In this document: piece after piece, positions 1-64,000 of the stretch
Position numbering within the stretch: the stretch's first letter is position 1
How the letters are laid out: each line of letters opens with the position of its first letter
Assembly (NCBI RefSeq): GCF_900102815.1
Contig: NZ_FNGF01000004.1
Coordinates: 248,001 to 312,000, forward strand
Length of the DNA stretch: 64,000 bases
From: Glycomyces sambucus
GTDB lineage: Bacteria; Actinomycetota; Actinomycetes; Mycobacteriales; Micromonosporaceae
Reading direction: 5' to 3'
Notes under the pieces: model-generated
The model's database searches: none
What the model was told of the DNA's origin: nothing
Seen by the model: only the letters and a program-made list of their open reading frames with translations
Program-made: the position numbers and the translations under genes

Positions 1-1096
1 CGGGGTCGTCGGGGAGGTCGGCCTGGCGGGTGCCGAGGGCGCGCAGGAAGCCGTGCAGCACCGCGAGGGGGTCGGCGGCCCCGGCGGCGTCGCCGCCGCG
101 CAGGTCGGCGTGGAGCTGGCCGTCGGGGAAGTCGGCGGTGCGGCGCCGGGCCCACTCCAGGCCGAGGGAGGTCTTGCCCGCGCCGCCGATGCCGGTGATG
201 GCGACGACCAAGGGGCTCTTGGCGTCGCGTCCGGTCCACCGCGCGTCGATGCGTCCGAGTTCGACGGCGCGGCCCACGAAGCCGGGGACGGGCGCCGGCA
301 GCTGGCGCGGGACCGGCGCCGGGCGCCGCACCGAGGGCTCGCCGGTGCGGGTGTGCGGGTCGAGGTTGCCTTGGAGCACGTCGAGGTGCGTGCGCCGCAC
401 CTGCGGGCCGGGGTCGGCGCCGAGCGTGTCGGCGAGGGCCCGGCGCAGGTGCTCGAACGCCTCCAGCGCCTCGGCCGTGCGGCCGGTGGCGTGGAGGCCG
501 ATCATGAGCTGGCAGACCAGGCGCTCGCGGAACGGGTGGTCGGCGAGCAGGGCCCGCGCCTCGATGGCGGCCTGGTCGAAGCGGCGGAGGTAGAGGAGGA
601 GGTCGAGGCGTTCCTCCACGACCTCCATCCGGGACTCCTCCAGGACGGCCGCGCCGTGCTCGATGAGGCGCCCGGCGATCCCCGCGAAGGCGGGCCCGCG
701 CCACAGCTTCAGCGCCCGGTCGTAGACCGCGAGGGCCTCGACGGGGTCGCCGTCCTCCATGAGCGAGTGGGCGAAGGCGCGGGCGGACTCGAAGCGGTCG
801 ACGTCGATCCCGCCGGGGCCGACCTGGAGCCGGTAGGCGGCGCCGATGGTCTCCAGGGCGCACCCGGGGTCGTCGGCGATGAGGCTGCGGATCTCGGCGA
901 CCCGGTTCTGGATCTGCCGCAGGGCCGTGCGGGGCGGCTCGTCCCAGGCGGCCTCGATGAGGCGGCCGGTGCCGACGGGACGGTTGCGTTCGAGCAGGAG
1001 CACGGCGAGGATGGCGGCGGTCTTGCCGAGGAGCGGGCGCGGCTCCGGCGCTCCGTCGACGGCGATCTGGAGCGGGCCGAGGACCATGAACCGCAT
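1..1096 (-). CDS. SARP/AfsR-type transcriptional regulator, C-terminus cut by window edge
   Basis: Partial gene running off the left edge; 365 codons are visible and the stop lies outside. The N-terminus (start MRFMVLGPLQIAVDG) matches the winged-helix DNA-binding domain of SARP regulators. It is followed by a bacterial transcriptional activation (BTAD) region at about residues 95-240. An NB-ARC domain then opens with the Walker A motif GIGGAGKT near residue 305. Such proteins activate antibiotic or developmental genes in actinomycetes. The ATG at 1096 has a GGAG four bases upstream; an in-frame ATG at 1087 is the alternative. The target genes cannot be told from this window. Confidence 0.88.
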   Translation of the reverse strand, partial: MRFMVLGPLQIAVDGAPEPRPLLGKTAAILAVLLLERNRPVGTGRLIEAAWDEPPRTALRQIQNRVAEIRSLIADDPGCALETIGAAYRLQVGPGGIDVDRFESARAFAHSLMEDGDPVEALAVYDRALKLWRGPAFAGIAGRLIEHGAAVLEESRMEVVEERLDLLLYLRRFDQAAIEARALLADHPFRERLVCQLMIGLHATGRTAEALEAFEHLRRALADTLGADPGPQVRRTHLDVLQGNLDPHTRTGEPSVRRPAPVPRQLPAPVPGFVGRAVELGRIDARWTGRDAKSPLVVAITGIGGAGKTSLGLEWARRRTADFPDGQLHADLRGGDAAGAADPLAVLHGFLRALGTRQADLPDDP

Positions 1097-1183
1097 GGGA
1101 CTCCGGTGGTTGCTGGGGAGGGGGACCCGGAGGGACCAGGGTACCGGACTCCCGTCGCCGTCGGCAGCGGCCCGCTCACCCGA

Positions 1184-1726
1184 TCAGGCGGCGGCCTTCA
1201 CTCTGGAGCCGAGGCGGATGGCCGAGACCAGGAAGAAGATCCCGCCGACCGTGGCGTATCCGGCGAGGGCGCTCAGGGACGCGTTGTCGCCGGAGGACAT
1301 GAGGATGAATCCGGTGCCCGCGAACGTGGAGAGCCCGCCAGAGAGGATCATCGCCCACTGCCCGCCGAGGCGGTAGCGGCGGATCGCGACGACGAGCTGG
1401 ACGACGCCGGCGGCGATCGCCCACGCACCCCAGGTCACGAGCGCGGCCGGGATGCCGGAGGCGACGGCGAAGGCGAGGCCCGCGGCGGTGGCGAGGCTCA
1501 GGGTGAGGTTGACGCCGAGCAGGGCGCGCGGGGCCTCGGGGTCGGAGGTGCGGAAGTCGACCACGGCGGCGGCCGCGTCGAACAGCGGGTAGAGCACGAG
1601 CAGGGCGATGCTGACCGGCCCCAGCGAGGAGGCGGTCAGGGCGAGCGCGGCGGCCCAGACGAGGGCGAAGCCGAAGCGGACGAAGTAGAGCCGGCGGAGG
1701 GCGGCGGGTGCGGCGGCGGTGGTCAC
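1184..1726 (-). CDS. DUF308/HdeD-like integral membrane protein
   Basis: 180 residues with about six hydrophobic segments, including FALVWAAALALTASSL and LTLSLATAAGLAFAVASGIP, and short charged loops. It ends in a small basic tail (SRVKAAA). Length and segment pattern fit the DUF308 (HdeD-like) family of actinobacterial membrane proteins, whose function is largely unknown. It is divergent from the TetR gene at 1880, with an operator-like palindrome at 1796-1821 between them, so it is the obvious candidate target of that repressor. The family call is by eye; the membrane character is certain. Confidence 0.75.
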   Translation of the reverse strand: MTTAAAPAALRRLYFVRFGFALVWAAALALTASSLGPVSIALLVLYPLFDAAAAVVDFRTSDPEAPRALLGVNLTLSLATAAGLAFAVASGIPAALVTWGAWAIAAGVVQLVVAIRRYRLGGQWAMILSGGLSTFAGTGFILMSSGDNASLSALAGYATVGGIFFLVSAIRLGSRVKAAA

Positions 1727-1795
1727 GGTGGCCTTCTTTCGTGGTGGCGTGCGGTGCGCGGTGGGCGTGGGCCGTGGATGCGGCCCGGCCGTGCG

Positions 1796-1821
1796 AGGTA
1801 GAATGACTAGTAACTCTACCT
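1796..1821. promoter_or_regulatory. 26-bp imperfect palindrome, likely TetR operator
   Basis: Arms AGGTAGA (1796-1802) and TCTACCT (1815-1821) are perfect inverted repeats around a central ACTAGT (1806-1811); 22 of 26 positions are symmetric. It sits between the divergent DUF308 (start 1726) and TetR (start 1880) genes, the usual place for an autoregulatory TetR operator. The AT content stands out against the surroundings. Confidence 0.72.
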
Positions 1822-1879
1822 AAGGCGAGCATAGACCACCACCGGACGATCCGCAAGCGCGGTGCGGGAGGGACGTAGC

Positions 1880-2443
1880 ATGGCCACCGTGAACAATCCG
1901 ATGCGCGAACGCCTGCTCGAAGCCGCGGCCGAATTGTTCTACGCCCGCGGCCTGCGGGCAGTGAGCGTCGACAAGGTCATCGAGAAGGCCCGGACCACGA
2001 AGGTCACCTTCTACCGGCACTTCAAGAGCAAGGACGACCTCATCGTCGCCTACCTCGAAGTGCGCGCGACGCTCGAACGCGACGGGGTCGACGCCGCCAT
2101 CGCCCACGGGGGCGGCGACGTGGCCGCCACACTCGGCCTCATCGCCGAGGCCGTCGGCGGGCTCGCCTGCACCCCCGGCTTCCGCGGCTGCCCGTTCATC
2201 AACGCCGCCGCCGAGTACCCCGACGCCGACAGCGCGGTCCGCCGGACCGTGGACGCGCACCGGCACTGGTACCGGACCGCGTTCGAACGGCTCCTCGCCC
2301 CGCTCGGCCTCGCCGACCCCGCGAGCGCCGGCGACGACCTCATGCTCATCCGCGACGGCGCCATGGTCGGCGGCTACCTGGACGAACCCGCCGCCATCGC
2401 CGCCTCGTTCCTCCGCAGCGCCAAGGCCGTCGTCGGCCTCTAG
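1880..2443 (+). CDS. TetR/AcrR family transcriptional regulator
   Basis: 187 residues from the ATG at 1880, chosen because GGGAGGGAC lies just upstream; an in-frame GTG at 1862 would add six residues. The N-terminal helix-turn-helix is typical of TetR: RERLLEAAAELFYARG, then TTKVTFYRHFKSKDDLI. The C-terminal half, with CTPGFRGCPFINAAAEYP, resembles TetR_C domains of the YxaF/LmrA type that bind small ligands. It probably represses itself and the divergent membrane protein through the palindrome at 1796-1821. The ligand is unknown. Confidence 0.9.
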   Translation: MATVNNPMRERLLEAAAELFYARGLRAVSVDKVIEKARTTKVTFYRHFKSKDDLIVAYLEVRATLERDGVDAAIAHGGGDVAATLGLIAEAVGGLACTPGFRGCPFINAAAEYPDADSAVRRTVDAHRHWYRTAFERLLAPLGLADPASAGDDLMLIRDGAMVGGYLDEPAAIAASFLRSAKAVVGL

Positions 2444-2595
2444 GACCGGCCCGCGCACCCTCTCGAAAAAAATCTCCCCGCCGACCCATCCAAACCCCTG
2501 ACCGCTCCGAATGCGTGCTCAAGAATCGGCGAGGAGAGGGCGTGAGCCATGGACGGGACCGCATCGGCACCGCGGGCGAGGGGAGGCCGGCCGGC

Positions 2596-3129
2596 ATGGG
2601 AGACGACGTGATCCTCCTGGACGAGACCGGGAGCGCGATCGGGACCGCACCGAAGGCCGAGGTGCACACCGGCGAGACGCCGCTGCACCTCGCGTTCTCG
2701 TGCCACGTGTCCGGAACGGACGGACGGCTCCTGGTCACCCGCCGCTCGCTCGCCAAGCGGGCGTGGCCGGGCGTGTGGACCAACGCGTTCTGCGGCCACC
2801 CCGCCCCCGGCGAGGACTTCGCGCAGGCCATCGAGCGGCACGCCGCGCGCGAACTGGGCTTCCGGGTGGCGGCCGTCGCACCCGCGATCCCCGATTTCCG
2901 GTACCGGGCCGTGGACGCCGCCGGGATCGTGGAGAACGAGGTCTGCCCCGTCTACACCGCGACCGCGGACGGCGAGGTGCGCCCGAACCCCGACGAGGTC
3001 ATGGACACCGCGTGGGTCGAGCCGCAGGACCTGGCCGCCGCCATCGCCGCGGCGCCGTGGGCGTTCAGCCCGTGGCTGGTCCTCCAGGCCCCGCGCCTGG
3101 ACCTGCTGCGACCGGGCGGTGATCCCTGA
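2596..3129 (+). CDS. idi: Isopentenyl-diphosphate delta-isomerase, type I (Nudix)
   Basis: Interconverts isopentenyl and dimethylallyl diphosphate, feeding the prenyl synthase next to it. The Nudix-fold core shows LAFSCHVSGTDGRLLVTRRS, then WTNAFCGHPAPGE with the conserved catalytic Cys and metal-binding His, and a later ENEVCPVY with the conserved Glu pair. From ATG 2596 it has 177 residues, close to the family length; GAGGGGAGG precedes it. GTG at 2542, also with a good ribosome-binding site, is a possible earlier start. The stop overlaps the crtE ATG by one base (TGATG), so it is first gene of the carotenoid operon. Confidence 0.93.
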   Translation: MGDDVILLDETGSAIGTAPKAEVHTGETPLHLAFSCHVSGTDGRLLVTRRSLAKRAWPGVWTNAFCGHPAPGEDFAQAIERHAARELGFRVAAVAPAIPDFRYRAVDAAGIVENEVCPVYTATADGEVRPNPDEVMDTAWVEPQDLAAAIAAAPWAFSPWLVLQAPRLDLLRPGGDP

Positions 3130-4301
3130 TGGGCCTGCCGCACAACGACTCCGACACCGGCACCGACACCGACAGGGACGCCCGGGTCGGCGCGCACGCC
3201 GGCTCCGAGCCCGGTCCGGGCGCCGGGGCCGCCGCCGGCGCGCGCGCCCGCGCCGTCTTCGACGCCGACCGCGGCGTGGACGACATGGTCGACCGCGCGC
3301 TCCGCCGCCTCGCCGACAAGGGGCGCGACCGCGGGCCCCGGGCCGCCGTCATCGCCGACGCGGCGCGCGACGCCGCGACCGGCGGGAAGCGGTTCCGCCC
3401 GCGCCTGGTCGCCAGCTCGCACCTCGCCTTCGGGGGCGGGGCGCCGAACGACGCGGTGGCCGACGTGGCCGCCGGGTTCGAACTGCTGCACACCGCGTTC
3501 GTGATCCACGACGACGTCATCGACGGCGACGTGGAGCGGCGCGGCAAGCCCAACGTCTCCGGGGTGTTCCGCGCCGGGGCCCGCGCCGCCGGGGCCTCCT
3601 ACGGGCGGGCCGCGCGGTTCGGCGACGCCGCCTCGATCCTCACCGGCGACGTGCTCCTCTACGAGGCCACCCGCCTCATCGCGGGCGCCCGCCTCCCCGC
3701 CGACCCGCACCGCAGGCTCCTCGACCTGCTCGACGACGTCATCCTCGTCTCGGCCGCAGGCGAACTCGCCGACGTCGAGTACGCGACCCTCCCGACCCCG
3801 CCCAGCCCCGAGGCGGTGCTCGCCACCGCCCGCGACAAGACCGCCGTCTACTCCATCAGCGCGCCGCTCCAGGCCGGGGCGCTCATCGCGGGCGCCCCCG
3901 ACGACGCCGTGGCGGCGCTCGGCGCGGCCGGGCGCTCGCTCGGGCTGGCGTTCCAGCTCGCCGACGACCTCATCGGCGCGTTCGGCACCGCCGGGCAGGC
4001 GGGCCGCTCCCCCGGCGCCGACCTGCGCGAAGGCAAGCACACCGCGCTCATCGCCCTCGCCCGCCGCAGCGACGAATGGTCCGAAGTGGAACCCGTGCTC
4101 GCCATGGCGCGCAGCGGGACCGAAGGCGTGCACGCCGCCCAGGCGGCCCTGGACGCCTGCGGGGCCCGCAAGCGCGTCAGCGCCCTGATCGACGAGACCC
4201 TGGCCGCCGCGCGCGACCGGTGGTCCCGCGCCCCCATCCCCGAAGCCGCCCGGCGCATGCTCGGGGACCTCACCGACGTCATCGAGGAGCGCGTCCCGTG
4301 A
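3129..4301 (+). CDS. crtE: Geranylgeranyl diphosphate synthase (polyprenyl synthetase)
   Basis: 390 residues. Trans-prenyltransferase with the first aspartate-rich motif DDVID at residues 128-132 (HDDVIDGDVERRGKP) and the second region ADDLIGAFG near 279. The second motif is DDLIG rather than full DDxxD, a form I recall as common in actinobacterial homologues. GGKRFRPRL is the usual substrate-binding stretch. The first 45 residues are low-complexity Gly/Ala/Asp and may be non-conserved or partly untranslated. Operon position between idi and crtB indicates supply of GGPP for phytoene. It overlaps crtB by GTGA. Confidence 0.93.
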   Translation: MGLPHNDSDTGTDTDRDARVGAHAGSEPGPGAGAAAGARARAVFDADRGVDDMVDRALRRLADKGRDRGPRAAVIADAARDAATGGKRFRPRLVASSHLAFGGGAPNDAVADVAAGFELLHTAFVIHDDVIDGDVERRGKPNVSGVFRAGARAAGASYGRAARFGDAASILTGDVLLYEATRLIAGARLPADPHRRLLDLLDDVILVSAAGELADVEYATLPTPPSPEAVLATARDKTAVYSISAPLQAGALIAGAPDDAVAALGAAGRSLGLAFQLADDLIGAFGTAGQAGRSPGADLREGKHTALIALARRSDEWSEVEPVLAMARSGTEGVHAAQAALDACGARKRVSALIDETLAAARDRWSRAPIPEAARRMLGDLTDVIEERVP

Positions 4302-5161
4302 ACGACGACCAAGGGCTCGCCCTGTACCACCGCACCGCCCGGCGCGCCGCCGCCGAGGTCATCGCCGGGTACTCCACCTCCTTCGGGCTCGCGTGCCGCA
4401 TCCTCGGGCCGCGGGTGCGCGACCACGTGAGGGACGTGTACGCGCTCGTGCGCGTGGCCGACGAGATCGTGGACGGCCCCGCCGCGGAGGCCGGGCTCGA
4501 CGCGGCCGCCACCCGCTACGCCCTCGACGACCTGGAGCGGCACACGCTGCTCGCGATCGACGAGGGCTTCAGCGCCAACCTCGTGGTGCACGCCTTCGCG
4601 CTCACCGCGCGCGAGTGCGGCATCGGGGCCGACCTGGTGCGGCCGTTCTTCGCGTCGATGCGGTCCGATCTGGACGTCACCGACCACGACGAGCGCTCGC
4701 GCACGCAGTACGTGTACGGCTCGGCGGAGGTGGTGGGCCTCATGTGCCTCCAGGTGTTCGTCAACGCCGAGCGGCCGGGCACCGACCCGGCCGACCCGCT
4801 CATCCGCGAGGGCGCGCGGCGCCTCGGTTCGGCGTTCCAGGAGATCAACTTCCTGCGCGACGCCGACCACGACCGCACCAGCCTCGGGCGCGACTACCTC
4901 GGCGTGGGCGACTCCGCCGAGGCGAAGGCGAGCGTGCTCGACCGGATCGACCGCGACCTGCTCGCGGCCAAGGCGTGCATCCCGTTGCTGCCCAAGGACT
5001 GCCGCCGGGCCGTCGCCACCGCGCACGGCCTGTTCGCGGCGCTCTCGCGGCGCCTGCGCGAGGAGGACACCGGCAGCCGCGTGCGGATCTCCAACTGGCG
5101 CAAGGCGGTCATCGCCGCGCGGGCCTCGCTCGTGCCGGTCCAGCGGGGCGGTGCGGCGTGA
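4298..5161 (+). CDS. crtB: Phytoene synthase
   Basis: Condenses two GGPP to phytoene. 287 residues from GTG 4298, which overlaps the crtE stop (GTGA). The squalene/phytoene synthase fold is shown by YSTSFGLACRILGP, the first Asp motif ADEIVD (about 54-59), YVYGSAEVVGLMCLQVF and the second Asp motif in EINFLRDADHDR (about 187-191). The reading frame stays open far upstream through crtE, but the homology starts at MNDDQGLALYHR. The stop overlaps the start of crtI. Confidence 0.95.
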   Translation: MNDDQGLALYHRTARRAAAEVIAGYSTSFGLACRILGPRVRDHVRDVYALVRVADEIVDGPAAEAGLDAAATRYALDDLERHTLLAIDEGFSANLVVHAFALTARECGIGADLVRPFFASMRSDLDVTDHDERSRTQYVYGSAEVVGLMCLQVFVNAERPGTDPADPLIREGARRLGSAFQEINFLRDADHDRTSLGRDYLGVGDSAEAKASVLDRIDRDLLAAKACIPLLPKDCRRAVATAHGLFAALSRRLREEDTGSRVRISNWRKAVIAARASLVPVQRGGAA

Positions 5162-6684
5162 AGGCGATCGTCGTCGGCGGCGGGATCTCGGGGCTCGCGA
5201 CCGCCGGGCTGCTCGCCAGGGAAGGGTACGACGTCACGGTCCTGGAGGCGCGGAGCGCCACCGGGGGCCGGGCCGGGTCGTGGGAGCACGGTGGCTTCCG
5301 GTTCGACACCGGGCCGAGCTGGTACCTGATGCCCGAAGTGTTCGAGCACTGGTTCCGGCTCATGGACACCACGGCCACGAGGGAACTCGAACTCGTGCGG
5401 CTCGCCCCCGCGTTCCGGGCGCACTTCCAGCCGCCCGGGGCCGCGCCGATCGACGTGGTCACCGGCCGCGAGACGGCCACGGCGCTGTTCGAGCGGATCG
5501 AGACCGGCGCGGGCCCGCGCCTGGGGTCCTATCTGGACTCCGCACGGGAGGCGTACGACCTGGCCGTGGGGCGGTTCCTGTACGACACGTACGAGTCGAG
5601 CGCAGGGCTCCGCGACCCCGCGCTGCTGCGGCGCCTGCCGCAGCTCCTGCCGCTGCTGACGCGATCGCTCGCGGCGCATGTGGAGCGGCGCTTCAGCGAC
5701 CGGCGGCTGCGGCAGATCCTCGGCTACCCGGCGGTGTTCCTCGGCAGCTCGCCCTACCGGGCGCCGAGCCTGTACCACCTCATGAGCCACCTCGACCTCG
5801 CCGACGGCGTGCTCTACCCGATGGGCGGCTTCACCAGCGTCATCGCCGCCGTCGAACGGCTCGCCGCCGCGGCGGGCGCCAAGATCGAGACCGGCGCGGC
5901 CGTCGCGCGCATCCTCACCGGCGGCGGGCGGGCCCGCGGCGTGCGGCTCGCGGACGGCACCGAACGGGACGCCGACCTCGTCGTCTCCACCGCCGACCTG
6001 CACCACACCGAGACCGCGCTGCTGGGCGAGGGCGAGCGGACCTACCCCGAGTCGTGGTGGCGGCGTCGCACGCCCAGCCCCGGGGCGCTGCTGCTCATGC
6101 TCGGCGTCGAAGGGGAGCTGCCGCAGCTCGCGCACCACAACCTGCTGTTCGCCCGCGACTGGAAGGCGAACTTCGACGCGATCTTCGGGCGGCGCCCGAA
6201 GATCCCGAACCCCGCCTCGATCTACGTGTGCCGGCCCTCCGCCACCGACCCGACCGCCGCGCCGCCGGGCCACGAGAACCTGTTCGTCCTCGTGCCGGTC
6301 CCCGCCGACCCCGGCATCGGCCGGGGCGGGGACCTGCCCGTGGAGGCCGCCGCCGACCGGGTCGTCGCGCAGATCGCACGCTGGTGCGAGGTGCCCGACC
6401 TGGCCGAGCGGATCACCGTACGCCGCACCGTGGCCCCCGGCGACTTCGCCGCCGACCTCAACGCGTGGCGCGGCAACGCGCTCGGCCTGGAGCACACGCT
6501 GCGCCAGAGCGCGTTCTTCCGGCCCGGGAACGCCTCCCGGAAAGTGAAGGGGCTCATGTACGCCGGGGCCTCGACACTGCCGGGCATCGGACTGCCGATG
6601 TGCCTCATCTCGGCCGAACTCGTGCTCAAGCGCCTGCGCGGCGACCGCTCCCCCGGCCCGCTCCCCGAACCCGGAGCGGACTGA
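5158..6684 (+). CDS. crtI: Phytoene desaturase (CrtI type)
   Basis: FAD-dependent desaturase making lycopene from phytoene. 508 residues, the normal family length. The N-terminal dinucleotide-binding motif VVGGGISGLATAGLLAREGY is followed by E at the end of the second strand (VTVLEA). The C-terminal CrtI signature is GLMYAGASTLPGIGLPMCLI. GTG 5158 overlaps the crtB stop. It lies fourth in an operon with overlapping cistrons, so it is probably translationally coupled. Confidence 0.96.
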   Translation: MKAIVVGGGISGLATAGLLAREGYDVTVLEARSATGGRAGSWEHGGFRFDTGPSWYLMPEVFEHWFRLMDTTATRELELVRLAPAFRAHFQPPGAAPIDVVTGRETATALFERIETGAGPRLGSYLDSAREAYDLAVGRFLYDTYESSAGLRDPALLRRLPQLLPLLTRSLAAHVERRFSDRRLRQILGYPAVFLGSSPYRAPSLYHLMSHLDLADGVLYPMGGFTSVIAAVERLAAAAGAKIETGAAVARILTGGGRARGVRLADGTERDADLVVSTADLHHTETALLGEGERTYPESWWRRRTPSPGALLLMLGVEGELPQLAHHNLLFARDWKANFDAIFGRRPKIPNPASIYVCRPSATDPTAAPPGHENLFVLVPVPADPGIGRGGDLPVEAAADRVVAQIARWCEVPDLAERITVRRTVAPGDFAADLNAWRGNALGLEHTLRQSAFFRPGNASRKVKGLMYAGASTLPGIGLPMCLISAELVLKRLRGDRSPGPLPEPGAD

Positions 6685-6685
6685 C

Positions 6686-7000
6686 GTGCCCGGCCTCTAC
6701 CTCCTCGCGATCCTCCTCAGCGCGGCCGGCGTGGCGGCCCTCGATCGGCGGTTCCGCCTGGCGGCCTTCCGGAACCCGCGCCGCACCTGGATCGCCGTGG
6801 CGGTCGGGACCGCGTTCTTCCTGGTGTGGGACGCGGTCGGGATCGCCACCGGCGTGTTCGTCAAGGGCGGCTCCGACCTGCTGCTGGGCCTCGACCTGGC
6901 CCCGCACCTGCCGGTCGAGGAACCGGTGTTCCTGGCGTTCCTGTGCTACCTCGCGGTGGTCTCGTGGGAAGCGGCGATGTCCTTCACGGAGTCGCGATGA
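6686..7000 (+). CDS. Lycopene cyclase subunit (CrtYc/CrtYe-type)
   Basis: 104 residues, three membrane segments, with the heterodimeric lycopene cyclase hallmark PVEEP at residues 76-80. These small subunits act in pairs to cyclise lycopene or, in C50 pathways, the elongated C50 product. Start GTG 6686 lies one base after the crtI stop. The stop overlaps the next subunit by ATGA. Whether the ring product is beta, gamma or epsilon cannot be decided by eye, so no symbol is given. Confidence 0.9.
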   Translation: MPGLYLLAILLSAAGVAALDRRFRLAAFRNPRRTWIAVAVGTAFFLVWDAVGIATGVFVKGGSDLLLGLDLAPHLPVEEPVFLAFLCYLAVVSWEAAMSFTESR

Positions 7001-7302
7001 CGTACGCGCTCATCTGCCTCCCGTTCCTGGCCGCCACCGCGGTGGTGACCGCCCTGAGCGCCCGCAGGCCGCACTTCAAGCGGCGCATGGCGGCCTCTGC
7101 CGCCGCCGCCGTGGTCCTCCTCGCGCTCACCGCGGTGTTCGACAACGCCATGATCGCCGCGGGCCTGTTCACCTACCCCGAAGCGCACCTCATCGGAGTC
7201 AAGGTCGGCCGCGCGCCGATCGAGGACTTCGCCTACCCGCTGTGCGCCGCGTTCGCGGTGCCGGCCGTCCTCGTCCTCCTACCCGAACGGCGCCGCGCAT
7301 GA
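6997..7302 (+). CDS. Lycopene cyclase subunit (CrtYd/CrtYf-type)
   Basis: 101 residues, second half of the heterodimeric cyclase. It has three hydrophobic segments and the paired motif PIEDFAYPL at residues 74-82, equivalent to the PxE(E/D) motif of the partner. ATG 6997 overlaps the upstream stop (ATGA), and its own stop overlaps the downstream prenyltransferase (ATGA), ensuring coupled translation of both subunits and the elongase. Confidence 0.9.
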   Translation: MTYALICLPFLAATAVVTALSARRPHFKRRMAASAAAAVVLLALTAVFDNAMIAAGLFTYPEAHLIGVKVGRAPIEDFAYPLCAAFAVPAVLVLLPERRRA

Positions 7303-8177
7303 CCGTCCTGACCGCCCGCACCACCGCGACGCAGCTCCTCGTCTCCTCGCGGCCGGTGAGCTGGATCAACACCGCCTACCCGTTCGCGGCCGCGTGGCTC
7401 ATGACGGCCGGGACGGTGGACCTCGCCTTCATCGTGGGCACCCTGTTCTTCCTGGTGCCGTACAACCTCGCGATGTACGGCGTCAACGACGTCTTCGACT
7501 ACGAGTCGGACCTGCGCAGCCCGCGCAAGGGCGGCGCGCACGGGGCCGTGCTCGACCGCGGGCTCCACCGCGCGACCCTCGTGGCCGCGGCGGCGGTGTG
7601 CGTGCCGTTCCTGGGCTACCTGTTCGCGATCGGCTCGCTCGCGGCGAACACGGTCCTCGCGGCCTCGATGCTGTTCGTGGTCTTCTACTCCGCGCCCCCG
7701 CTGCGGCTCAAGGAGATCCCGCTCGCCGACTCGCTCACCTCCAGCATCCACTTCTGGTCCCCCGCGGCCTACGCGATCGTGCTGGCCGACGCGCCGTGGA
7801 CCGCCTCGGTGACGGCCGTGTTCGTCGCGTTCGGGCTCTGGGGGATCGCCTCGCACGCGTTCGGGGCCGTGCAGGACGTGGCCTCGGACCGGGAGGCCGG
7901 GATCGCCTCGATCGCGACCTGGTGGGGCGCGGCGGCCACCGTCCGGTTCGCGATCGCCTGCTACGCCGCGGCCGGGGTCGCGGTGCTGTTCACCGCCTGG
8001 CCGGGACCGCTGGCCGCGCCGCTGGTGCTCATGTACATCGCCTCGGCCTGGCCGTACCGGTCGGTGCCCGACGCGCGGGCCGGGGAGTCGACCGCGGGAT
8101 GGCGGCGGTTCCTGTGGCTCAACCAGGTCGCCGGGTTCGCGGTCACCCTGATCCTCATCGTCGCGGCCCGGGGATGA
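7299..8177 (+). CDS. crtEb: UbiA-family prenyltransferase, likely lycopene elongase/hydratase (CrtEb-like)
   Basis: 292 residues, about eight or nine membrane helices. The two UbiA Asp-rich motifs are NDVFDYESD (63-71) and DVASDREAG (about 193-201). In C50 carotenoid clusters a UbiA protein of this kind adds C5 units to both ends of lycopene (flavuxanthin formation) before the paired cyclase closes the rings. The gene order, directly after the two small cyclase genes with ATGA overlap, supports that role rather than quinone biosynthesis. The function is an inference from family and neighbours. Confidence 0.85.
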   Translation: MTVLTARTTATQLLVSSRPVSWINTAYPFAAAWLMTAGTVDLAFIVGTLFFLVPYNLAMYGVNDVFDYESDLRSPRKGGAHGAVLDRGLHRATLVAAAAVCVPFLGYLFAIGSLAANTVLAASMLFVVFYSAPPLRLKEIPLADSLTSSIHFWSPAAYAIVLADAPWTASVTAVFVAFGLWGIASHAFGAVQDVASDREAGIASIATWWGAAATVRFAIACYAAAGVAVLFTAWPGPLAAPLVLMYIASAWPYRSVPDARAGESTAGWRRFLWLNQVAGFAVTLILIVAARG

Positions 8178-8184
8178 TGGGCGC

Positions 8185-8559
8185 ATGGACCTCACGACGC
8201 TGACCATGTGGGCCGCGGCGGCGCTCGGCGCCGGATTCGCGCTGCTGGGCGTCACGGGCGTGCTCGCGCCGGAGTTCGCCGCCCGCGCCTACGGCGTCCC
8301 CGCCGACACGCCCGGGACCCGCTCGTGGGCCGCGGCGGCGGCCTGGCGGGACGTGGCCGCGGGGGCGGCGGTGCTCGTCGTGGCGTCCACGTCGACTCCG
8401 GCGGTGACGGGCGTGGTGCTGTTCGCGCTGGCGCTCATCCCGTTCGGGGACATGGTGACCGTGGCCCGGCACGGCGTGCGCGACGGCAGCGCGTACCTCC
8501 CGCACCTGGCCGGGTTCGCGGCCACCGCCGCCGTCGGAGCGGTCCTGGTGGCGCTTTGA
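8185..8559 (+). CDS. DUF4267-like small membrane protein
   Basis: 124 residues with four hydrophobic segments (for example AAALGAGFALLGVTGVLAP and VLFALALIPFGDMVTVARHG). The FALLGVTGVLAPEFAARAYGVP start resembles DUF4267 proteins. It begins seven bases after the elongase stop, so it is probably the last gene of the carotenoid operon. A role in carotenoid chemistry is not shown by anything in the sequence; it could be a passenger. Confidence 0.72.
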   Translation: MDLTTLTMWAAAALGAGFALLGVTGVLAPEFAARAYGVPADTPGTRSWAAAAAWRDVAAGAAVLVVASTSTPAVTGVVLFALALIPFGDMVTVARHGVRDGSAYLPHLAGFAATAAVGAVLVAL

Positions 8560-8675
8560 CCGGCGCCGCCGCACCGGGCGGGGCGGGCGGTTCTATAGGC
8601 TGGTGGCTTCCCCGTCTGAGATGGAGCCACCAGTGGACGCACGCACCGAGACCGCGCACCGCGCGCCGGACCGGG

Positions 8676-9236
8676 GTGAGCGCCGTGGTTGACACCGTCT
8701 CCGCCGAGTCGCTGCTGCTGCGCGCCGGCCAGGGCGAGGACGAGGCGTTCGCCGAGCTCTACGACCTCATGGCGCCGCGCGCGTACGGCATCTGCCTGCG
8801 CGTCCTCCGCGACCGGGCCCAGGCCGAGGAAGTGGCGCAGGAAGTGCTCATCGAGGTGTGGCGCACCGCGGCGCGCTTCGACGCGCAGCGCGGGTCCGCG
8901 CTCGCGTGGATCACCACGATCGCCCACCGGCGGGCCGTGGACCGGGTGCGGTCCTCCCAGGCGGCGGGCGACCGCGAGCGGCGCGCGGCGGCCGAGGCGG
9001 ACTTCACGATGGACCCCGTCGCCGACGCGGCGGCCCGGCGCATCGAGCACCGGCAGGTGCGCCGGTGCCTCAAGGCCCTCACCGAGCTCCAGCACCGGGC
9101 GGTCACGCTCGCGTACTACGGCGGGTACACGTACCAGCAGGTCGCGGGGCTCCTCGACGCCGCCGTGCCCACGGTCAAGTCCCGCATCCGGGACGGGCTC
9201 GTGAAGCTGCGCGACTGCCTGGAGGCGTCCCGGTGA
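8676..9236 (+). CDS. ECF sigma factor (SigK-like)
   Basis: 186 residues from GTG 8676; GTG 8685 is an alternative. Region 2 has LYDLMAPRAYGICLRVLRD and AEEVAQEVLIEVWRTAARFD followed by GSALAWITTIAHRRAVDRVR. Region 4 is ALTELQHRAVTLAYYGGYT, then QVAGLLDAAVPTVKSRIRDG. The architecture and the RskA-like partner place it with SigK-type ECF factors. The stop overlaps the anti-sigma gene (GTGA), the usual co-expressed arrangement. A TAGGCT hexamer at 8596-8601 may be part of its promoter. The inducing signal is unknown. Confidence 0.92.
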   Translation: MSAVVDTVSAESLLLRAGQGEDEAFAELYDLMAPRAYGICLRVLRDRAQAEEVAQEVLIEVWRTAARFDAQRGSALAWITTIAHRRAVDRVRSSQAAGDRERRAAAEADFTMDPVADAAARRIEHRQVRRCLKALTELQHRAVTLAYYGGYTYQQVAGLLDAAVPTVKSRIRDGLVKLRDCLEASR

Positions 9237-9958
9237 GCGACGACGTCCACGCCCTCATCGGCGCCTGGGTCCTCGACGCGGTCGAGGACGACGAGCGGCG
9301 CCGCATCGAAGCCCATGTGCTGCAATGCGAGTCGTGCGCCCGCGAAGCCGCGGAGCTGCGCGAGGCGGTGGCGCGGCTCTCCGACACCGTCGTGGCCGAA
9401 CCGCCGCCCGAGCTGCGCGACCGCGTGCTCGCGGGCGCCCGCGGCACCCGCCAGGACCCGGCGGCGGCGCCGCGGCGGCCCCGGCCCGCGCGGCGCACGC
9501 GGTGGCGGCACCCGAAGCTGCGGCTCGCGATCGGCGCCGCCGCGCTCGCGGTGGTCGCGGCCTTCGCGGGCGTCTTCGCCACGTGGCAGGTCATGCGGGC
9601 CCCGGACGAGGACGGCTCGCAGATGACCGCGGTCCTGGAGGCGCCGGACGCGAACGTGGCCGTGCAGGACGCCGAGGGCGGCGGGCGCGTCACCGTCGTG
9701 TACTCCGCCGAGCTCGACCGCGCCGTGGTCGTGGTCTCCGGCCTCGCCGACATCGGCGAGGACCGGTCGTACCAGGTGTGGCTGGTCGACGCGGCGGGCC
9801 AGGTCTCGGCCGGGGTGATGGACCCGGGCGACTCCTCGGCGACGATGCTCCTGGACGGCCTCGGGGACACCGAGGTGGTCGGGTTGACGAGCGAACCCGC
9901 CGGGGGTTCGGACCAGCCGACCACGCCGATGATCGCCGACCTCGCGCTGCCGGCCTGA
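9233..9958 (+). CDS. Anti-sigma factor, RskA/zinc-binding type
   Basis: 241 residues. The cytoplasmic N-terminal anti-sigma domain carries the zinc-type motif H28-x3-C32-x2-C35 (HVLQCESC). One membrane helix follows at about 90-112 (LAIGAAALAVVAAFAGVFAT). The extracytoplasmic part, with EDRSYQVWLVDAAGQVSAG and LLDGLGDTEVVGLTSEPAGG, matches the anti-sigma-K (RskA) C-terminal domain. It holds the adjacent ECF factor inactive until regulated proteolysis or a redox/metal signal releases it. It overlaps the sigma gene by four bases. Confidence 0.93.
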   Translation: MSDDVHALIGAWVLDAVEDDERRRIEAHVLQCESCAREAAELREAVARLSDTVVAEPPPELRDRVLAGARGTRQDPAAAPRRPRPARRTRWRHPKLRLAIGAAALAVVAAFAGVFATWQVMRAPDEDGSQMTAVLEAPDANVAVQDAEGGGRVTVVYSAELDRAVVVVSGLADIGEDRSYQVWLVDAAGQVSAGVMDPGDSSATMLLDGLGDTEVVGLTSEPAGGSDQPTTPMIADLALPA

Positions 9959-9990
9959 CCGCACGCCCGCGGTGCGGGCGGGACTCGCGT

Positions 9991-9996
9991 TACGAT
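9991..9996 (+). promoter_or_regulatory. -10 box TACGAT for a leaderless transcript
   Basis: TACGAT fits the actinobacterial TANNNT -10 consensus and is separated by seven bases from the ATG at 10004, so transcription would start at or next to the initiation codon. No Shine-Dalgarno sequence precedes that ATG and no clear -35 box is seen. Confidence 0.5.
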
Positions 9997-10003
9997 GGCC
10001 CGC

Positions 10004-10834
10004 ATGTACCTCGTGTCTGGAGCCACCGGCAACGTCGGCGGCGAAGTCGTTCGGGCCCTTGCGGATCGGGGGCTCCCGGTGCGAGCCCTGGTGCGGAGCG
10101 CGGCCCGGTGGAAGCCGGTCGCGCACGTCGAGGCGGCCGAGGCCGACCTCAACGAACTCGCGACGCTCGACCCCTGGCTCGACGGCGTGGAGGCGGCGTT
10201 CCTGCTGCCCGGCTTCCCCGACATGCCCGGCCTCTACCGCAGGCTCCGGGACGCGGGCGTGCGGCGGGTCGTGCAGCTCTCCGGCAGTTCGGCCGAGAGC
10301 GGCGACGGGACCAACGCCGTGACGGCCATGATGCTGGACACCGAGGCCGCGGCCCGCGAGTCGGGGGTGCCGTGGACCGTCGTCCGGCCCAGCGGGTTCA
10401 TGTCGAACACGCTCCGCTGGCTCCCGCAGCTGCGCGAGGGCGACGTGGTGCGCGCGCCCTGGGGCGAGATCGCCGTGGCGTGCATCGACCCGGCCGACAT
10501 CGCCGCGGTCGCGGTGGCGGCCTTGACCTCCGAGGGGCACGAGGGCGCCGTCCACCGGATCTCCGGGCCCCGCGCGATGCTCCCGGCCGAGCAGATCGCC
10601 GTCCTCGCGCAGGTGCTGGACCGGCCGCTCCGCTTCGAGGGGCTGACCGCCGAGGAGACGCGCGCGGAGCTGGAGGCGACCATGCCGCAGCCGTTCGTGG
10701 ACGCCTTCCTCGACTTCTACGTCGAGGGCTCGCTGGACGAGTCCCCCGTGTTCTCCACTGTGGAGGATCTGCTCGGCCGCCCGCCGCGGACCTTCGAGCA
10801 GTGGGCCGCCGAGCACGCCGACGACTTCCGATGA
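10004..10834 (+). CDS. NAD(P)-binding NmrA/NAD-dependent epimerase-like oxidoreductase
   Basis: 276 residues from ATG 10004; ATG 9995 would add three residues. The Rossmann N-terminus MYLVSGATGNVGGEVVRAL has the GxxGxxG glycine motif. VVQLSGSSAESGDGTNAV and TVVRPSGFMSNTLRW follow the NmrA-like short-chain pattern (no SDR YxxxK), as in NAD(P)H:quinone-type or sensor proteins. ATG 10004 is preferred because family members start at this residue and a -10 box sits seven bases away. It overlaps the serine hydrolase gene (ATGA), so the two are co-transcribed. The substrate is unknown. Confidence 0.9.
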   Translation: MYLVSGATGNVGGEVVRALADRGLPVRALVRSAARWKPVAHVEAAEADLNELATLDPWLDGVEAAFLLPGFPDMPGLYRRLRDAGVRRVVQLSGSSAESGDGTNAVTAMMLDTEAAARESGVPWTVVRPSGFMSNTLRWLPQLREGDVVRAPWGEIAVACIDPADIAAVAVAALTSEGHEGAVHRISGPRAMLPAEQIAVLAQVLDRPLRFEGLTAEETRAELEATMPQPFVDAFLDFYVEGSLDESPVFSTVEDLLGRPPRTFEQWAAEHADDFR

Positions 10835-12189
10835 ACGAGGTCCGCGACCGGCTCGCCGACCTCGACCGCCTGGCGCGCAAGCACCGTGTGCCGGGCGCGG
10901 CGGTCGCGGTCGCCACCGGCGGCACGACCGCGGTGGCCGCGAGCGGGGTCGTGAACACGCGGACCGGCGTCCCGGTCACGGCCGAGTCGGTGTTCCAGAT
11001 CCAGTCGATCACGAAGGTCTGGACCGCGACGCTGGTCATGCAGCTCGTGGACGACGGCCTGGTGGCCCTCGGCGACCGGGTGCGGGACCACCTCCCGGCG
11101 TTCCGCACGGCCGACGCCGAGGCGAGCGCGCGGATCACCGTGGAGCACCTGCTCACGCACACCGGGGGTTTCGAGGGCGACCTGTGGACGCCGACGACCG
11201 CCGGTGACGACGCGTTGCAGCGGCTCGTGGAGGACGAGGTGCCGCGGCTGCCGCAGCAGGAGGCGCCGGGCGCGCGCTACTCCTATTGCAGCGCGGGGAT
11301 GGCGGTCCTCGGCAGGCTGATCGAGGTGCAGCGGGGGCGGCCGTACGCCGCGGTGCTGCGCGAGCGGCTGGCCGAACCGCTCGGGATCACCGAGATCGCG
11401 TTCGACGCCAACGACGCCCTCGCCTTCAGCACGGCGATCGGCCATGTCCCCAAGGGCGACCGCTGGGTGCCGCTACCGGTCTGGGCGACCATGCCCGAGT
11501 CGAACCCGGCCGCGGGGAACCGGCTGGCGATGTCGGTGCGGGCGCTCCTGGCCTTCGGCGCGACGCACGCCGCCGACGGCCTCGCTCCTGACAGCACGCG
11601 GGTGCTCTCGGAGGACTCGGCCCGCGCGATGCGCGAGGCCCGCGTCCCGATCCTCGCGGCCCCCTCGGCGCCCAAGGCGGTCGGCCTGGGCTGGGAGGTC
11701 CTGGGGGGCGGGCCCGTCGTGGGCCACGCGGGCGGCGCGATCGGCTTCGGCGCGATGCTCCACGTCGTCCCCGAGGCCGGGTTCGCGGTGGCGCTGGTGA
11801 CCAACGGCGGCGACGCCGCCTCGCTCGTGCGCGAACTCGTGGAACCGCTGGTCGAGGAGGTGTCGGGCGCGACCCTGACCGGCCCGGCTCCCGAGCCGGT
11901 CTCCCCGGCCGGTCTCGACCACTACACCGGCGTGTACGCCAACGGAACCCAGCGCATCGAGGTCACTGTGGACAATGACGGCCTCAAGGCCGTCATCGAC
12001 TCCACCGGCGACGCCGCGGCCATGCTCGCCCGCGCCGGACTCCCCCCGGACACCGCCGAGATCCCGCTCCGCAAAGTCGGCCCCGACCTGTTCGCCACGG
12101 GCACAGGCAGATACGCGCAGTTCCTCGACACGGCAGACGCTCCCGCCCGCTTCGTACATCTGGGCGGGCGCTCCATTCCCCGCGCCTGA
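10831..12189 (+). CDS. Beta-lactamase-fold serine hydrolase (class C/DD-peptidase-like)
   Basis: 452 residues. SxxK motif S59-I-T-K62 in FQIQSITKVWTATLV; Tyr motif in RYSYCSAGMAVLG (Y-C-S in place of Y-x-N); third-box equivalent HAG in VVGHAGGAIGFG. No signal peptide is visible, so it is probably cytoplasmic and an esterase or peptidase rather than a cell-wall beta-lactamase. The C-terminal 100 residues (LDHYTGVYANGTQRIEVTV) look like the small beta-barrel often appended to these enzymes. It is second gene of an operon with the NmrA-type oxidoreductase. Confidence 0.88.
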   Translation: MNEVRDRLADLDRLARKHRVPGAAVAVATGGTTAVAASGVVNTRTGVPVTAESVFQIQSITKVWTATLVMQLVDDGLVALGDRVRDHLPAFRTADAEASARITVEHLLTHTGGFEGDLWTPTTAGDDALQRLVEDEVPRLPQQEAPGARYSYCSAGMAVLGRLIEVQRGRPYAAVLRERLAEPLGITEIAFDANDALAFSTAIGHVPKGDRWVPLPVWATMPESNPAAGNRLAMSVRALLAFGATHAADGLAPDSTRVLSEDSARAMREARVPILAAPSAPKAVGLGWEVLGGGPVVGHAGGAIGFGAMLHVVPEAGFAVALVTNGGDAASLVRELVEPLVEEVSGATLTGPAPEPVSPAGLDHYTGVYANGTQRIEVTVDNDGLKAVIDSTGDAAAMLARAGLPPDTAEIPLRKVGPDLFATGTGRYAQFLDTADAPARFVHLGGRSIPRA

Positions 12190-12263
12190 ACCCTCCTGCC
12201 GCCGTCCCGCCGGTCCACCGCCTCGATTTCACCGCGATCGGCTGGTGGACTGGAGCACAGGAA

Positions 12264-12281
12264 GCGACGGAGTCCCGTCGC
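12264..12281 (+). other. Hairpin just upstream of the peptide gene
   Basis: Perfect 7-bp stem, GCGACGG (12264-12270) with CCGTCGC (12275-12281), loop AGTC, about ten bases before the AAGGAGG ribosome-binding site of the peptide at 12301. It could end read-through from the hydrolase operon or fold in the 5' leader of the peptide mRNA. No U-tract follows. The rest of 12190-12300 shows no convincing promoter. Confidence 0.4.
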
Positions 12282-12300
12282 ACGGACACAAGGAGGCAAC

Positions 12301-12390
12301 ATGCGCAGTCTCGCAAAGGCATTCGCGGCACGCGTCGTCGGCGGCAAGGTCGCCAAGCGCAGCTGGTACAGCCTCTACTACATGGAATAG
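12301..12390 (+). CDS. Candidate RiPP precursor peptide (29 aa), P450-linked, atropopeptide-like
   Basis: 29 codons, ATG 12301 to TAG 12390, with a strong AGGAGG at 12291-12296. The first 20 residues are a basic amphipathic leader (MRSLAKAFAARVV, then GGKVAKR), ending in Lys-Arg. The last nine are SWYSLYYME, with W22, Y23, Y26 and Y27. A short basic leader plus an aromatic core, immediately followed by a single P450 (GTG two bases after the stop), is the layout of known P450-crosslinked RiPPs such as atropopeptides (tryptorubin core AWYIWY) and cittilin (YIYY). Seen: the ORF, its ribosome site, core and P450. Inferred: crosslinking of the aromatic side chains and leader removal near Lys19-Arg20. 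The trailing Met-Glu is unusual. Confidence 0.72.
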   Translation: MRSLAKAFAARVVGGKVAKRSWYSLYYME

Positions 12391-12392
12391 GC

Positions 12393-13682
12393 GTGGAACC
12401 CGACGGCCGCGGTGCCGGCACGACGCGCGCGACCACCGCAGACCCTTCGCGGCGATCGCCCGTGCCGGGCCCGGCGCCGCGGCCGCTGGGCCTGCCGCCC
12501 GACGACTTCGACCGCGACCCGATCGCCAGCCTGAACCGGCTCCGCGGCGAGTACGGCGACGTCTTCGCCTTCGCCGCGGGGAACGTCCTGGTCGCCCGGC
12601 CCGCCTGGGTGCACTGGGTGCTGGCCCGCACCAACCGGGAGACCCGCGTCGACGCCCCCGAACCGCCGCCGCGGCTCCAGCGCCAGCCGCTCATCCGCGG
12701 TCGGGTCGAGCGGTGGATGGCCGCCAGGCGCACCGCGCAGTGGCACCGCCTCGGCCGCGACATCGCCGAACGCACGGCGCCGCTCATGCGCGCCCGCTTG
12801 CAGGAGTTCCTCGACACCGGCCGGCCCCTGCGGCTCGCCGACTGCGAACGGGCCGTGCTCGCCGCGGCCGACCTGGTCTTCGTGCACGACATGGGAGACG
12901 ATCTGCGCTCGCTCCTCATTCCGGCGGCGGAACTGCTCTTGGAGGAGGGCGCGGCGACCGTCATCCTGCCGCCCTGGATGTCCCTGCGGACCCGCAAGCG
13001 CCTGCGCGCCAACGACGTGTGGATCTCGGCGCTGCTCGCCCACGTCAGGACCCGCCGCGCGGCCCGGCGCCCCGGCGAGGCGCCCGCCGACATGCTCGAC
13101 CTGCTCATCGACGCCGAGGACGAGGACGGGCCGGTGTTCAGCGACCTCGAAGCGGCGCAGACGCTCTCGATCAACCTGGGCAACCTCTACGCCGTGGGCG
13201 GCAGCGGACTCGGCTGGCTCCTGACCGCCCATGCCGCGCACGACCTCGCCCGGCCCGCCGGCACCGACCGGGCGGCGTGGGTCGCGGCCGTGGTCAAGGA
13301 GACCCTGCGGGCCTACCCGGCGGTCTCGCTCACGAGCCGGACCCTGGTTGAGGAGGCGCACTTCGGCGACGTGACCGTCCCGGCCGGCACGAGCGTGTTC
13401 GTGAGTCCTCTGATGCTCCACACCGACCCGCGCTGGTGGCGGTCCGATCCGGGCCGCTTCGACCCGGCGCGGTGGCTGGCCGCCGAAGTCCACGATCCGC
13501 ACGCGTACGTGCCCTACGGCTCCGGCCCGCGGGTGTGCACCGGCGTCCACATCGCGAACGCCGTGCTCGAGAACGCCGCCGACCTGCTCGCCGACCGGAC
13601 CGTGACCGCCCGGCCCGGACCCGTGCAGCGCGAATGGAGTGCGATCACGCGGCCGCGGCGGTTCCGGGTGCGGGTGGACTGA
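12393..13682 (+). CDS. Cytochrome P450, probable RiPP-crosslinking enzyme
   Basis: 429 residues. The ExxR of helix K is E303-T-L-R in VVKETLRAYPAVSL. The region DPGRFDPARWLA is the usual meander segment. The heme loop YGSGPRVCTGVHIANAV carries the axial Cys near 382. The I-helix at about 265-275 reads YAVGGSGLGWLL and lacks the usual acid-alcohol (D/E-T) pair. About 30 N-terminal residues are disordered-looking (Pro/Arg/Thr). GTG 12393 lies two bases after the peptide stop, so the two are almost certainly co-translated and the peptide is the likely substrate. No ferredoxin or reductase is encoded nearby. Confidence 0.93.
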   Translation: MEPDGRGAGTTRATTADPSRRSPVPGPAPRPLGLPPDDFDRDPIASLNRLRGEYGDVFAFAAGNVLVARPAWVHWVLARTNRETRVDAPEPPPRLQRQPLIRGRVERWMAARRTAQWHRLGRDIAERTAPLMRARLQEFLDTGRPLRLADCERAVLAAADLVFVHDMGDDLRSLLIPAAELLLEEGAATVILPPWMSLRTRKRLRANDVWISALLAHVRTRRAARRPGEAPADMLDLLIDAEDEDGPVFSDLEAAQTLSINLGNLYAVGGSGLGWLLTAHAAHDLARPAGTDRAAWVAAVVKETLRAYPAVSLTSRTLVEEAHFGDVTVPAGTSVFVSPLMLHTDPRWWRSDPGRFDPARWLAAEVHDPHAYVPYGSGPRVCTGVHIANAVLENAADLLADRTVTARPGPVQREWSAITRPRRFRVRVD

Positions 13683-13685
13683 GGC

Positions 13686-16097
13686 TCAGGGCCGGTCCGC
13701 TCGGGCAGTGAGCGGGCCGGCCTCGGGAACGCCGCAGGCGGTGTAGCCTGCGGCGGCTTCGCGCAGGTGGTGGCGGGCCGCGTCGGTGTCGCCCAGCGCG
13801 TCGGCGAGGCCGTGGTGGGCGCGGGCGAGTTCGTAGGCGTCCTCGTGGGAGCGCGCGAGGGCGGCGGCGCGCTCGTGCTGGGCCACCGCCTCGGCGATCC
13901 GGCCGGAGGCGGCCAGGGCGCGGCCGAGGTCGTTGCGGGCGGCCCGTTCGAGCGAGGGGTCGACGAGTTTCACGGCGCAGTGCACGGCGCGGTCGAGGCG
14001 GGCGGCGGCCTCGCCGGGCCGGCCCAGGCGCAGGAGGTCCTGGCCGAGTTCGATGAGCGTGTCGGTGACGTCGGCCGTGTCCCCTTCGCCGCCATAGGCT
14101 TCGAGTGCGGCGAGGTGAACGGACGCGGCGCGGGACGGGTCGCCGAGTTCGCGGGCGAGGACGCCGCGGAAGGACTCGATGCGGACGCGGTTGTGGTCGT
14201 CGCCCGCGTCGAGCCGGGCCTCGGCGGCGTCGAGGCGGCGGCGGACCTCGTCGTGGCGGCCCAGGCGCAGCAGCGGGACGACCATGTTGGTGCGGATGAG
14301 CGCGGCGGCCGCAGTGTCCTCGACCTGCTCGGCCAGGGCCAGCGCGGCCTCGTGGACGGCGACGGACTCGGCGAAGCGCCCCGAGCGCCGGTAGAGGACG
14401 CCGATGTTGGCGAGGGTGAGGGCCGCGTCGGCGTGCTCGCCGAGTTCGCGCTTGAGCGCGACGGACCGCTCCAGGCGGTCGACCGCCTCCCTGTTGCGCC
14501 CGGCGGCGAGGAGCTGGCGGCCGGTGTCGCCGAGCGTGTACGCCTCCTTGCGGCGGTCGCCGGTGCGGCGGGCGACGGCGGAGGCGACGGCGTTGACCTC
14601 GGCGTGCGGGGCTATGTCGGAGTCGTGGACGAAGAACGCGTTGAAGGCCGTCGCGAGGTGCCACGCCTCCTCGTCGAACCCGGCCGCCGCGGCGGCGGCC
14701 ACCGCCGCGGCGAGGTTGCCGCGCTCGGTCTGGAACCACGCCAGGGCCTCGGTCTGGTCGGCGAACCCGGGGAGGGCGAGGTCGTGGAGGGCGGCGCCGT
14801 CGCGGTAGCGGCGCTTGTTCGGGTGCAGGCGGGCCGCGGCGCGGTAGGTGAAGTGCAGGTGGAGGTGCACGAGCCGCAGCAGCGCGGCGCGGCGCTCGGC
14901 GGCGGGCTCCTCGGCCTCGGCGAGGCGGGCGGCGAAGTGCCGCACCAGGTCGTGGAGGCGGTAGCGGCCGGGCGACCGGGTCTCGGCGAGGTGGACGTCG
15001 ACGAGGTCTTCGAGCATCGCGGAGGCCCGCTCCTCGCCGGTCCCGGTGAGGGCGGCCGCGGCGTGCGCGTCGGCGTCGTCGCCGGGGGCGATGCCCATGC
15101 GGCGCAGCAGGAGCCGGTGGTCGGGGTCGAGTTCGCGGGAGGAGGCGTGCAGGGCGGCGGCGACGCCGCGGTGGCCCATGTCGAGCTCGTCGAGCAGCCG
15201 GTCCTCGTCGGCCAGGCGCTCCAGCAGGTCCTCGACCCTCCACTGGGGACGGCTGCGGAGGCGGGCGGCGGCCAGGCCCATCGCCAGCGGCAGGCGCCCG
15301 CACCGCTCGGCGACCGCGACGGCCTCGGCGGCGGTGAACCGGCCGCCCGCGGCGAGGCCGAGCATCGCGACCGCCTCGCGCATCGGCGGGGGTTCGAGCG
15401 GCACCGAGTGGGTGTCGGGGAGCGCGGAGAGGTCGCGGCGGCTGGTGGCGATGACGAGGCCGTCGGGCGTGCCGGGCAGCAGGGCCTCCACCTGGGCGGC
15501 GTCCACGGCGTTGTCGAGCAGGAGCAGGACGCGGCGGCCCGCGAGCGCGCTGCGGTAGGCGGCGGCGAGCTCGTCCACGTCCTCTGGGCGGGCGCGCCCG
15601 CCCGGGTCGAGGCTGCGGACGACGCGCGTGAGCACCGAGGCGAGGCCGGGGCGCAGGCCCGGGGCGTCGCTGAACCCGTGGAGGTCCACGAAGAGCTGCC
15701 CGTCGGGGTAGCGGTCGGCGAGGACGTGGGCGGCGCGCACGGCGAGGGAGGTCTTGCCGACGCCGGCCATGCCGTGCACGGCGACGACCTCGACTCCGTC
15801 GTCGACGGCGGCGAGCAGGGAGGCCAGCGCGGCCTCGCGGCCGGCGAACCCCGCGAGCGAGCGGGGCAGTTCGCGGGGGGCGGCGGGCAGGACGGGGTCG
15901 CCTCCGGCGGCGTCGAGGCCGAGGGCCTGGACGAGGAGGCGCAGGGTGCGCGGCTGGGGCCGGGTGCGGCCCGACTCGATGTCGCGGATGGTGCGGATGC
16001 CCACGCCCGCCTTGAAGGCGAGTTCTTCTTGGGTCATCATCGCCCGCGTGCGGAGCCGCCGGAGATCGATGCGGGCCGCGGGCCCTGGGTCAGGCAT
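13686..16097 (-). CDS. XRE-NB-ARC-TPR transcriptional regulator
   Basis: 803 residues. An N-terminal XRE helix-turn-helix (MTQEELAFKAGVGIRTIRDI, about 21-60) precedes an NB-ARC ATPase with Walker A GMAGVGKT at 109-116 and Walker B-like VLLLLDNAVD. The C-terminal 400 residues hold TPR-like helical pairs (ALTLANIGVLYRRSGRFAES and similar). Such STAND regulators control specialised metabolism in actinomycetes. The gene is convergent with the P450, leaving three bases between the stops, and is the nearest regulator to the putative RiPP locus; control of that locus is only a guess from position. ATG 16097 sits seven bases from a TAGCAT box, so the mRNA is probably leaderless. Confidence 0.92.
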   Translation of the reverse strand: MPDPGPAARIDLRRLRTRAMMTQEELAFKAGVGIRTIRDIESGRTRPQPRTLRLLVQALGLDAAGGDPVLPAAPRELPRSLAGFAGREAALASLLAAVDDGVEVVAVHGMAGVGKTSLAVRAAHVLADRYPDGQLFVDLHGFSDAPGLRPGLASVLTRVVRSLDPGGRARPEDVDELAAAYRSALAGRRVLLLLDNAVDAAQVEALLPGTPDGLVIATSRRDLSALPDTHSVPLEPPPMREAVAMLGLAAGGRFTAAEAVAVAERCGRLPLAMGLAAARLRSRPQWRVEDLLERLADEDRLLDELDMGHRGVAAALHASSRELDPDHRLLLRRMGIAPGDDADAHAAAALTGTGEERASAMLEDLVDVHLAETRSPGRYRLHDLVRHFAARLAEAEEPAAERRAALLRLVHLHLHFTYRAAARLHPNKRRYRDGAALHDLALPGFADQTEALAWFQTERGNLAAAVAAAAAAGFDEEAWHLATAFNAFFVHDSDIAPHAEVNAVASAVARRTGDRRKEAYTLGDTGRQLLAAGRNREAVDRLERSVALKRELGEHADAALTLANIGVLYRRSGRFAESVAVHEAALALAEQVEDTAAAALIRTNMVVPLLRLGRHDEVRRRLDAAEARLDAGDDHNRVRIESFRGVLARELGDPSRAASVHLAALEAYGGEGDTADVTDTLIELGQDLLRLGRPGEAAARLDRAVHCAVKLVDPSLERAARNDLGRALAASGRIAEAVAQHERAAALARSHEDAYELARAHHGLADALGDTDAARHHLREAAAGYTACGVPEAGPLTARADRP

Positions 16098-16104
16098 GCC
16101 CGCA

Positions 16105-16110
16105 ATGCTA
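16105..16110 (-). promoter_or_regulatory. -10 box TAGCAT for a leaderless transcript
   Basis: On the minus strand TAGCAT (16110 down to 16105) is seven bases before ATG 16097 of the XRE-NB-ARC gene, with no Shine-Dalgarno sequence between. It fits TANNNT. Confidence 0.5.
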
Positions 16111-16187
16111 GAGCAGGGTGACGATTCGGGACGCGTTCTGCAGTGCCGGGCGGGGCGGTCCCGCCGGTTTCCCGCCGGTTCGGCGCC

Positions 16188-16691
16188 TCAGCGGTCGCAC
16201 CAGCCCCGGGAGGGCGCCGTCGACAGGAACACGATGACGAGGATCGACAGGATGATCCCCGGGCAGGTGTAGGCGATGGCGACGACGTTGGGGCCGTAGG
16301 AGGTCGTGGTCTCCAGGCCCGCGCCGGTGTCGGTGGTCGAGGTGACCGGGGCGAGCGCGCCGGCGACGAACCAGGACGCGAGGGCCACCGCGAGGCCGAC
16401 GGACTCCGCCGCGATCGCGCCGGTCCGGGCGCGGGCGCTGCGGCGCCGGATGCGGACGGCGAAGAGGCCGCGGGCCACGGTCAGCGCGAGGAGGACCGCG
16501 CTGGAGACGGCGATGACCGCGCCGAGCCCGGGCTCCAGGCCGTCGTCGGCCCAGGCGGTCGTGAAGTAGCCGCTCACGGGCAGGTACACGCTCCCGCAGG
16601 CGCCGACGCCGAGCAGCACCCACAGCAGCACCACGGCCGTCGAGGTGAGGCCGGGCATGCGTGCGGGCGGGAACGGTGCGGCGTGGGACAC
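16188..16691 (-). CDS. Four-helix integral membrane protein of unknown function
   Basis: 167 residues from GTG 16691, chosen because GAGAGG precedes it by seven bases; ATG 16658 is the alternative. Four hydrophobic segments are clear: VVLLWVLLGVGACGSVYLPV, VIAVSSAVLLALTVARGLFA, ESVGLAVALASWFVAGAL and TCPGIILSILVIVFLST. A basic loop (RIRRRSARAR) lies between the second and third, suggesting it is cytoplasmic. I do not recognise the family. It lies alone, upstream of and in the same orientation as the XRE-NB-ARC gene, 90 bp away. Confidence 0.7.
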   Translation of the reverse strand: MSHAAPFPPARMPGLTSTAVVLLWVLLGVGACGSVYLPVSGYFTTAWADDGLEPGLGAVIAVSSAVLLALTVARGLFAVRIRRRSARARTGAIAAESVGLAVALASWFVAGALAPVTSTTDTGAGLETTTSYGPNVVAIAYTCPGIILSILVIVFLSTAPSRGWCDR

Positions 16692-16789
16692 GGGCGGCCT
16701 CTCGTCGGGTGCGGGTCCCCGCCATGATGCCAGCGCGGGGCCGGAACGGCGAGGCGGCGGACCGGCAGGACACCGGCGGGACCCGTGGT

Positions 16790-17569
16790 TCAGTCGGGAC
16801 TGGGGATGCGGACCCCGGCGGCGCGGAGCCGGGCCTCGAAGCGGGCGGACAGGCGCGCCATGGCCGGGGTCGGCTCGTCGCCGTGGCGGGCGATGAGCGT
16901 GTAGCGGGCGGCGGTGTCGGTGCGGGCGCGCATGGCGGTGACGGTCTTCAGGAGCGCGGGGTCGGCGAGGTACAGGTCGGCCGCGTCGTCGGCGAGGGCG
17001 TCGATGCGGGGGTCGTCGGGCGCCCATGCGGCGGCCTCGGCGACGCGCCTGGTCAGGGCCATGAGCCGGGGGTCGTCCAGGGCGTGCGCGAACTGGTCGA
17101 GGTAGTCGTCGAAGCCGTCGGGGACGAGGGCCCGGGCGAGGACCCAGCCGTCCCTGGTGGCGGCGGTCTCGGCCTCGGTGTAGCCGAGGCCGCGCATGCG
17201 GTCGAGGAGGGCGGCGGCGCGGTCGGGCAGGAGGGCGCGGTCGCCTTCGGCGAGGCGGTCGAGCATGGCGCGGCGGGCCTGCAGCTCGGCGATGCGCTCG
17301 TCGAGGCGCCGCCGGACCTCGGCGAGTTCGGTGCCGAAGCGCTCCGGGTCGGCGGCGAGCAGGGGGCCGACCTCGGCGAGCGGCACTCCGGCCGCGGCGA
17401 GGGTGCGGGCCTGGACGAGCCGCAGGAGGTCGTCCGAGCCGTAGCGGCGGTACCCGGAGCCGTCGCGTTCGGGCTCGGCGACCAGGCCGAGCTTGTGGTA
17501 GTGCCGCACGGTCTTCACCGTGACGCGGACGAACGCGGCGGCCTGGCCGATCGTGACCCCGTTGCGCAT
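16790..17569 (-). CDS. MerR family transcriptional regulator
   Basis: 259 residues. The N-terminal MerR winged helix is clear: TIGQAAAFVRVTVKTVRHYH, then KLGLVAEPERDGSGYRRYGS. A coiled-coil helix follows (ELAEVRRRLDERIAELQARR), then a roughly 140-residue C-terminal domain without the Cys pattern of metal sensors, so a small-molecule or drug ligand is more likely. The neighbours, a four-helix membrane protein downstream and a serine hydrolase upstream, are both on the same strand, separated from the hydrolase by two strong hairpins. Confidence 0.9.
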   Translation of the reverse strand: MRNGVTIGQAAAFVRVTVKTVRHYHKLGLVAEPERDGSGYRRYGSDDLLRLVQARTLAAAGVPLAEVGPLLAADPERFGTELAEVRRRLDERIAELQARRAMLDRLAEGDRALLPDRAAALLDRMRGLGYTEAETAATRDGWVLARALVPDGFDDYLDQFAHALDDPRLMALTRRVAEAAAWAPDDPRIDALADDAADLYLADPALLKTVTAMRARTDTAARYTLIARHGDEPTPAMARLSARFEARLRAAGVRIPSPD

Positions 17570-17594
17570 GCGTCCATCCTGCCTCGCGGTGCGG

Positions 17595-17648
17595 GCGCGG
17601 CGGCGGTGCCGCCGCGCGGTGGCCGGCCGCGCCCCGCCGGGCGCGGCC
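17595..17648 (-). terminator. Two tandem GC hairpins after the serine hydrolase gene
   Basis: Two perfect 10-bp stems: GCGCGGCGGC (17595-17604) with 17608-17617, loop of three; and GGCCGCGCCC (17625-17634) with 17639-17648, loop of four. They fill the 85-bp gap downstream of the hydrolase stop (17655) and upstream of MerR. There is no U-tract, as usual for actinomycete terminators. Confidence 0.6.
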
Positions 17649-17654
17649 GAATCG

Positions 17655-18725
17655 TCAGCGGTTCCCGAACACCTCGTTGAGGAGGCGCTGCTGGGCGCCT
17701 TGGAACGCGGCGGCGACGGACAGCTCGGCGTCGTCCACGCAGTTGAGCGCGGCCGTCAGGGTCTTGGAGCCGTCCGGGGTGCTGTACATGAGCGCGGCGT
17801 GGCCGACGGCGGCGCCGTTGTGGGAGACCACGGTCGAGCCGTCCTCTGTGGTCAGGAGGAAGACGCCCATGCCGTAGTCCATGTTCGGGATGCCGGTGGC
17901 GACCGGGGTGAGCATGGCCTCGCGCAGGTCGGGCGGCAGGAGGCCGCCGCCGGTGAGCGCGGCGATGAACGTGTGGAGGTCGCGGGTCGTGGCGATCATG
18001 TCGCCGCCCGCGCCGACCCAGGAGGGGTCCTGGCGGGTGATGTCCGCAATGGCGTCGCCGTGCCGGTAGTAGGCGCGGGCGTGCGGTTCGGGGAGGTCGG
18101 GGCCGTCCGGGATGGAGGTGTGCGACATCCCGAGCGGGTCGAGGACGAGCCGCCGCAGCTCGGCTGCGGCGCTGCGGCCGGTGGCGCGCTCGACGAGGAG
18201 GCGGGCGAGCACGTAGTTCGTGTTCGCGTAGCCCCAGCGCGCGCCGGGCTCGAACCGCGCGGGCCGGCTCAGCGCGAGCGCGACCAGGTCCTGCGGCCGG
18301 TGCCGCTCGAACCGCCGCTCCAGCCATTCGTTCCCGTTGGGGCCGTAGGGGATGGTGACGCCGAACGCCATCGTCCCGTCCTCGTGCACCTCGCCGGTGA
18401 AGTTGAACAGGCCGCTGGTCTGCCGGAGGACCATGCGGACCGTGATCCGGGCGTCGATCGCGAACTCGGGCAGGTACCCCGCGACCGGAGTGTCGAGTTC
18501 GATCCTCCCCTCGGCGACGAGCCGCAGCACCATGGCCGCCGTGAACGTCTTGGTGTTGCTGCCGATCCGCACGAAGCCGTCGACCGGCGGCAGGGCGGCC
18601 CCGCCGAGCTCGGCGACACCGGCGGCGCCGGTCCACTCGCCGTCCTGGTCGTTGACGCGCACAGCGATCCCGATGATGCCCGGCCCGACCAGCTCCTCGA
18701 TCGTCTCCTGCAAGTGGTGCGACAT
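17655..18725 (-). CDS. Beta-lactamase-fold serine hydrolase (D-alanyl-D-alanine carboxypeptidase-like)
   Basis: 356 residues from ATG 18725, chosen for GAGGAGG six bases upstream; ATG 18776 lacks this. Catalytic SxxK is S56-N-T-K59 (RIGSNTKTFTAAMVL), YxN is Y-A-N in RWGYANTNYVLARLL, and the third box is HNG in VVSHNGAAVGHAALM. The family includes the Streptomyces R61 DD-peptidase, but no signal peptide is seen here, so it probably acts in the cytoplasm on an unknown ester or amide. It is divergent from the lipoprotein gene at 18861. Confidence 0.9.
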   Translation of the reverse strand: MSHHLQETIEELVGPGIIGIAVRVNDQDGEWTGAAGVAELGGAALPPVDGFVRIGSNTKTFTAAMVLRLVAEGRIELDTPVAGYLPEFAIDARITVRMVLRQTSGLFNFTGEVHEDGTMAFGVTIPYGPNGNEWLERRFERHRPQDLVALALSRPARFEPGARWGYANTNYVLARLLVERATGRSAAAELRRLVLDPLGMSHTSIPDGPDLPEPHARAYYRHGDAIADITRQDPSWVGAGGDMIATTRDLHTFIAALTGGGLLPPDLREAMLTPVATGIPNMDYGMGVFLLTTEDGSTVVSHNGAAVGHAALMYSTPDGSKTLTAALNCVDDAELSVAAAFQGAQQRLLNEVFGNR

Positions 18726-18860
18726 GGCGGCCTCCTCAAGCTCCCTCGGCTCCCTGCCGATGCGGGAACCCTCCACCCTGCCCCTGGGTCAAGGTCAACC
18801 GTGACCTCCGGCACAGCGGCGGCGTACTACCCTGAACTCCCCCTTCGGAAAGGCGGCCCC

Positions 18861-19949
18861 ATGCGCCGTACCGCAGTCGTACTCGCCGCCGCGACGCTGG
18901 TCCTGACCGGATGCTCCGACGAGCCCGCCGAGGTCACCGACGACGACGTCGCGCGGATCGAGCAGAGCCTGGAGCAGGGCTCCGAACTCGCGTGGGAGCT
19001 GACCCAGGCCGAGACCCGGGTCGCGGCGACGTGCATGCAGGACCAGGGCTTCACCGTCCACGACCGGAACCTCATGCACGGCATGATGGTCCCCAACCGC
19101 TTCGAGGGCTTCGACTCCCCGTACGCCCGCATCCCCACCGTGGAGCAGGCCGGGAAGTTCGGGTTCGGGTACTGGGTGTCCGCGACCGAGACCGATGCGG
19201 CCCTGGCGATGCGCGAAGACCTCGACTTCCTCGGCTTCGCCGGCACCGAGGCGGGCTGGGACGACCCGGCCGAGTATGAGGAGTACCAGGAGTGGAGTGC
19301 GCTCGGCGAGGAGTACCAGCGCGCGTGGCTGGACGCGTTCCACGGGCCCGAGCGCGCCGCGTACCTGGAGGAGCGGAACTCGGGCGGCGGCAATGAAGCG
19401 GCCGACGAGCCGCCGTTCGGCGGGTGCGAGCTGGAGGCGATCGAGATCGTCTACGGCGAACCCGTGCACCACGAGCGCGAGTGGGGCTCGTTCTGGGCCA
19501 GGCCGGACCTGGAGAGCCCGCTGACATGGGTGGGCGACGGGGAACTCTACAAGGAGCTGTCGGTGCGGTACATCGACCAGGAGCAGGCGTTCCTCGACTG
19601 CGTCGAGGACCGCGGGCACGGCCAGTGGCACTTCGACGACCTCGGCTATCTGCCCGTCCCTTGGTACGTCGGCCAGTTCTACGAGGGCGCCGCCTCGGTC
19701 GAAGGCGTCGAGGTCCCGCCCCTCTCCGACGCGGCGGAGGACGCCGACGACCCCGTGGCCTACGAGTTCGCGATGGCCCTCAACTTCGCCGAATGCGCCG
19801 AGTCCGCGGGCCTGCGCGAGGACGCCGAGGAGACCTGGGCCCGCATGTACGTCGAGCAGATGATCGACCGCGAATCCGAGGTCTACGCCTGGGAGCAGCA
19901 GATCCAGGACTACCTCGCCAACGCCCAGGACCACCTCGCGGGCGGGTAG
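18861..19949 (+). CDS. Secreted lipoprotein of unknown function
   Basis: 362 residues. A short lipoprotein signal peptide, MRRTAVVLAAATLVLTGC, has the lipobox LTGC with Cys18 as lipidation site. The mature protein is acidic and rich in Trp, Tyr and Glu (for example DDPAEYEEYQEWSALGEEYQ) with six or so further Cys. I do not recognise a domain. GGAAAGG precedes the ATG. It is followed by a perfect 12-bp hairpin terminator, so it forms a single-gene transcript. Confidence 0.85.
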   Translation: MRRTAVVLAAATLVLTGCSDEPAEVTDDDVARIEQSLEQGSELAWELTQAETRVAATCMQDQGFTVHDRNLMHGMMVPNRFEGFDSPYARIPTVEQAGKFGFGYWVSATETDAALAMREDLDFLGFAGTEAGWDDPAEYEEYQEWSALGEEYQRAWLDAFHGPERAAYLEERNSGGGNEAADEPPFGGCELEAIEIVYGEPVHHEREWGSFWARPDLESPLTWVGDGELYKELSVRYIDQEQAFLDCVEDRGHGQWHFDDLGYLPVPWYVGQFYEGAASVEGVEVPPLSDAAEDADDPVAYEFAMALNFAECAESAGLREDAEETWARMYVEQMIDRESEVYAWEQQIQDYLANAQDHLAGG

Positions 19950-19969
19950 ACCCGCGTTCCGATCAGGGT

Positions 19970-20000
19970 GAGACGCCGACCGGGGGTCGGTCGGCGTCTC
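19970..20000. terminator. Bidirectional hairpin terminator
   Basis: Perfect 12-bp stem GAGACGCCGACC (19970-19981) with GGTCGGCGTCTC (19989-20000), seven-base loop, between the convergent lipoprotein (stop 19949) and MarR (stop 20010) genes. Confidence 0.75.
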
Positions 20001-20009
20001 GGGCGGGGG

Positions 20010-20681
20010 TCACCACTCCCACTGGCGGTCGGTGCGGGGGGAGCGGCCGAAGCCGCGGCGTCCGCCTCGGCGGCCGCCTCCGCCATGGCCTCCGGGGCCT
20101 CCCGGTCCCCAGCCGGGGCCGAAGCCGCCCCACGGGCCGGGGCCGTCGAAGCCGAAGGCCATCTGCTTGAACTTGCGCATGTGCGGGTCGAGGCCGTCGG
20201 GCAGGTGCGACTCGATCTCGTCGATCACCTTGTCCAGCAGGGCGGCCAACTGCTCCTGCTCCTCCTTGGTCAGCACCGAGAACGGGTCCCCGGCGGGCTC
20301 GGCCTCGTGCTGCTCGGCCGCGGCGCGGCCGGCGTCGGTGAGGTCGACCATGCTCGTGCGCCGGTCCTCGGCACTGGGCTCGCGCCGGACCAGGCCGGCG
20401 TCCTCCAGCTTGGTGAGCAGTTCGCCCAGCGACTGCGAGCGGATGCCCAGCAGGTACGCGAGCTCCTTCTGCGCGATGGGCGACTGGAGCGAGAGCAGGT
20501 GCAGGACGCGGCCCTGGCCCTGGTAGGCGCCGCCGCGCGGGTGGCGGCCGCGGAGCTGCGCGTCGCTGCGGCGCAGCAGCATGAGCAGGTACGGGAGGCG
20601 CGCGGTCAGGTTGAGCCCGTCGTCGTCCCAGTCCCCGGCGCGCTCGTCGCGCGGGGCGGTGTCGTCGTGTTCGTTCGACAT
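20010..20681 (-). CDS. MarR family regulator with Gly/Arg-rich C-terminal tail
   Basis: 223 residues. The winged helix is typical: GRVLHLLSLQSPIAQKELAY, then LLGIRSQSLGELLTKLEDAG and a basic wing (RREPSAEDRRTSMVDLT). After the dimerisation helices (EQEQLAALLDKVIDEIESHL) the protein ends in about 50 residues of Gly/Pro/Arg-rich sequence (PGGPGGHGGGGRRGGRRGFG), unusual for MarR and probably disordered. It is divergent from a TetR gene at 20848; three CGAAGG/CCTTCG sites lie between, probably its own operators. Confidence 0.88.
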   Translation of the reverse strand: MSNEHDDTAPRDERAGDWDDDGLNLTARLPYLLMLLRRSDAQLRGRHPRGGAYQGQGRVLHLLSLQSPIAQKELAYLLGIRSQSLGELLTKLEDAGLVRREPSAEDRRTSMVDLTDAGRAAAEQHEAEPAGDPFSVLTKEEQEQLAALLDKVIDEIESHLPDGLDPHMRKFKQMAFGFDGPGPWGGFGPGWGPGGPGGHGGGGRRGGRRGFGRSPRTDRQWEW

Positions 20682-20715
20682 GATCGTTCCTTTCGGTCCG
20701 GACCTCCGGTCGTTC

Positions 20716-20774
20716 CGAAGGTTCCTTCATACATCGTAAACGAAGGAGCCTTCGAATGACAACAGGTTCCTTCG
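20716..20774. promoter_or_regulatory. Cluster of three CGAAGG-N2-CCTTCG operator-like sites
   Basis: Site 1 is GAAGG (20717-20721) with CCTTC (20724-20728). Site 2, CGAAGGAGCCTTCG (20741-20754), has perfect 6-bp arms. Site 3 (20761-20774) has a perfect right arm CCTTCG and a degenerate left arm. Centres are 25 and 20 bp apart, about two helical turns. They lie in the MarR-TetR intergenic region, in unusually AT-rich DNA, so repression by the adjacent MarR protein is the simplest reading. Confidence 0.68.
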
Positions 20775-20847
20775 ATTATTTGCAGGACCCTCCGGTTCTT
20801 GCTGCGGCAGCCCCTGCCACCAGGCAGTCCCTGCCTAGGATGTGCGC

Positions 20848-21441
20848 ATGGACTCCGACACCGGCCCCGGCATGCAGGCGCGCAAGAAGCTCAAGGCGAT
20901 GCACCGCATCCAGGAGGCCGCCCTCGACCTGTTCGAGGCGCACGGCTTCGACCAGGTCGCCATGGAGGCCGTCGCCGCCGCCGCCGACGTCTCGCCGCGG
21001 ACCGTCTACCGGTACTTCGGCACCAAGGAGATGCTGGTCATCTGGGACGAGGGCGACGAGCAGCCGCCGAGCCCGCTCACCGCCTACTTCGGCGGCGACG
21101 ACCCGCTCCGCGCGCTCCGGGACGTGCTCACCGCCGCCGTCGCCGCGATGGGCGAGGACGACCTCCGGCAGGCCGAGCGGCGCCTGTCGCTCGTCTACGC
21201 CAACCCCGCGGTCGAGGCCGCGTTCATCCTCCACGCGTACGAGAAGTCCCGCGGCATCGCCGCCGCCCTCGCCGCCGACGAGGACCGCTTCGAGACCCAG
21301 GTCTTCGTCCACGCCTTCGTCGGCGCCCTCGTCGGCGCCATGCGCCACTGGTGGCGCTCGGGCTTCGACGGCCCGCCCTTCGCCTTCATCGACCGCGCCC
21401 TGACCCTCCTCGAACACGGCTTCGCCCCCGCCGGGCCCTGA
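20848..21441 (+). CDS. TetR family transcriptional regulator
   Basis: 197 residues from ATG 20848. The HTH is RIQEAALDLFEAHGFDQVAM followed by AAADVSPRTVYRYFGTKEML. The C-terminal ligand domain is not assignable to a known subgroup. A TAGGAT box at 20836-20841, six bases from the ATG, indicates a leaderless mRNA; GTG 20842 would add two residues. The ABC exporter gene starts 98 bp downstream on the same strand and could be its target, as is common for TetR-exporter pairs. Confidence 0.88.
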   Translation: MDSDTGPGMQARKKLKAMHRIQEAALDLFEAHGFDQVAMEAVAAAADVSPRTVYRYFGTKEMLVIWDEGDEQPPSPLTAYFGGDDPLRALRDVLTAAVAAMGEDDLRQAERRLSLVYANPAVEAAFILHAYEKSRGIAAALAADEDRFETQVFVHAFVGALVGAMRHWWRSGFDGPPFAFIDRALTLLEHGFAPAGP

Positions 21442-21539
21442 CGCCCCGGTGTCGCGAACCCGACGCCCCGTCGCGCGTTCGAGGACAGCGGACTGTCGCA
21501 GCCGCCTGGGATGATCGCAGGCGACCACGAGGAGGCCGG

Positions 21540-23519
21540 GTGCGACAGGGCCGGATGCAACAGTGCCGTATACGACGGTGGCGGTGGGCCATCCCCGGGC
21601 AGCGCAAGGGCGGGAAGGCCACTGCGGCGACCGCGCTCCCCGAACTCGACGACATCGCCTGGTACGCGCACGCCGAGGAGGCCGAGACCGCCTCCTTCTG
21701 GCGGATGGCGCGCCGCCTCCCCGGGCTCGTGCGCGAAGCGCTCGCCACCGCATGGGCCGCCGCGCCCGGCCTGACCGTGCTCGCCCTCGCGCTCAACATC
21801 GCCGCGGGCGTCGCCACCACCACCGCGCTCCTGGCGATCACCGACGTGACGCGGGAGCTGTTCTCCTCCGGCCCCACCTGGGACCGCGTCTCGGCCTCGC
21901 TGCCGTCCCTCATCCTGCTCGCCGCCGTCACGGCCGCCAAGGGCGCCTTGGGGATCGGCTCGGGATGGGCGCAACAGCGCCTCGAACCGCTCGTGCTCGC
22001 CGAGGTCGACCGCGGCTTCTACGCGCTCGCCGTCGCGGTGCCGCGGACCGCCTTCGACGACGACCGGTTCGCCGACCGCATGGAGGCCGCGAACGACCGC
22101 GGCTCGCGCGCCCAGGTCGACCTCGTGCGCCACACCGTCGACTTCGTGACCGCGGTCGTCACCGTCGCGGCCGTCGCCGCGGCCCTCGCGGTGATCCACC
22201 CCGTGCTCATCCCGCTGCTGTTCGCCGCGGCCCTTCCCGCCGGCTGGGCCGCGGTGCGCTCGGCGCGGCTCATGTACGTCTCCAACCGCTCCCGGGTCGC
22301 GCGGCGCCGCAGGCTGTGGATGGTGCAGTGGCTCATGGACTCCCGGTGGACGGCCGACGACCTGCGCTACCACCAGGCCGGGCCGTGGCTCCTCGGCCAG
22401 CACGGAGCGATGCTCGGTGCCGAGACCGGCGCCGACCTCGCCGTCATCCGCAAGCAGACCGTCACGCGCGCCGTCGGGCAGGCCCTCTCGGGACTCGCCG
22501 TCGCGGGCGTCTACGGCATCCTGCTGTGGATGCTCGCCGCCGGCACCGTGCCCCTCGCGGTCGCCGCCGCGGCTGTGGTCGCGCTCGGCCAGGGCTCGAG
22601 CGCGATGGCGAACCTCCTGGTCGCGGTCAACGAGATCTACACCGACGGCCTCTATGCCGCCGACCGCCGCGAGTTCGACGCCCTCGCCGCCGAGCGCATC
22701 GCCGCCCAGCCGCACCTCGCCGACCCCGCCCCCGGCGGCGGTGCCGAGCCGCTGCCGGTCCCGGAGGTCATCGAGGTCCGCGATGTCTCGTTCCGCTACC
22801 CCGGCAAGGACACCGACGCGCTCACCGGCGTCTCTGTGACGATCCGCCGCGGCGAGACCGTCGCCCTCGTCGGCGAGAACGGGTCCGGCAAGACCACCCT
22901 CATGAAGCTCCTCGCCGGGCTCTACACGCCGACCTCGGGGCAGATCCTCTGGGACGGCGTCGACATCACCCGGATCGACCCCGCCCGCTGGCGGCCCCAT
23001 GTCAGCGTCATCGCCCAGCAGGTCCAGCGCTGGCCCTTCACCGCCGCCCGCTCCATCGCGCTCGGCCGCGCCGAGACACCCGTCGACCGGTCCCGCCTCG
23101 AACGCGCCGCCCGCGACGCCGGCGCCCTCGCCATGATCGAGGGCTTCGACCACGGCTGGGAGCAGCTCCTCGACCGGCAGTACCGCGACGGCACCGACCT
23201 CTCCGGGGGCCAGTGGCAGCGCCTCGCCTCCGCCCGTGGCCTGTACCGGGACGAAGGCGGGCTGCTGCTCGCCGACGAGCCCTCGTCGGCGCTCGACGCC
23301 CGCGCCGAGGCCGCCCTGTTCGACACCCTCCGCGCCCGCTCCGGCACCGCCGCGACCGTGCTCATCTCGCACCGCCTCCAGGGCGTCGTCCACGCCGACG
23401 CCATCGCGGTCCTGGAGGACGGCAAGCTCATCGAACTCGGGCCCCACCGCGGCCTCCTCGCCGCGGGCGGGGCGTACGCCGAGCTGTGGAACCTCCAGGC
23501 GCGGTCCTACGCCGTCTGA
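21540..23519 (+). CDS. ABC transporter, fused permease and ATP-binding domains (exporter type)
   Basis: 659 residues. The N-terminal 330 residues hold about six membrane helices (TVLALALNIAAGVATTTALL and so on). The C-terminal ATPase has Walker A GENGSGKTT near 445, signature LSGGQ near 554, Walker B LLLADEP near 575 and the switch His in ISHRLQG. It is a half-transporter that must dimerise; no partner gene is adjacent, so probably a homodimer. GTG 21540 is preceded by GAGGAGG. Export of a peptide, lipid or drug is possible; whether it serves the peptide at 12.3 kb cannot be told. Confidence 0.93.
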   Translation: MRQGRMQQCRIRRWRWAIPGQRKGGKATAATALPELDDIAWYAHAEEAETASFWRMARRLPGLVREALATAWAAAPGLTVLALALNIAAGVATTTALLAITDVTRELFSSGPTWDRVSASLPSLILLAAVTAAKGALGIGSGWAQQRLEPLVLAEVDRGFYALAVAVPRTAFDDDRFADRMEAANDRGSRAQVDLVRHTVDFVTAVVTVAAVAAALAVIHPVLIPLLFAAALPAGWAAVRSARLMYVSNRSRVARRRRLWMVQWLMDSRWTADDLRYHQAGPWLLGQHGAMLGAETGADLAVIRKQTVTRAVGQALSGLAVAGVYGILLWMLAAGTVPLAVAAAAVVALGQGSSAMANLLVAVNEIYTDGLYAADRREFDALAAERIAAQPHLADPAPGGGAEPLPVPEVIEVRDVSFRYPGKDTDALTGVSVTIRRGETVALVGENGSGKTTLMKLLAGLYTPTSGQILWDGVDITRIDPARWRPHVSVIAQQVQRWPFTAARSIALGRAETPVDRSRLERAARDAGALAMIEGFDHGWEQLLDRQYRDGTDLSGGQWQRLASARGLYRDEGGLLLADEPSSALDARAEAALFDTLRARSGTAATVLISHRLQGVVHADAIAVLEDGKLIELGPHRGLLAAGGAYAELWNLQARSYAV

Positions 23520-23538
23520 GGTGCCAGGGCGCCGCCGG

Positions 23539-24990
23539 TCAGGTGGTGGACTCGCGGGCGGTGGTCTTCTGCCTGCGGAGGAGGGTCTTCCAGGTGCGGG
23601 CCGCGGCCAGGAGGAGGGCGGCGGCGGCGAGGGCGGTGAGGAGCCAGGCGATGTCGGGTGCGAAGAGGCGGAACAGGGTCGCGCTCGGGGCGAGGCCGGG
23701 GACGAGGTCCCAGGCGGTGTAGGCGACCAGCGCCGCGAGCGCCCACCAGGCGGCGATGCCCGCGGCGCCGGTCCACTTGCGGCGCAGGGGCTTGCGGCTC
23801 CGGCGGATGCGAACCAGGGTGAGGACGACGGCCGCCAGGGCCGCGAGGACCAGGACGCCGAGGCCGATGAGCAGCGCCGGGTACAGCGGACCGGTCTCGA
23901 TCGGGTCGGGCTCGCCCCCGGCGAGGAGGCGGGCGGCGCCGAGCATCGTGCCGATGAGGGCGTCGCCTTCGAAGTGCGCGTAGCGGTTCTGGGCGACCAC
24001 GAGGGCCTTGCCGTGCTCGGGCAGGAGGATCACCCCGGCCGCGAAGCCGGGGGCGGCGCCGGTGTGCCAGACGGTGCCGGTGCCGAGGTCGGCGTTGCGG
24101 GCGTCGACGCGCCAGCCCAGGCCGTAGTCGATCGTGTCGTTCACCTCGGCGGCGCCGGTGTGCATGAGCGCCAAGGACTCCGGGGAGATCAGCCCGTTGC
24201 CGAGGTGGGCCTCGGCGAAGCGCTGGAGGTCGGTGACGGTACCGCCGAGGTAGCCGTAGCTGGGGCCGGTCTGGTCGTAGTACGCCGGGACGGGCACGGC
24301 CTGCCCGAAGGCGGCGGTGTGGCCGTCCGGAAGGGACTCGGCGGCCTCCTCGGTGGCGACCGCGCCGTCCATGCCGAGCGGTTCGAGGACGGCCGCGCGC
24401 AGGTACTCCTCGTAGGGCATGCCGGAGGCGGCCTCGACGACCGCGCCGACGACCACGTAGTTGGCGCTGGCGTACTCGAACGCCTCACCCGCCTCGGCGA
24501 GGGGTTCGACGCCGGCGAGGTCGGCCACGGCGTCGCCGAAGGGGTCCTCGCGGTGGTCGAAGCGGTCGGTGATGCCGGTGCCCTCGGGGATGCCGCTGGT
24601 CTGCTCCAGCAGGTCGCGCGTGGTGATCCCGTTGGCGCCGCCGGCGAGCGTGAAGTCGGGGAGGTAGTCGGTGACGGGCGCGTCGAGGTCGAGGCGACCG
24701 TCCTCCACCAGGGTCATCGCGGCGGTCGCGGTGACGGGCTTGGCGACCGAGCCCCACAGGAACGCCGTGCCGGCGTCGACGGGGTCGCCGTCGCCGTCCT
24801 CGCCCCAGGCGTAGGTGCGGCTCCCGCCGTCCAGGTCGACCACGGCGTAGGCGGCGCCGGGGACGCCCGTGGCCGCGAAGCGGTCTTCGAGGTAGGCGAC
24901 GATCGCGGCGTCCGGTTCCGGGGCCTGCTGGTGCGGGGCGGGGAGCGGGAGGAGTGCGGCGGCCAGGGCCGCCAACGGGATGGCGTGCAT
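23539..24990 (-). CDS. Secreted/membrane beta-lactamase-fold serine hydrolase with C-terminal membrane domain
   Basis: 483 residues from ATG 24990, chosen for the GAGGG just upstream; ATG 25032 is far less likely. A signal sequence (MHAIPLAALAAALLPLPAPH) is followed by a penicillin-binding/beta-lactamase domain with S81-V-A-K84 (FLWGSVAKPVTATAAM), a Tyr motif in EYASANYVVVGAVVEA and HTG in WHTGAAPGFAAG. The last 140 residues contain about four membrane segments separated by a basic loop (RIRRSRKPLRRKW). This resembles Pbp4b/FmtA-like esterases with membrane anchors. It is divergent from, and probably controlled by, the TetR gene at 25071. Confidence 0.88.
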   Translation of the reverse strand: MHAIPLAALAAALLPLPAPHQQAPEPDAAIVAYLEDRFAATGVPGAAYAVVDLDGGSRTYAWGEDGDGDPVDAGTAFLWGSVAKPVTATAAMTLVEDGRLDLDAPVTDYLPDFTLAGGANGITTRDLLEQTSGIPEGTGITDRFDHREDPFGDAVADLAGVEPLAEAGEAFEYASANYVVVGAVVEAASGMPYEEYLRAAVLEPLGMDGAVATEEAAESLPDGHTAAFGQAVPVPAYYDQTGPSYGYLGGTVTDLQRFAEAHLGNGLISPESLALMHTGAAEVNDTIDYGLGWRVDARNADLGTGTVWHTGAAPGFAAGVILLPEHGKALVVAQNRYAHFEGDALIGTMLGAARLLAGGEPDPIETGPLYPALLIGLGVLVLAALAAVVLTLVRIRRSRKPLRRKWTGAAGIAAWWALAALVAYTAWDLVPGLAPSATLFRLFAPDIAWLLTALAAAALLLAAARTWKTLLRRQKTTARESTT

Positions 24991-25022
24991 GGGTTCCCTC
25001 GGAGGTGGGTGCGGGAATAACC

Positions 25023-25053
25023 GTATGGTCATATGGTTTCGCGATAACCATAC
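25023..25053. promoter_or_regulatory. Overlapping inverted repeats, likely TetR operator
   Basis: GTATGGT (25023-25029) pairs with ACCATAC (25047-25053), and TATGGTT (25032-25038) pairs with AACCATA (25046-25052). The two overlapping palindromes lie between the divergent hydrolase (start 24990) and TetR (start 25071) genes. A TATGAT box at 25059-25064 follows, six bases before GTG 25071, so a bound repressor would cover both promoters. Confidence 0.65.
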
Positions 25054-25070
25054 ACCTATATGATTATCGG

Positions 25071-25712
25071 GTGCCCAGGACCGCAGACCACGACCTCCGC
25101 CGCGCCCAGATGGCCCAGGCGGTCCGCCGCCTCGTCGCCCACGACGGCCTCGACGCGGCCACCGTCGCCGCCGTCGCCCGCGAGGTCGGCTGCTCGGTGG
25201 GGCTGGTGCAGCACTACTTCCCGTCGAAGGACGCGCTGCTGCTGTTCGCCTACGAACGCATGCAGGCCGACCAGCTCGACCGGGTGGCCCGCCTCATCGC
25301 CGAGGGCGAGGCCGGCCGGCAGCCGATCCGCGCGATCCTGCTGCGCTGCCTGCCCGAGCTGTGGCCCCTGGACGAGGACCGGAGGGGCGAGTACCGCGTC
25401 GACCGGGCCTTCCACGCCCGCGCCCTCGATAACCCCACGGTCGCGGAGGCGGCGGGCCGGGCCGCGGCCGTCGTCCGGGGCGAGCTCGCGCGCGCGGTGA
25501 CGAACGGCAAGGAGTGCGGCGAGGTCGAGGCGGACACCGACGCCGAACTCGCCGCGGCCGAACTCGCGGCCCTGGTCGCGGGCCTCGCCGACGACCTGTA
25601 CCGGGAGCCGGACCGGCCCGTCGGCGGCCTGCCGCTCCGCGGGGCCGCGACCGCGATCCTGACCGCCCGCCTCGCGCACTACTTCCCCGGCACCTGCCGC
25701 CACTACCGGTAG
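25071..25712 (+). CDS. TetR family transcriptional regulator
   Basis: 213 residues from GTG 25071. The HTH is AVRRLVAHDGLDAATVAAVA, then REVGCSVGLVQHYFPSKDAL, close to BetI/AcrR-like regulators with a TetR_C_6-type C-terminal part. The start is set by homology (MPRTADHDLRRAQM) and by the -10 box TATGAT ending six bases upstream: no ribosome-binding site, so probably leaderless. It is divergent from the membrane-bound serine hydrolase, the likely target with itself. Confidence 0.88.
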   Translation: MPRTADHDLRRAQMAQAVRRLVAHDGLDAATVAAVAREVGCSVGLVQHYFPSKDALLLFAYERMQADQLDRVARLIAEGEAGRQPIRAILLRCLPELWPLDEDRRGEYRVDRAFHARALDNPTVAEAAGRAAAVVRGELARAVTNGKECGEVEADTDAELAAAELAALVAGLADDLYREPDRPVGGLPLRGAATAILTARLAHYFPGTCRHYR

Positions 25713-25766
25713 CGGGACCCGCGGCGCTCCCCCGCGGCCGCTCCGCCGACTGAACAATAGTTTCGC

Positions 25767-25795
25767 TTGTAAATTTAATCGTCGAAGGATAGGTT
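25767..25795 (+). promoter_or_regulatory. Vegetative-type promoter for the alpha-galactosidase gene
   Basis: -35 TTGTAA (25767-25772) and -10 TAGGTT (25790-25795) are separated by exactly 17 bp, in a conspicuously AT-rich patch (25751-25795). The transcript would start near 25802 and leave a roughly 30-base leader with GGGAG before GTG 25833. Confidence 0.6.
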
Positions 25796-25832
25796 CGGCC
25801 CGGACCTGCACGCACGAACCCCAGGGAGCACC

Positions 25833-27962
25833 GTGACCTCTCCGACCCAGCTGCGCCGCGACGGCGTCGCCCTCATCCTCGACGGCGCGGGCGCGGGCCT
25901 GCCCGCCGTCCTGCACTGGGGCGCCGACCCCGGCCCGCTCGACGCGGACGACCTCGCGGCCCTCGACGCGGCGACCGGCCGCCAGACGCCGCCGGGGACC
26001 CTCGACGCTGCCTGGCGCGTGCCGCTCGTCCCGCAGGAGTCGGACGGCTGGGCCGGGCGCCCCGCCCTGCTCGCCACCCGCGACGGCCTGCCGCTGTTCC
26101 CCCGCTGGACCTCGACCACGGCGCCGACCGGCGAGGACGCCGCCGAGATCGCCGCCACCGACGAGGCCAACGGGCTCGCGCTCCGCACCCGCCTGTCGAT
26201 CGGCGCGGGCGGCCTGGTGCTCCTCGACCACGAGCTGACGAACACCGGCGGCGGCACGGTGGAGGTCGCGTGGCTCGAAGCCGTGCTGCCCGTGCCGAAG
26301 TCGGCCGACCACCTCACCGCCTTCTCCGGCAAGTGGGCGCGCGAGAAGGCGCCGCTGAGCGGCCCCATGCCGCGCGGCACCACCGTCCGCGAGACGCGCC
26401 GCGGCCGCAGCGGCCACGACTCGCCGTGGGTCACCTTCGCGTCGGAGGGCCTGCCGCGCAACCGCACCGGCGAGGTCTGGGCCGTGCACCTCGGCTGGAG
26501 CGCCGACGTGCGCCACCGCACCGACCGCCTCACCGAGCACGGCACCGTCCTCGGCGCCGGCGAGCTGCTGCGCCCCGCGGAGATCCGCCTCGCCGCGGGC
26601 GAGTCGTACCGGACCCCGACCGCGTACTTCTCGTTCTCCGCCAACGGACTCGACGGCGTCGCCGACCGCTTCCACACGTGGATGCGGAACCGGCCCCAGC
26701 ACCCGCGCTCGCCGCGCCCGCTCGTCCTCAACACGTGGGAGGCCGTCTACTTCGACCACGACCCGACCCGCCTGGAGGCCCTGGCCCGCCGGGCCGCCGC
26801 GGTCGGCGTCGAGCGGTTCGTCCTCGACGACGGCTGGTTCCACCTGCGCCGCGACGACAAGGCCGGGCTCGGCGACTGGGTCGTGGACCCCGCGGTGCAC
26901 CCCGATGGCCTGGAGCCGCTGGCGGCGCTCGTGCGCTCGCTCGGGATGCAGTTCGGGCTGTGGTTCGAGCCGGAGATGGTGAACCTCGACTCCGACACCG
27001 CCCGCGCCCACCCCGACTGGCTGCTCGCGAACCCCGCGTCGGTGCCCTCGCCCGAGGGCCTGTCGTTCCGGACCCAGTACGTGCTCGACCTCGCCAACCC
27101 CGACGTGTTCGAGCACCTGCGCTCGCAGATGGCCGCGCTCGTCGAACGCCTCGGCATCGCCTTCATCAAGTGGGACCACAACCGCGACCTGGTCGAGGCC
27201 GTCCACGAGGGACGGCCCGGGACGCACCTCCAGACCCTCGCCGCCTACCGCCTCATCGCGCGGCTCAAGGCCGACCACCCGGGCCTGGAGATCGAGTCGT
27301 GCTCCTCCGGCGGCGCCCGCACCGACCTGGGCGTCCTCGCCCACACCGACCGCGTGTGGGGCTCGGACTCCAACGACCCGGTCGAGCGCCAGGACATCCA
27401 GCGCTGGACCGAGCTGGTGCTCCCGCCCGAGCTCATCGGCGCCCACGTCGGCCCCTCCCCCGCGCACTCCTCGGGGCGCAGCACGCCGCTGCCGTTCCGG
27501 ATCGCGACCTCGCTCCAGGGCTCGGCCGGGTTCGAGTGGGACCTGCTCTCGTGCGACGAGGAGGAGACCGAGCGGATCACCGCGTTCGCCGCGCTCTACA
27601 AGGAACTGCGCGCGCTGCTGCACACCGGCTCGGTGGTCCACCCCGACACCGTGGACCCGGCGCTTCGCGTGCGCGGGGTCGTGGCCCCCGACCGGTCCGA
27701 GGCGGTCTTCACGCTCGCCACGGTCGCGTCGCTGGAGGAGGCGCTGCCCGAGCGCGTGCGCCTCGACGGGCTCGACCCGGACCGGCGCTACACGGTGCGC
27801 GTGCGCACCGAGATCGGCGCGGTCCGGGCCGGCTGGACCACCCCGCCGTGGCTCGGCGGCGAGCCGATCCGCGTCTCCGGGCGCCTACTCACCGACATCG
27901 GCCTCCAGCTCCCGGGCCTGTGGCCGACCCAGGCGGTCCTGCTCCACCTGACCTCCGAGTAG
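25833..27962 (+). CDS. Alpha-galactosidase, glycoside hydrolase family 36
   Basis: 709 residues, normal GH36 length. The N-terminal beta-supersandwich is followed by a TIM barrel with VERFVLDDGWFHLRRDD, the nucleophile Asp448 in FIKWDHNRDLVE, and the acid/base region CSSGGARTDLG with VWGSDSNDPVERQ (about 498-518). It hydrolyses alpha-1,6-galactosides such as melibiose and raffinose. No signal peptide is present, so it is intracellular; no sugar transporter is adjacent. The TetR gene upstream is probably unrelated because a separate promoter lies between. Confidence 0.95.
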   Translation: MTSPTQLRRDGVALILDGAGAGLPAVLHWGADPGPLDADDLAALDAATGRQTPPGTLDAAWRVPLVPQESDGWAGRPALLATRDGLPLFPRWTSTTAPTGEDAAEIAATDEANGLALRTRLSIGAGGLVLLDHELTNTGGGTVEVAWLEAVLPVPKSADHLTAFSGKWAREKAPLSGPMPRGTTVRETRRGRSGHDSPWVTFASEGLPRNRTGEVWAVHLGWSADVRHRTDRLTEHGTVLGAGELLRPAEIRLAAGESYRTPTAYFSFSANGLDGVADRFHTWMRNRPQHPRSPRPLVLNTWEAVYFDHDPTRLEALARRAAAVGVERFVLDDGWFHLRRDDKAGLGDWVVDPAVHPDGLEPLAALVRSLGMQFGLWFEPEMVNLDSDTARAHPDWLLANPASVPSPEGLSFRTQYVLDLANPDVFEHLRSQMAALVERLGIAFIKWDHNRDLVEAVHEGRPGTHLQTLAAYRLIARLKADHPGLEIESCSSGGARTDLGVLAHTDRVWGSDSNDPVERQDIQRWTELVLPPELIGAHVGPSPAHSSGRSTPLPFRIATSLQGSAGFEWDLLSCDEEETERITAFAALYKELRALLHTGSVVHPDTVDPALRVRGVVAPDRSEAVFTLATVASLEEALPERVRLDGLDPDRRYTVRVRTEIGAVRAGWTTPPWLGGEPIRVSGRLLTDIGLQLPGLWPTQAVLLHLTSE

Positions 27963-27968
27963 AGCGGT

Positions 27969-27996
27969 GCGGCCGGTGCCCGCGGGCGCCGGCCGC
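27969..27996 (+). terminator. Hairpin terminator after alpha-galactosidase
   Basis: GCGGCCGG (27969-27976) pairs with CCGGCCGC (27989-27996), and inner GCCC (27978-27981) with GGGC (27984-27987), giving a 12-pair stem with one mismatch, seven bases after the stop codon. Confidence 0.6.
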
Positions 27997-28007
27997 CTCC
28001 GTCCCGC

Positions 28008-28048
28008 CCGCGTGGAGCGCTCGCAATTCAGGCGAGACGTCCACGCGG
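28008..28048. other. Long inverted repeat upstream of the phosphatase gene
   Basis: Outer arms CCGCGTGG (28008-28015) and CCACGCGG (28041-28048) are perfect. An inner pair, CTCGC (28020-28024) and GCGAG (28032-28036), lies within. It is either a second terminator for the alpha-galactosidase gene or a structured leader/operator for the phosphatase operon. The remainder of 27963-28242 holds the terminator at 27969 and a possible small ORF at 28102. Confidence 0.4.
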
Positions 28049-28101
28049 AGCCGTCCCGGCGGGCAAGATCGAACCGAAGGGACACGCGGGACGGAGGAGA
28101 C

Positions 28102-28230
28102 ATGAGGAGACGTTCACCTGCGGCCGGGGGCCGTTCCCGGGCGCCGGAGGGCGGCACCGGACCGGCCGCGGCCTGCGGCCCCTGCCCGGGCGACCGGTCC
28201 CTCCAGGACCGTCCCCCGGCCCCGGACTGA
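28102..28230 (+). CDS. Possible 42-residue leader ORF
   Basis: ATG 28102 is preceded by GGAGGAGAC, a good ribosome-binding site, and the ORF ends 12 bases before the phosphatase GTG. The product is low-complexity, Arg/Pro/Gly-rich (MRRRSPAAGGRSRAPEGG), with two Cys. It could be a coupled leader peptide or chance. No family is recognised. Confidence 0.3.
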   Translation: MRRRSPAAGGRSRAPEGGTGPAAACGPCPGDRSLQDRPPAPD

Positions 28231-28242
28231 CCGGGCGGCGCC

Positions 28243-29343
28243 GTGGAACGCCTGCCGCAGATGCTGGCGCTGCGCAAGACCGCGGAGCTGGGGTGGCTGC
28301 GCGCGCTGCCGATCATCCTCGTGCTCGTCATGGTCCCGCTGGACCTGATGATCCTCAGCGTCCACCTGTGGGCCGTCATCGCCGCCATGCCGCCGCTCGC
28401 GGCCCTCGTCAACGGCCCGCGGACCACCGCCGTCGTCGCGCTCGTGTCGGTCGCCGCGTGCCTGCTGCTGCGGCTCACCATGAACCCCGGCGCGCCGCAC
28501 GACATGGAGTCGGAGCTGGTCACCGTGGTCCTCATCGGAGCGGCGAGCGTGCTCATCGCGTTCCTGCGGGACCGGGTGCTCGCCAGGCTCCTGAGCGTCG
28601 ACATGGTCGCGCAGGCCGCCCAGCAGGCCCTGCTCCCCCGGCTCCCCCGCCGCGTCGGCGGCCTCGACTGCGCCGTCCACTCCCGCGGCGCCGACACCGA
28701 GAGCCCCCTGGGCGGCGACTTCTTCGACCTCATCGACACCCCGTGGGGCGTGCGGGCCGTCATCGGCGACGTCTCCGGCCACGGCCTCAAGGCGGTGGCG
28801 ACCACCGCGGCGATGCTCGGGTCCTTCCGCGAAGGCGCCCTGGACGACTTCGACCTGCACGGGCTCGGCGTGCGCCTGGAGCGGCGCATGCGCCTGCGCA
28901 ACGACTGCAACGGCGGCTTCACCGAGGAGTTCGCCACGGCCCTGCTCATGGCGTACCCGGTCGACGGCGGGTACGTCGAACTCCGCAGCTTCGGTCACCA
29001 CGCGCCATTGCTCCTGCGCGGCACGGAGGTCGAACCGATCCCGGTCAAGCCCGCGCCCCCGCTCGGGCTCCTCGGCGAGCAGCACCTCCAGACCACCGGC
29101 GTCGGCCGCGCGCTCCGGCCCGGGGACTTCGTCGTCGCCTACACCGACGGGCTCATCGAGGCCCGCGACCGGGCCGGGCGCGAGTACCCGCTGGCGGACC
29201 GGCTGCGCGAGCGCCTGGCCGTCGGCGAACCGTTCCCCGGCCCCGCCGCGGTCGTGGACTTCCTGTTCACCGACGTGCAGCAGCAGGGCTACCGGGTCAC
29301 CGACGACATGGCGGTCCTCGCCGTGCGGGTCCGCCCGGTCTGA
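28243..29343 (+). CDS. Membrane-anchored PP2C-type (SpoIIE) serine/threonine phosphatase
   Basis: 366 residues. Four N-terminal membrane segments (to about residue 115) precede a PP2C/RsbU-like catalytic domain. Metal-binding motifs are PLGGDFFDLI near 155-160, AVIGDVSGHGLKAVA near 172-180, YTDGLIEARD near 299-308 and a final DDMAVLAVRV. Such phosphatases dephosphorylate anti-anti-sigma factors, but no STAS or RsbW-type gene is in the window. GTG 28243 lacks a strong ribosome site; ATG 28261 is a possible start. Confidence 0.92.
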   Translation: MERLPQMLALRKTAELGWLRALPIILVLVMVPLDLMILSVHLWAVIAAMPPLAALVNGPRTTAVVALVSVAACLLLRLTMNPGAPHDMESELVTVVLIGAASVLIAFLRDRVLARLLSVDMVAQAAQQALLPRLPRRVGGLDCAVHSRGADTESPLGGDFFDLIDTPWGVRAVIGDVSGHGLKAVATTAAMLGSFREGALDDFDLHGLGVRLERRMRLRNDCNGGFTEEFATALLMAYPVDGGYVELRSFGHHAPLLLRGTEVEPIPVKPAPPLGLLGEQHLQTTGVGRALRPGDFVVAYTDGLIEARDRAGREYPLADRLRERLAVGEPFPGPAAVVDFLFTDVQQQGYRVTDDMAVLAVRVRPV

Positions 29344-29401
29344 CCGGGCGAAGGGGCCAGGTGGCGGGGCCCGGCAGTCGCGAAGAGAGGCGAGAAACCG
29401 G

Positions 29402-29435
29402 GCCGGGGGCCGGGCCGGTCGGCCCGGCCCCCGGC
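29402..29435. terminator. Strong bidirectional hairpin terminator
   Basis: Perfect 15-bp stem, GCCGGGGGCCGGGCC (29402-29416) with 29421-29435, loop GGTC, between the convergent phosphatase (stop 29343) and surface-protein (stop 29444) genes. Confidence 0.78.
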
Positions 29436-29443
29436 GCCGCGGC

Positions 29444-32400
29444 TCAGCTCCTGCGGCGCGAACCCAGAAGCATGACGGCACCGCCGGCCAGGAGCACCAG
29501 GACCGCGCCCGCGGCGTACCGCAGGTCGGTGCCGGTGGCCGCCAGCGTCGGGCCGTTCCAGGTGTTCAGGACGACCGCCGCGTCGCAGGCGTCCTCCTCG
29601 CAGGCGGCGACGGTGAGCTCGCGGCCGTCCGCGCCGTTCACGGTGAACCCGGTCCGGTCGGCGCCGCCGTCGCCGGGCTCGGCGAGCACGCAGCGGGCCC
29701 CCGCGGGCAGGTCCGTGTAGGACGCTGTCCCGTCGCCGGTCACGGTCCGCTCAGCGCCGCCCGGGATGTCGACCGCGACCCACTCGCCGTCGACGTTCCG
29801 GGTGCACGCGAGCGCGAACGTGAACTCGTCGCCGCCGTGGACGCCGGCGCCCTCGCCGCCGAGGCGCTTCCGGACCGTGAGCCCGCCGGTGTCGAACCGG
29901 TTGGTCACGGTCAGTTCCGCCTCGTCGCGGAACGGGATCGTCGCCGAGTCGGCCGAGACGGTCACCTCGCTCGCGCCGCCGGTCTGCGACTCGGTCGCGG
30001 TGCAGACCGAGCCGGTCGGCAGTCCTTCGTAGACCGCGGGCTCGTCCGGGCCGAACTCGCGGTCCGGGCCGCCGGGGACGGCCACGGGCATGGTCTCCAG
30101 GCCGGTGTCGAAGACGCAGTCGAGCGTCACCGTGAAGGGCCCCGCGCCGTACAGGTCGGCGCCGTCGCCGGTGACCTCCTTGACGATCCGGAGCGAGCCG
30201 GAGGAGAGCACGTTCACCGCGTACATGGTCGCGGTCGTGTCCGAGCCGATCACCACGGACCGCGGCAGGACGCCCGTGAAGGTCGCGCCGCCGGTGGCGG
30301 TCTCCTCCGCGCCGCACACCGCGCCTTCGGGCAGGTTCGGAACGGTCGCCTCCAGCGGCTGTGTACCGCCGAGGACGATCGCGCCGTCGTAGACGGTGCG
30401 CTCGCCGCTCTCGTCGTCGAGCGTGCAGGTGACCTCGATGGTGAACGGGCCGGGCGTGACCGGGCCGGTGCCGGAGCCGAAGACCTTCTTGAGGAGGCGC
30501 AGCGAGCCGGTGCCGAAGGTGTTCGACATGGTCGCGATGTTGACGGCGGCGCCGTCGGCGCCCGCGGCCAGGTCGATCACGGCGCTGGTGCCGTTCGTGG
30601 TGGTCGTGTTCCCGCCCTCGTCCACGGTGATCGCGACGTCGGCGCCCTTTTCGTCGGTCTCGGTGACGGTGCACTGCGCGCCCGCGGGCAGGCCGGTGAA
30701 CTCGACGGCGCCGCCGTCGGCGAGTTCGGCGGTCATCGGGTCGTCGGGGCCGTAGCCGTCGGCGTAGACGGGTTCGCCGAGGAAGGTGCAGGAGACCTCG
30801 ACGGTGAACGGCCCGTAGGTGACCGGGTTCCCGTCCTGGTCGACCGCGTTCGACTGCACGTCCTTGCGGACCACGAGCCCGGCGAGGTCGTAGGTGTTCA
30901 CCGCCGTGATGAGGAGCGGGTCCTCGTCGTCGCGGGTCACCGCGACGGTGGTGGCGGTGAAGGAGGAGGCGCCGTTCGCGCCGTCCTCGGTGACGGTGCA
31001 CTCCGCGCCGTACGGGAGGTCGGTGACGGTGATCGTCTCCCCCGCGGTCAGGGTCTGGACGGCGTCGGTGCCGAGGTCCACGTCGGCCTCGACGCGCGTG
31101 CCGACCGCCGAGCGGCACTTCAGGTGCAAGGTGAACGTCTCGGGCGCGTACGCGGCGCCGTCGCCGGTGACCTCCTTGGTGAGCGACAGGTGGCCGGTCG
31201 CCAGCGCGACGCCGACGCGCTCGCCCTCGGTGAGAGGGAGCTCCACGCTCTGCCCGCCGCCGGTGGCGGTGCCGCCGACCGACGCCGAGTTCCAGGCGAT
31301 GGTGTCGCGGCCGGGAGTCTCCGAGGCCGCCGGTGCGGTCATGCGGAACTCGAACCCGATCTTCTCGAGCGGGTCGAAGAGGTTGTCCTCGGGGAAGAAC
31401 GCCTCGTAGCGGAGCGCGACGATGCTGTCGAGGATCTCGTCGGTGAACGCGGGCCCGCCGTGCTGCGGGAACAGGGTCCACGACTGGTCGGGGCAGTTCA
31501 CGGTGCGGGTGCACCGCACGATCTCGTCGGTCCAGGACAGGCGCAGGACGGTCCCCGCCGGCACGGGCGTGGTCAGGCGCGCGGTCCCTTCGAACAGGGG
31601 CCGCCACTGGGAGCCGCGCTGGTTCAGGTTGATCGCGCCGGTGTCGCCGGGCTGCGGCAGCTCGTCGAAGCCGACGACGTGGTTCAGGGGCAGGTTGCCG
31701 GTGTTGGTGCCCTCGAAGCGCCACCAGTGGTCGCCGCCGGGCTTGAGGATCGGGACGCACGGCGACTTGTGGAAGCCGGCGGCGTCCGGGGTGCAGTCGG
31801 CCGGGTCGGTGCCGGCGTCGGTGGAGAGCTCGCCGAGCTCGTCGTCCTCGGCCATGACGGACTTGACCGCGCGGATCGAGGCTGCGGAGGAGACCGTCAC
31901 GGACGCGGTGGCGCGGCATTCGCCGGTGGCCGGGTCGAGGGTGCCGGTGCAGTCGTCCCAGGGCCGGTCGCCGGTGACGCCGACGGTGTTGGCGACCACC
32001 GAGCCGGCGGCGACGCCGGGCCGGACGGTCAGCTGGACGGTGATCGTGTAGGTCTGGCCGACTTCGAGGACCGAGCCGGGCGGGAAGGTGAAGACGATCC
32101 GCTCGACGTCCCCGGTGATGTCGGTGGTGACGTCGGCGGGGTCGGTGGGCAGGGCGGTGCCGCTGGGCGGTTCGGGCGCGGCCCCGGCGAGCGCGTAGGT
32201 GAAGGCGCCGTCGCCGCCGGGGTGGGCCTCGGGGTCCCACACGAGCTGGGCTCCGGTGGCGTCGGTCGGGAGCGCGTCGGTGACGACCGGGTCGACGATC
32301 GCGCGGTTGCCGGTGTTGGTGACGCGCAGCGTGTACGGGACGGTGGCCGAGGGCGCCTTGACGCCGCCGTCGACCGCGCCGTCCGCGAGCTTGACGACCT

Positions 32401-35400
32401 CGACGGCGTTGGTGGCGTGCCGGTACAGGATCGCGGCCTGGGCGGTGTCGGTGGCGGTGACCGGGGCGCCGTTCACGATGACGGCGCCTTGGGCGAGGAC
32501 GTCGAGGTTGTTGGTGGCGGTGCCCGCGGCGGTCTCGCCGGGCGCGGGGTCGTTGCCGGCGAGGTCGGTCTGGACCGGGCCGCCGGTGCGCAGGTCGTCG
32601 CGGCGCAGGAGCTGGACCTTGACGGCCTGGAGCGGGTCGGCGGGGTTCTCCCAGATCTTCCCGTCGGCGCGGGTGAAGGTGAACCGCAGGCCCTGCACGT
32701 CGCCCGCGGCCACGCCGTCCGGGAGCGCGAGCGCGGTGGCGGGCCGCCCGTTCGTCCAGGCGCCGCCGGTGACGGCGACGCCGGAGCCGGTGTCGGTGAA
32801 GGTGCCGCCGGTGAACGCGTCCACTTGGACGCGGTCGATCGGGGCGGCGAAGGCGAAGGCGCCGAAGCCGGTGAAGTCGTACTGGTTCCACAGCAGCGGC
32901 TCGTCGTCGGTGAGCGTCATGAGGTTGGCCCGGGTGGTGCCGCCGGGGCGTCCGGTGACGGTCATCGTGGTCGGGCCGTCGGAGGGCTCGACGATCTGGG
33001 CGGGGTCGAAGGACTTCCCGGCGGTGACGGTGAGGTCGATCCCGGTGAGGGCGATGGTGTCGTCGTCCGTCGCGGTCGGCTGGTCCTCGTCGGTGCCGCC
33101 GAGGTCGGCGACCTTGGCCTGCACGTCGTTGGCGACCGGCGAGTCGGCGGTGGTGACGGGGGCGCCGCCGTCGCGGTGGGTGGCGCGCAGGCGCAGGTCG
33201 AGGACGAGCCCGGCGGTGGCGCCTGCGGCGATGCGGCCGTCGTGGGAGACGGCGATGCCGACGGCGTCGGCGAGTTCGGCCTCGGTGAGCGCGAGCGCTT
33301 CGTCCACGGTGTACGCCTGCGCGGAGCCGTCGGCGAGCGTGAGCGTGACGGTGGTGGTCGCGGTCCCTTCGGGGACGGTGACGGACACGATCTGCTTGAG
33401 GTCGAAGACGTCGAACGGGTCGCCGGTGACCGGGTCGGCGACGGTGAGGCTGTCCACCATGGCCGCGGTCCGGTTGACGGCGGTGATGGTCACGCGCCCG
33501 GAGGGGTAGGCCGCGGCGTCGGTGCCCGTGGGCGGGATGCCGAGGGGGCCGCCGGCCCAGTCCTTGGTGACGCCGACGTTGAGCGGGACGTCGATGATGA
33601 GGACGTCGTCGCCGTCCTCGTCGCGCACGACCTGGGTGCCGCCGGTGGAGCCGGTGGCGCTGGCGGTGTCGTGGACGAGGCCGGGGCTGCCGGGCACGTT
33701 GTACTCGCGGGAGCCGAGGACGGGGTCGGGGTCGGCCTGCGGGTCGCGGACCTCGTCGCGGACGCGGAAGGTGAGGCGCAGGGCGCGGTCGTTGCCGGTG
33801 GATCGCGAGACGCCGTCGCCGACCTGCGGGAGGGTCGGGTCGGTGCCGATGCGGTCGGCGCGGGTGGGGCTCTCCACGAACACGAGGCGGACGCTCAAGG
33901 TGGACGCCTGCTCGTCGGCGGTGAGCGTGTACCCGGGGAAGGCGCCGTCGCAGGCGTCCGGGCAGGGGTCGCCGGCGGCGCGGACCCAGGCGGTGCCGTT
34001 CCACAGTTCGACGCGATCGACGGCGTCGTAGGTGAGCCACGGGTCGTCGGCGGCGCTGATCGCGTCGATCGCGACAAGGTCGAAGGCGTTGAAGAACGAG
34101 TCGCCCACGGCGGTGGCCTCGGGCGAGGCGACGTCGGCGATGACGACCTGGTCGAGGCCGGAGTAGCCGCCGGTGGACCAGTGGAGTTCGGCGTCGATCT
34201 CGTCGCCGGAGCGGGCCGTCACGGTCTTGCCGGCGCCGGGCGTCGGTTCGAGGAAGGTCTTGTCGATGAGGTCGCCTTCGCCGGGCGTGACGGGGTTGAG
34301 GTCGACGCTCGCGCAGGCGTCGCCGCTGTCGGCCGCGACGTCGCCGTTGGAGGCCGAGGAGGAGGCGCAGTCGGTCACGGACTCGTCGGAGCCGGCCGCG
34401 GGGCCGGAGCCGTCGCGCTTCTGGTCGCGCAGGGCCGCTTGGAAGTTCGGGGACACCGAGGTGCCGGGCGCGAACCCGTCCGGGTCGTAGTAGTCGAACT
34501 TCAGGCCCTGGATCTGGTCCTGGAGGTCGGCCGGGATCGGGATGTTGACGACGGCCGCGCCCTGCAGGTCCTCGGCGCCGGGCAGGACGACCCACTCGGT
34601 GCCGTTCCAGTAGGAGACGGTGAGCGTGGCGCCCGCGGGGATCGCGGTCTGGGTGATGGCGGTGGCGTTGAACGAGTTCCAGAACGGGTCGGGGTCCGGA
34701 TCCGGCGGGACCGCGGACGGGTCCTGGACGACGAGGTGGGTGGCGTCGGTGGTGGAGGCCGGGAACGGCTCGATCTGGGCCGGGAGCTGGACGACGACCT
34801 TCTCGCCGGGGACCGAGTTGATCTCGGCCGGGCTGATGCGCTTGCCGATGTCGACCGCGAGGCGGGCGGCGAGGGTGGTGAGGGAGTCGGAGGCGGTGGC
34901 CGAGCCGGTGTCGTCGCCCTCGGCGACCTCGACCAGGACCTGGTTGTCGTGGACGAGCTCCTCTTCGGCCTGGTCGGGGTCGGTGTCCACGGTGAACGGG
35001 AGGGTGGCCTGGGCGCCCGAGACGATGTCGCCGGTGAAGACCGCGGTGAACCCGGTGACGGTCTTGCCGCCCGAGGGCGCGGGGAGGGTGTCGGCCTCGG
35101 TGGTCGTGAAGGTCTCGGTGGTGCCGTCGTCGTACGTGTAGGTGATGGAGGCTGCGGTGGCGCCGGAGGGCCAGACAACGCCGTCGGTGAACCCGGTGAA
35201 GGTGAGGCCGTTCTCGAAGGGGTTGGCGGTGCTCGGATCGGGCTCGGTGATCGTCATGGTGTCGACCGGGGTGCCGGCGTTGGTGCCGGTGAGAGTCACC
35301 GTGGACGGGTCGCCCGCGGCGACCGGGTCGGGGTCGAAGGACTTCCCGGCCCCGGCGGTCACGTCGAGCGGGATCAGCGTGTAGTCGGCGCTCGCGTCGC

Positions 35401-36406
35401 CGGTGGCGGTCTCGCCTTCGGCGGCGGTCTCGGCGGTGGCGGTGTTGTCCACGACCGTCTGGCGGTCGATGTCGGACACGTTGTCGCGCTGGACGAGTTC
35501 GAGCCCGATCTCGGCGGTGCCCCCGGCGGGGAGCGGGTCGCCGCCGGAGTCGGTGAAGGTGAGGCGCACGCCGCGCACGTCGTCGGGGTCGACGCCGGCG
35601 GGCAGGACGGCCTCGGGCCCGGGCGTGCCCGCGACCCAGGCGCCGTCGACCCAGACCTCGACGAGGACCTGGTCGGCGCCGTCGGGGAAGACCACGTCGC
35701 CGAAGCCGGTGAAGGCGAGGTAGTCGAAGGGGTTCGGGCTGGCGGCGGGGTCGGTCGGGTCGGTGACGCGCAGGTAGTCGACGTCGCCGTTGGAGGCGTC
35801 GGCGGCGGTGATCGTGGCGGTGGTGGCGGTGCCGGGGCGCGCGACGGCCTGGTCCGGGTCGAAGGACTTGCCGGCGGTGACGTCGAGTTCGAGCGGGACC
35901 TGCGGGGTGACCTCGGCGGTGTCGTCGGCGTCGGGGGCGTTGTCGGCGGTCGCGGTCGCGGTGTTGGGGACCGGGATGCCGTCGGCGGAGTGCGGCAGGT
36001 CGGGGTCGACGCGGACCTGGATCTGGACGGTCGCGGTCGCTCCGGCGAGCAACCCCTGGGTGCCGTCGCCCCCGGCGTCGGTGAACGCCACCGTCACGGT
36101 CTGGCCGTCCACCGCCGGGCTGCCGGCGGCGCCGGTGACCAGGGGCGTGCCCACGACGGTGAACTCGGCGGGGATGACGTCGGTGAGCTCGGCGTTCGCG
36201 CACGTCGGCGTGAAGGAGGTGCAGCCGATGACGATCGAGTACGTGAACGTCTCGCCGGGCTGGACGGTCTCGGCGGAGGCGGTCTTGGTGACGGTCATCG
36301 ACCCGTCCTGCTGCGCCGCCGCGGGAGCCGCCGGTGCGAGCAGCACGACGAGCCCCGTCGCGAGGGCGAGGACCGCGGCCGCGGTTTTCCGTCCGAACGA
36401 GCGCAT
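29444..36406 (-). CDS. Giant surface protein with DUF11/DUF5979-like repeats and LAATG sorting signal
   Basis: 2320 residues from ATG 36406, with GGAGG upstream. A Sec signal peptide (FGRKTAAAVLALATGLVVLL, then APAAPAAA) leads a series of adhesin-like beta domains marked by repeats such as LDVTAGKSFDPDQ, GAGKSFDPDP and LTVTAGKSFDPAQ. A DUF11-type domain follows (VPYTLRVTNTGNRAIVDPVV). From about residue 1735 come five Cys-paired DUF5979-like repeats, each beginning like GSLRIVKEVTGDG and ending near EGLPTGSVCTATES. The C-terminus is LAATGTDLRYAAGAVLVLLA plus a GSRRRS tail, a sortase E-type LAxTG wall anchor. It is probably a cell-wall-bound aerial-surface or adhesion protein. No sortase gene is in the window. 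Confidence 0.9.
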   Translation of the reverse strand: MRSFGRKTAAAVLALATGLVVLLAPAAPAAAQQDGSMTVTKTASAETVQPGETFTYSIVIGCTSFTPTCANAELTDVIPAEFTVVGTPLVTGAAGSPAVDGQTVTVAFTDAGGDGTQGLLAGATATVQIQVRVDPDLPHSADGIPVPNTATATADNAPDADDTAEVTPQVPLELDVTAGKSFDPDQAVARPGTATTATITAADASNGDVDYLRVTDPTDPAASPNPFDYLAFTGFGDVVFPDGADQVLVEVWVDGAWVAGTPGPEAVLPAGVDPDDVRGVRLTFTDSGGDPLPAGGTAEIGLELVQRDNVSDIDRQTVVDNTATAETAAEGETATGDASADYTLIPLDVTAGAGKSFDPDPVAAGDPSTVTLTGTNAGTPVDTMTITEPDPSTANPFENGLTFTGFTDGVVWPSGATAASITYTYDDGTTETFTTTEADTLPAPSGGKTVTGFTAVFTGDIVSGAQATLPFTVDTDPDQAEEELVHDNQVLVEVAEGDDTGSATASDSLTTLAARLAVDIGKRISPAEINSVPGEKVVVQLPAQIEPFPASTTDATHLVVQDPSAVPPDPDPDPFWNSFNATAITQTAIPAGATLTVSYWNGTEWVVLPGAEDLQGAAVVNIPIPADLQDQIQGLKFDYYDPDGFAPGTSVSPNFQAALRDQKRDGSGPAAGSDESVTDCASSSASNGDVAADSGDACASVDLNPVTPGEGDLIDKTFLEPTPGAGKTVTARSGDEIDAELHWSTGGYSGLDQVVIADVASPEATAVGDSFFNAFDLVAIDAISAADDPWLTYDAVDRVELWNGTAWVRAAGDPCPDACDGAFPGYTLTADEQASTLSVRLVFVESPTRADRIGTDPTLPQVGDGVSRSTGNDRALRLTFRVRDEVRDPQADPDPVLGSREYNVPGSPGLVHDTASATGSTGGTQVVRDEDGDDVLIIDVPLNVGVTKDWAGGPLGIPPTGTDAAAYPSGRVTITAVNRTAAMVDSLTVADPVTGDPFDVFDLKQIVSVTVPEGTATTTVTLTLADGSAQAYTVDEALALTEAELADAVGIAVSHDGRIAAGATAGLVLDLRLRATHRDGGAPVTTADSPVANDVQAKVADLGGTDEDQPTATDDDTIALTGIDLTVTAGKSFDPAQIVEPSDGPTTMTVTGRPGGTTRANLMTLTDDEPLLWNQYDFTGFGAFAFAAPIDRVQVDAFTGGTFTDTGSGVAVTGGAWTNGRPATALALPDGVAAGDVQGLRFTFTRADGKIWENPADPLQAVKVQLLRRDDLRTGGPVQTDLAGNDPAPGETAAGTATNNLDVLAQGAVIVNGAPVTATDTAQAAILYRHATNAVEVVKLADGAVDGGVKAPSATVPYTLRVTNTGNRAIVDPVVTDALPTDATGAQLVWDPEAHPGGDGAFTYALAGAAPEPPSGTALPTDPADVTTDITGDVERIVFTFPPGSVLEVGQTYTITVQLTVRPGVAAGSVVANTVGVTGDRPWDDCTGTLDPATGECRATASVTVSSAASIRAVKSVMAEDDELGELSTDAGTDPADCTPDAAGFHKSPCVPILKPGGDHWWRFEGTNTGNLPLNHVVGFDELPQPGDTGAINLNQRGSQWRPLFEGTARLTTPVPAGTVLRLSWTDEIVRCTRTVNCPDQSWTLFPQHGGPAFTDEILDSIVALRYEAFFPEDNLFDPLEKIGFEFRMTAPAASETPGRDTIAWNSASVGGTATGGGQSVELPLTEGERVGVALATGHLSLTKEVTGDGAAYAPETFTLHLKCRSAVGTRVEADVDLGTDAVQTLTAGETITVTDLPYGAECTVTEDGANGASSFTATTVAVTRDDEDPLLITAVNTYDLAGLVVRKDVQSNAVDQDGNPVTYGPFTVEVSCTFLGEPVYADGYGPDDPMTAELADGGAVEFTGLPAGAQCTVTETDEKGADVAITVDEGGNTTTTNGTSAVIDLAAGADGAAVNIATMSNTFGTGSLRLLKKVFGSGTGPVTPGPFTIEVTCTLDDESGERTVYDGAIVLGGTQPLEATVPNLPEGAVCGAEETATGGATFTGVLPRSVVIGSDTTATMYAVNVLSSGSLRIVKEVTGDGADLYGAGPFTVTLDCVFDTGLETMPVAVPGGPDREFGPDEPAVYEGLPTGSVCTATESQTGGASEVTVSADSATIPFRDEAELTVTNRFDTGGLTVRKRLGGEGAGVHGGDEFTFALACTRNVDGEWVAVDIPGGAERTVTGDGTASYTDLPAGARCVLAEPGDGGADRTGFTVNGADGRELTVAACEEDACDAAVVLNTWNGPTLAATGTDLRYAAGAVLVLLAGGAVMLLGSRRRS

Positions 36407-36602
36407 GGGACCTCCGGTAGACCGGCCGATGTGCACACCGACAGGAGCGCACAGACCTCGGGACACTAACACTCTGCGTAGTCGCATAAGGACGTATCGT
36501 GCTTCGGGCTCGCCGCGCCCGCCCGCTGGCGGGCCGGGGCTAGGCTGGGCCGTCTCGCCCCTGAGCAGCCGGGGCGCGGGAACCGACCTGAAAGGACCCG
36601 CC

Positions 36603-37208
36603 GTGGACCGCGACCCCGACATCGCACTGGTGGCGCTGGCCGTCATCCTCGTGGCGGGGGCGATCGCCGCCGTCGTCGGCGGACTCCGCAGCGACCGGAG
36701 GCGGTCGCGGATCGCCGGATCGACCGGCGCCTTCAGCGCCGCGCAGGTGCGCGGCGGGGAGTGGTCGCTCGTGCTCGACCGCACCGGGGACCGGCAGATC
36801 CAGGTCATCAAGGAGATCCGCACGATCACCGGCCTCGGGCTCGCCGAGGCGAAGCGGCTCACCGACCGGGCGCCGTCGATCGTGCTCGACCGGGTCGACC
36901 ACGCCTCGGCCAGCGCGGCCTACCAGGTGCTGGCGACCGCGGGCGCCACCGTGCGGATCACCGAGGTCGGCCCGCCCGAGCCGCCGGCGCCGGGCCTGTG
37001 CACGGTGGTCCTGCACGACGCCGGGCCGAAGAAGATCCAGGTGATCAAGGAGATCCGGATGCTCACGGGCCTCGGGCTCGCGGAGGCGAAGCAGCTGACC
37101 GACCGGGTGCCCTCGACCGTGCTCGCCGATGTGGACTCCGAGACGGGGGCCGCAGCGCAGGCCAGGCTCACCGCCGCGGGTGCGACGGTGCGGGTCACCG
37201 GGTCCTAG
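36603..37208 (+). CDS. Membrane-anchored protein with two tandem bL12 C-terminal domains
   Basis: 201 residues from GTG 36603; AAAGGA precedes it. One N-terminal helix (ALVALAVILVAGAIAAVVGG), then two consecutive domains, IQVIKEIRTITGLGLAEAKR (about 65-125) and IQVIKEIRMLTGLGLAEAKQ (about 140-200). Both match the factor-binding C-terminal domain of ribosomal protein bL12 (VIKxVRxxTGLGLxEAK, ending in GAxVxxT/R). The bL12 N-terminal dimerisation domain is missing, so it is not a ribosomal stalk protein. A possible -10 box TAGGCT is at 36541-36546. The function is unknown; the domain suggests contact with translation GTPases at the membrane. Confidence 0.85.
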   Translation: MDRDPDIALVALAVILVAGAIAAVVGGLRSDRRRSRIAGSTGAFSAAQVRGGEWSLVLDRTGDRQIQVIKEIRTITGLGLAEAKRLTDRAPSIVLDRVDHASASAAYQVLATAGATVRITEVGPPEPPAPGLCTVVLHDAGPKKIQVIKEIRMLTGLGLAEAKQLTDRVPSTVLADVDSETGAAAQARLTAAGATVRVTGS

Positions 37209-37233
37209 GCGCCGCTGATGGTCGCTGCCCGGG

Positions 37234-37686
37234 TCACCGGGGGCCGGTCGGCGCCGTCGCGGTCCTGACGACCACGACCGGGCAGGGCCCGTTCGCGACG
37301 CAGTGCTGGCTCACCGAGCCCAGCAGCATGCCTTTGAACCCGCCGCGGCCGCGGCCTCCCAGAACCAGGAGGGCGGCGCCTTCGGCGGCCTCGGTGAGGA
37401 CGCGCGCCGGGTGGCCCATGACCGTGGTGCGCTCGACCTGAACCTGACCGTCCTCGGCTGCGGCCGCGCGGACGGTCTGCTCGGCGACCTGCTTCGCGGC
37501 GGCGTCGAACTCGGCCTCGTCGGGCATGATCATCATGCCCGCGCCGTAGGCCATCGGCACCTCCCAGGCGGTGACCACCTGGACCGTCGCGCCGGTGAGC
37601 GCCGCCTGGCGCACCGCCCAGCGGACGGCCTCCACCGACTCCTCCGACCCGTCGGCTCCGACGACGATCCGTTCCTGCTGCTCCAT
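37234..37686 (-). CDS. Universal stress protein, UspA family
   Basis: 150 residues from ATG 37686 (GGGAG upstream). Single Usp domain: ERIVVGADGSEESVEAVRWA at the N-terminus and the ATP-binding glycine motif G-x2-G-x9-G(S) in LGGRGRGGFKGMLLGSVSQH, so it is an ATP-binding Usp. It is divergent from the general stress protein at 37859, suggesting a shared stress promoter region (37687-37858), where I see a GGGTAA hexamer at 37819 but no well-spaced SigB -35 box. Confidence 0.93.
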   Translation of the reverse strand: MEQQERIVVGADGSEESVEAVRWAVRQAALTGATVQVVTAWEVPMAYGAGMMIMPDEAEFDAAAKQVAEQTVRAAAAEDGQVQVERTTVMGHPARVLTEAAEGAALLVLGGRGRGGFKGMLLGSVSQHCVANGPCPVVVVRTATAPTGPR

Positions 37687-37858
37687 CACCGCTCCCCCCG
37701 CGACCACTTCGCGTACCCGCCACGCTACCGAAGGTCGCGGCGGTATCGGTCCGGTCGGGGCGATCGCCAGTACAGAGGGGTGAGGGTTTCCCGCGCCGTC
37801 CCCAGGGGAAGCCCGAACGGGTAACGACCACAAGCGACCTCAAGAAGGACGGTGCGCG

Positions 37859-38650
37859 ATGAGCCGACGCGACGGGCAGACGACCGCCGGATTCTCCGGC
37901 GGCGGGCAGGTGCTGGTGGGTTCCTACCGGGACTACGCCGACGCCGAGCGGGCGGTGGACCACCTCTCGGACAACCGCTTCCCGGTGGAGCGCACGGCGA
38001 TCGTGGGCCGGGGGCTCACGAGCGTGGAGCGGGTCACCGGGCGGCTCACGACGGGCCGGGCCGCGGGTCAGAGCGCGATCTCGGGCGCGGTGCTCGGTGC
38101 GCTCTTCGGCTGGCTGTTCGGGCTGTTCAACTGGGTGGACCCGCTCATCGCGGGGCTGCTCCTGGCCCTGTACGGCGCGCTTATCGGCGCGGTGGCGGGT
38201 GCGCTGATCGGCATGGCGGCCCATGCGCTCACGGGCGGGCGGCGCGACTTCTCGTCGGTTGGCGAGCTGCGGGCCGACAGCTACGACCTGCTGGTGGACG
38301 CGGCCCACGCCATCGAGGCGGGGCGCCTGCTCGACGCCGAGGGCGGGCCCGGTCGCGGGGGCGATCCGGTGAGCACGACCGATGACGCCGCCGATGAGAC
38401 CGCCGATGCGGCCGTGGACGAGAAGCGCGACATCGCCGACGAGGCGGACCGCCGCGGCATCGACGACGACACCGCCGTGAACGAGGACCGGCGCGACAAG
38501 CGCAGCCGGGTCGACCACGACGAGGAAGTGAACGCGGTCGTGCAGGAGAGCCGCCGCGACCGGCGCCGCCGGGCCCACCGCGAGGCGGAGGACCAGGCGG
38601 AGGCCGAGGCCGCCGCCGAGGACCGCGCCGAACGCCGACGCATCGTGTAG
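37859..38650 (+). CDS. General stress protein (YflT/17M-like) with glycine-zipper and charged tail
   Basis: 263 residues. The N-terminal 17M-like domain is VLVGSYRDYADAERAVDHLS. A glycine-zipper hydrophobic segment follows (GAVLGALFGWLFGLF and GALIGAVAGALIGMAAHALT, about 75-125). The last 90 residues are almost entirely charged (RRDRRRRAHREAEDQAEAEA) and probably form a disordered or coiled extension. Actinobacterial proteins of this type are stress-induced; their biochemical role is unclear. It is divergent from uspA and followed by a hairpin terminator. Confidence 0.82.
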   Translation: MSRRDGQTTAGFSGGGQVLVGSYRDYADAERAVDHLSDNRFPVERTAIVGRGLTSVERVTGRLTTGRAAGQSAISGAVLGALFGWLFGLFNWVDPLIAGLLLALYGALIGAVAGALIGMAAHALTGGRRDFSSVGELRADSYDLLVDAAHAIEAGRLLDAEGGPGRGGDPVSTTDDAADETADAAVDEKRDIADEADRRGIDDDTAVNEDRRDKRSRVDHDEEVNAVVQESRRDRRRRAHREAEDQAEAEAAAEDRAERRRIV

Positions 38651-38702
38651 CGGTCGTATCGGCCGGCAAACGCGACTCGGCAGCGGTCGCGGCCTTGAGA
38701 CC

Positions 38703-38730
38703 AGGGCGGGAGCCCGGGGGTTCCCGCCCT
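38703..38730. terminator. Hairpin terminator between convergent genes
   Basis: Perfect 9-bp stem AGGGCGGGA (38703-38711) with TCCCGCCCT (38722-38730), ten-base loop, followed by CTC. It separates the stress protein (stop 38650) from the MFS gene (stop 38801). A GGGCCCT-rich direct-repeat patch follows to 38806. Confidence 0.65.
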
Positions 38731-38800
38731 CTCGCGTGCCATCAGCGGCCGGGCCCTGCACCTTTGGGCCCTGGGCCGCTGGGCCCTACACGGATTGGCC

Positions 38801-40027
38801 CTACACGGTTGGAAAGTGCCGCCGGGCCGCGAACAGGATCGTCCATTGCAGGGCCATGCCCGCGGCGCCGACCCACATGGCCGTCCCGGGCGAGGCGAGT
38901 TCGCCCACCGCGGCCGCCGCGGCGGCGCCGATCGCGACCGCGCCCATGAGGAGGAAGCGGAACACCGAGTTCATGCGGCCCAGGAGCGCGTCGGGCGTGA
39001 CCTGCTGGCGGAGGCTGATGCCGACCACGTTGGCCACGCCGATCACCGAACCGGTGAACGCCCACGCCGCGGCCGCCACCCATGCGCCCCAGCCGGGTCC
39101 GACCAGCGGCAGGCACAGCGCGGCGGGTGCGGCCAGGGCCCCGACCGCCCAGAGCGCGCGCCCGGCGCCGAGGCGCGAGCGCAGCCGCCGGGCGGCGGTC
39201 GCGCCTGCGAAGACCCCGACCGCGCCCGCGGCGAGCAGCAGGCCGAGGCCGTACGCGGGCAGGCCGGCGCCGACCCACACGAGCGGGAGCATGACGAGGA
39301 ACATCTGGATCGAGCAGTTGTTCACGGCCCCTGCGAAGGCGAGGGCGCGCAGGGCCGGGTCGCGCATGACGTGGCCGACCCCTTCGGCGATCTCGCGGAC
39401 GAGGGGGCGCCGGGGCGCGGCCGGGGCCGCGGGGGTGCGCACGCGGGCGACGAACACGGCCGACCAGACGTACCCGGCGGCGTCGGCGAGGATCGCCAGC
39501 GGCGCCCCGATGAGCGAGACCAGGAACCCGGCGGCCCCGTTGCCGCCGATGCCGAGTCCCGAGTCGAGGGCCACGAGGCGGGCGTTCGCGCCGGTCAGGT
39601 GCGCGCGGTCGACCACGGCGGGCAGGACGGACTGGTGGGCGATGTCGAACGCGGTGGTGCCGACCCCCGCGAGGAACACCACGGCGTAGAGCTGCCAGAT
39701 GGTGAGCGCGTCGAACCACCAGGCGGCGGGCACGCTGAGGAGGAGCGCGGCGCGGGCCAGGTCGGCGGCGACCATGAGGCGGCGCTTGTCGGCGCGGTCG
39801 ATCCAGGCCCCGGCCGGGAGTCCGAACAGGAGCGCCGCGGCCGTGGCGAGGGCCGCGAGCGTGCCGACCTCGCCCGCGCTCGCGCCCAGCGCCTCGATCG
39901 CCAGGAGCGGCACGGCCAGGTAGGACAGGTAGGTGCCGAGCTTCGCGGCGACGGCGGCGGTGAACAGGTGGCGGAAGTCCCGGTTGTCGCTCAGGCGGTC
40001 CGAGGCGGGGGCGGTCGTGGCGGTCAC
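38801..40027 (-). CDS. MFS transporter (enterobactin exporter/macrolide efflux-like)
   Basis: 408 residues from GTG 40027, about 12 membrane helices. DNRDFRHLFTAAVAAKLGTY is the typical opening, and the loop motif between helices 2 and 3 is LPAGAWIDRADKRRLMVAAD (the G-x3-D-R-x2-R/K-R signature). It belongs to the MFS_3/EntS-like drug exporters. It is divergent from an ArsR-type gene with a GGATTC/GAATCC inverted repeat between, so it is probably regulated by it. Efflux substrate unknown. Confidence 0.92.
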   Translation of the reverse strand: MTATTAPASDRLSDNRDFRHLFTAAVAAKLGTYLSYLAVPLLAIEALGASAGEVGTLAALATAAALLFGLPAGAWIDRADKRRLMVAADLARAALLLSVPAAWWFDALTIWQLYAVVFLAGVGTTAFDIAHQSVLPAVVDRAHLTGANARLVALDSGLGIGGNGAAGFLVSLIGAPLAILADAAGYVWSAVFVARVRTPAAPAAPRRPLVREIAEGVGHVMRDPALRALAFAGAVNNCSIQMFLVMLPLVWVGAGLPAYGLGLLLAAGAVGVFAGATAARRLRSRLGAGRALWAVGALAAPAALCLPLVGPGWGAWVAAAAWAFTGSVIGVANVVGISLRQQVTPDALLGRMNSVFRFLLMGAVAIGAAAAAAVGELASPGTAMWVGAAGMALQWTILFAARRHFPTV

Positions 40028-40063
40028 CGGCCGAGCGTCGCTCCGCGCGGGCGGCGCGGCAAT

Positions 40064-40096
40064 GGATTCCGCTGTGGCTGAATCCGCGGCTAGATT
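40064..40096. promoter_or_regulatory. Operator-like inverted repeat and -10 box between MFS and ArsR genes
   Basis: GGATTC (40064-40069) and GAATCC (40080-40085) form a perfect inverted repeat with a ten-base spacer. TAGATT (40091-40096) is a TANNNT -10 box six bases before GTG 40103, indicating a leaderless ArsR mRNA. ArsR-type regulators bind such repeats. Confidence 0.6.
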
Positions 40097-40102
40097 CGAG
40101 GG

Positions 40103-41068
40103 GTGATCGAGCTGCACTTGTCCGTCGCCGACCTCGCGAGCACGCGGTTCGCGCTCTCGCCGCTGTGGGAGGTGACCGCGAGCGTCCGCGTCCTGCGCGC
40201 CCCTGACGAGCACGCCCTGCACCGGCGCTGGGTCGGCGCGGTCCGGGACCGGTTGCGGCGCATCGACCTGCGGCTGCTGCGCGACCTCGTCCCGGCGTCG
40301 GGCGGCCTCCCGGCGTTCCTCGCCCCGCCGCCGTCGACCTCGACGCCCGACATCGCCACCGAGCTCGCCGCGATGCGCTCGCTCGGCTACGAGCGGATCC
40401 GCTCCGGGCTCGACATGCTCGCGACCACGCCCGCGATCGAGCGGTTCCGCGAGGACCCCGACGCCGGGCTCGCACGCCTGGCCGCGGTGGTCGAGGCGTA
40501 CTGGGAGGCCGCGCTCGCGCCCTGGTGGCCGCGCATCCGGACCCTGTGCGAGCACGACCTGCGGTACCGGGCGGCGCTGCTCGCCGAGGGCGGCGCGCGG
40601 CGCCTGTTCGCCGACCTCTCCCCGCACCTGGCCTGGGACGGGGCCGGGACGCTCCGCATCGACACCCCGGGCTGGACGATCGACCAGGCCCTCGGCGGGC
40701 GCGGACTCCTGCTGGTGCCCACCGTGTTCGGCGGCGACCGCGTCCACTCGGTGGTCGCCGAGCCGTGGCAGCCGACGATCCGCTACCGCCCGCGCGGCCT
40801 CGGGATGCTCTGGCGGGCCGAGACGCCGCGGGCCGCGGCGGGGCTGGCGGGCGTCCTGGGCGCGACCAGGGCCTCCCTGCTCGCGGCGCTCGGCGAGCCC
40901 GCCGACACCGGCGACCTCGCCGACCGCTGCGGGATCAGCCCCGGCGGGGCCTCGCAGCAGCTCCAGCTCCTGCTGAAGGCGGGCCTGGTGACGCGCCACC
41001 GGGCGGGGCGGCGCGTCCTCTACGCCCGCACGGTCACCGCGGAGGCGCTGCTGGAGGCGGCGCGGTGA
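40103..41068 (+). CDS. ArsR-type winged-helix regulator (DUF5937-like N-terminal region)
   Basis: 321 residues. The DNA-binding winged helix is at the C-terminus (LAALGEPADTGDLADRCGIS, then PGGASQQLQLLLKAGLVTRH), with a long N-terminal effector domain starting IELHLSVADLASTRFALSPL. This is the arrangement of large actinobacterial ArsR-like regulators next to drug exporters. The classical metal-binding ELCVCDL motif is absent, so a drug-like ligand is more probable. The 3' end overlaps the convergent SMR gene by 35 bp. Confidence 0.88.
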   Translation: MIELHLSVADLASTRFALSPLWEVTASVRVLRAPDEHALHRRWVGAVRDRLRRIDLRLLRDLVPASGGLPAFLAPPPSTSTPDIATELAAMRSLGYERIRSGLDMLATTPAIERFREDPDAGLARLAAVVEAYWEAALAPWWPRIRTLCEHDLRYRAALLAEGGARRLFADLSPHLAWDGAGTLRIDTPGWTIDQALGGRGLLLVPTVFGGDRVHSVVAEPWQPTIRYRPRGLGMLWRAETPRAAAGLAGVLGATRASLLAALGEPADTGDLADRCGISPGGASQQLQLLLKAGLVTRHRAGRRVLYARTVTAEALLEAAR

Positions 41069-41396
41069 CCTCGCGCGGCTCGTGGGCGACGAGCTTGAGG
41101 CCGATGACGGCGGCGATGATCCCGGACAGGAACACGACCTTCCCGGCCGAGACGTCCTCGGCGCCCGTGGCCATCGCGTAGGCGACGGTCAGGGCCGCGC
41201 CCACACCCACCCAGACGGCGTAGGCCGTCCCGAGCGGGAGGTGCCGGACGGCCCACCCGAGGCCGATCATGCTGGCCGCCAGGGCGACGAGGAAGACCGC
41301 GGCGGGCCCGGGCGCGGACAGGCCTGCGGACTTCCCCAGGGCGGTGGCCCATACCGCCTCCAGGACGGCGCTGGCGAGCAGGACGATCCACGGCAT
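41034..41396 (-). CDS. Small multidrug resistance (SMR) transporter subunit
   Basis: 120 residues, four membrane helices. Helix 1 carries the essential Glu in MPWIVLLASAVLEAVWATAL; GTAYAVWVGVGAALTVAYA is the SMR signature of helix 3. It begins one base after the stop of a second SMR gene, so the two probably form a heterodimeric exporter of the EbrAB/YkkCD kind. A 15-residue polar tail (EPREVTAPPPAAPPR) overlaps the convergent ArsR gene. Confidence 0.92.
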   Translation of the reverse strand: MPWIVLLASAVLEAVWATALGKSAGLSAPGPAAVFLVALAASMIGLGWAVRHLPLGTAYAVWVGVGAALTVAYAMATGAEDVSAGKVVFLSGIIAAVIGLKLVAHEPREVTAPPPAAPPR

Positions 41397-41397
41397 G

Positions 41398-41712
41398 TCA
41401 GCTCACCGTCTTGAGGCCCACCACGGAGCCGATGAGGAGGAGCAGCAGGAGCGAGCGCGCGAGCGTGAACCGCTCCTGGCCGGTGGCGAAGCCCCACACG
41501 AGGGTGAGCGAGGCGCCGACGCCGACCCAGACCGCGTACGCGGTCCCGGCGGGCAGCGAGAGCATCGCCCAGGCGAGCCCGGCCATGCTCAACACGAGCG
41601 CGATGAAGAAGAGGACGGTGGGCTTCGGCTTCTTGAAGCCCTGGGAGGCGGCGAGGGCGGCGGCCCAGACGGCCTCCATCGTCCCCGCGGCGATCAGAAC
41701 GGCCCATGCCAT
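41398..41712 (-). CDS. Small multidrug resistance (SMR) transporter subunit
   Basis: 104 residues from ATG 41712, with GAGG eight bases upstream; the frame is open further but homology starts here. Four helices, Glu in MAWAVLIAAGTMEAVWAAAL, signature GTAYAVWVGVGASLTLVWG. First gene of the SMR pair. A promoter (TTGCCT 41826-41821, 16 bp, TAGCAT 41804-41799 on the minus strand) and a MarR-type site at 41832-41841 lie upstream, so it is probably induced through the divergent MarR regulator. Confidence 0.92.
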   Translation of the reverse strand: MAWAVLIAAGTMEAVWAAALAASQGFKKPKPTVLFFIALVLSMAGLAWAMLSLPAGTAYAVWVGVGASLTLVWGFATGQERFTLARSLLLLLLIGSVVGLKTVS

Positions 41713-41798
41713 GGCGACAGCCTCGTTTCGCGGCCGTCTTGTCGTGGTGCGGGTACAGCTCCCTCGTCCGCGGACCCGATCGCCGGGTCCCGCCTCCG

Positions 41799-41826
41799 AT
41801 GCTAGCCGGGTCCGGGCGAAAGGCAA
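41799..41826 (-). promoter_or_regulatory. Promoter of the SMR pair
   Basis: Minus strand -35 TTGCCT (41826-41821) and -10 TAGCAT (41804-41799) with a 16-bp spacer. The leader to ATG 41712 would be about 80 bases. The AGACGCGTCA site at 41832-41841 abuts the -35 box. Confidence 0.5.
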
Positions 41827-41831
41827 GGGGC

Positions 41832-41898
41832 AGACGCGTCACACCGCCCGGACCGGTTGACGCGTCATCCGCCGGGCGCTACGGTAGTTGACACGTCA
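41832..41898. promoter_or_regulatory. Three MarR-type operator sites and the marR promoter
   Basis: AGACGCGTCA (41832-41841), TGACGCGTCA (41858-41867, perfect palindrome) and TGACACGTCA (41889-41898). The plus-strand promoter is TTGACG (41857-41862), 17 bp, TACGGT (41880-41885). The second site overlaps the -35 box and the third covers the start point, as expected for an autorepressor. Confidence 0.72.
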
Positions 41899-41938
41899 TT
41901 CATCACGGTGCGGCCGGCGCCGCCGACAGGAGGCCCCC

Positions 41939-42421
41939 ATGGCACAGCGGCAGGGCGGGACCGCGCTCACCCGCACGGAGCTCGACAGCTGGCGCGTGTT
42001 CGTCGAGACCACCGACGAGCTGCGCGCGACGCTCGCCGGGCGGCTCCAGGCCGACAGCGGGATCTCGGCCGGGGACTACCGGGTGCTGCTGGAACTGAGC
42101 GAGGCTCCCGACCGGCGGATGCGGTCCTCGCACCTCGCGGACGCGATCGGCTGGGAGCGCAGCCGCCTCTCGCACCACCTGGGGCGCATGGAGAAGCGCG
42201 GGCTCATCCGGCGCGAGGCCGCCGCGGGCGACAACCGCGGCGCCCAGGCCGTGCTCACCGACGAGGGCCGCACCGCCCTGCGCCGGTCGAGCGTGCCGCA
42301 CTTCCACGCCATCCGGGAGCTGTTCCTCGACGCGCTCACCCCGGCGCAGCTCGCCGCCGCGCGGGACGTGGCCGAGACGCTGCGCGGCCACCTCGACGCG
42401 CTCAAGGCGGACGGGTCGTAG
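41939..42421 (+). CDS. MarR family transcriptional regulator
   Basis: 160 residues from ATG 41939 with AGGAGG at 41928-41933; the longer frame from GTG 41888 starts inside the operator. The winged helix is YRVLLELSEAPDRRMRSSHL followed by IGWERSRLSHHLGRMEKRGL and a wing with REAAAGDNRGAQAVLT. TGACRYGTCA-like sites recur before this gene, the SMR pair, the pirin gene and the luciferase-like operon, so it probably controls all four units. No sensing Cys stands out. It is convergent with the pirin reading frame, one base between stops. Confidence 0.92.
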   Translation: MAQRQGGTALTRTELDSWRVFVETTDELRATLAGRLQADSGISAGDYRVLLELSEAPDRRMRSSHLADAIGWERSRLSHHLGRMEKRGLIRREAAAGDNRGAQAVLTDEGRTALRRSSVPHFHAIRELFLDALTPAQLAAARDVAETLRGHLDALKADGS

Positions 42422-42422
42422 C

Positions 42423-42596
42423 TCAGGTGCGCGGCGGCGGGTTGCGCCGCGGCATGATGACCGCGTTCGGCAGGGCCGGCGCGGGCAGGCGGCGGCCGGG
42501 GTAGCCCTCCACGGCGCCGAAGCGGTCGGAGGCGGACTCCCAGTCCTGGCGGGCGGCCACGATGTCGTCGTGGCTGCGGCCGATGAAGTTCCACTA
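42423..42596 (-). pseudogene. Downstream remnant of the pirin reading frame after an in-frame amber codon
   Basis: After the TAG at 42596-42594 the same frame continues for 56 codons to TGA at 42425-42423. It reads WNFIGRSHDDIVAARQDWES, then a proline-rich end (MPRRNPPPRT). This is the expected pirin C-terminus, where VMWWNF is the normal junction, so one Trp codon TGG appears changed to TAG. Codon use is unchanged, pointing to a very recent mutation or a sequence error. Confidence 0.75.
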
Positions 42597-43397
42597 CATG
42601 ACGATCTCCTCGCCGAAGGGCGGGCCGCCGAGCAGGATCGCCCGGACCGGGGCGTCGCCCTCGTTCACGAGGGTGAGCGTGCTGGTACCGGGCGCGGTGT
42701 AGCCGAGTTCGGCGGGCCGGATCGCGGTGCCGTTCAGGGTCGCCTCCCCGGCGTCCAGGAGCAGGCCGTGCTCGTACGCGGGGTCGGCGTCGAGGACCGC
42801 GGTCGCGTGCGGGTCGAGGTCGATCTGGGCGCCCAGCAGCGGCGTGAACGTGCGGACCGGGGAGGCCGACCCGGCGAGGGAGCCCAGGAAGACCCGGATC
42901 TCGGCGCCGCCGGCGCGCACGGGTTCGGGCACGTGGTGCTGGAAGTCGCGGGGGGCGCGGCGGTCGGCCTCGGGGAGGGCGACCCAGAGCTGGACGCCGT
43001 GCAGGACCACGGTGCCGGGGGTGGAGACCTCGGAGTGGGCGATGCCCAGGCCGCCGGTCATCAGGTTCATCTCGCCGGGGCGGATGTACGCGTGGGTGCC
43101 CAGGCTGTCGCGGTGCTCGACCTCGCCGGCGAAGAGCCAGCTCACGGTCTGGAGCCCGGTGTGCGGGTGGGGCGGGACGTCCATCCCGGCGGCGGAGGCG
43201 ACCGCGACCGGGCCGTAGTGGTCGGCGAAGCACCAGGCGCCGATGAGGGTCCGGGCGCGCTGGGGCAGCGTGCGCCGCACCTGCATCGCCCGGGGGCCGC
43301 CCAGGGGCACCTCGCGCGCCTCCAGGACTTCGACGCCGGGGGCGGGGCCGACCGGTGCGCATTGCACCTCTTCGGGATCGGCTTCGACGTTGCTCAC
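42594..43397 (-). CDS. Pirin family protein, cut short by an amber codon
   Basis: 267 residues from GTG 43397 (AGG upstream; GTG 43406 is the other candidate). The cupin N-domain has the pirin metal motif in VPPHPHTGLQTVSWLFAGEV with GEMNLMTGGLGIAHSEVSTP, and the C-domain ends abruptly at FGEEIVM where TAG replaces Trp. The 56 residues still encoded downstream in frame would restore a family-length protein of about 323 residues. Pirins act as quercetin dioxygenases or redox-linked regulators. A MarR-type site lies at 43424-43433 upstream, tying it to the marR regulon. Confidence 0.82.
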   Translation of the reverse strand: MSNVEADPEEVQCAPVGPAPGVEVLEAREVPLGGPRAMQVRRTLPQRARTLIGAWCFADHYGPVAVASAAGMDVPPHPHTGLQTVSWLFAGEVEHRDSLGTHAYIRPGEMNLMTGGLGIAHSEVSTPGTVVLHGVQLWVALPEADRRAPRDFQHHVPEPVRAGGAEIRVFLGSLAGSASPVRTFTPLLGAQIDLDPHATAVLDADPAYEHGLLLDAGEATLNGTAIRPAELGYTAPGTSTLTLVNEGDAPVRAILLGGPPFGEEIVM

Positions 43398-43423
43398 TGC
43401 GACCACCTGCGATCGGAAGTAGT

Positions 43424-43433
43424 TGTCATGTCA
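43424..43433. promoter_or_regulatory. MarR-type operator site upstream of the pirin gene
   Basis: TGTCATGTCA, one mismatch from the palindrome TGACATGTCA found at 43562-43571. It sits about 27 bp before the pirin start, downstream of a minus-strand TATGCT (43453-43448) that could be its -10 box. Confidence 0.55.
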
Positions 43434-43532
43434 TTCACCTGCCCCCGAGCATAGCCCGCCGGAGGCGGCGGCCGGCGGGTTCGGCGGCCGGGGGCCCGCA
43501 TGGTGGCGCGCGCCGCAGTCGGGGCCGAATGG

Positions 43533-43572
43533 TTGACGCATCATCGACCGGGCCCTACGATTGACATGTCAA
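43533..43572 (+). promoter_or_regulatory. MarR-controlled promoter of the luciferase-like operon
   Basis: -35 TTGACG (43533-43538), 17-bp spacer, -10 TACGAT (43556-43561). TGACGCATCA (43534-43543) overlaps the -35 box, and the perfect 12-bp palindrome TTGACATGTCAA (43561-43572) covers the start point. The layout copies that of the marR promoter at 41857-41898. Confidence 0.72.
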
Positions 43573-43612
43573 TCAGTTTCCGGCCTCCGGCCGGGCGATC
43601 GAGGAGACGCAC

Positions 43613-44665
43613 GTGAACGGCATCGAGTTCGGCATCGACAGCTTCGGCGACCTGCCCCGCGACGACCAGGGCCGGGTCACGACCTACGCCGAGGCCATCC
43701 GCGCCACCGTCGAGGAGGCGGTCCTGGCCGACCAGGCCGGCATCGACGTCGTGGCCCTCGGCGAGCACCACCGCCCCGAGTTCGCGATCTCCTCCCCCGA
43801 GACCGTCCTGGCCGGCATCGCCACCCGCACCGAGCGCATCCGCCTCTCGTCGGGCGTGACCGTGCTCAGCTCCGACGACCCCGTGCGCGTCTTCCAGCGC
43901 TTCGCCACCGTCGACGCGCTCTCGAACGGACGCGCCGAGATCATCCTCGGCCGCGGCTCCTTCACCGAGTCGTTCCCGCTGTTCGGCTACGACCTCGCCG
44001 ACTACGACGCCCTGTTCGAGGAGAAGATCGACCTCTTCCACAAGCTCCTCGACGAGAAGCCGGTGAGCTGGACCGGCACGCAGCGGGCGACCCTGGTCGA
44101 CCAGGACGTGTTCCCCAAGACCGAGTCCGGGCGCCTGCCCACCTGGGTCGGCGTGGGCGGCAGCCCGCAGTCGGTCGTGCGCACCGCCCAGTACGGGTTC
44201 CGGCTCATGCTCGCCGTCATCGGCGGCCCCGCCGAGCGCTTCGCGCCCTACGTCGACCTGTACCGCCGCGCCACCGACCAGCTCGGGACCACCGCGTACC
44301 CGGTCGGCCTGCACTCCCCCGGTTTCATCGCCGAGACCGACGAGGAGGCGAAGGAGCTGTTCTACCCCGGGTACAAGGTCGTGCGCGACCGCATCGGGAA
44401 GCTGCGCGGGTGGCAGCCGCTGCGCCGCGAGGAGTTCGAGCACGAGGTCGAGCACGGCTCGCTCTACATCGGCTCCCCCGAGACCGTGGCCCGCCGGATC
44501 GCCAAGGCGATCGGCGCGCTCGACGTCGGCCGCTTCGACCTCATCTACTCCGCGGGCGGCGCCATGTCCGCCTCCGCGCGGCTGCGGGCCGTGGAGCTGT
44601 ACGGCACCAAGGTGATCCCGCTCGTGCGCGACCTCCTCGCCGACGCCCCCGAGAAGGAGTCCTGA
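43613..44665 (+). CDS. Luciferase-like (LLM class) flavin-dependent oxidoreductase
   Basis: 350 residues from GTG 43613 with GAGGAGA upstream. A TIM-barrel bacterial luciferase family member: [60 protein letters not shown]. Such enzymes use FMNH2 or F420. Coupling by a one-base overlap to an F420-reductase-like gene favours F420 or NADPH-linked chemistry, but the cofactor is not shown by sequence alone. Its promoter carries two MarR sites. Substrate unknown; detoxification of an electrophile or quinone is plausible given the SMR and pirin partners. Confidence 0.92.
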
Positions 44666-45291
44666 TGGAGGCGAAGACGATCGGCATCCTCGGCGCCGGC
44701 AAGGTGGGCACCGTGCTCGCCCGGCTCGCGGTCGCGGCCGGGTACCGGGTCCGCATCGCCGGGTCGGGCGACCCGGCGAAGATCGCGCTCACCGTCGAGG
44801 TCCTGACGCCCGGCGCCGAGGCGGTCACCGCCGCCGAGGCCGCCGAGTCCGACATCGTGGTCCTGGCGCTGCCGCTGGGCAAGTTCCGGCGGATCCCGCC
44901 GCTCACCGGGAGGCTGGTGGTCGACGCCATGAACCACTGGTGGGAGGTCGACGGCCCGCGCGAGCGCGTCCTCGACCCCGGCGAGACGTCGAGCGAGGCG
45001 GTGCGCGCGTTCCTGGGCGCCGACCGGTTCGTCAAGGCGTTCAACCACATGGGCTACCACGATCTGGAGGCCGAGGCGCGGCCCGCGGGCGCGCCGGGCC
45101 GCAAGGCCATCGCGGTGGCCGGGGACGTCGAGGCCGATGTGGCGGCCGCGGCGCGGCTCGTCGACGACCTCGGTTTCGACCCCGTGGTCGCCGGGACGCT
45201 CGCCGAGGGCGTGCGCATGGAGCCGGGCAGCCCGGTCTTCGGCGCGAACGTGACGGCCGAGGAGCTGCGCGGACTGCTCGCGGCGGCCTGA
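44665..45291 (+). CDS. NADPH-dependent F420 reductase-like (NAD-binding domain) protein
   Basis: 208 residues. N-terminal Rossmann motif [20 protein letters not shown] followed by [12 protein letters not shown], whose basic and small residues suit NADP(H). The body ([39 protein letters not shown]) matches the Fno/NADP-oxidoreductase coenzyme F420-dependent family. ATG 44665 overlaps the stop of the luciferase-like gene (TGATG), so the pair forms one operon under the MarR-type promoter. Confidence 0.9.
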
Positions 45292-45332
45292 AACCGGTTG
45301 AGCGGCGCGGGTTCCCGGGGGAGACTGCCGGG

Positions 45333-46175
45333 ATGACTCCGCTCGACGATCCGTGGGCCCGGCTCGGCGCCCCCATCGACCCCCGCCCGCTCTTCGCGCC
45401 CGAGCACGCCGCGCTCATCGCGACCCTGCGCGGCCTCGCGCCCGCCGACTGGCGCGCCGAGGCCGTACCGGGCTGGACGGTGCGCGACCTCGCCTCGCAC
45501 GTGCTCGCCGACTGCTACGGCCGCCTGCGCAACCGGGACGGCCACCGCGAAGGCCCCGCGTTCGAGGAGGGCGAGACGCTGGAGGCGTTCATCCACCGGA
45601 TCAACCAGGAGTGGGTCGACGCCTTCGCGCGCGTCAGCCCGGCCGCCTTGACCGACACGCTCGACCTCATCGGGGCGCAGACCGCCCGCTACTTCGCGGG
45701 GGTGGACCTCCAGGCTCCGGCGGTGGGCGTGTCCTGGGCCGGGGTGGACCCGTCGCCGATGTGGCTCGACGCGACCCGGGAACTCACCGAGATGTGGACC
45801 CACCGGCAGCAGATCCGGCACGCGGCGGGGCTGGGAACCGATCCCGACCCCCGGTTCCTGTCGGTGGTCCTCGACGCGTTCATGCGGGCCCTCCCGCACA
45901 CCTTGCGCGATACCGCCGCGCCGCAGGGGACGCAGGTGACGGTGCGCGTGGCGGGCCCGGCGGGCGGGACCTGGACCGCCACGGCCGCAGACGACGGGTG
46001 GACCCTGGCCCGGTCCGAGGGCCGGTCCGCCGCGGTGGTGGAACTGGACGCCGAGACCGCCTGGCGGCTGTGCACCCGCGGCATCGAGCCCGGGGCCGCG
46101 CTGGAGCGGGCCCGGATCGAGGGCGACCGGGCACTGGCGGAGGCGGCCTGCCGGATCGTGTCGATCGTCTACTGA
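45333..46175 (+). CDS. Maleylpyruvate isomerase-like, mycothiol-dependent enzyme family protein
   Basis: 280 residues from ATG 45333. The DinB-like four-helix N-domain shows VPGWTVRDLASHVLADCYGR with the first conserved His, and LDATRELTEMWTHRQQIRHA with the second His of the metal site. A smaller C-terminal sterol-carrier-like domain follows (AAVVELDAETAWRLCTRGIE). Members use mycothiol, the actinobacterial thiol, in isomerisation or transfer reactions. It starts 41 bp after the F420-reductase-like gene and might be the third gene of that operon. Confidence 0.88.
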   Translation: MTPLDDPWARLGAPIDPRPLFAPEHAALIATLRGLAPADWRAEAVPGWTVRDLASHVLADCYGRLRNRDGHREGPAFEEGETLEAFIHRINQEWVDAFARVSPAALTDTLDLIGAQTARYFAGVDLQAPAVGVSWAGVDPSPMWLDATRELTEMWTHRQQIRHAAGLGTDPDPRFLSVVLDAFMRALPHTLRDTAAPQGTQVTVRVAGPAGGTWTATAADDGWTLARSEGRSAAVVELDAETAWRLCTRGIEPGAALERARIEGDRALAEAACRIVSIVY

Positions 46176-46202
46176 GGCGCAACCGCTTCGCGGCGCCGGG
46201 GC

Positions 46203-46559
46203 TCAGGCGAAGGAGTACAGGAGCGTGAAGACGCTCAGGGCGAGCATGCCGGCGGCGTTGAGGAAGAGGTTGCGGCCGAAGTCGCGCGCCCGCACGTGCA
46301 TCGCGACGGCGGACAGGAAGTAGAGGACGACCGCGGCGGCGGTGAGGGCACCGAGGTAGGGGACCCAGATCCCGGCGACGAGCCCGGCCGCGGCGGCGAA
46401 CTTGAGCGGGGCGGCGACCCACCACCAGCGGCGCGGGAAGCGCACGTCCTCGAAGCACTTCGCAACGAACGCGACCGGCCGCAGGCACAGCAGCGCGTCG
46501 CCGAAGGACACGAAGGCCAGCACCAGGACCGGCCAGAGGGGGTCGGGGAAAGCGTTCAT
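46203..46559 (-). CDS. DoxX-like membrane protein
   Basis: 118 residues from ATG 46559, four membrane segments: WPVLVLAFVSFGDALLCLRP, VAAPLKFAAAAGLVAGIWVP, ALTAAAVVLYFLSAVAMHV and AAGMLALSVFTLLYSFA. The helix pattern and the LKFAAAAGLVAGIWVPYLG segment resemble DoxX-like (DoxX_2) proteins. ATG lies six bases from a TACGGT box in a perfect 25-bp palindrome shared with the divergent TetR gene, which probably represses it. Confidence 0.82.
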   Translation of the reverse strand: MNAFPDPLWPVLVLAFVSFGDALLCLRPVAFVAKCFEDVRFPRRWWWVAAPLKFAAAAGLVAGIWVPYLGALTAAAVVLYFLSAVAMHVRARDFGRNLFLNAAGMLALSVFTLLYSFA

Positions 46560-46565
46560 GCCTCG

Positions 46566-46590
46566 ACCGTACCATACGGTATGGTACGGT
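46566..46590. promoter_or_regulatory. Perfect 25-bp palindrome carrying mirror-image -10 boxes
   Basis: Arms ACCGTACCATAC (46566-46577) and GTATGGTACGGT (46579-46590) are exact inverted repeats around G46578. Each outer end contains TACGGT, a -10 box, placed exactly six bases from the ATG of the DoxX-like gene (46559) on one side and the TetR gene (46597) on the other. One bound TetR dimer pair would block both leaderless promoters. Confidence 0.8.
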
Positions 46591-46596
46591 GGCGCG

Positions 46597-47151
46597 ATGA
46601 CGACTCGCGACCGCTGGCTCGACGAAGGCATGGCCGTCCTGACCGAGCAGGGGGCCACCGGCCTGCGCATCGACCGCCTCGCCGCCCGCCTAGGACTCAC
46701 CAAGGGCTCCTTCCACCACCACTTCAAGGGCGCCGAGGACTACCGCGCGGCACTGCTCGAACGCCACGAGCGCGAGCAGGCCGCCGCGCTCGCGGACCTC
46801 GAACGGGCGGCGGCGGACGGACCGCCGGAAGCGGCCTTCGGGATGCTCGCGGACCGCGTCCTCGACGTGCTCGACGCCGACCGGGAGCGGGCCGTGCGCG
46901 CCTGGAGCACCGGCGACCCGGCCGCCCACGCCGTCCAGGAGCGCCTGGACGCCGCCCGGCTGGCGCTGCTGGAGCGTTTGTGGGCGAAGCGGTCCGGTGC
47001 GAGCGCCCGGTCGCGGGCCGCCGCGCTCCTGCCGCACCTCGTGGTCGCCGGCGTCAGCGCCGTCCACCCGCGGCCGACGCCCGGCGAGATCCGCGACGTG
47101 TTCGCGCTCCTCGCCGAACTCGCCCCCGGAGTCGACCCGGACGGTCGGTGA
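46597..47151 (+). CDS. TetR family transcriptional regulator
   Basis: 184 residues from ATG 46597. The HTH is AVLTEQGATGLRIDRLAARL followed by GLTKGSFHHHFKGAEDYRAA. The C-terminal domain (VLDADRERAVRAWSTGDPAA) resembles TetR_C domains of small drug- or fatty-acid-responsive repressors. The gene is probably leaderless and autorepressed through the palindrome covering its -10 box. The divergent DoxX-like membrane protein is the likely partner gene. Confidence 0.9.
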   Translation: MTTRDRWLDEGMAVLTEQGATGLRIDRLAARLGLTKGSFHHHFKGAEDYRAALLERHEREQAAALADLERAAADGPPEAAFGMLADRVLDVLDADRERAVRAWSTGDPAAHAVQERLDAARLALLERLWAKRSGASARSRAAALLPHLVVAGVSAVHPRPTPGEIRDVFALLAELAPGVDPDGR

Positions 47152-47214
47152 TCCCCTAGGCGCGCAACGTGTCCGACGTGGACGACCGGCCCGCGGCGTG
47201 TCGGAGGGCCGCTC

Positions 47215-47220
47215 TAGGCT
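47215..47220 (+). promoter_or_regulatory. -10 box TAGGCT for a leaderless transcript
   Basis: TAGGCT lies seven bases before ATG 47228 of the DUF4132 gene; no ribosome-binding site is present. The intergenic gap 47152-47227 shows nothing else. Confidence 0.5.
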
Positions 47221-47227
47221 TCCCCGC

Positions 47228-50200
47228 ATGACCGAGCCCTCCCCCGCCGCGCCGAACGAAGACCGCCTCGTCCTCCCGGCGAGATGGCGCCGGCACGTCC
47301 TGCCCCGCCGCGACCGCGACCTCGCGAACGCGAACCCCGGCGGCGAGGCCGACCCGGGCGCCTCCGCGGCGGTCGCCGCGCGGATCGCCGCGGTCCGCCC
47401 GCTCGTCGAGACCGGCATCGCCAAGCGCGACGGCGACGCGTTCGCCCAGGCCATGACCGCGCACCTCGCCGGGCGCCCCGACCCGGTCGGCGCCGCCGCG
47501 CTCATGCACGTGATCGACAGCAACGGCAAGAAGACCGTCGAGCCGCAGGCCCGGCTGCGGCACCTCGACGCCTGGGCGGCCGACCACGGCCTCGCGTTCG
47601 CGGCCGTCGCCGTCCTGGAGTCCGCGACCGTCTTCAACTGGTCCTACGCCACCGACGAGCGCCGCATCACCGAGGCCCACCTGAGCCGGTACGTCGAATG
47701 GGAGGAGGCCACGGGCTGGCGGGCCGCCCAGCCCGCGCTGCACCGGATCCGCGCGCTCCTCGCGGCGGCCACCGAGGAGGAGTACCGGAACGCCGTCGCC
47801 GCGGTCGGCGCGCGGCGCACCGATCCCCAGCGGTGCATCGGATCGGCGCTCCTCATGCCCTCTGAGGCCGCGTGGGTCGAGGAGGCCGTCGACGCGATCA
47901 CCGGCTACTTCGAGCACCGCCGCGCCGACGACTGGATGCTCTGGACCCTCACCGCCGACCCCCGAGACCTGCACCTCGCCAAGCGCCGCGGCTTCGGCAC
48001 CGTGGACGAGCGCGGCCTCGCCCCGCTGGTCGAGGGCGTCGGCGCCGGCGCGCTCGCGATCCTCGTGGACCTCCTCGACCGGCAGTTCGACCGGATGGCG
48101 AAGCCCGCGAGGGCGGCCCTGCTGACCGCGATCGGGCTGCTGCCCGACGACGCCGCCGCGGCGGCCCTCATCGACCGGCTCGACCTGCCCGGCGCGCTCA
48201 CCGCCGCGATGGAGACCGCCGCGCGGTTCCCGCAGCGCACGCTCCGCGCCGTCGCGGCCCGCGCCGCCGACGCCGACCCCGCGACCCGCAAGCGCCTCGA
48301 AGGACTGGTGGACGCCTCCCCAGCGCTCACGGCCGCGCTCGGCGACGCCGACGAGGCGGTCCGGACCGCGGTCGCGGCGCTCGCGACCGCGCGCGTCCCC
48401 GACGCGGCGCCCGAGGCGCTGCCGGGCCTCCTCGTCACCCCGCCGTGGGCGGGCAGGCGGGCCAAGGCGACCCGGCCCGTGATCGACCTCGTCGCGCCGG
48501 ACCCTGCGGTGCGGATGGTCTGGGAGGACGACGAGGAGGCGCGGCGCTGGGCGACGCTCCTCGACGACCGCCCGTACACCTCGTACAACGCGGAGGGCGT
48601 GCGGCGGGCCGTCGCGGCCCTGGAGAAGTACGGCCGCTTCGGCGATCCGACCTCGCTCCTCGCCTGGGCGCGGGTCGAGGACGCCGCGCCGCTGGTCGCC
48701 CGCTGGGACGGCGGGGTGCCGCACACGGACCTGGTCGAACTCCAGCGGATCCTCGGCCGGTTCGGCGCGGAGGCCGCCGACCGGGTCACCGCGATCGTCC
48801 AGGGCCGCAGCACCTTCACCCAGGCGCTCCTGCCGATCCGGAGCCTCGCGGCGGCCCGGATCGCCGCCGACCGGCTCGCGCGGACCAAGTCGGCCGTGCC
48901 GCACGCCAAACGCTGGTTCGCCCGGCACGCCGAGGCGGCGGCGCACCTGCTCGTCCCGGACGCGGTCGGCGCCGACGCGGGCCGGCGCCGCGCCGCGACG
49001 GTCGCGCTGCGGTACCTCGCCGCCGTGCGGGGCGCCGAATCCGTTGCGGCCGCTGCCGAGCCGTACGGCGAGGCGGCCGCGACCGCGATCGGCGCGCTCA
49101 TCGCGGCCGACCCGCTCGACCCCCTCGACGCGAAGATCCCCAAGCCCCCGGCCTGGGCCGTGCCGGCCCTGCTCCCGCAGGTGCTCCTCAAGGGACGGAC
49201 GACGGCGCTCCCGGAGGCGTCGGTCGTGCACCTGACCACGGTCCTCGCCATCGACTCCCCCGGACTCCCCTACCCCGGTGCGGCGGTCGCGGCCGAGGTC
49301 TGCGACCCCGGCTCGCTCGCGGCGTTCTCGCGGGCGCTGTTCGAGCGGTGGACGGACTCCGGTTCGGCCGCGAAGGACGGGTGGGCGTTCACGCAGCTCG
49401 CGCACTTCGCCAACGACACCACGGTCGCCGACCTCGCCGCCCTCGTCCGCCGCTGGCCCGGCCAGGGCCAGCACAAGCGGGCCGTCACCGGCCTGGAAGT
49501 GCTGGGCGCCATCGGATCGGAGACCGCGCTGCGCGCGCTCCACGCGATCTCCCGGAAGGTCGACTTCAAGGCGCTCAAACAGGAGGCCGGGCGCCAGATC
49601 GAGGCCGTCGCCGAGCGCCTGGGGCTCACTCCGGACCAGCTCGCCGACCGGCTCGTCCCCGACTTCGGCCTCGGCTCCGACGCCGAGGGAGCGTCGGGCC
49701 TCCTCGTCGACTACGGGACCCGCCGGTTCACCGTCGGCTTCGACGAGCGCCTGCAGCCCTTCGCGACCGACGAGACCGGCAAGCCGCTCAAGAGCCTGCC
49801 CAAGCCCGGTGCGCAGGACGACCGGGAGCTCGCCGACCCCGCGTACCAGCGGTTCTCGCAGCTCAAGAAGGACCTGCGGACCGCGGCCAAGGAGCAGGTG
49901 CGGCGCCTGGAGCGGGCGATGGCCGCGCAGCGCTCCTGGACGGTGCCGCAGTTCGGCGAGTTCTTCGCCGACCACCCGCTCATGCACCACCTCGCGCGCC
50001 GCCTCGTGTGGGAGGCGGCGTGGGAGACCGGGACCGGCGAGATGCGGGCGGGCTTCCGGCTGGCCGAGGACAGCACGTTCGCGGGGGTCGAGGACGACGC
50101 GTTCGCGCCGCCCAACGGCACGCTCGTCCGCATCGCGCACCCCGCGACCCTCGCGGACCTGGACGCGTGGGTCGAAATCTTTGCTGACTACGAGCTGCTG

Positions 50201-50602
50201 CAACCGTTCCCGCAGCTCTCGCGCCCCGTCCACGCCTTCACCGAGGAGGAGCTGGCGACCGGCCGGCTCGCGCGCTTCGAGGGCGCCTCGTTCCCGGTGA
50301 CGCGGCTCTTCCCCCTCACCGCGGCGGGCTGGCGCCAGGGGCCGCAGAACGGGCTCTGGGTCTCCCCCGGCCTCCACCTGCCGCTCCCCGCGGGCGGGTT
50401 CGTCGTGCTCGCCCTCGACCCGGGCGTGGACGGCTACCTCGGCCGGATCGACACCGCCCAACCGGACCAGACCGTCCGCGCGGCGTACCTGAGCGACACC
50501 GCGGACTACGGGCCCGGGGCGCCGCACGGGCACCCGGTCGGGACCGACGCGGTGACCGCCTCGGAGGTGCTCGGGACCCTCGCCCGGCTCACCGGAAGGT
50601 GA
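47228..50602 (+). CDS. DUF4132 domain-containing protein
   Basis: 1124 residues. Helical-repeat (HEAT-like) sequence fills most of the protein. The C-terminal region has GLTPDQLADRLVPDFGL, FTVGFDERLQPFATDETGKP, LKSLPKPGAQDDRELADPAY and WTVPQFGEFFADHPLMHHLA, the DUF4132 core found in MolR/YehI-like proteins. The function of this family is unknown; members often accompany WGR- or MoxR-type proteins, none of which is seen here. It is a single gene with its own leaderless promoter, no signal peptide and no membrane segment, so cytoplasmic. Confidence 0.85.
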   Translation: MTEPSPAAPNEDRLVLPARWRRHVLPRRDRDLANANPGGEADPGASAAVAARIAAVRPLVETGIAKRDGDAFAQAMTAHLAGRPDPVGAAALMHVIDSNGKKTVEPQARLRHLDAWAADHGLAFAAVAVLESATVFNWSYATDERRITEAHLSRYVEWEEATGWRAAQPALHRIRALLAAATEEEYRNAVAAVGARRTDPQRCIGSALLMPSEAAWVEEAVDAITGYFEHRRADDWMLWTLTADPRDLHLAKRRGFGTVDERGLAPLVEGVGAGALAILVDLLDRQFDRMAKPARAALLTAIGLLPDDAAAAALIDRLDLPGALTAAMETAARFPQRTLRAVAARAADADPATRKRLEGLVDASPALTAALGDADEAVRTAVAALATARVPDAAPEALPGLLVTPPWAGRRAKATRPVIDLVAPDPAVRMVWEDDEEARRWATLLDDRPYTSYNAEGVRRAVAALEKYGRFGDPTSLLAWARVEDAAPLVARWDGGVPHTDLVELQRILGRFGAEAADRVTAIVQGRSTFTQALLPIRSLAAARIAADRLARTKSAVPHAKRWFARHAEAAAHLLVPDAVGADAGRRRAATVALRYLAAVRGAESVAAAAEPYGEAAATAIGALIAADPLDPLDAKIPKPPAWAVPALLPQVLLKGRTTALPEASVVHLTTVLAIDSPGLPYPGAAVAAEVCDPGSLAAFSRALFERWTDSGSAAKDGWAFTQLAHFANDTTVADLAALVRRWPGQGQHKRAVTGLEVLGAIGSETALRALHAISRKVDFKALKQEAGRQIEAVAERLGLTPDQLADRLVPDFGLGSDAEGASGLLVDYGTRRFTVGFDERLQPFATDETGKPLKSLPKPGAQDDRELADPAYQRFSQLKKDLRTAAKEQVRRLERAMAAQRSWTVPQFGEFFADHPLMHHLARRLVWEAAWETGTGEMRAGFRLAEDSTFAGVEDDAFAPPNGTLVRIAHPATLADLDAWVEIFADYELLQPFPQLSRPVHAFTEEELATGRLARFEGASFPVTRLFPLTAAGWRQGPQNGLWVSPGLHLPLPAGGFVVLALDPGVDGYLGRIDTAQPDQTVRAAYLSDTADYGPGAPHGHPVGTDAVTASEVLGTLARLTGR

Positions 50603-50784
50603 CCGCGAGCGACCGGACGGGAGACGGAGCGAAGGCGTTTCGAATGCGAACGGTGATCGTCCACTTACGATTTACTATCGCAACAAGGGAAATGGCGAAA
50701 ACATGAGTAGCACTATGGATCTTGGGTGGCATCATGGGTAGGCTCTGGCGCGTATCGCATATCACGCTTAAGGATGACTGACCC
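50603..50784 (+). promoter_or_regulatory. Regulatory region of the globin operon
   Basis: A 182-bp gap, markedly AT-richer than the rest of the window. TTACGAT (50665-50671) and ATCGCAA (50677-50683) form a near-perfect inverted repeat overlapping TACTAT (50673-50678), a possible -10 box. A second candidate -10, TAGGCT, is at 50739-50744. AAGGA at 50770-50774 serves the globin start. A nitric oxide- or redox-responsive repressor would fit, but I cannot match the repeat to a known box. Confidence 0.45.
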
Positions 50785-51168
50785 ATGAATGCAGCCGAAG
50801 AGCAGCCGGTGTCCCCCTATGACCGGATCGGCGGCGCCCCCGCCGTCACCGAGGCCGTCGAGCGCTTCTACAAGCGCCTCCTCGCCGACGAAGACCTCGC
50901 CGGCTTCTTCAAGGACACCGACCTCCACGTCCTCAAGCGCCACCAGGTCGCCCTCATCTCCCAGGTCCTCGAAGGCCCCAAGTCCTACGAGGGCCGCGAG
51001 CTCGCCGAGGCCCACCGGGGCATGGGGATCACCCCCGCCCAGTACGCCGCCGTCGGCGCCCACCTCGTCGCCGTCCTCCACGAACTCGGTGTCCCGCAGG
51101 ACATCGTCGACCACGTCGTGAAGGTCCTCGAATCCGTCGCCCCCGACGTCATCGGGGCGGACGTCTAG
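50785..51168 (+). CDS. Truncated hemoglobin, group I (HbN/GlbN-like)
   Basis: 127 residues. SPYDRIGGAPAVTEAVERFY is the group I/N opening, with Tyr29 at the B10 position that stabilises bound O2; LADEDLAGFFKDTD and KRHQVALISQVLEGPKSYEG follow; the proximal heme His is H77 in AEAHRGMGIT. HbN proteins oxidise nitric oxide to nitrate. It is first gene of an operon with a flavohemoprotein five bases downstream, which reinforces a nitric oxide detoxification role. Confidence 0.93.
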   Translation: MNAAEEQPVSPYDRIGGAPAVTEAVERFYKRLLADEDLAGFFKDTDLHVLKRHQVALISQVLEGPKSYEGRELAEAHRGMGITPAQYAAVGAHLVAVLHELGVPQDIVDHVVKVLESVAPDVIGADV

Positions 51169-51172
51169 GCGC

Positions 51173-52279
51173 ATGATCGACGCCGACCGGTTGAAGAAGA
51201 ACTGGAGCCTGGTCGCCGCCCACGGCGATCAGGTCCCGCTGTACTTCTACTCGACCCTGTTCCTCACCCACCCCGAGACGCGCGACCTGTTCCCCATGAA
51301 CATGGCCGCGCAGCGCGACAAGCTCGTGAACGCGCTCGGGGCGGTGGTCAGCAATGTCGACACCATCGACGCGGTCGTCCCCACCCTCCAGGCGCTCGGC
51401 CGCGACCACCGCAAGTTCGGCGCGCTGCGCGGCCACTACCCGGCCGTCGGCGAAGCCCTCGTCGCCACCCTGGAGCACTTCAGCGGCCCCCACTGGACGC
51501 CCGCCATCGCCGCCGACTGGGTCGCGGCCTACGAACTCGTCGCCGCCACCATGGCCGACGCCGCCGACGCCGCCGCCCACTACACGCCCCCGTGGTGGGA
51601 CGCCGAGGTCATCGGCCACGAGCGCCGCGACCTGGAGACCGCCGTCATCACCCTCGCCCCGGGGACGCGGCTGGACTACCTTCCCGGCCAGTCGGTCTCG
51701 CTGTGCACGAGCCTGCGGCCGCGGGTGTGGCGCCAGTACTCCCCCGCGAACGCGCCCCGGCCCGACGGCACGATCGAACTCCACGTCCGCTCCATCGACG
51801 GCGGCGAGGTCTCGACCGCGCTGGTCTCCCTGCTCCGCGTCGGCGACACGCTCCGGGTCGGTCCCGCCACCGGCTCCGGGCTGACACTGCGCCCGGGCTC
51901 GGGCCCGGTCGCCCTCATCGCGGGCGGCACCGGCGTCGCCCCGCTCAAGGCCCTCGTCGAGCAGCTCGCCGCCGCCCCGCGGCCGACCAGCCTGTACTGG
52001 GGCACGCGCAGCCCCGCGGGCATGTACTGCGTCGACCAGCTCAACGCCCTCGCCGCCCGGTACGAGTGGCTCGAATTCGTCCCGTGCGTCGACGAGGACA
52101 TGTGGGGCTCCGGCGTCCGCATCGGCTCCCCGGCGGAGCTCGCGGTGTCCCACGGGCGCTGCATCGGCGCCGACATCTACCTGTGCGGACCCTTCGGGAT
52201 GGTGGAGTCGAGCAGGAAGATCCTGGTCGGCGCCGGCGTCCGGTCGGAGGCCATCTACTTCGAGCCCTCGGGCGCGTGA
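51173..52279 (+). CDS. Flavohemoprotein-like nitric oxide dioxygenase
   Basis: 368 residues, slightly shorter than typical Hmp (about 400). The globin domain (1-135) has proximal His79 in LGRDHRKFG and Gln at the E7 region (NMAAQRDKLV). The FAD domain has RQYSPANAPRPDG. The NAD(P) domain has IAGGTGVAPLKALVEQ and LCGPFGMVESS. Electrons pass from NAD(P)H through FAD to the heme. Gene order trHbN-flavohemoprotein with a four-base gap suggests both proteins act together, perhaps with this reductase also serving the small globin. Confidence 0.93.
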   Translation: MIDADRLKKNWSLVAAHGDQVPLYFYSTLFLTHPETRDLFPMNMAAQRDKLVNALGAVVSNVDTIDAVVPTLQALGRDHRKFGALRGHYPAVGEALVATLEHFSGPHWTPAIAADWVAAYELVAATMADAADAAAHYTPPWWDAEVIGHERRDLETAVITLAPGTRLDYLPGQSVSLCTSLRPRVWRQYSPANAPRPDGTIELHVRSIDGGEVSTALVSLLRVGDTLRVGPATGSGLTLRPGSGPVALIAGGTGVAPLKALVEQLAAAPRPTSLYWGTRSPAGMYCVDQLNALAARYEWLEFVPCVDEDMWGSGVRIGSPAELAVSHGRCIGADIYLCGPFGMVESSRKILVGAGVRSEAIYFEPSGA

Positions 52280-52295
52280 GAGAGGACGTTCCATC

Positions 52296-52901
52296 ATGTA
52301 CAACTACCGGTCACGCGATGTGAAAGTCACCGTCGGGCAGGTCAACAACGCCAGGTTCTCGATGACGAGCCTGACCCGGCGCGGATACCAGCCCGACGAG
52401 GTCCACCGCTTCCTGGAGCTCGTGGCCGACGAGCTCGCCAGCCGCGACCAGCGCGAGGCCGCCCTGCGGACCGACGCGGAGAAGCTGAAGGAGGCGCTGC
52501 GGTCCTGGCAGTCGCAGCAGAGCTCCCTCCGCTTGCAGGCCCCCGTCCCCGCGACCCCGACCTCGACGGCCGTCAACCTGGTCTCGCAGGCGCAGCAGCA
52601 GGCCGAGAGCTACGTCAACCAGGCGCAGCACTACTCCCGGCAGATCATCGCCCAGGCGCGGTCGCAGGCGTCGGAACTCATGCGCCAGACGCAGGAGCGC
52701 GCCAAGGACGAGGCGGACCGGGCCGTGGCCGAGTACCGCCGCGACAACGAGGGCCGGCGCGACCGCGAGGCCGAGGACCGCATCAGGCAGCTCGTGCGCG
52801 CCCGCAGCTTCCTGGAGGCCGTGGAGGTCGCCGAGGAGCAGCTGCGGCTGACCCGCCAGGGCCTCGAGCACGAGGTGGCGAAGCTCCAGCGGGAGGCGTG
52901 A
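52296..52901 (+). CDS. DivIVA domain-containing coiled-coil protein
   Basis: 201 residues. The DivIVA N-domain is seen in RFSMTSLTRRGYQPDEVHRF followed by LELVADELASRDQREAAL. Two coiled-coil stretches (about 40-75 and 95-200) are rich in Gln, Glu and Arg (LVSQAQQQAESYVNQAQHYS, QASELMRQTQERAKDEADRA). Unlike polar DivIVA/Wag31 it is short and lacks the classical membrane-binding Phe-Arg loop, so a specialised scaffold is likely. It starts 16 bases after the flavohemoprotein stop and precedes a strong terminator, so it belongs to the globin operon. Confidence 0.88.
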   Translation: MYNYRSRDVKVTVGQVNNARFSMTSLTRRGYQPDEVHRFLELVADELASRDQREAALRTDAEKLKEALRSWQSQQSSLRLQAPVPATPTSTAVNLVSQAQQQAESYVNQAQHYSRQIIAQARSQASELMRQTQERAKDEADRAVAEYRRDNEGRRDREAEDRIRQLVRARSFLEAVEVAEEQLRLTRQGLEHEVAKLQREA

Positions 52902-52923
52902 CCGCCCGCCCCGCAGACCTCCA

Positions 52924-52951
52924 CGCGCCCGCTCCGTCCGGAGCGGGCGCG
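52924..52951 (+). terminator. Hairpin terminator of the globin-DivIVA operon
   Basis: Perfect 12-bp stem CGCGCCCGCTCC (52924-52935) with 52940-52951, loop GTCC, followed by TTCTCGT, 23 bases after the DivIVA-like stop. Confidence 0.75.
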
Positions 52952-53004
52952 TTCTCGTGCGCCCGGCCCGCGGCGCGCGCCGGGAAAATAAGATCCGGGA
53001 GACC

Positions 53005-53031
53005 TGTCGATCCGGGCGGTCCGTGTTCGTA
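53005..53031 (+). promoter_or_regulatory. ECF42-type promoter of the DHFR-DGPF-sigma operon
   Basis: TGTCGA (53005-53010), the -35 element described for ECF42 sigma factors, is followed after 17 bp by CGTA (53028-53031) as a -10 element. It lies 50-75 bases before the first gene of an operon ending in an ECF42-type sigma gene, so autoregulation is likely. A separate TAAGAT (52989-52994) could be a vegetative -10 box. Confidence 0.65.
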
Positions 53032-53080
53032 GCAGTGGTGAGGCCGCCCATCGGGGGCGGCGCGGCAGAGGAGCACCATC

Positions 53081-53680
53081 ATGAGCACCACCTTCACCGT
53101 CGACTTCTTCAGCACCCTCGACGGCTACGGCATGGCGCACGGCTGGCCCGGGTACTGGGGCAAGGAGGGCCCCGAGCTCCTGGACGAGCTGGCGGGCAAG
53201 TTCGCGCAGGACCAGGTCCTCGTGTTCGGCGCCACGACGTTCCGGGAGTTCCGGGAGTTCGTGGTCGAGTACGACGAGCCGTACTACGAGCGCCTGAACG
53301 AGCTGCCGAAGCTCGTCTTCTCCTCCACGCTCGAGGAGCCGCTGGGCTGGCGGAACTCGACGCTGCTCACCGAGGACGCCGTGGCCGCGGTCGAGCGCCT
53401 GAAGGCCACCACCGACGTCCCGATGCGCTCGCACGGCAGCATCGCGCTCAACCGGGCGCTGCTCGCGGCCGGGCTCGTCGACCGCATCGAGGTCACCGTG
53501 TTCCCGGTGATCGCCGGCCGCGCCGGCGACGCGGCGCTCTTCCACGGCGGCGCCGAGTTCGACCTGGACCTGGTCGAGTCCACCGTCCTCGACGGGCGCA
53601 CTCACAAGCTCGTGTACATTCCGCACCTCCACGGCGAGGTCCCCGAGGGCGTCGGGCCCAAGCGCCGCGACGCGAAGTAA
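53081..53680 (+). CDS. Dihydrofolate reductase family protein (RibD C-terminal-like)
   Basis: 199 residues, preceded by GAGGAG. STTFTVDFFSTLDGYGMAHG is the usual opening of RibD_C/DHFR-like proteins; VLVFGATTFREFREFVVEYD and SHGSIALNRALLAAGLVDRI, EVTVFPVIAGRAGDAALF complete the NADPH-binding fold. True folate reductase activity is unlikely; many actinobacterial paralogues have no known substrate. It is first gene of the ECF42 operon, 13 bases before the DGPF gene. Confidence 0.88.
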   Translation: MSTTFTVDFFSTLDGYGMAHGWPGYWGKEGPELLDELAGKFAQDQVLVFGATTFREFREFVVEYDEPYYERLNELPKLVFSSTLEEPLGWRNSTLLTEDAVAAVERLKATTDVPMRSHGSIALNRALLAAGLVDRIEVTVFPVIAGRAGDAALFHGGAEFDLDLVESTVLDGRTHKLVYIPHLHGEVPEGVGPKRRDAK

Positions 53681-53693
53681 AGGAGCGATCGAC

Positions 53694-54023
53694 ATGCAAT
53701 ACCTGGTCAACGTCATCGACCACCGCAGCAACTCCGGCACCGACGAGGAGATGGTCGCGATCGACGCGTTCAACGACCGGCTCCGCGCCGGCGGCCACTG
53801 GGTCTTCGCGGGCGGCCTCGCCGACCCGACCGCCTCCACTGTGGTCGACGGCCGCGGCGAGTCCCCGGTCCTCACCGACGGGCCGTTCGCCGAGACGAAG
53901 GAGTGGGCCGCGGGCCTCTGGATCATCGAGGCGCCCGACCTCGACGCGGCGCTCGCGCTCATGACCGAGGGCTCCAAGGCGTGCAACCGCCGCCTCGAAG
54001 TGCGCCCCCTCTACGCGGGATGA
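53694..54023 (+). CDS. YCII-related (DGPF) domain protein
   Basis: 109 residues, with AAAGGAG upstream. The YCII-like ferredoxin fold contains the name-giving motif in VLTDGPFAETKEWAAGLWII and ends EVRPLYAG. DGPF proteins are the regular genomic partners of ECF42 sigma factors and their targets; the molecular function is unknown. The stop overlaps the sigma gene (ATGA). Confidence 0.92.
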   Translation: MQYLVNVIDHRSNSGTDEEMVAIDAFNDRLRAGGHWVFAGGLADPTASTVVDGRGESPVLTDGPFAETKEWAAGLWIIEAPDLDAALALMTEGSKACNRRLEVRPLYAG

Positions 54024-55237
54024 GCGACGCCCGAGAGGCCCTGACCCGCGCCCACCGCGAGGAGTGGGCGCGGGTGGTGGCGACGCTCGCGAAGCGGTTC
54101 GGGCACCTCGGCACCGCCGAGGACGCGGCCGCCGAGGCGTTCGCGACCGCCGCCGAGCGCTGGCCCGAGGACGGCGTCCCGCCCAACCCGGGCGCGTGGC
54201 TCACCACGACCGCCACCCGCAAGGCCATCGACCAGATCCGCCGCGACAGCAAACGCGACGGCAAGCACCGGGAGGCCCGCCTCGTGAGCAGCGCCCCTGC
54301 CGAACCGCTCGGCGCCGTCGACGACGACCGGCTGCGGCTGATATTCATCTGCTGCCACCCCGCGCTCGCGATGGAGGCGCGCGTGGCGCTAACGCTGCGG
54401 ATGGTCGGCGGCCTCGCCGTCCCGGAGATCGCCCGCGCGTTCCTGGTGCAGGACACGGCGATGAGCGCCCGCATCACCCGAGCGAAGGCCAAGATCGCGG
54501 CGGCCCGGATCCCCTACCGGATCCCGTCGGCCGCGGACCTGCCCGAACGGGTCTCCGGGGTCCTCGCGGTCCTGTACCTCGTCTTCAACGAGGGGTACCT
54601 CGCCACCGGGCCCGGCACGGCGCCCGTGCGCGACGACCTGGCCGCCGAGGCGATCCGGCTCGCACGCCTGCTCCACGAGCTGCTGCCGGACGACGGCGAG
54701 GCGACCGGGATGCTCGCGCTCATGCTCCTCACCGACGCGCGCCGCGCCGCCCGCGTGTCCGCCTCGGGCGGGCTGGTGCCCCTGGACGAGCAGGACCGGA
54801 GCCGCTGGGACGCCGCCCGCATCGCCGAGGGTCACGCGCTCGTGCGCGAGCGCCTGGCCTCCGGGGAGGCACCGGGCCGGTACCAGCTCCTCGCGGCCGT
54901 CAACGCCGTCCACACCGACGGCGACGCGACCGACTGGACGCAGGTGGTCGCCCTCTACGACCAGCTCGTCCGCCTCGACGGCTCGCCGGTCGTGCGGCTC
55001 AACCGCGCCGTCGCGGTCGGCGAGTGCGACGGGCCGCACGTCGGCCTGGCCCTGGTGGACGCCCTCGAACCGGACCTCGCGGGCTACCACGGGTTCCACG
55101 CCGCCCGCGCGAACCTGCTGCGGCGCCTCGGCCGCACCGCGGAGGCGCGCGACGCCTACGACGCCGCGATCGCGCTCGCGGGCAACACCGCCGAGACCGC
55201 GTTCCTCCAGCGGCGGCGCGACGGCCTCCAGGGCTGA
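54020..55237 (+). CDS. ECF42-type RNA polymerase sigma factor with C-terminal TPR-like extension
   Basis: 405 residues, about twice a normal ECF factor. Sigma regions 2 and 4 occupy residues 1-180: RVVATLAKRFGHLGTAEDAA, NPGAWLTTTATRKAIDQIRR, then MVGGLAVPEIARAFLVQDTA. The conserved VLAVLYLVFNEGYLATGPGT begins a DUF6596/TPR-like C-terminal domain. ECF42 factors have no anti-sigma factor; the extension is thought to control activity. Co-operonic DGPF gene and a TGTCGA promoter upstream fit the group exactly. Confidence 0.93.
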   Translation: MSDAREALTRAHREEWARVVATLAKRFGHLGTAEDAAAEAFATAAERWPEDGVPPNPGAWLTTTATRKAIDQIRRDSKRDGKHREARLVSSAPAEPLGAVDDDRLRLIFICCHPALAMEARVALTLRMVGGLAVPEIARAFLVQDTAMSARITRAKAKIAAARIPYRIPSAADLPERVSGVLAVLYLVFNEGYLATGPGTAPVRDDLAAEAIRLARLLHELLPDDGEATGMLALMLLTDARRAARVSASGGLVPLDEQDRSRWDAARIAEGHALVRERLASGEAPGRYQLLAAVNAVHTDGDATDWTQVVALYDQLVRLDGSPVVRLNRAVAVGECDGPHVGLALVDALEPDLAGYHGFHAARANLLRRLGRTAEARDAYDAAIALAGNTAETAFLQRRRDGLQG

Positions 55238-55285
55238 GACGGACCTGGACGCGTGTGGCGCTCGCGGCGTGTGAGGATGGCGGGC

Positions 55286-56008
55286 ATGGCATCCGAACCC
55301 GAGACCACCGCGGCGACCACGGACTACGACGCGTTCGCCGAGGCGTACGCCGCCGATACCGAGTCGAACCTCATCAACGCCCACTACACCCTGCCCGCGG
55401 TCTTGGACCTGGCCGGCGACGTGGCCGGGCGGCGCGTCCTGGACGTCGGCTGCGGCCCCGGTCCCCTCTTCGCGTCGCTGCGGGAGCGGGGCGCGGAGGT
55501 CACCGGCGTCGAGCCGAGCGCGAAGATGCTCGAACTCGCGCGGGGGCGCCTCGGCGACGACGCGCTGCTCCTGCAAGGGGACCTCAACGACCCGCTGCCG
55601 TTCGCCGACGGCGCGTTCGACCTCGCCGTGGCCTCCCTGGTCCTGCACTACCTGGAGGACTGGTCGGGGCCGCTCGCCGAGCTGAAGCGCGTCCTGGTGC
55701 CGGGCGGGCGGCTCGTGGTGGCGGTCAACCACCCCTTCGTCTACAAGGTCATCCACCCCGAGGGGAACTACTTCACCGTCCACGAGTACGCCGAGGAGTA
55801 CACCTTCGGCGACCAGACCGCGGTCCTGTCGCACTGGCACCGGCCGCTGCACGCGGTGATGAACGAGTTCACCGACGCGGGGTTCCGGATCGCGGTCGTC
55901 GGCGAGCCGCACCCGACCCCCGACGCGCACGAGAAGTTCCCCGAGCAGGTCAAGCAGCCCGACTCGGCGTTCCTGTGCTTCCTGTTCCTGGTCCTGGAGA
56001 AGCCCTGA
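55286..56008 (+). CDS. Class I SAM-dependent methyltransferase
   Basis: 240 residues from ATG 55286 (GAGG nine bases upstream); ATG 55277 is possible. Motif I is VLDVGCGPGPLFASLRERGA, with the acidic residue in VTGVEPSAKMLELARG, motif II/III region AFDLAVASLVLHYLEDW and post-motif VLVPGGRLVVAVNHPF. A methyltransf_11-type enzyme of unknown substrate, resembling small-molecule methylases. It follows the ECF42 gene by 48 bp and could be read through from it. Confidence 0.93.
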   Translation: MASEPETTAATTDYDAFAEAYAADTESNLINAHYTLPAVLDLAGDVAGRRVLDVGCGPGPLFASLRERGAEVTGVEPSAKMLELARGRLGDDALLLQGDLNDPLPFADGAFDLAVASLVLHYLEDWSGPLAELKRVLVPGGRLVVAVNHPFVYKVIHPEGNYFTVHEYAEEYTFGDQTAVLSHWHRPLHAVMNEFTDAGFRIAVVGEPHPTPDAHEKFPEQVKQPDSAFLCFLFLVLEKP

Positions 56009-56017
56009 GCGCGTTCG

Positions 56018-56446
56018 CTAGTGCGTGCGGTGGGGCAGGAGCGCGATGACGCGCGCCAGGTCGGCGCGGCGGGCGGGCCAGGTCGGGGCGGGAACGTGGG
56101 AGCCGTCGGGCAGCACCCGCATGACCGACCGCCCGTCGAAGTACAGCCGCTCCCCCGCGGGCGCGCCGAGGACGCGGTCCCTGAACCCGGGGAGGTTGAC
56201 CAGGCGGAGTTCGGACGCCGCCGGGTCGAACAGCATGAACGGGCGCGCGAGCTGCGCGATGCCCGTGGCGATGAAGATCGCCCCGGAGACCACGAAGCCG
56301 TACCCGCCGTAGTTGTCGAGGCCGAAGGCGAGGACCACCCCGCCGGAGACCACCAGCGCGCCGCAGAGCGCGACCAGTGTCGAGCCGAACCACTTGCGGC
56401 GCACCACGACGACGTGCGGTCCCGGCCGTGCTGGTCCCGGCTGCAT
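56018..56446 (-). CDS. Small membrane protein of unknown function
   Basis: 142 residues from ATG 56446, with GAGGAGG six bases upstream. A basic N-terminus (HVVVVRRKWFGSTL) leads two membrane helices (LVALCGALVVSGGVVLAFGL and YGFVVSGAIFIATGIAQLAR), then a soluble roughly 65-residue tail with LRLVNLPGFRDRVLGAPAGE and ending LPHRTH. The layout looks like a membrane-anchored PH-like domain. It is convergent with the methyltransferase (nine bases between stops) and divergent from the metal ATPase. Confidence 0.78.
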   Translation of the reverse strand: MQPGPARPGPHVVVVRRKWFGSTLVALCGALVVSGGVVLAFGLDNYGGYGFVVSGAIFIATGIAQLARPFMLFDPAASELRLVNLPGFRDRVLGAPAGERLYFDGRSVMRVLPDGSHVPAPTWPARRADLARVIALLPHRTH

Positions 56447-56611
56447 GCGGCGCCTCCTCGGTTCGGGCGGCCTTCGCGTCCGCCGCCCCGACCCTAGCGG
56501 AGCCGTGCGCGGCCGCGGGTGCGCCGCGGACCGATCGCGGCGAACCCGCACCCGGGCGCGGGCCTTCACGCATCATTCGGATATCACCCCCGGCATCGAG
56601 GAAGTGCGGAC

Positions 56612-58963
56612 ATGGACCACGCGCGGCACGGATCGCACGAGCACGCCTCCCACGGCGAGGCCCCGGAACACGAGGGGGCGGGCCACGGCCCGCACACCGG
56701 GCACTCAGGGGGTCCTGGTCACTCAGGGCACGGCGACCACGTCGCGCGGTTCCGGCGCCTGTTCTGGATCATGCTGGTGCTGTCCGTACCGGTCACGGCC
56801 GCCTCGGGGATGTTCGCGATGCTCCTCGGCTACGAGCTCCCGGACGCCGCATGGATCACGTGGGTCTCGCCGGTCCTGGGCACCGTCATGTACGTCTGGG
56901 GCGGCGCGCCCTTCCTGACCGGGGCCGTGTCGGAGCTGCGGGCGCGCAAGCCCGGGATGATGCTCCTCATCGGACTCGCCATCACCGTCGCATTCGCGTC
57001 GTCCTGGGGCGCGACCCTCGGCCTGCTCCACCACGAGCTCGACTTCTGGTGGGAGCTGGCGCTCCTCATCGCCATCATGCTCCTGGGCCACTGGCTGGAG
57101 ATGCGCTCGCTCGCGCAGACCACCTCCGCGCTCGACTCCCTCGCCGCGCTCCTGCCCGACGAGGCCGAGCGCGTGGAGGACGGCCGGATCGTCGCCGTCG
57201 CCCCCGCCGACCTGCGCGTGGGCGACATCGTGGTGGTGCGCCCCGGCGGCAGCGTGCCCGCCGACGGCCGCGTGACCGCCGGACGCGCCGAGATGGACGA
57301 GTCGATGGTCACCGGCGAGTCCCGCACCGTCCCCCGCGGCGAGGGCGAGCAGGTCACGGCCGGGACCGTCGCCACCGACTCCGGCCTGCGCGTCGAGGTC
57401 ACCGCCACCGGCGACGACACCGCGCTCGCGGGCATCCAGCGCCTGGTCGCGGAGGCCCAGAACTCCTCGTCGCGGGCGCAGCGCCTCGCCGACACCGCGG
57501 CCGGATGGCTGTTCTGGTTCGCGCTCGGCGCCGCCGCGGTCACGGCGGCCGTGTGGGCGCTGGCCGGGGAGCCCGATGCGGGCGTGGTCCGCACCATCAC
57601 CGTCCTCGTCATCGCCTGCCCGCACGCGCTCGGACTGGCGATCCCGCTGGTCGTGTCGATCGCAACCGAGCGGGCCGCGCGCGGCGGGGTGCTCGTCAAG
57701 GACCGCCTCGCCCTGGAGTCGATGCGCACGGTCGACACCGTCCTGTTCGACAAGACCGGCACGCTCACCAAGGGCGAGCCGGTCGTGGCGGCCGTGGAAC
57801 CGGCCGCCGGGCTCGGCGCCGACGAGGTGCTGGCGCTCGCCGCCGCCGCGGAGTCCGACAGCGAGCACCCGCTCGCGAAGGCCATCGTGCGGGCCGCCGC
57901 CGAACGCGGCCTGGAGGTCCCGACCGCCACCGGGTTCGCCTCGGCGCCCGCGGTCGGTGTGACGGCGACCGTGGACGGCCGCGAGGTCCGCGTCGGCGGC
58001 CCCCGGCTCCTCGACGACGCCGCGGCCCGGGAGCTGGCGGTCGCCGAGGAGTGGCGCGGGCGCGGCGCGATCATCCTGCACGTGCTGCGCGACGGCGAGG
58101 TCGTCGGCGCGGTCGCACTCGCCGACGAGGTCCGCCCGGAGTCCCGGCAGGCCGTCGACGCCCTGCACGGACTCGGGATCGCGGTCGTCATGATCACCGG
58201 CGACGCCGAGGCCGTGGCCGCCTCGGTCGCGGCCGACCTCGGCGTGGACCGGTACTTCGCGGGCGTGCGCCCCGAGGACAAGTCCGCGAAGGTGCAGGCG
58301 CTGCAAGCGGAGGGGCGCAAGGTCGCGATGGTCGGCGACGGCGTCAACGACGCCCCGGCGCTCGCGGCGGCCGACGTCGGGATCGCGATCGGTGCGGGCA
58401 CCGACGTCGCCATCGCCGCGGCCGGGGTCATCCTCGCCGGCGACGACCCGCGGTCGGTCCTGTCGGTGATCGAGCTGTCCCGCTCGGCCTACCGGAAGAT
58501 GCGGCAGAACCTGTGGTGGGCGGCCGGGTACAACCTCATATCGGTCCCGCTCGCGGCCGGGGTGCTCGCCCCGGTCGGGTTCGTGCTGCCGATGTCGGTG
58601 GGGGCGATCCTCATGTCGCTGTCCACGATCGTGGTGGCCCTGAACGCGCAGCTGCTGCGCCGCCTAGACCTGCGGCCCGAGGCGAGCGTGGCGGCCGTCC
58701 TGGACCGGTTATCGCCCGCCACCTGGGAATTCGTGCTTCCCCGGGCGAGATCCGCAGCGCTGCAAGGAATTTCACTACGCAGGTGTCGTACGCATGTGGA
58801 AACCTGTGTCCGTTCGGGTATCCCGTCCCGGAGTTCGAGTACGGCCCGCATCGCGGCCGTGCCGGAAGAGAGGAGCACGACCCCTTGGCGCACATGCGAA
58901 CCACGACCGGAACCACCGCCACCTGGATCCGGTTCTCCAACCGCGGCGGCCGCGTCGAGATGA
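56612..58963 (+). CDS. P1B-type heavy-metal ATPase with CPH motif (copper-type, CopB-like)
   Basis: 783 residues. The N-terminus is strikingly His-rich (HGSHEHASHGEAPEHEGAGH, about 15 His in 45 residues) and probably binds Cu. The transmembrane metal site is C336-P-H in VLVIACPHALGLAIPLV, marking the P1B-3 group. The phosphorylated Asp380 is in FDKTGTLTKGEP, SEHPLAKA is the HP motif and VGDGVNDAPALAAADVGIAI the hinge. Homology ends near residue 700 (LLRRLDLRPE); the last roughly 80 residues (from the TTA codon at 58709 on) look like non-coding sequence read through, and overlap the next gene by 70 bp. A lost stop or frameshift is likely. Confidence 0.92.
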   Translation: MDHARHGSHEHASHGEAPEHEGAGHGPHTGHSGGPGHSGHGDHVARFRRLFWIMLVLSVPVTAASGMFAMLLGYELPDAAWITWVSPVLGTVMYVWGGAPFLTGAVSELRARKPGMMLLIGLAITVAFASSWGATLGLLHHELDFWWELALLIAIMLLGHWLEMRSLAQTTSALDSLAALLPDEAERVEDGRIVAVAPADLRVGDIVVVRPGGSVPADGRVTAGRAEMDESMVTGESRTVPRGEGEQVTAGTVATDSGLRVEVTATGDDTALAGIQRLVAEAQNSSSRAQRLADTAAGWLFWFALGAAAVTAAVWALAGEPDAGVVRTITVLVIACPHALGLAIPLVVSIATERAARGGVLVKDRLALESMRTVDTVLFDKTGTLTKGEPVVAAVEPAAGLGADEVLALAAAAESDSEHPLAKAIVRAAAERGLEVPTATGFASAPAVGVTATVDGREVRVGGPRLLDDAAARELAVAEEWRGRGAIILHVLRDGEVVGAVALADEVRPESRQAVDALHGLGIAVVMITGDAEAVAASVAADLGVDRYFAGVRPEDKSAKVQALQAEGRKVAMVGDGVNDAPALAAADVGIAIGAGTDVAIAAAGVILAGDDPRSVLSVIELSRSAYRKMRQNLWWAAGYNLISVPLAAGVLAPVGFVLPMSVGAILMSLSTIVVALNAQLLRRLDLRPEASVAAVLDRLSPATWEFVLPRARSAALQGISLRRCRTHVETCVRSGIPSRSSSTARIAAVPEERSTTPWRTCEPRPEPPPPGSGSPTAAAASR

Positions 58964-59406
58964 ACACCGCCCTCGCCTGCGCCCAGCTCGCCGAGGCGGT
59001 CAGGGCCGGGTTCGAGGTCCGCGTCGAGGGCGACCGGCGCCTCGTGGTCGAGCGGGCCGGGTTCCCCGACCGGGTCACGTTCACACCCGCACAGGTCGCC
59101 GACGCGCCCGCGGCGTGGCAGTGGGGTCTCCTCGAACGGCTGGCGGCCACCGGCGGGCTCGCCGCGGGGTACGACCGGGGCGGCCGGGTGCGCATCCGCG
59201 CGGGCGGACGGCTCCTGGACCGCGCGGCCTCCGCGGTCGCGGTGGACCGCGGCTGGGTCGACGTCGCGGACGGCGCCGCCGCCCTGACGTGGATCGGCCG
59301 CCGCATGCTCGACCACTACCGGGGGTCCCGGGAGACCCGCACCCTGACTTTCGACAGGGGCAGGTCCGAACTTTCGGCAGGTGCGCCGGTCCCGGCCGGT
59401 ACGTAG
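58894..59406 (+). CDS. Hypothetical protein
   Basis: 170 residues from ATG 58894; TTG 58885, nine bases after AGGAG, is a plausible real start adding three residues. No family is recognised. The sequence is soluble, mixed alpha/beta, with RFSNRGGRVEMNTALACAQL, FEVRVEGDRRLVVERAGFPD and a closing VDVADGAAALTWIGRRMLDH. It overlaps the 3' end of the copper ATPase frame by 70 bp in another frame. Codon bias supports it being coding. Confidence 0.62.
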   Translation: MRTTTGTTATWIRFSNRGGRVEMNTALACAQLAEAVRAGFEVRVEGDRRLVVERAGFPDRVTFTPAQVADAPAAWQWGLLERLAATGGLAAGYDRGGRVRIRAGGRLLDRAASAVAVDRGWVDVADGAAALTWIGRRMLDHYRGSRETRTLTFDRGRSELSAGAPVPAGT

Positions 59407-59440
59407 CCTTCTGCGGGAGCCGCGAGAACGGAGGCCCGCA

Positions 59441-59800
59441 ATGCGAACCACGAGAACGACACTGAAAGCCGACAGCGTCCGAGCGTCGGCACTGGAAACC
59501 GACACGATCCGAGCAGCGCGCCCGGGCCCGCCCAGGGCCCGGGCGTTCCTGCTCCTGGCGGGAGTCGGCCTCTGCATCTTCTGCGGACTCATCGCCCGGA
59601 GGCGGGCGTCGGGCCGGCCGGTCGACGGTCCAGCGGGAGCGGACGGCGGCGCCGTTCGGCTCCTCGGGCAACCGGGAACGGTCGCCCATCGGCTCGCTGC
59701 GGTGCGGTTCGAGGTCCACCGCTCCGTCTCGGCCCACCGGTCGCGGGCGCCACGCCCATCGGTTCGGGTCAGGGGTCGAGGCCGCTGGCGCGGAGGGTGA
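59441..59800 (+). CDS. Possible small single-pass membrane protein
   Basis: 119 residues from ATG 59441, GGAGG six bases upstream. A short polar N-terminus (MRTTRTTLKADSVRASALET) precedes one hydrophobic helix (ARAFLLLAGVGLCIFCGLIA) and a basic tail. The final 32 bp overlap the convergent AlkB gene, and the Arg/Gly-rich end is poor-quality coding sequence, so the true extent is uncertain. No family recognised. Confidence 0.42.
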   Translation: MRTTRTTLKADSVRASALETDTIRAARPGPPRARAFLLLAGVGLCIFCGLIARRRASGRPVDGPAGADGGAVRLLGQPGTVAHRLAAVRFEVHRSVSAHRSRAPRPSVRVRGRGRWRGG

Positions 59801-60413
59801 GGTTGAGGCGGCCGGTGAGGCCGAGGCCGGCGGGGGCGGTGCCCGGCAGGATCCGGGGTACGCCGTGGAAGGCGAGGCGTGAGGGGCCGCCGAACACGAA
59901 GAGGTCGCCGCTGCGCAGTTCCAGGTCGGTGTAGGGGCGGGTGCGGGTCTCGGTGTTGCCGAAGCGGAAGACGCAGGTGTCGCCCAGGCTCAGCGAGACC
60001 ACCGGGGCGTCCGAGCGCTCCTCCCGGTCCTGGTGCATGCCCATGCGGGCCTCGGCGTCGTAGAAGTTGACCAGCGCCATGTCGTAGGCCGGTCGCGGCG
60101 GCTCGTCGTAGGCGGCGGCCAGCGCGCGGCGGGCGAGGTCGCCGAGTTCGGGCGGGAACGCCTTGACCGGGGCGCCGTCGTCGGTGGTCCGCGAGTACCG
60201 GTAGGGGCGCCAGTGCCAGCCGAGGCAGACCTGCTTGGCGGTCATCGTGCCGCCGCCGGGCGTGTGGACGGTGCGCATGCCCGCGGGGTGCCGGGCCCAG
60301 TCCCGGCAGGCGGCCACTAGGTCGCGCTGCTCATCGGCGCCGAGCCAGTCCGGCACGAGCACCGCCCCGGGGGCGACCTCGGTGCGGGAGCGCGGGAACA
60401 GCTCGCCGCTCAC
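59769..60413 (-). CDS. AlkB-type alpha-ketoglutarate-dependent dioxygenase
   Basis: 214 residues from GTG 60413, overlapping the XRE regulator stop (GTGA). Repairs alkylated bases by oxidative demethylation. The iron ligands are His and Asp in ARMGMHQDREERSDAPVVSL (near residue 127) and the distal His in LAFHGVPRILPGT; the 2-oxoglutarate-binding Arg is in GRLNLTLRASG. VNFYDAEARMGMH and GDTCVFRFGN are typical AlkB signatures. The open frame extends upstream through the repeats, but homology begins at GELFPRSRTEV. Translationally coupled to the upstream regulator. Confidence 0.92.
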   Translation of the reverse strand: MSGELFPRSRTEVAPGAVLVPDWLGADEQRDLVAACRDWARHPAGMRTVHTPGGGTMTAKQVCLGWHWRPYRYSRTTDDGAPVKAFPPELGDLARRALAAAYDEPPRPAYDMALVNFYDAEARMGMHQDREERSDAPVVSLSLGDTCVFRFGNTETRTRPYTDLELRSGDLFVFGGPSRLAFHGVPRILPGTAPAGLGLTGRLNLTLRASGLDP

Positions 60414-61657
60414 CGGCTCGGAGCCGCCGTCCCGGTCTGCGGGTCGGTCGAGTCGCCGCGGGACGTCCTTGTTCCGACCCGCAGGGCCGCTGAGCCCACG
60501 CGCGATGTCGTCGAGTCGGCGTGCGGAACAGCCGATCCGGTGCACGGGTCGGTCGAGTCGCCGCGGGACGTCCTTGTTCCGACCCGCAGGGCCGCTGAGC
60601 CCGCCCGCGATGTCGTCGAGTCGGCCTGCGGAACAGCCGATCCGGTGCACGGGTCGGTCGAGTCGCCGCGGGACGTCCTTGTTCCGACCCGCGGGGCCGC
60701 TGAGCCCGCCCGCGGGGATCGTCGGTCGACGGCGGTTCCGTGAGCGGTGCCGACCTCGGCGAGAGGAACGGTGGGGCGGCCCAAGGCCGCGCGATCGGCA
60801 TCGATCAGGGCGCGGAGGTCGGTGAGGCGGGTCGCGGTCTCGGGGTCGGCGGGGCTGAAGACGGTCATGCGCACGCCGTACTTGGGCTGCAACCACATCC
60901 GCTCGGCGGCGAAGCGCACCTCGCCGACGAACCGGTTGCGGAAGACCTTGACCGGCTTGACCTCGGCGGCCACGTCGTGGCGGTCCCAGATCTCGCAGAA
61001 CTCGTCGGAGGCCGCGCGGAGGCGGTCGACCATCGAGCTCCACTGCGGCTCGTCGAAGTGGGCGGAGCCGGCGTTGCGGAAGTTGGCGACCATGAGTTCG
61101 AGGGTGGCGCGCCGCTCGACCATGGCGGCCCGCCAGTCGGGGTTCGTGAACGCCAGCCACATGCAGTTGCGGTCGCCAGGAGGGAGGGCGTCGAGGTCGC
61201 ACAGGAGGTTGCCGAAGGTGCGGTTGTAGGCGAGGAGGTCGTAGCGGAGGTTCTGCACCGAGGCCGGGAACGGGTCGAGCCGTTCCAGGATGGCGCGCAC
61301 CGAGTCCGGGACCTCGAAGCGGAACGCGCGCGGGACCGGGTCGACCGCGCCCGCGAGCGTGAACAGGTGGGCGCGCTCGGAGGCGTCCAGGCGCAGGGCG
61401 CGGGCGACCGCGTCGAGGACCTGGGCGGAGGCGCTGATGTCGCGGCCCTGTTCGAGCCAGGTGTACCAGGAGATGCCGACCGAGGCGAGCTGCGCGACCT
61501 CCTCGCGGCGCAGCCCGGGGGTGCGGCGGCGCCGACCCGGCGGCAGGCCGACCTGCGCGGGCGTGAGCCGTTCGCGGCGCGAGCGCAGGAAGTCGGCCAG
61601 TTCGCGCCGCCGCGGGGAGGCGGGCGGCAGGGCGCGGGCTGCGGTCGAGGTTGCCAT
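60410..61657 (-). CDS. XRE family regulator (MmyB-like) with 35-residue tandem repeats at the C-terminus
   Basis: 415 residues from ATG 61657; ATG 61669 is an alternative. HTH: ELADFLRSRRERLTPAQVGL, then LRREEVAQLASVGISWYTWL. A MmyB-like ligand-binding domain follows (SVQNLRYDLLAYNRTFGNLL, MVANFRNAGSAHFDEPQW) to about residue 290. The last 100 residues are three copies of a 35-residue unit such as GSAALRVGTRTSRGDSTDPC with TGSAVPHADSTTSR, rich in Ser/Thr and with one Cys per full unit, unlike normal MmyB proteins. The stop overlaps the AlkB start, so the protein is a likely regulator of alkylation repair or simply coupled. Confidence 0.88.
   Translation of the reverse strand: MATSTAARALPPASPRRRELADFLRSRRERLTPAQVGLPPGRRRRTPGLRREEVAQLASVGISWYTWLEQGRDISASAQVLDAVARALRLDASERAHLFTLAGAVDPVPRAFRFEVPDSVRAILERLDPFPASVQNLRYDLLAYNRTFGNLLCDLDALPPGDRNCMWLAFTNPDWRAAMVERRATLELMVANFRNAGSAHFDEPQWSSMVDRLRAASDEFCEIWDRHDVAAEVKPVKVFRNRFVGEVRFAAERMWLQPKYGVRMTVFSPADPETATRLTDLRALIDADRAALGRPTVPLAEVGTAHGTAVDRRSPRAGSAAPRVGTRTSRGDSTDPCTGSAVPQADSTTSRAGSAALRVGTRTSRGDSTDPCTGSAVPHADSTTSRVGSAALRVGTRTSRGDSTDPQTGTAAPSR
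60430..60715 (-). repeat. Three tandem 105-bp repeats inside the XRE gene
   Basis: The segment GGGTCGGTCGAGTCGCCGCG begins at 60441, 60546 and 60651, giving an exact 105-bp period; copies differ at only a few bases. 105 is a multiple of three, so the frame is kept and each unit encodes 35 residues of the regulator tail. Near-identity indicates recent expansion. Confidence 0.85.
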
Positions 61658-61758
61658 GCGTTCCAGCATGCCTCGCGCGGGCGGGCGGAGCCAGGTGGTT
61701 CCAGTCCCCGGATAACGGCGATCAGGTACCCGGACCGGGGGCGGCCAAAGCTCGGTGC

Positions 61759-63276
61759 ATGACGCAGATCCCGACCGCACCGTTCTCGAATGCACTGTCC
61801 TCGAATGCACCTTCCTCGACCGGCCCGTTCTCGAATACACCGGTTTCGACCGCACCGCCCCCGGTGCCCGCCCCGGCGCCGTCCGGGCCCGTCCTGTCCG
61901 GCGCGGGCCTGTTCGCGGTGCTGCTCGCCACCGTGCTGTCGACGATGGACGCGTTCATCGTCAACGTCGCGCTGCCCTCGATCGGCGCGGAGCTCGGCGC
62001 CGCACCGGCCGCGCTCGAACTCGTCGTCGCCGGGTACGCGGTGTCGTATGCCGCGCTCATGGTGCTCGGCGGACGCCTCGGCGACGCGCATGGGCGCCGC
62101 CGCATGATGGTGCTGGGCCTCATCGGGTTCGGGGCCGCCTCGCTCCTGTGCGGGCTGGCGGTCTCCCCGGCGATGCTCGTGGCGGCCCGCATCGCCCAGG
62201 GTGCCGCCGCGGCGCTGCTGCTCCCGCAGGGCATGGCGACGATCCAGGCGACCACCTCCGGTCCGCAGCGCGCCCGCGCGATGGGGATGTTCGGCGCCAC
62301 GGTCGGCGTCGCGTTGGCGTTCGGGCAGGTCCTCGGCGGTCTCCTCGTGGCCGCCGACGTGGCCGGCACCGGGTGGCGGGCCGCGTTCCTCATCAACGTG
62401 CCGCTGGTCGCGGTGACGGCGGTCCTGCTGCGGCGCACCGTCCCCGATACGCGCTCCGAGCGGCCCGCGCCTCCCGACCGGATCGGTGCGCTCCTGCTCG
62501 GTGCGGCGATGGTGCTGCTCCTCGCGCCGCTCACGGAAGGCCGCGCCGCGGGCTGGCCCGTGTGGGCGTGGGTGTGCCTGGCGGCGTTCCCGGTCGCGGC
62601 CTGGGCGTTCGCGGCGACCCAGCGGCGGGCCGAGCGCGCGGGCCGCGTGCCGCTGCTGCCGCCGAGTCTGCTCGCGCTGCCGGGGATGCGCCGGGGCGTG
62701 CCGGTCATGATGCTGTCGATGGCCGGGTTCAGCGGCTTCCTGTTCACCGCCGCGGTCTCGCTCCAGAACGGCCTGGGACTGGGGCCGGTGGCCGCCGGCT
62801 GCTCGCTGGTGCCGTACGCGGTGGCGTTCTTCGCCAGCTCGGTCCTGGGCCCGCGCCTGGCGCCGCGCCTCGGCGGCCGGGCGGTCACGGTGGGCATCGG
62901 CATCCAGTTGGCCGGGCTCGCCGGCCTGGTGTGGGCGGTCGCGTCGGCGTGGTCGACCACCGCGCCGCTCACCACGGTGCTGTGGCTCGCACTGCCGCTC
63001 GCGGTGGTCGGCTTCGGGCAGGGCATGCACCTCCCGGTCCTGTTCCGGGTGGTCCTCGCTGACGTGCCGCCCGAACGCGCGGGCGTGGGCAGCGGCGCGA
63101 TGGGCACGGGCCAGCAGATCGCGATGGCCTCGGGCATCGCGCTCCTCGGCGCGCTGTTCCTGCACCTGTTGCCGCGCATCGGCATCGGCGAGGCGTTCGC
63201 CTGGACGATCGCCGCCCAGGCCCTCTCAGCCGTGGTGAATCTCGGGCTGAGCCTGCGACTGCGCGACGGCCGCTGA
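61759..63276 (+). CDS. MFS drug exporter, DHA2 family (14-helix type)
   Basis: 505 residues. Opening helix GLFAVLLATVLSTMDAFIVN, then VALPSIGAELGAAPAALELV, is classic DHA2 (EmrB/QacA). Motif A is VLGGRLGDAHGRRRMMVLGL and motif C-like LAFGQVLGGLLVAADVAGTG. The N-terminal cytoplasmic tail (about 40 residues) is made of pentapeptide repeats (FSNAL, SSNAP, SSTGP, FSNTP, VSTAP). It is divergent from the XRE/AlkB operon; the 101-bp gap (61658-61758) holds no clear operator, so regulation by the XRE protein is only possible. Confidence 0.93.
   Translation: MTQIPTAPFSNALSSNAPSSTGPFSNTPVSTAPPPVPAPAPSGPVLSGAGLFAVLLATVLSTMDAFIVNVALPSIGAELGAAPAALELVVAGYAVSYAALMVLGGRLGDAHGRRRMMVLGLIGFGAASLLCGLAVSPAMLVAARIAQGAAAALLLPQGMATIQATTSGPQRARAMGMFGATVGVALAFGQVLGGLLVAADVAGTGWRAAFLINVPLVAVTAVLLRRTVPDTRSERPAPPDRIGALLLGAAMVLLLAPLTEGRAAGWPVWAWVCLAAFPVAAWAFAATQRRAERAGRVPLLPPSLLALPGMRRGVPVMMLSMAGFSGFLFTAAVSLQNGLGLGPVAAGCSLVPYAVAFFASSVLGPRLAPRLGGRAVTVGIGIQLAGLAGLVWAVASAWSTTAPLTTVLWLALPLAVVGFGQGMHLPVLFRVVLADVPPERAGVGSGAMGTGQQIAMASGIALLGALFLHLLPRIGIGEAFAWTIAAQALSAVVNLGLSLRLRDGR
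61783..61857 (+). repeat. Five tandem 15-bp repeats at the 5' end of the MFS gene
   Basis: Units of 15 bp (first TTCTCGAATGCACTG at 61783) repeat five times, with a partly matching sixth unit before, encoding the pentapeptide tail. They vary by a few bases each. Length changes of whole units would not shift the frame. Confidence 0.75.
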
Positions 63277-63290
63277 TCCGGTCGCTGCAA

Positions 63291-63305
63291 GCCCTCTGGG
63301 AGGGC
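63291..63305 (+). terminator. Short hairpin after the MFS gene
   Basis: GCCCTC (63291-63296) pairs with GAGGGC (63300-63305), loop TGG, 15 bases after the MFS stop. A second, looser pair ACCGCTT/AAGCGGT lies at 63318-63349. Weak terminator candidate. Confidence 0.35.
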
Positions 63306-63394
63306 GCGCCTCCCGTGACCGCTTTCGGACGGTCTCGGCGGGAAGCGGTCCGAACAGATGTCCGGGTGCCGGTGCGCGTGCCGCGAGCGGCCGA

Positions 63395-63400
63395 TACGCT
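63395..63400 (+). promoter_or_regulatory. -10 box TACGCT for a leaderless transcript
   Basis: TACGCT is six bases from GTG 63407. The GGAGG directly touching the GTG is too close to act as a ribosome-binding site for it, supporting leaderless initiation. Confidence 0.45.
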
Positions 63401-63406
63401 CGGAGG

Positions 63407-63901
63407 GTGGTGGCGATCTTGATAACCGGAATGTCGGGTACGGGCAAATCTACAGTCCTGCAACGGCTCGCGCAGCTCGGTCACACCACTGTGGACACCG
63501 ATGAGGGCGGCTGGATCGAGCTCGCGCCGCTGCCTGACGGGACCGGCACCGAGCGGATGTGGGTCGAGGACCGGATCGACGCGCTCCTGAGCGTCCACGA
63601 GCTGTCGGGCGAGCCGCTGTTCATCGCGGGGACGGTGTGGAACCAGGGCCGGTTCTACCCCCGCTTCGACGACGTGGTGCTGCTCAGCGCGCCGGTCGCG
63701 GTGGTGCTCCAGCGCATCGCCGACCGCGACGCGAACCCGTACGGCAAGAGCCCCGCCGAACGCCTCCGGGTCATCGCCGACCTCACCGAGTTCGAGCCCG
63801 TGCTCCGCGAGACGGCGACCGTCGAGATCGACACCACCCGCTCCCTGGACGACGTCGTCGCCACGCTCGCCGCCCTCGTGGATCCTTCGCTGGAGGCGTG
63901 A
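63407..63901 (+). CDS. P-loop kinase-like (AAA/shikimate kinase-like) protein
   Basis: 164 residues from GTG 63407; GTG 63410 is equally possible. Walker A GMSGTGKST at residues 8-16, then HTTVDTDEGGWIE, where the Asp resembles the substrate-binding DxD of shikimate and gluconate kinases. VVLLSAPVAVVLQRIADRDA with NPYGKSPAERL gives the lid arginines. The family comprises small nucleoside, sugar or antibiotic kinases with unassigned substrates. It is a single gene with a strong hairpin terminator downstream. Confidence 0.88.
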   Translation: MVAILITGMSGTGKSTVLQRLAQLGHTTVDTDEGGWIELAPLPDGTGTERMWVEDRIDALLSVHELSGEPLFIAGTVWNQGRFYPRFDDVVLLSAPVAVVLQRIADRDANPYGKSPAERLRVIADLTEFEPVLRETATVEIDTTRSLDDVVATLAALVDPSLEA

Positions 63902-63915
63902 CGGCGCAGTGAAAG

Positions 63916-63943
63916 CGGCGGCCGGGAGCGCACCCGGCCGCCG
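63916..63943. terminator. Strong hairpin terminator between convergent genes
   Basis: Perfect 11-bp stem CGGCGGCCGGG (63916-63926) with 63933-63943, loop AGCGCA, between the kinase-like gene (stop 63901) and the minus-strand gene ending at 63954. Confidence 0.75.
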
Positions 63944-63953
63944 ACAACGCGGG

Positions 63954-64000
63954 TCAGCTCGCGGGCTTCCAGTACGGGTCGCGGCCGATGAAGGCCACCA
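63954..64000 (-). CDS. C-terminal end of an unidentified gene cut by the window edge
   Basis: A minus-strand frame entering from the right ends at TGA (63956-63954) with the residues VAFIGRDPYWKPAS. Only 15 codons are visible. Position after a convergent terminator and good codon bias support a real gene; no product can be named. Confidence 0.5.
   Translation of the reverse strand, partial: VAFIGRDPYWKPAS

Follow-up and report, generated by a model that had tools for sequence, protein, structure and literature searches.

A short peptide gene and a P450 gene recur as a two-gene cassette in Glycomyces and likely specify a crosslinked ribosomal peptide

Introduction

Ribosomal peptides crosslinked by cytochromes P450 attract interest as rigid macrocycles that can be genetically encoded, the ring being set by the spacing of the joined residues. 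Within a stretch of 64,000 nucleotides from Glycomyces sambucus (contig NZ_FNGF01000004.1, positions 248,001 to 312,000; hereafter the window), a 29-codon open reading frame with an aromatic C terminus directly precedes a P450 gene. The question raised by this locus is whether the two genes form a system of that kind and, if so, which residues the enzyme would join. The initial annotation, made from the letters of the window, had called the locus atropopeptide-like and had named W22, Y23, Y26 and Y27 as the residues joined by crosslinks. Here we compare the pair with its relatives in Glycomyces and beyond.

Results and Discussion

A short peptide gene directly precedes the P450 gene

The features of the locus are collected in Table 1. 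As the initial annotation had described, the short frame follows a Shine-Dalgarno site and ends two bases before the P450 gene, the start codon of which is GTG. The encoded protein matches the Pfam p450 model (E=2.1e-29) and contains both the ExxR motif and the heme Cys. Its AlphaFold model, built from 49 sequences, has a pLDDT of 84.8 and matches the P450 fold, with CYP184A1 as the best match (TM 0.75); a first model from 9 close sequences was discarded because of its pLDDT of 52.9. By sequence and by fold, the closest solved structures are CYP184A1, CYP3A and the like, which are not named as peptide-modifying, and no entry named as a RiPP P450 was found among the best 60 matches by sequence and the best 50 by fold, some of these entries being titled just "Cytochrome P450."

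Table 1. Features of the peptide-P450 locus (positions in the window)
Feature	Positions	Strand	Basis or remark
Conserved upstream element TCCTGCCGCCGTCCCGCCGGTCCACCGCCTCG	12194-12225	+	Nine-locus alignment; three direct repeats spaced ~11 bases; shared homology begins here; promoter/operator-like
-10-like block CTGGTGGACT	12242-12251	+	CTG-T--ACT at 9/9 loci; putative function
Shine-Dalgarno AAGGAGG of the peptide gene	12290-12296	+	Sequence; 4 bases 5' of the ATG
Precursor peptide gene, 29 codons, product MRSLAKAFAARVVGGKVAKRSWYSLYYME	12301-12390	+	
Leader Gly14-Gly15	12340-12345	+	Invariant 9/9
Core W22-YSLYY-ME	12364-12387	+	Tyr23 12367-12369, Tyr27 12379-12381, then two variable residues and stop
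Cytochrome P450, 429 aa	12393-13682	+	Pfam p450, alignment, tree, AlphaFold model
I-helix segment VGGSG	13194-13208	+	Column comparison of 49 P450s; other P450s have the acid-alcohol pair (AGHET-like) there
Heme-ligand Cys382 codon, within PYGSGPRVCTG	13536-13538	+	
XRE-HTH/NB-ARC/TPR regulator	13686-16097	-	Convergent neighbour; outside the conserved pair

The peptide and the P450 occur together at nine loci

We searched 22 Glycomyces genomes with both the P450 and the peptide. Seven further genomes hold orthologues with 63–71% identity to the window P450, at 8 places in all, which together with the window makes nine close P450 places in 8 of the 22 genomes. A homologous peptide frame of 27–29 residues lies upstream of the P450 at all nine; two bases separate it from the P450 start at eight loci, the two overlap by 1 base at the ninth (L021), and the GGAG of the ribosome site is kept throughout. 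Across the same genomes, a profile made from the nine peptides recovered the same 9 places at E<=9.3e-13, and the next best match had E=0.022. Peptide and P450 are thus found exclusively together in the 22 genomes, one decayed copy (in genome G008) excepted, and their pairing is more than chance.

Seven peptide residues are invariant at all nine loci (M1, L4, A7, G14, G15, Y23 and Y27), and every peptide ends in Tyr23-x-x-x-Tyr27-x-x-stop. The cores read WYSLYYME (window), WYAWHYWL (two genomes, L020 and L021), WYVAYYTD, WYVAYYTE, YYRLHYPE, SYPLPYPK, DYRLPYPK and NYRLPYAQ; in the last three, the two invariant Tyr are the sole aromatic residues. At position 22, five of the nine have Trp and the rest Y, S, N or D; position 25 holds L, W or A, and Tyr (3/9), His or Pro stands at position 26. 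Because these three positions vary, no other aromatic pair is kept in all nine, and only Y23 and Y27 survive from the four residues originally named as crosslinked. A Tyr-x-Trp arrangement, the Y-A-W of L020 and L021, occurs in two peptides. The basic leader ending in Lys-Arg that had been noted in the window is there, but it is not a conserved trait: residues 19-20 read KR, TR, TR, AG, TR, AG, PA, PA and PA, and Lys-Arg was rejected as a conserved processing site on that count (1/9). The invariant Gly14-Gly15 of the leader may be a hinge or a double-Gly cleavage site. After a hypothetical cut behind it, the precursor segment would be KVAKRSWYSLYYME, with a calculated [M+H]+ of 1823.915 in linear form.

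At the level of codons, the signal of translation is weak. Among the five different sequences in the longer subgroup, frame 0 is better kept than the other five frames (mean BLOSUM62 2.83 versus 1.25–1.94), and pN/pS is 0.75 and 0.98 in the two subgroups, a small synonymous excess. Codon positions 1, 2 and 3 show 0.30, 0.30 and 0.33 differences per codon in one subgroup and 0.26, 0.18 and 0.15 in the other, so variation is not clearly concentrated at the third position. For this reason, the case for translation is drawn from the pairing, the ribosome site and the residues that never vary. The initial annotation's view of the locus as a P450-modified RiPP precursor with its P450 gains from the comparison: the conserved peptide was found upstream of every one of the nine orthologous P450s, and 12301–12390 is very probably the precursor of the adjoining enzyme.

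The P450s form their own clade and lack the I-helix acid-alcohol pair

More distant kin were searched for in 397 genomes of the order, 394 of the class, 149 of one family and named contigs. Loci were taken from the best 30 kin matches, and 17 other P450s were placed in a tree and 23 in an I-helix table; L016–L018, L028 and L067, which are partial or truncated, are left out of the kin counts. Outside the nine, the P450s with the highest scores are 27–30% identical. A short, mostly aromatic-tailed frame stands upstream in 11 of the 14 such kin read, L096 included, and under the ribosome-site filter no candidate upstream peptide was found for the other three (L063, L065 and L015). The P450 of L096, 27% identical to that of the window and matching the profile at E=2.5e-38, groups with the Glycomyces clade in the tree (99/96). 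Its peptide, MSIFHSIKAKRAAASAGKYYIRMYPV, lies directly upstream and has the tail GKYYIRMYPV, with the same Y-x-x-x-Y-x-x-stop spacing. Most of the other kin peptides end in Y-x-W or Y-x-Y-W, preceded by a (G)GRY-like motif, as in MAKLALMGLARLVRLDRGRMGGRYPWIP from Micromonospora deserti. The set with this type of core (L013, L014, L060, L061, L062, L064, L066, L095, L126 and L127) consists of actinobacterial P450s with peptides of 26–31 residues and probably comprises several P450-RiPP families. The label is a loose one, for L064 (GRNQWPPEHFYG), from a Glycomyces genome, is grouped there though it has no Y-x-W.

The deep order of the P450 tree is weak (52/98), with long branches for L125, L128, L032 and L096. 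A clustering with small-molecule hydroxylases, which the initial annotation had named as counting against its reading, did not appear in the tree, but the weak deep branching and the names of the nearest solved structures temper this result.

Columns of the I-helix were compared across 49 P450s. All 23 of the other P450s in the comparison, which are the best profile matches of one search and no random sample, have the acid-alcohol pair (E-T); it is absent from all nine Glycomyces enzymes, which read VGG[TSA]G. L096 reads QT, and 13 of 13 members of the Y-x-W group read G[VIA]P[AG][ATS], again with no acid-alcohol pair. The single tryptorubin-type and biarylitide-type P450s show no E-T in the presumed I-helix when read by eye and unaligned; three cittilin-type P450s retain it. 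The missing pair would suit an enzyme whose chemistry is not ordinary hydroxylation, but its loss is no rule: the cittilin-type enzymes keep the pair, so crosslinking does not depend on losing it.

Comparison with known P450-modified peptides

The types used for comparison were recognised by their core sequences. We take L125 to be a tryptorubin-type pair, L107, L111 and L068 to be cittilin-type, and L128 to be biarylitide-type (MRYYH-type). None of these groups with the window clade, the deep tree order being weak. The cittilin core is YIYY and ends at the stop. The cittilin type thus resembles the window family in its Tyr-rich core and small leader and differs from it in the end of the peptide, which here is Y-x-x-[YHP]-Y-x-x-stop; the three cittilin-type P450s form a separate clade (100/99), with the window clade outside.

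Like the P450-modified RiPPs with P450-made aryl crosslinks known as cyptides, the Glycomyces pair has a short leader-core precursor before one P450, an aromatic C-terminal core and a two-gene layout without its own protease. The two cyptide features that we looked for were both found, namely a conserved precursor frame beside the P450 (9/9) and conserved aromatic core residues (Tyr23 and Tyr27). Unlike them, the window family has its own leader (MRSLxKA...GGK), its own core rule (Y-x-x-x-Y-x-x-stop) and its own P450 clade.

Atropopeptides are defined by a KSLK-type leader motif together with a Trp at core position 2, the motif occurring at residues 17-20 as KSLK, RSLK, ESLK, KSRK, KPLK or PSLK (PMC11450843). 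None of these six variants is present in the nine Glycomyces peptides, and Trp precedes Tyr23 in just five, which takes both parts of the definition away from "atropopeptide-like." The likeness lies in the two genes, in the W-Y start of those five cores and in a possible C-terminal trimming; the peptide of L125, MKVLFAIKNAVCHQKSLKASAWYIWY, is dissimilar, and its P450, the only tryptorubin-type enzyme in the tree, sits on a very long branch (3.77) and not beside the window clade. We therefore rejected membership in the atropopeptides: with Trp22 in five of nine, Lys-Arg in one of nine and no KSLK leader motif, the earlier core assignment and label fail together. The trailing Met-Glu, which had been offered as a sign of novelty, is insufficient by itself, since one atropopeptide, scabrirubin, likewise has C-terminal residues trimmed from the core predicted for it (PMC11450843).

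The Y-x-W and Y-x-Y-W peptides, which together with L096 are the best-scoring relatives outside the nine, resemble the window family in having a short peptide, here of 26–31 residues, next to a P450 that has no acid-alcohol pair. They differ in the leader, the last residues of which are ...[RKQ](M/L/V)(G/A/S)G, with the core following at once; this core is mostly (R)Y-x-(Y)W, and the Y-xxx-Y rule was not seen among those read. They are probably micitide- or pseudosporamide-like. The top NCBIfam match of the window P450 is the RiPP P450 ApyO (E=5.4e-22), a Tyr-x-Tyr crosslinker (PMC13192836), but the score of 78 bits compares with a cut-off of 525. The aminopyruvatide gene cluster holds several other metalloenzymes (PMC11002830); an ApyO-type P450 with MNIO and B12-rSAM partners was not found here, the TPR regulator being the only gene common to more than two of the nine flanks. 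Biarylitides are likewise minimal peptide-P450 pairs; their precursor has five residues (PMC13417212), compared with 27–29 here, and the L128 P450 is short and distant.

According to a review, one survey sorted 1057 P450-RiPP clusters into 11 categories (PMC12299652). Set against the named families, with the surveys Liu 2024, He 2023, Nam 2023 and Hu 2023 outside the comparison, the best reading of the cassette is a new family within the P450-modified RiPPs and not a new kind. A literature search for such systems in Glycomyces returned a single paper, which by its title concerns a Streptomyces thiopeptide, the 2023–2024 surveys in subscription journals lying outside its reach.

Proposed function and alternative explanations

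Because the pair recurs as a unit at different sites in several Glycomyces, it likely makes a small crosslinked peptide, related to but unlike the known types. The proposal, which as a whole we consider likely, builds on the observed conservation, pairing, boundaries and absence of the acid-alcohol pair. The promoter-like element would drive the 29-residue precursor, translation of which may be coupled to that of the P450. The basic leader, MRSLxKAxxxRxxGGK, would recruit the enzyme, which would oxidize two Tyr held at the heme by one electron each, and radical coupling would then join the side chains of Tyr23 and Tyr27, i to i+4, through a C-C or C-O-C bond. A second bond, to Trp22 or Tyr26, may form in members that have one of these. 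Host proteases would finally cut off the leader and perhaps also the two residues behind Tyr27; removal of the leader by host proteases has been published for other two-gene members (PMC11450843). Taken by its parts, we hold with good confidence that the P450 makes an aromatic crosslink; whether Tyr23-Tyr27 is the common one is an even call, as two invariant Tyr are no proof of a mutual bond.

The main contender places the crosslink elsewhere, between W22 and Y23 or between Y23 and residue 25 or 26, as in the tryptorubin, YxW and cittilin types, and gives Tyr27 another role. The ring spans named in the two sources consulted on this point, i+1, i+2 and i+3 (PMC11002830; PMC11450843), would suit it, as would the Y-A-W of L020 and L021. 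It has to contend with the variability of positions 22, 25 and 26, which leaves no other aromatic pair in all nine, and we rate it as clearly the less probable, though with some weight. That the peptide is a substrate but receives no crosslink, its Tyr being hydroxylated, nitrated or otherwise modified, seems unlikely. A crosslinking-type lineage has been reported to have switched to Tyr nitration, in RufO, which acts on a biarylitide-type pentapeptide (PMC13417212; PMC12186263), but Pfam found no nitric-oxide synthase domain in the small sample of seven neighbouring frames; for modification of a single Tyr, one would suffice, whereas two stand at fixed spacing in all nine; and the acid-alcohol pair of the other compared P450s is missing here.

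Two further explanations carry still less weight. The short frame could be a translated leader or uORF, or a small helper that binds the P450, with the enzyme acting on an unrelated small molecule; the two-base distance, the weak codon-level evidence and the names of the nearest solved P450s count in its favour. The residues kept invariant, however, are those of the C-terminal Y-xxx-Y and the GG, which coupling does not need, more distant P450s have short, mostly aromatic-tailed peptides of their own at the same place, and no other biosynthetic gene was seen travelling with the pair at the nine loci, all of which makes this explanation improbable. An atropopeptide with a longer core, already disfavoured above, we regard as very improbable: the two-gene layout and the W-Y start of five cores recall that family, and set against them are the absent leader motif, the unconserved Trp and the lack of close grouping with the sole tryptorubin-type P450, which is itself unsurely placed.

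For a Tyr23-Tyr27 crosslink, the natural series of cores beside enzymes that are 63–71% identical offers a ready test of i to i+4 Tyr-Tyr closure, and the same series probes the tolerance of Pro, His or Tyr inside the ring.

The pair and its upstream element form a unit with changing neighbours

In pairwise DNA comparisons of the nine loci, homology covers ~1.4–1.55 kb, beginning at the three-repeat element and running to roughly the end of the P450 gene. Its onset lies no more than 15 bases from the element in 32 of the 36 locus pairs; in the remaining four, it lies 98 bases inside (window and L052) or 23–36 bases before the element (L049 and L050, L050 and L056, L055 and L056). Between the window and L052, homology extends through the neighbouring regulator. 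Flanks of 5.6–10.3 kb a side were compared around the nine cassette regions at E<=1e-15. The neighbours mostly differ, and the pair lies at different chromosomal sites. A homologue of the window TPR regulator is present in L052 (61%) and L053 (34–36%), and besides it three similarities were found, each between a single pair of loci: L049 and L051 (45% over 137 aa), L051 and the window (33% over 302 aa), and L053 and L054 (39% over 175 aa). A larger gene cluster around the pair was rejected, as no flanking gene apart from the regulator is common to more than two of the nine; for the same reason, no protease or redox partner was seen travelling with the pair in these flanks.

Carriage on a plasmid or phage was also rejected at the settings used, with no plasmid match at E<=1e-25 and no relative on viral contigs by pattern scan. 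The best reading is that pair and element form a P450-RiPP cassette of two genes that is mobile and carries its own putative promoter. With promoter and pair together, changing neighbours and one decayed copy, it makes a clean case for the spread of minimal RiPP units. In that decayed copy (L028/L135; G008:C20:41965-42245, minus strand), the element is followed by just the C-terminal end of the P450, in which the position of the heme Cys is Arg. In the window, the gene at 9325–12189 (+) encodes a 954-aa protein with a serine beta-lactamase-fold hydrolase domain in its C-terminal part (residues ~515–830) and no Pfam match in its N-terminal half, and a second gene with such a domain lies at 17655–18776 (-).

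The element recurs across the genus and is enriched near TPR regulators

The consensus of the element, TCCYGCCGnnnTCCYGCCGGTnnnnYGCCTCG, has further copies in the window at 16159–16190 (+) and 16750–16781 (-). Allowing no more than 2 mismatches, we found 83 copies in 17 of the 22 Glycomyces genomes, compared with 1 for the reversed pattern. With its three direct repeats, the element looks like an activator-type promoter.

The TPR regulator stands tail-to-tail with three of the nine cassettes, in the window, G018 (62%) and G015 (a 38% homologue), and with the decayed one in G008 (73%). Two NCBIfam models match it below their cut-offs: HaaT, a model from cyclophane-RiPP clusters, at 294 bits (cut-off 1125), and that of the FxSxx-COOH TPR protein at 99 bits (cut-off 300). 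Among the matches listed, homologues at E<=1e-40 are present in all 22 Glycomyces genomes. Sixteen of the 83 elements have one of 25 close regulator homologues no more than 2 kb away, versus 0.18 expected under a simple uniform model, and 13 of these 25 homologues have an element nearby. Six of the 16 linked elements lie 61–131 bases upstream of the regulator start and point away from it, and three belong to cassettes (window, G018 and the decayed G008). That the TPR proteins bind the element is our guess.

Taken together, we put forward tentatively, as a reading more doubtful than the proposal for the pair itself, a new family defined by ring closure between Tyr(i) and Tyr(i+4), a larger span than the i+1 to i+3 found in the sources above, by a P450 without the acid-alcohol pair, and by a mobile promoter-precursor-P450 cassette whose element would be wired to a genus-wide regulon linked with STAND-type TPR regulators. 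Elsewhere in the genus, the genes behind the element, read by eye at 29 loci out of the 83 copies (at most two per genome, L137 left out), are mixed: some are lipoprotein-like, others resemble further secreted proteins, one is PadR-like, and some frames are indistinct.
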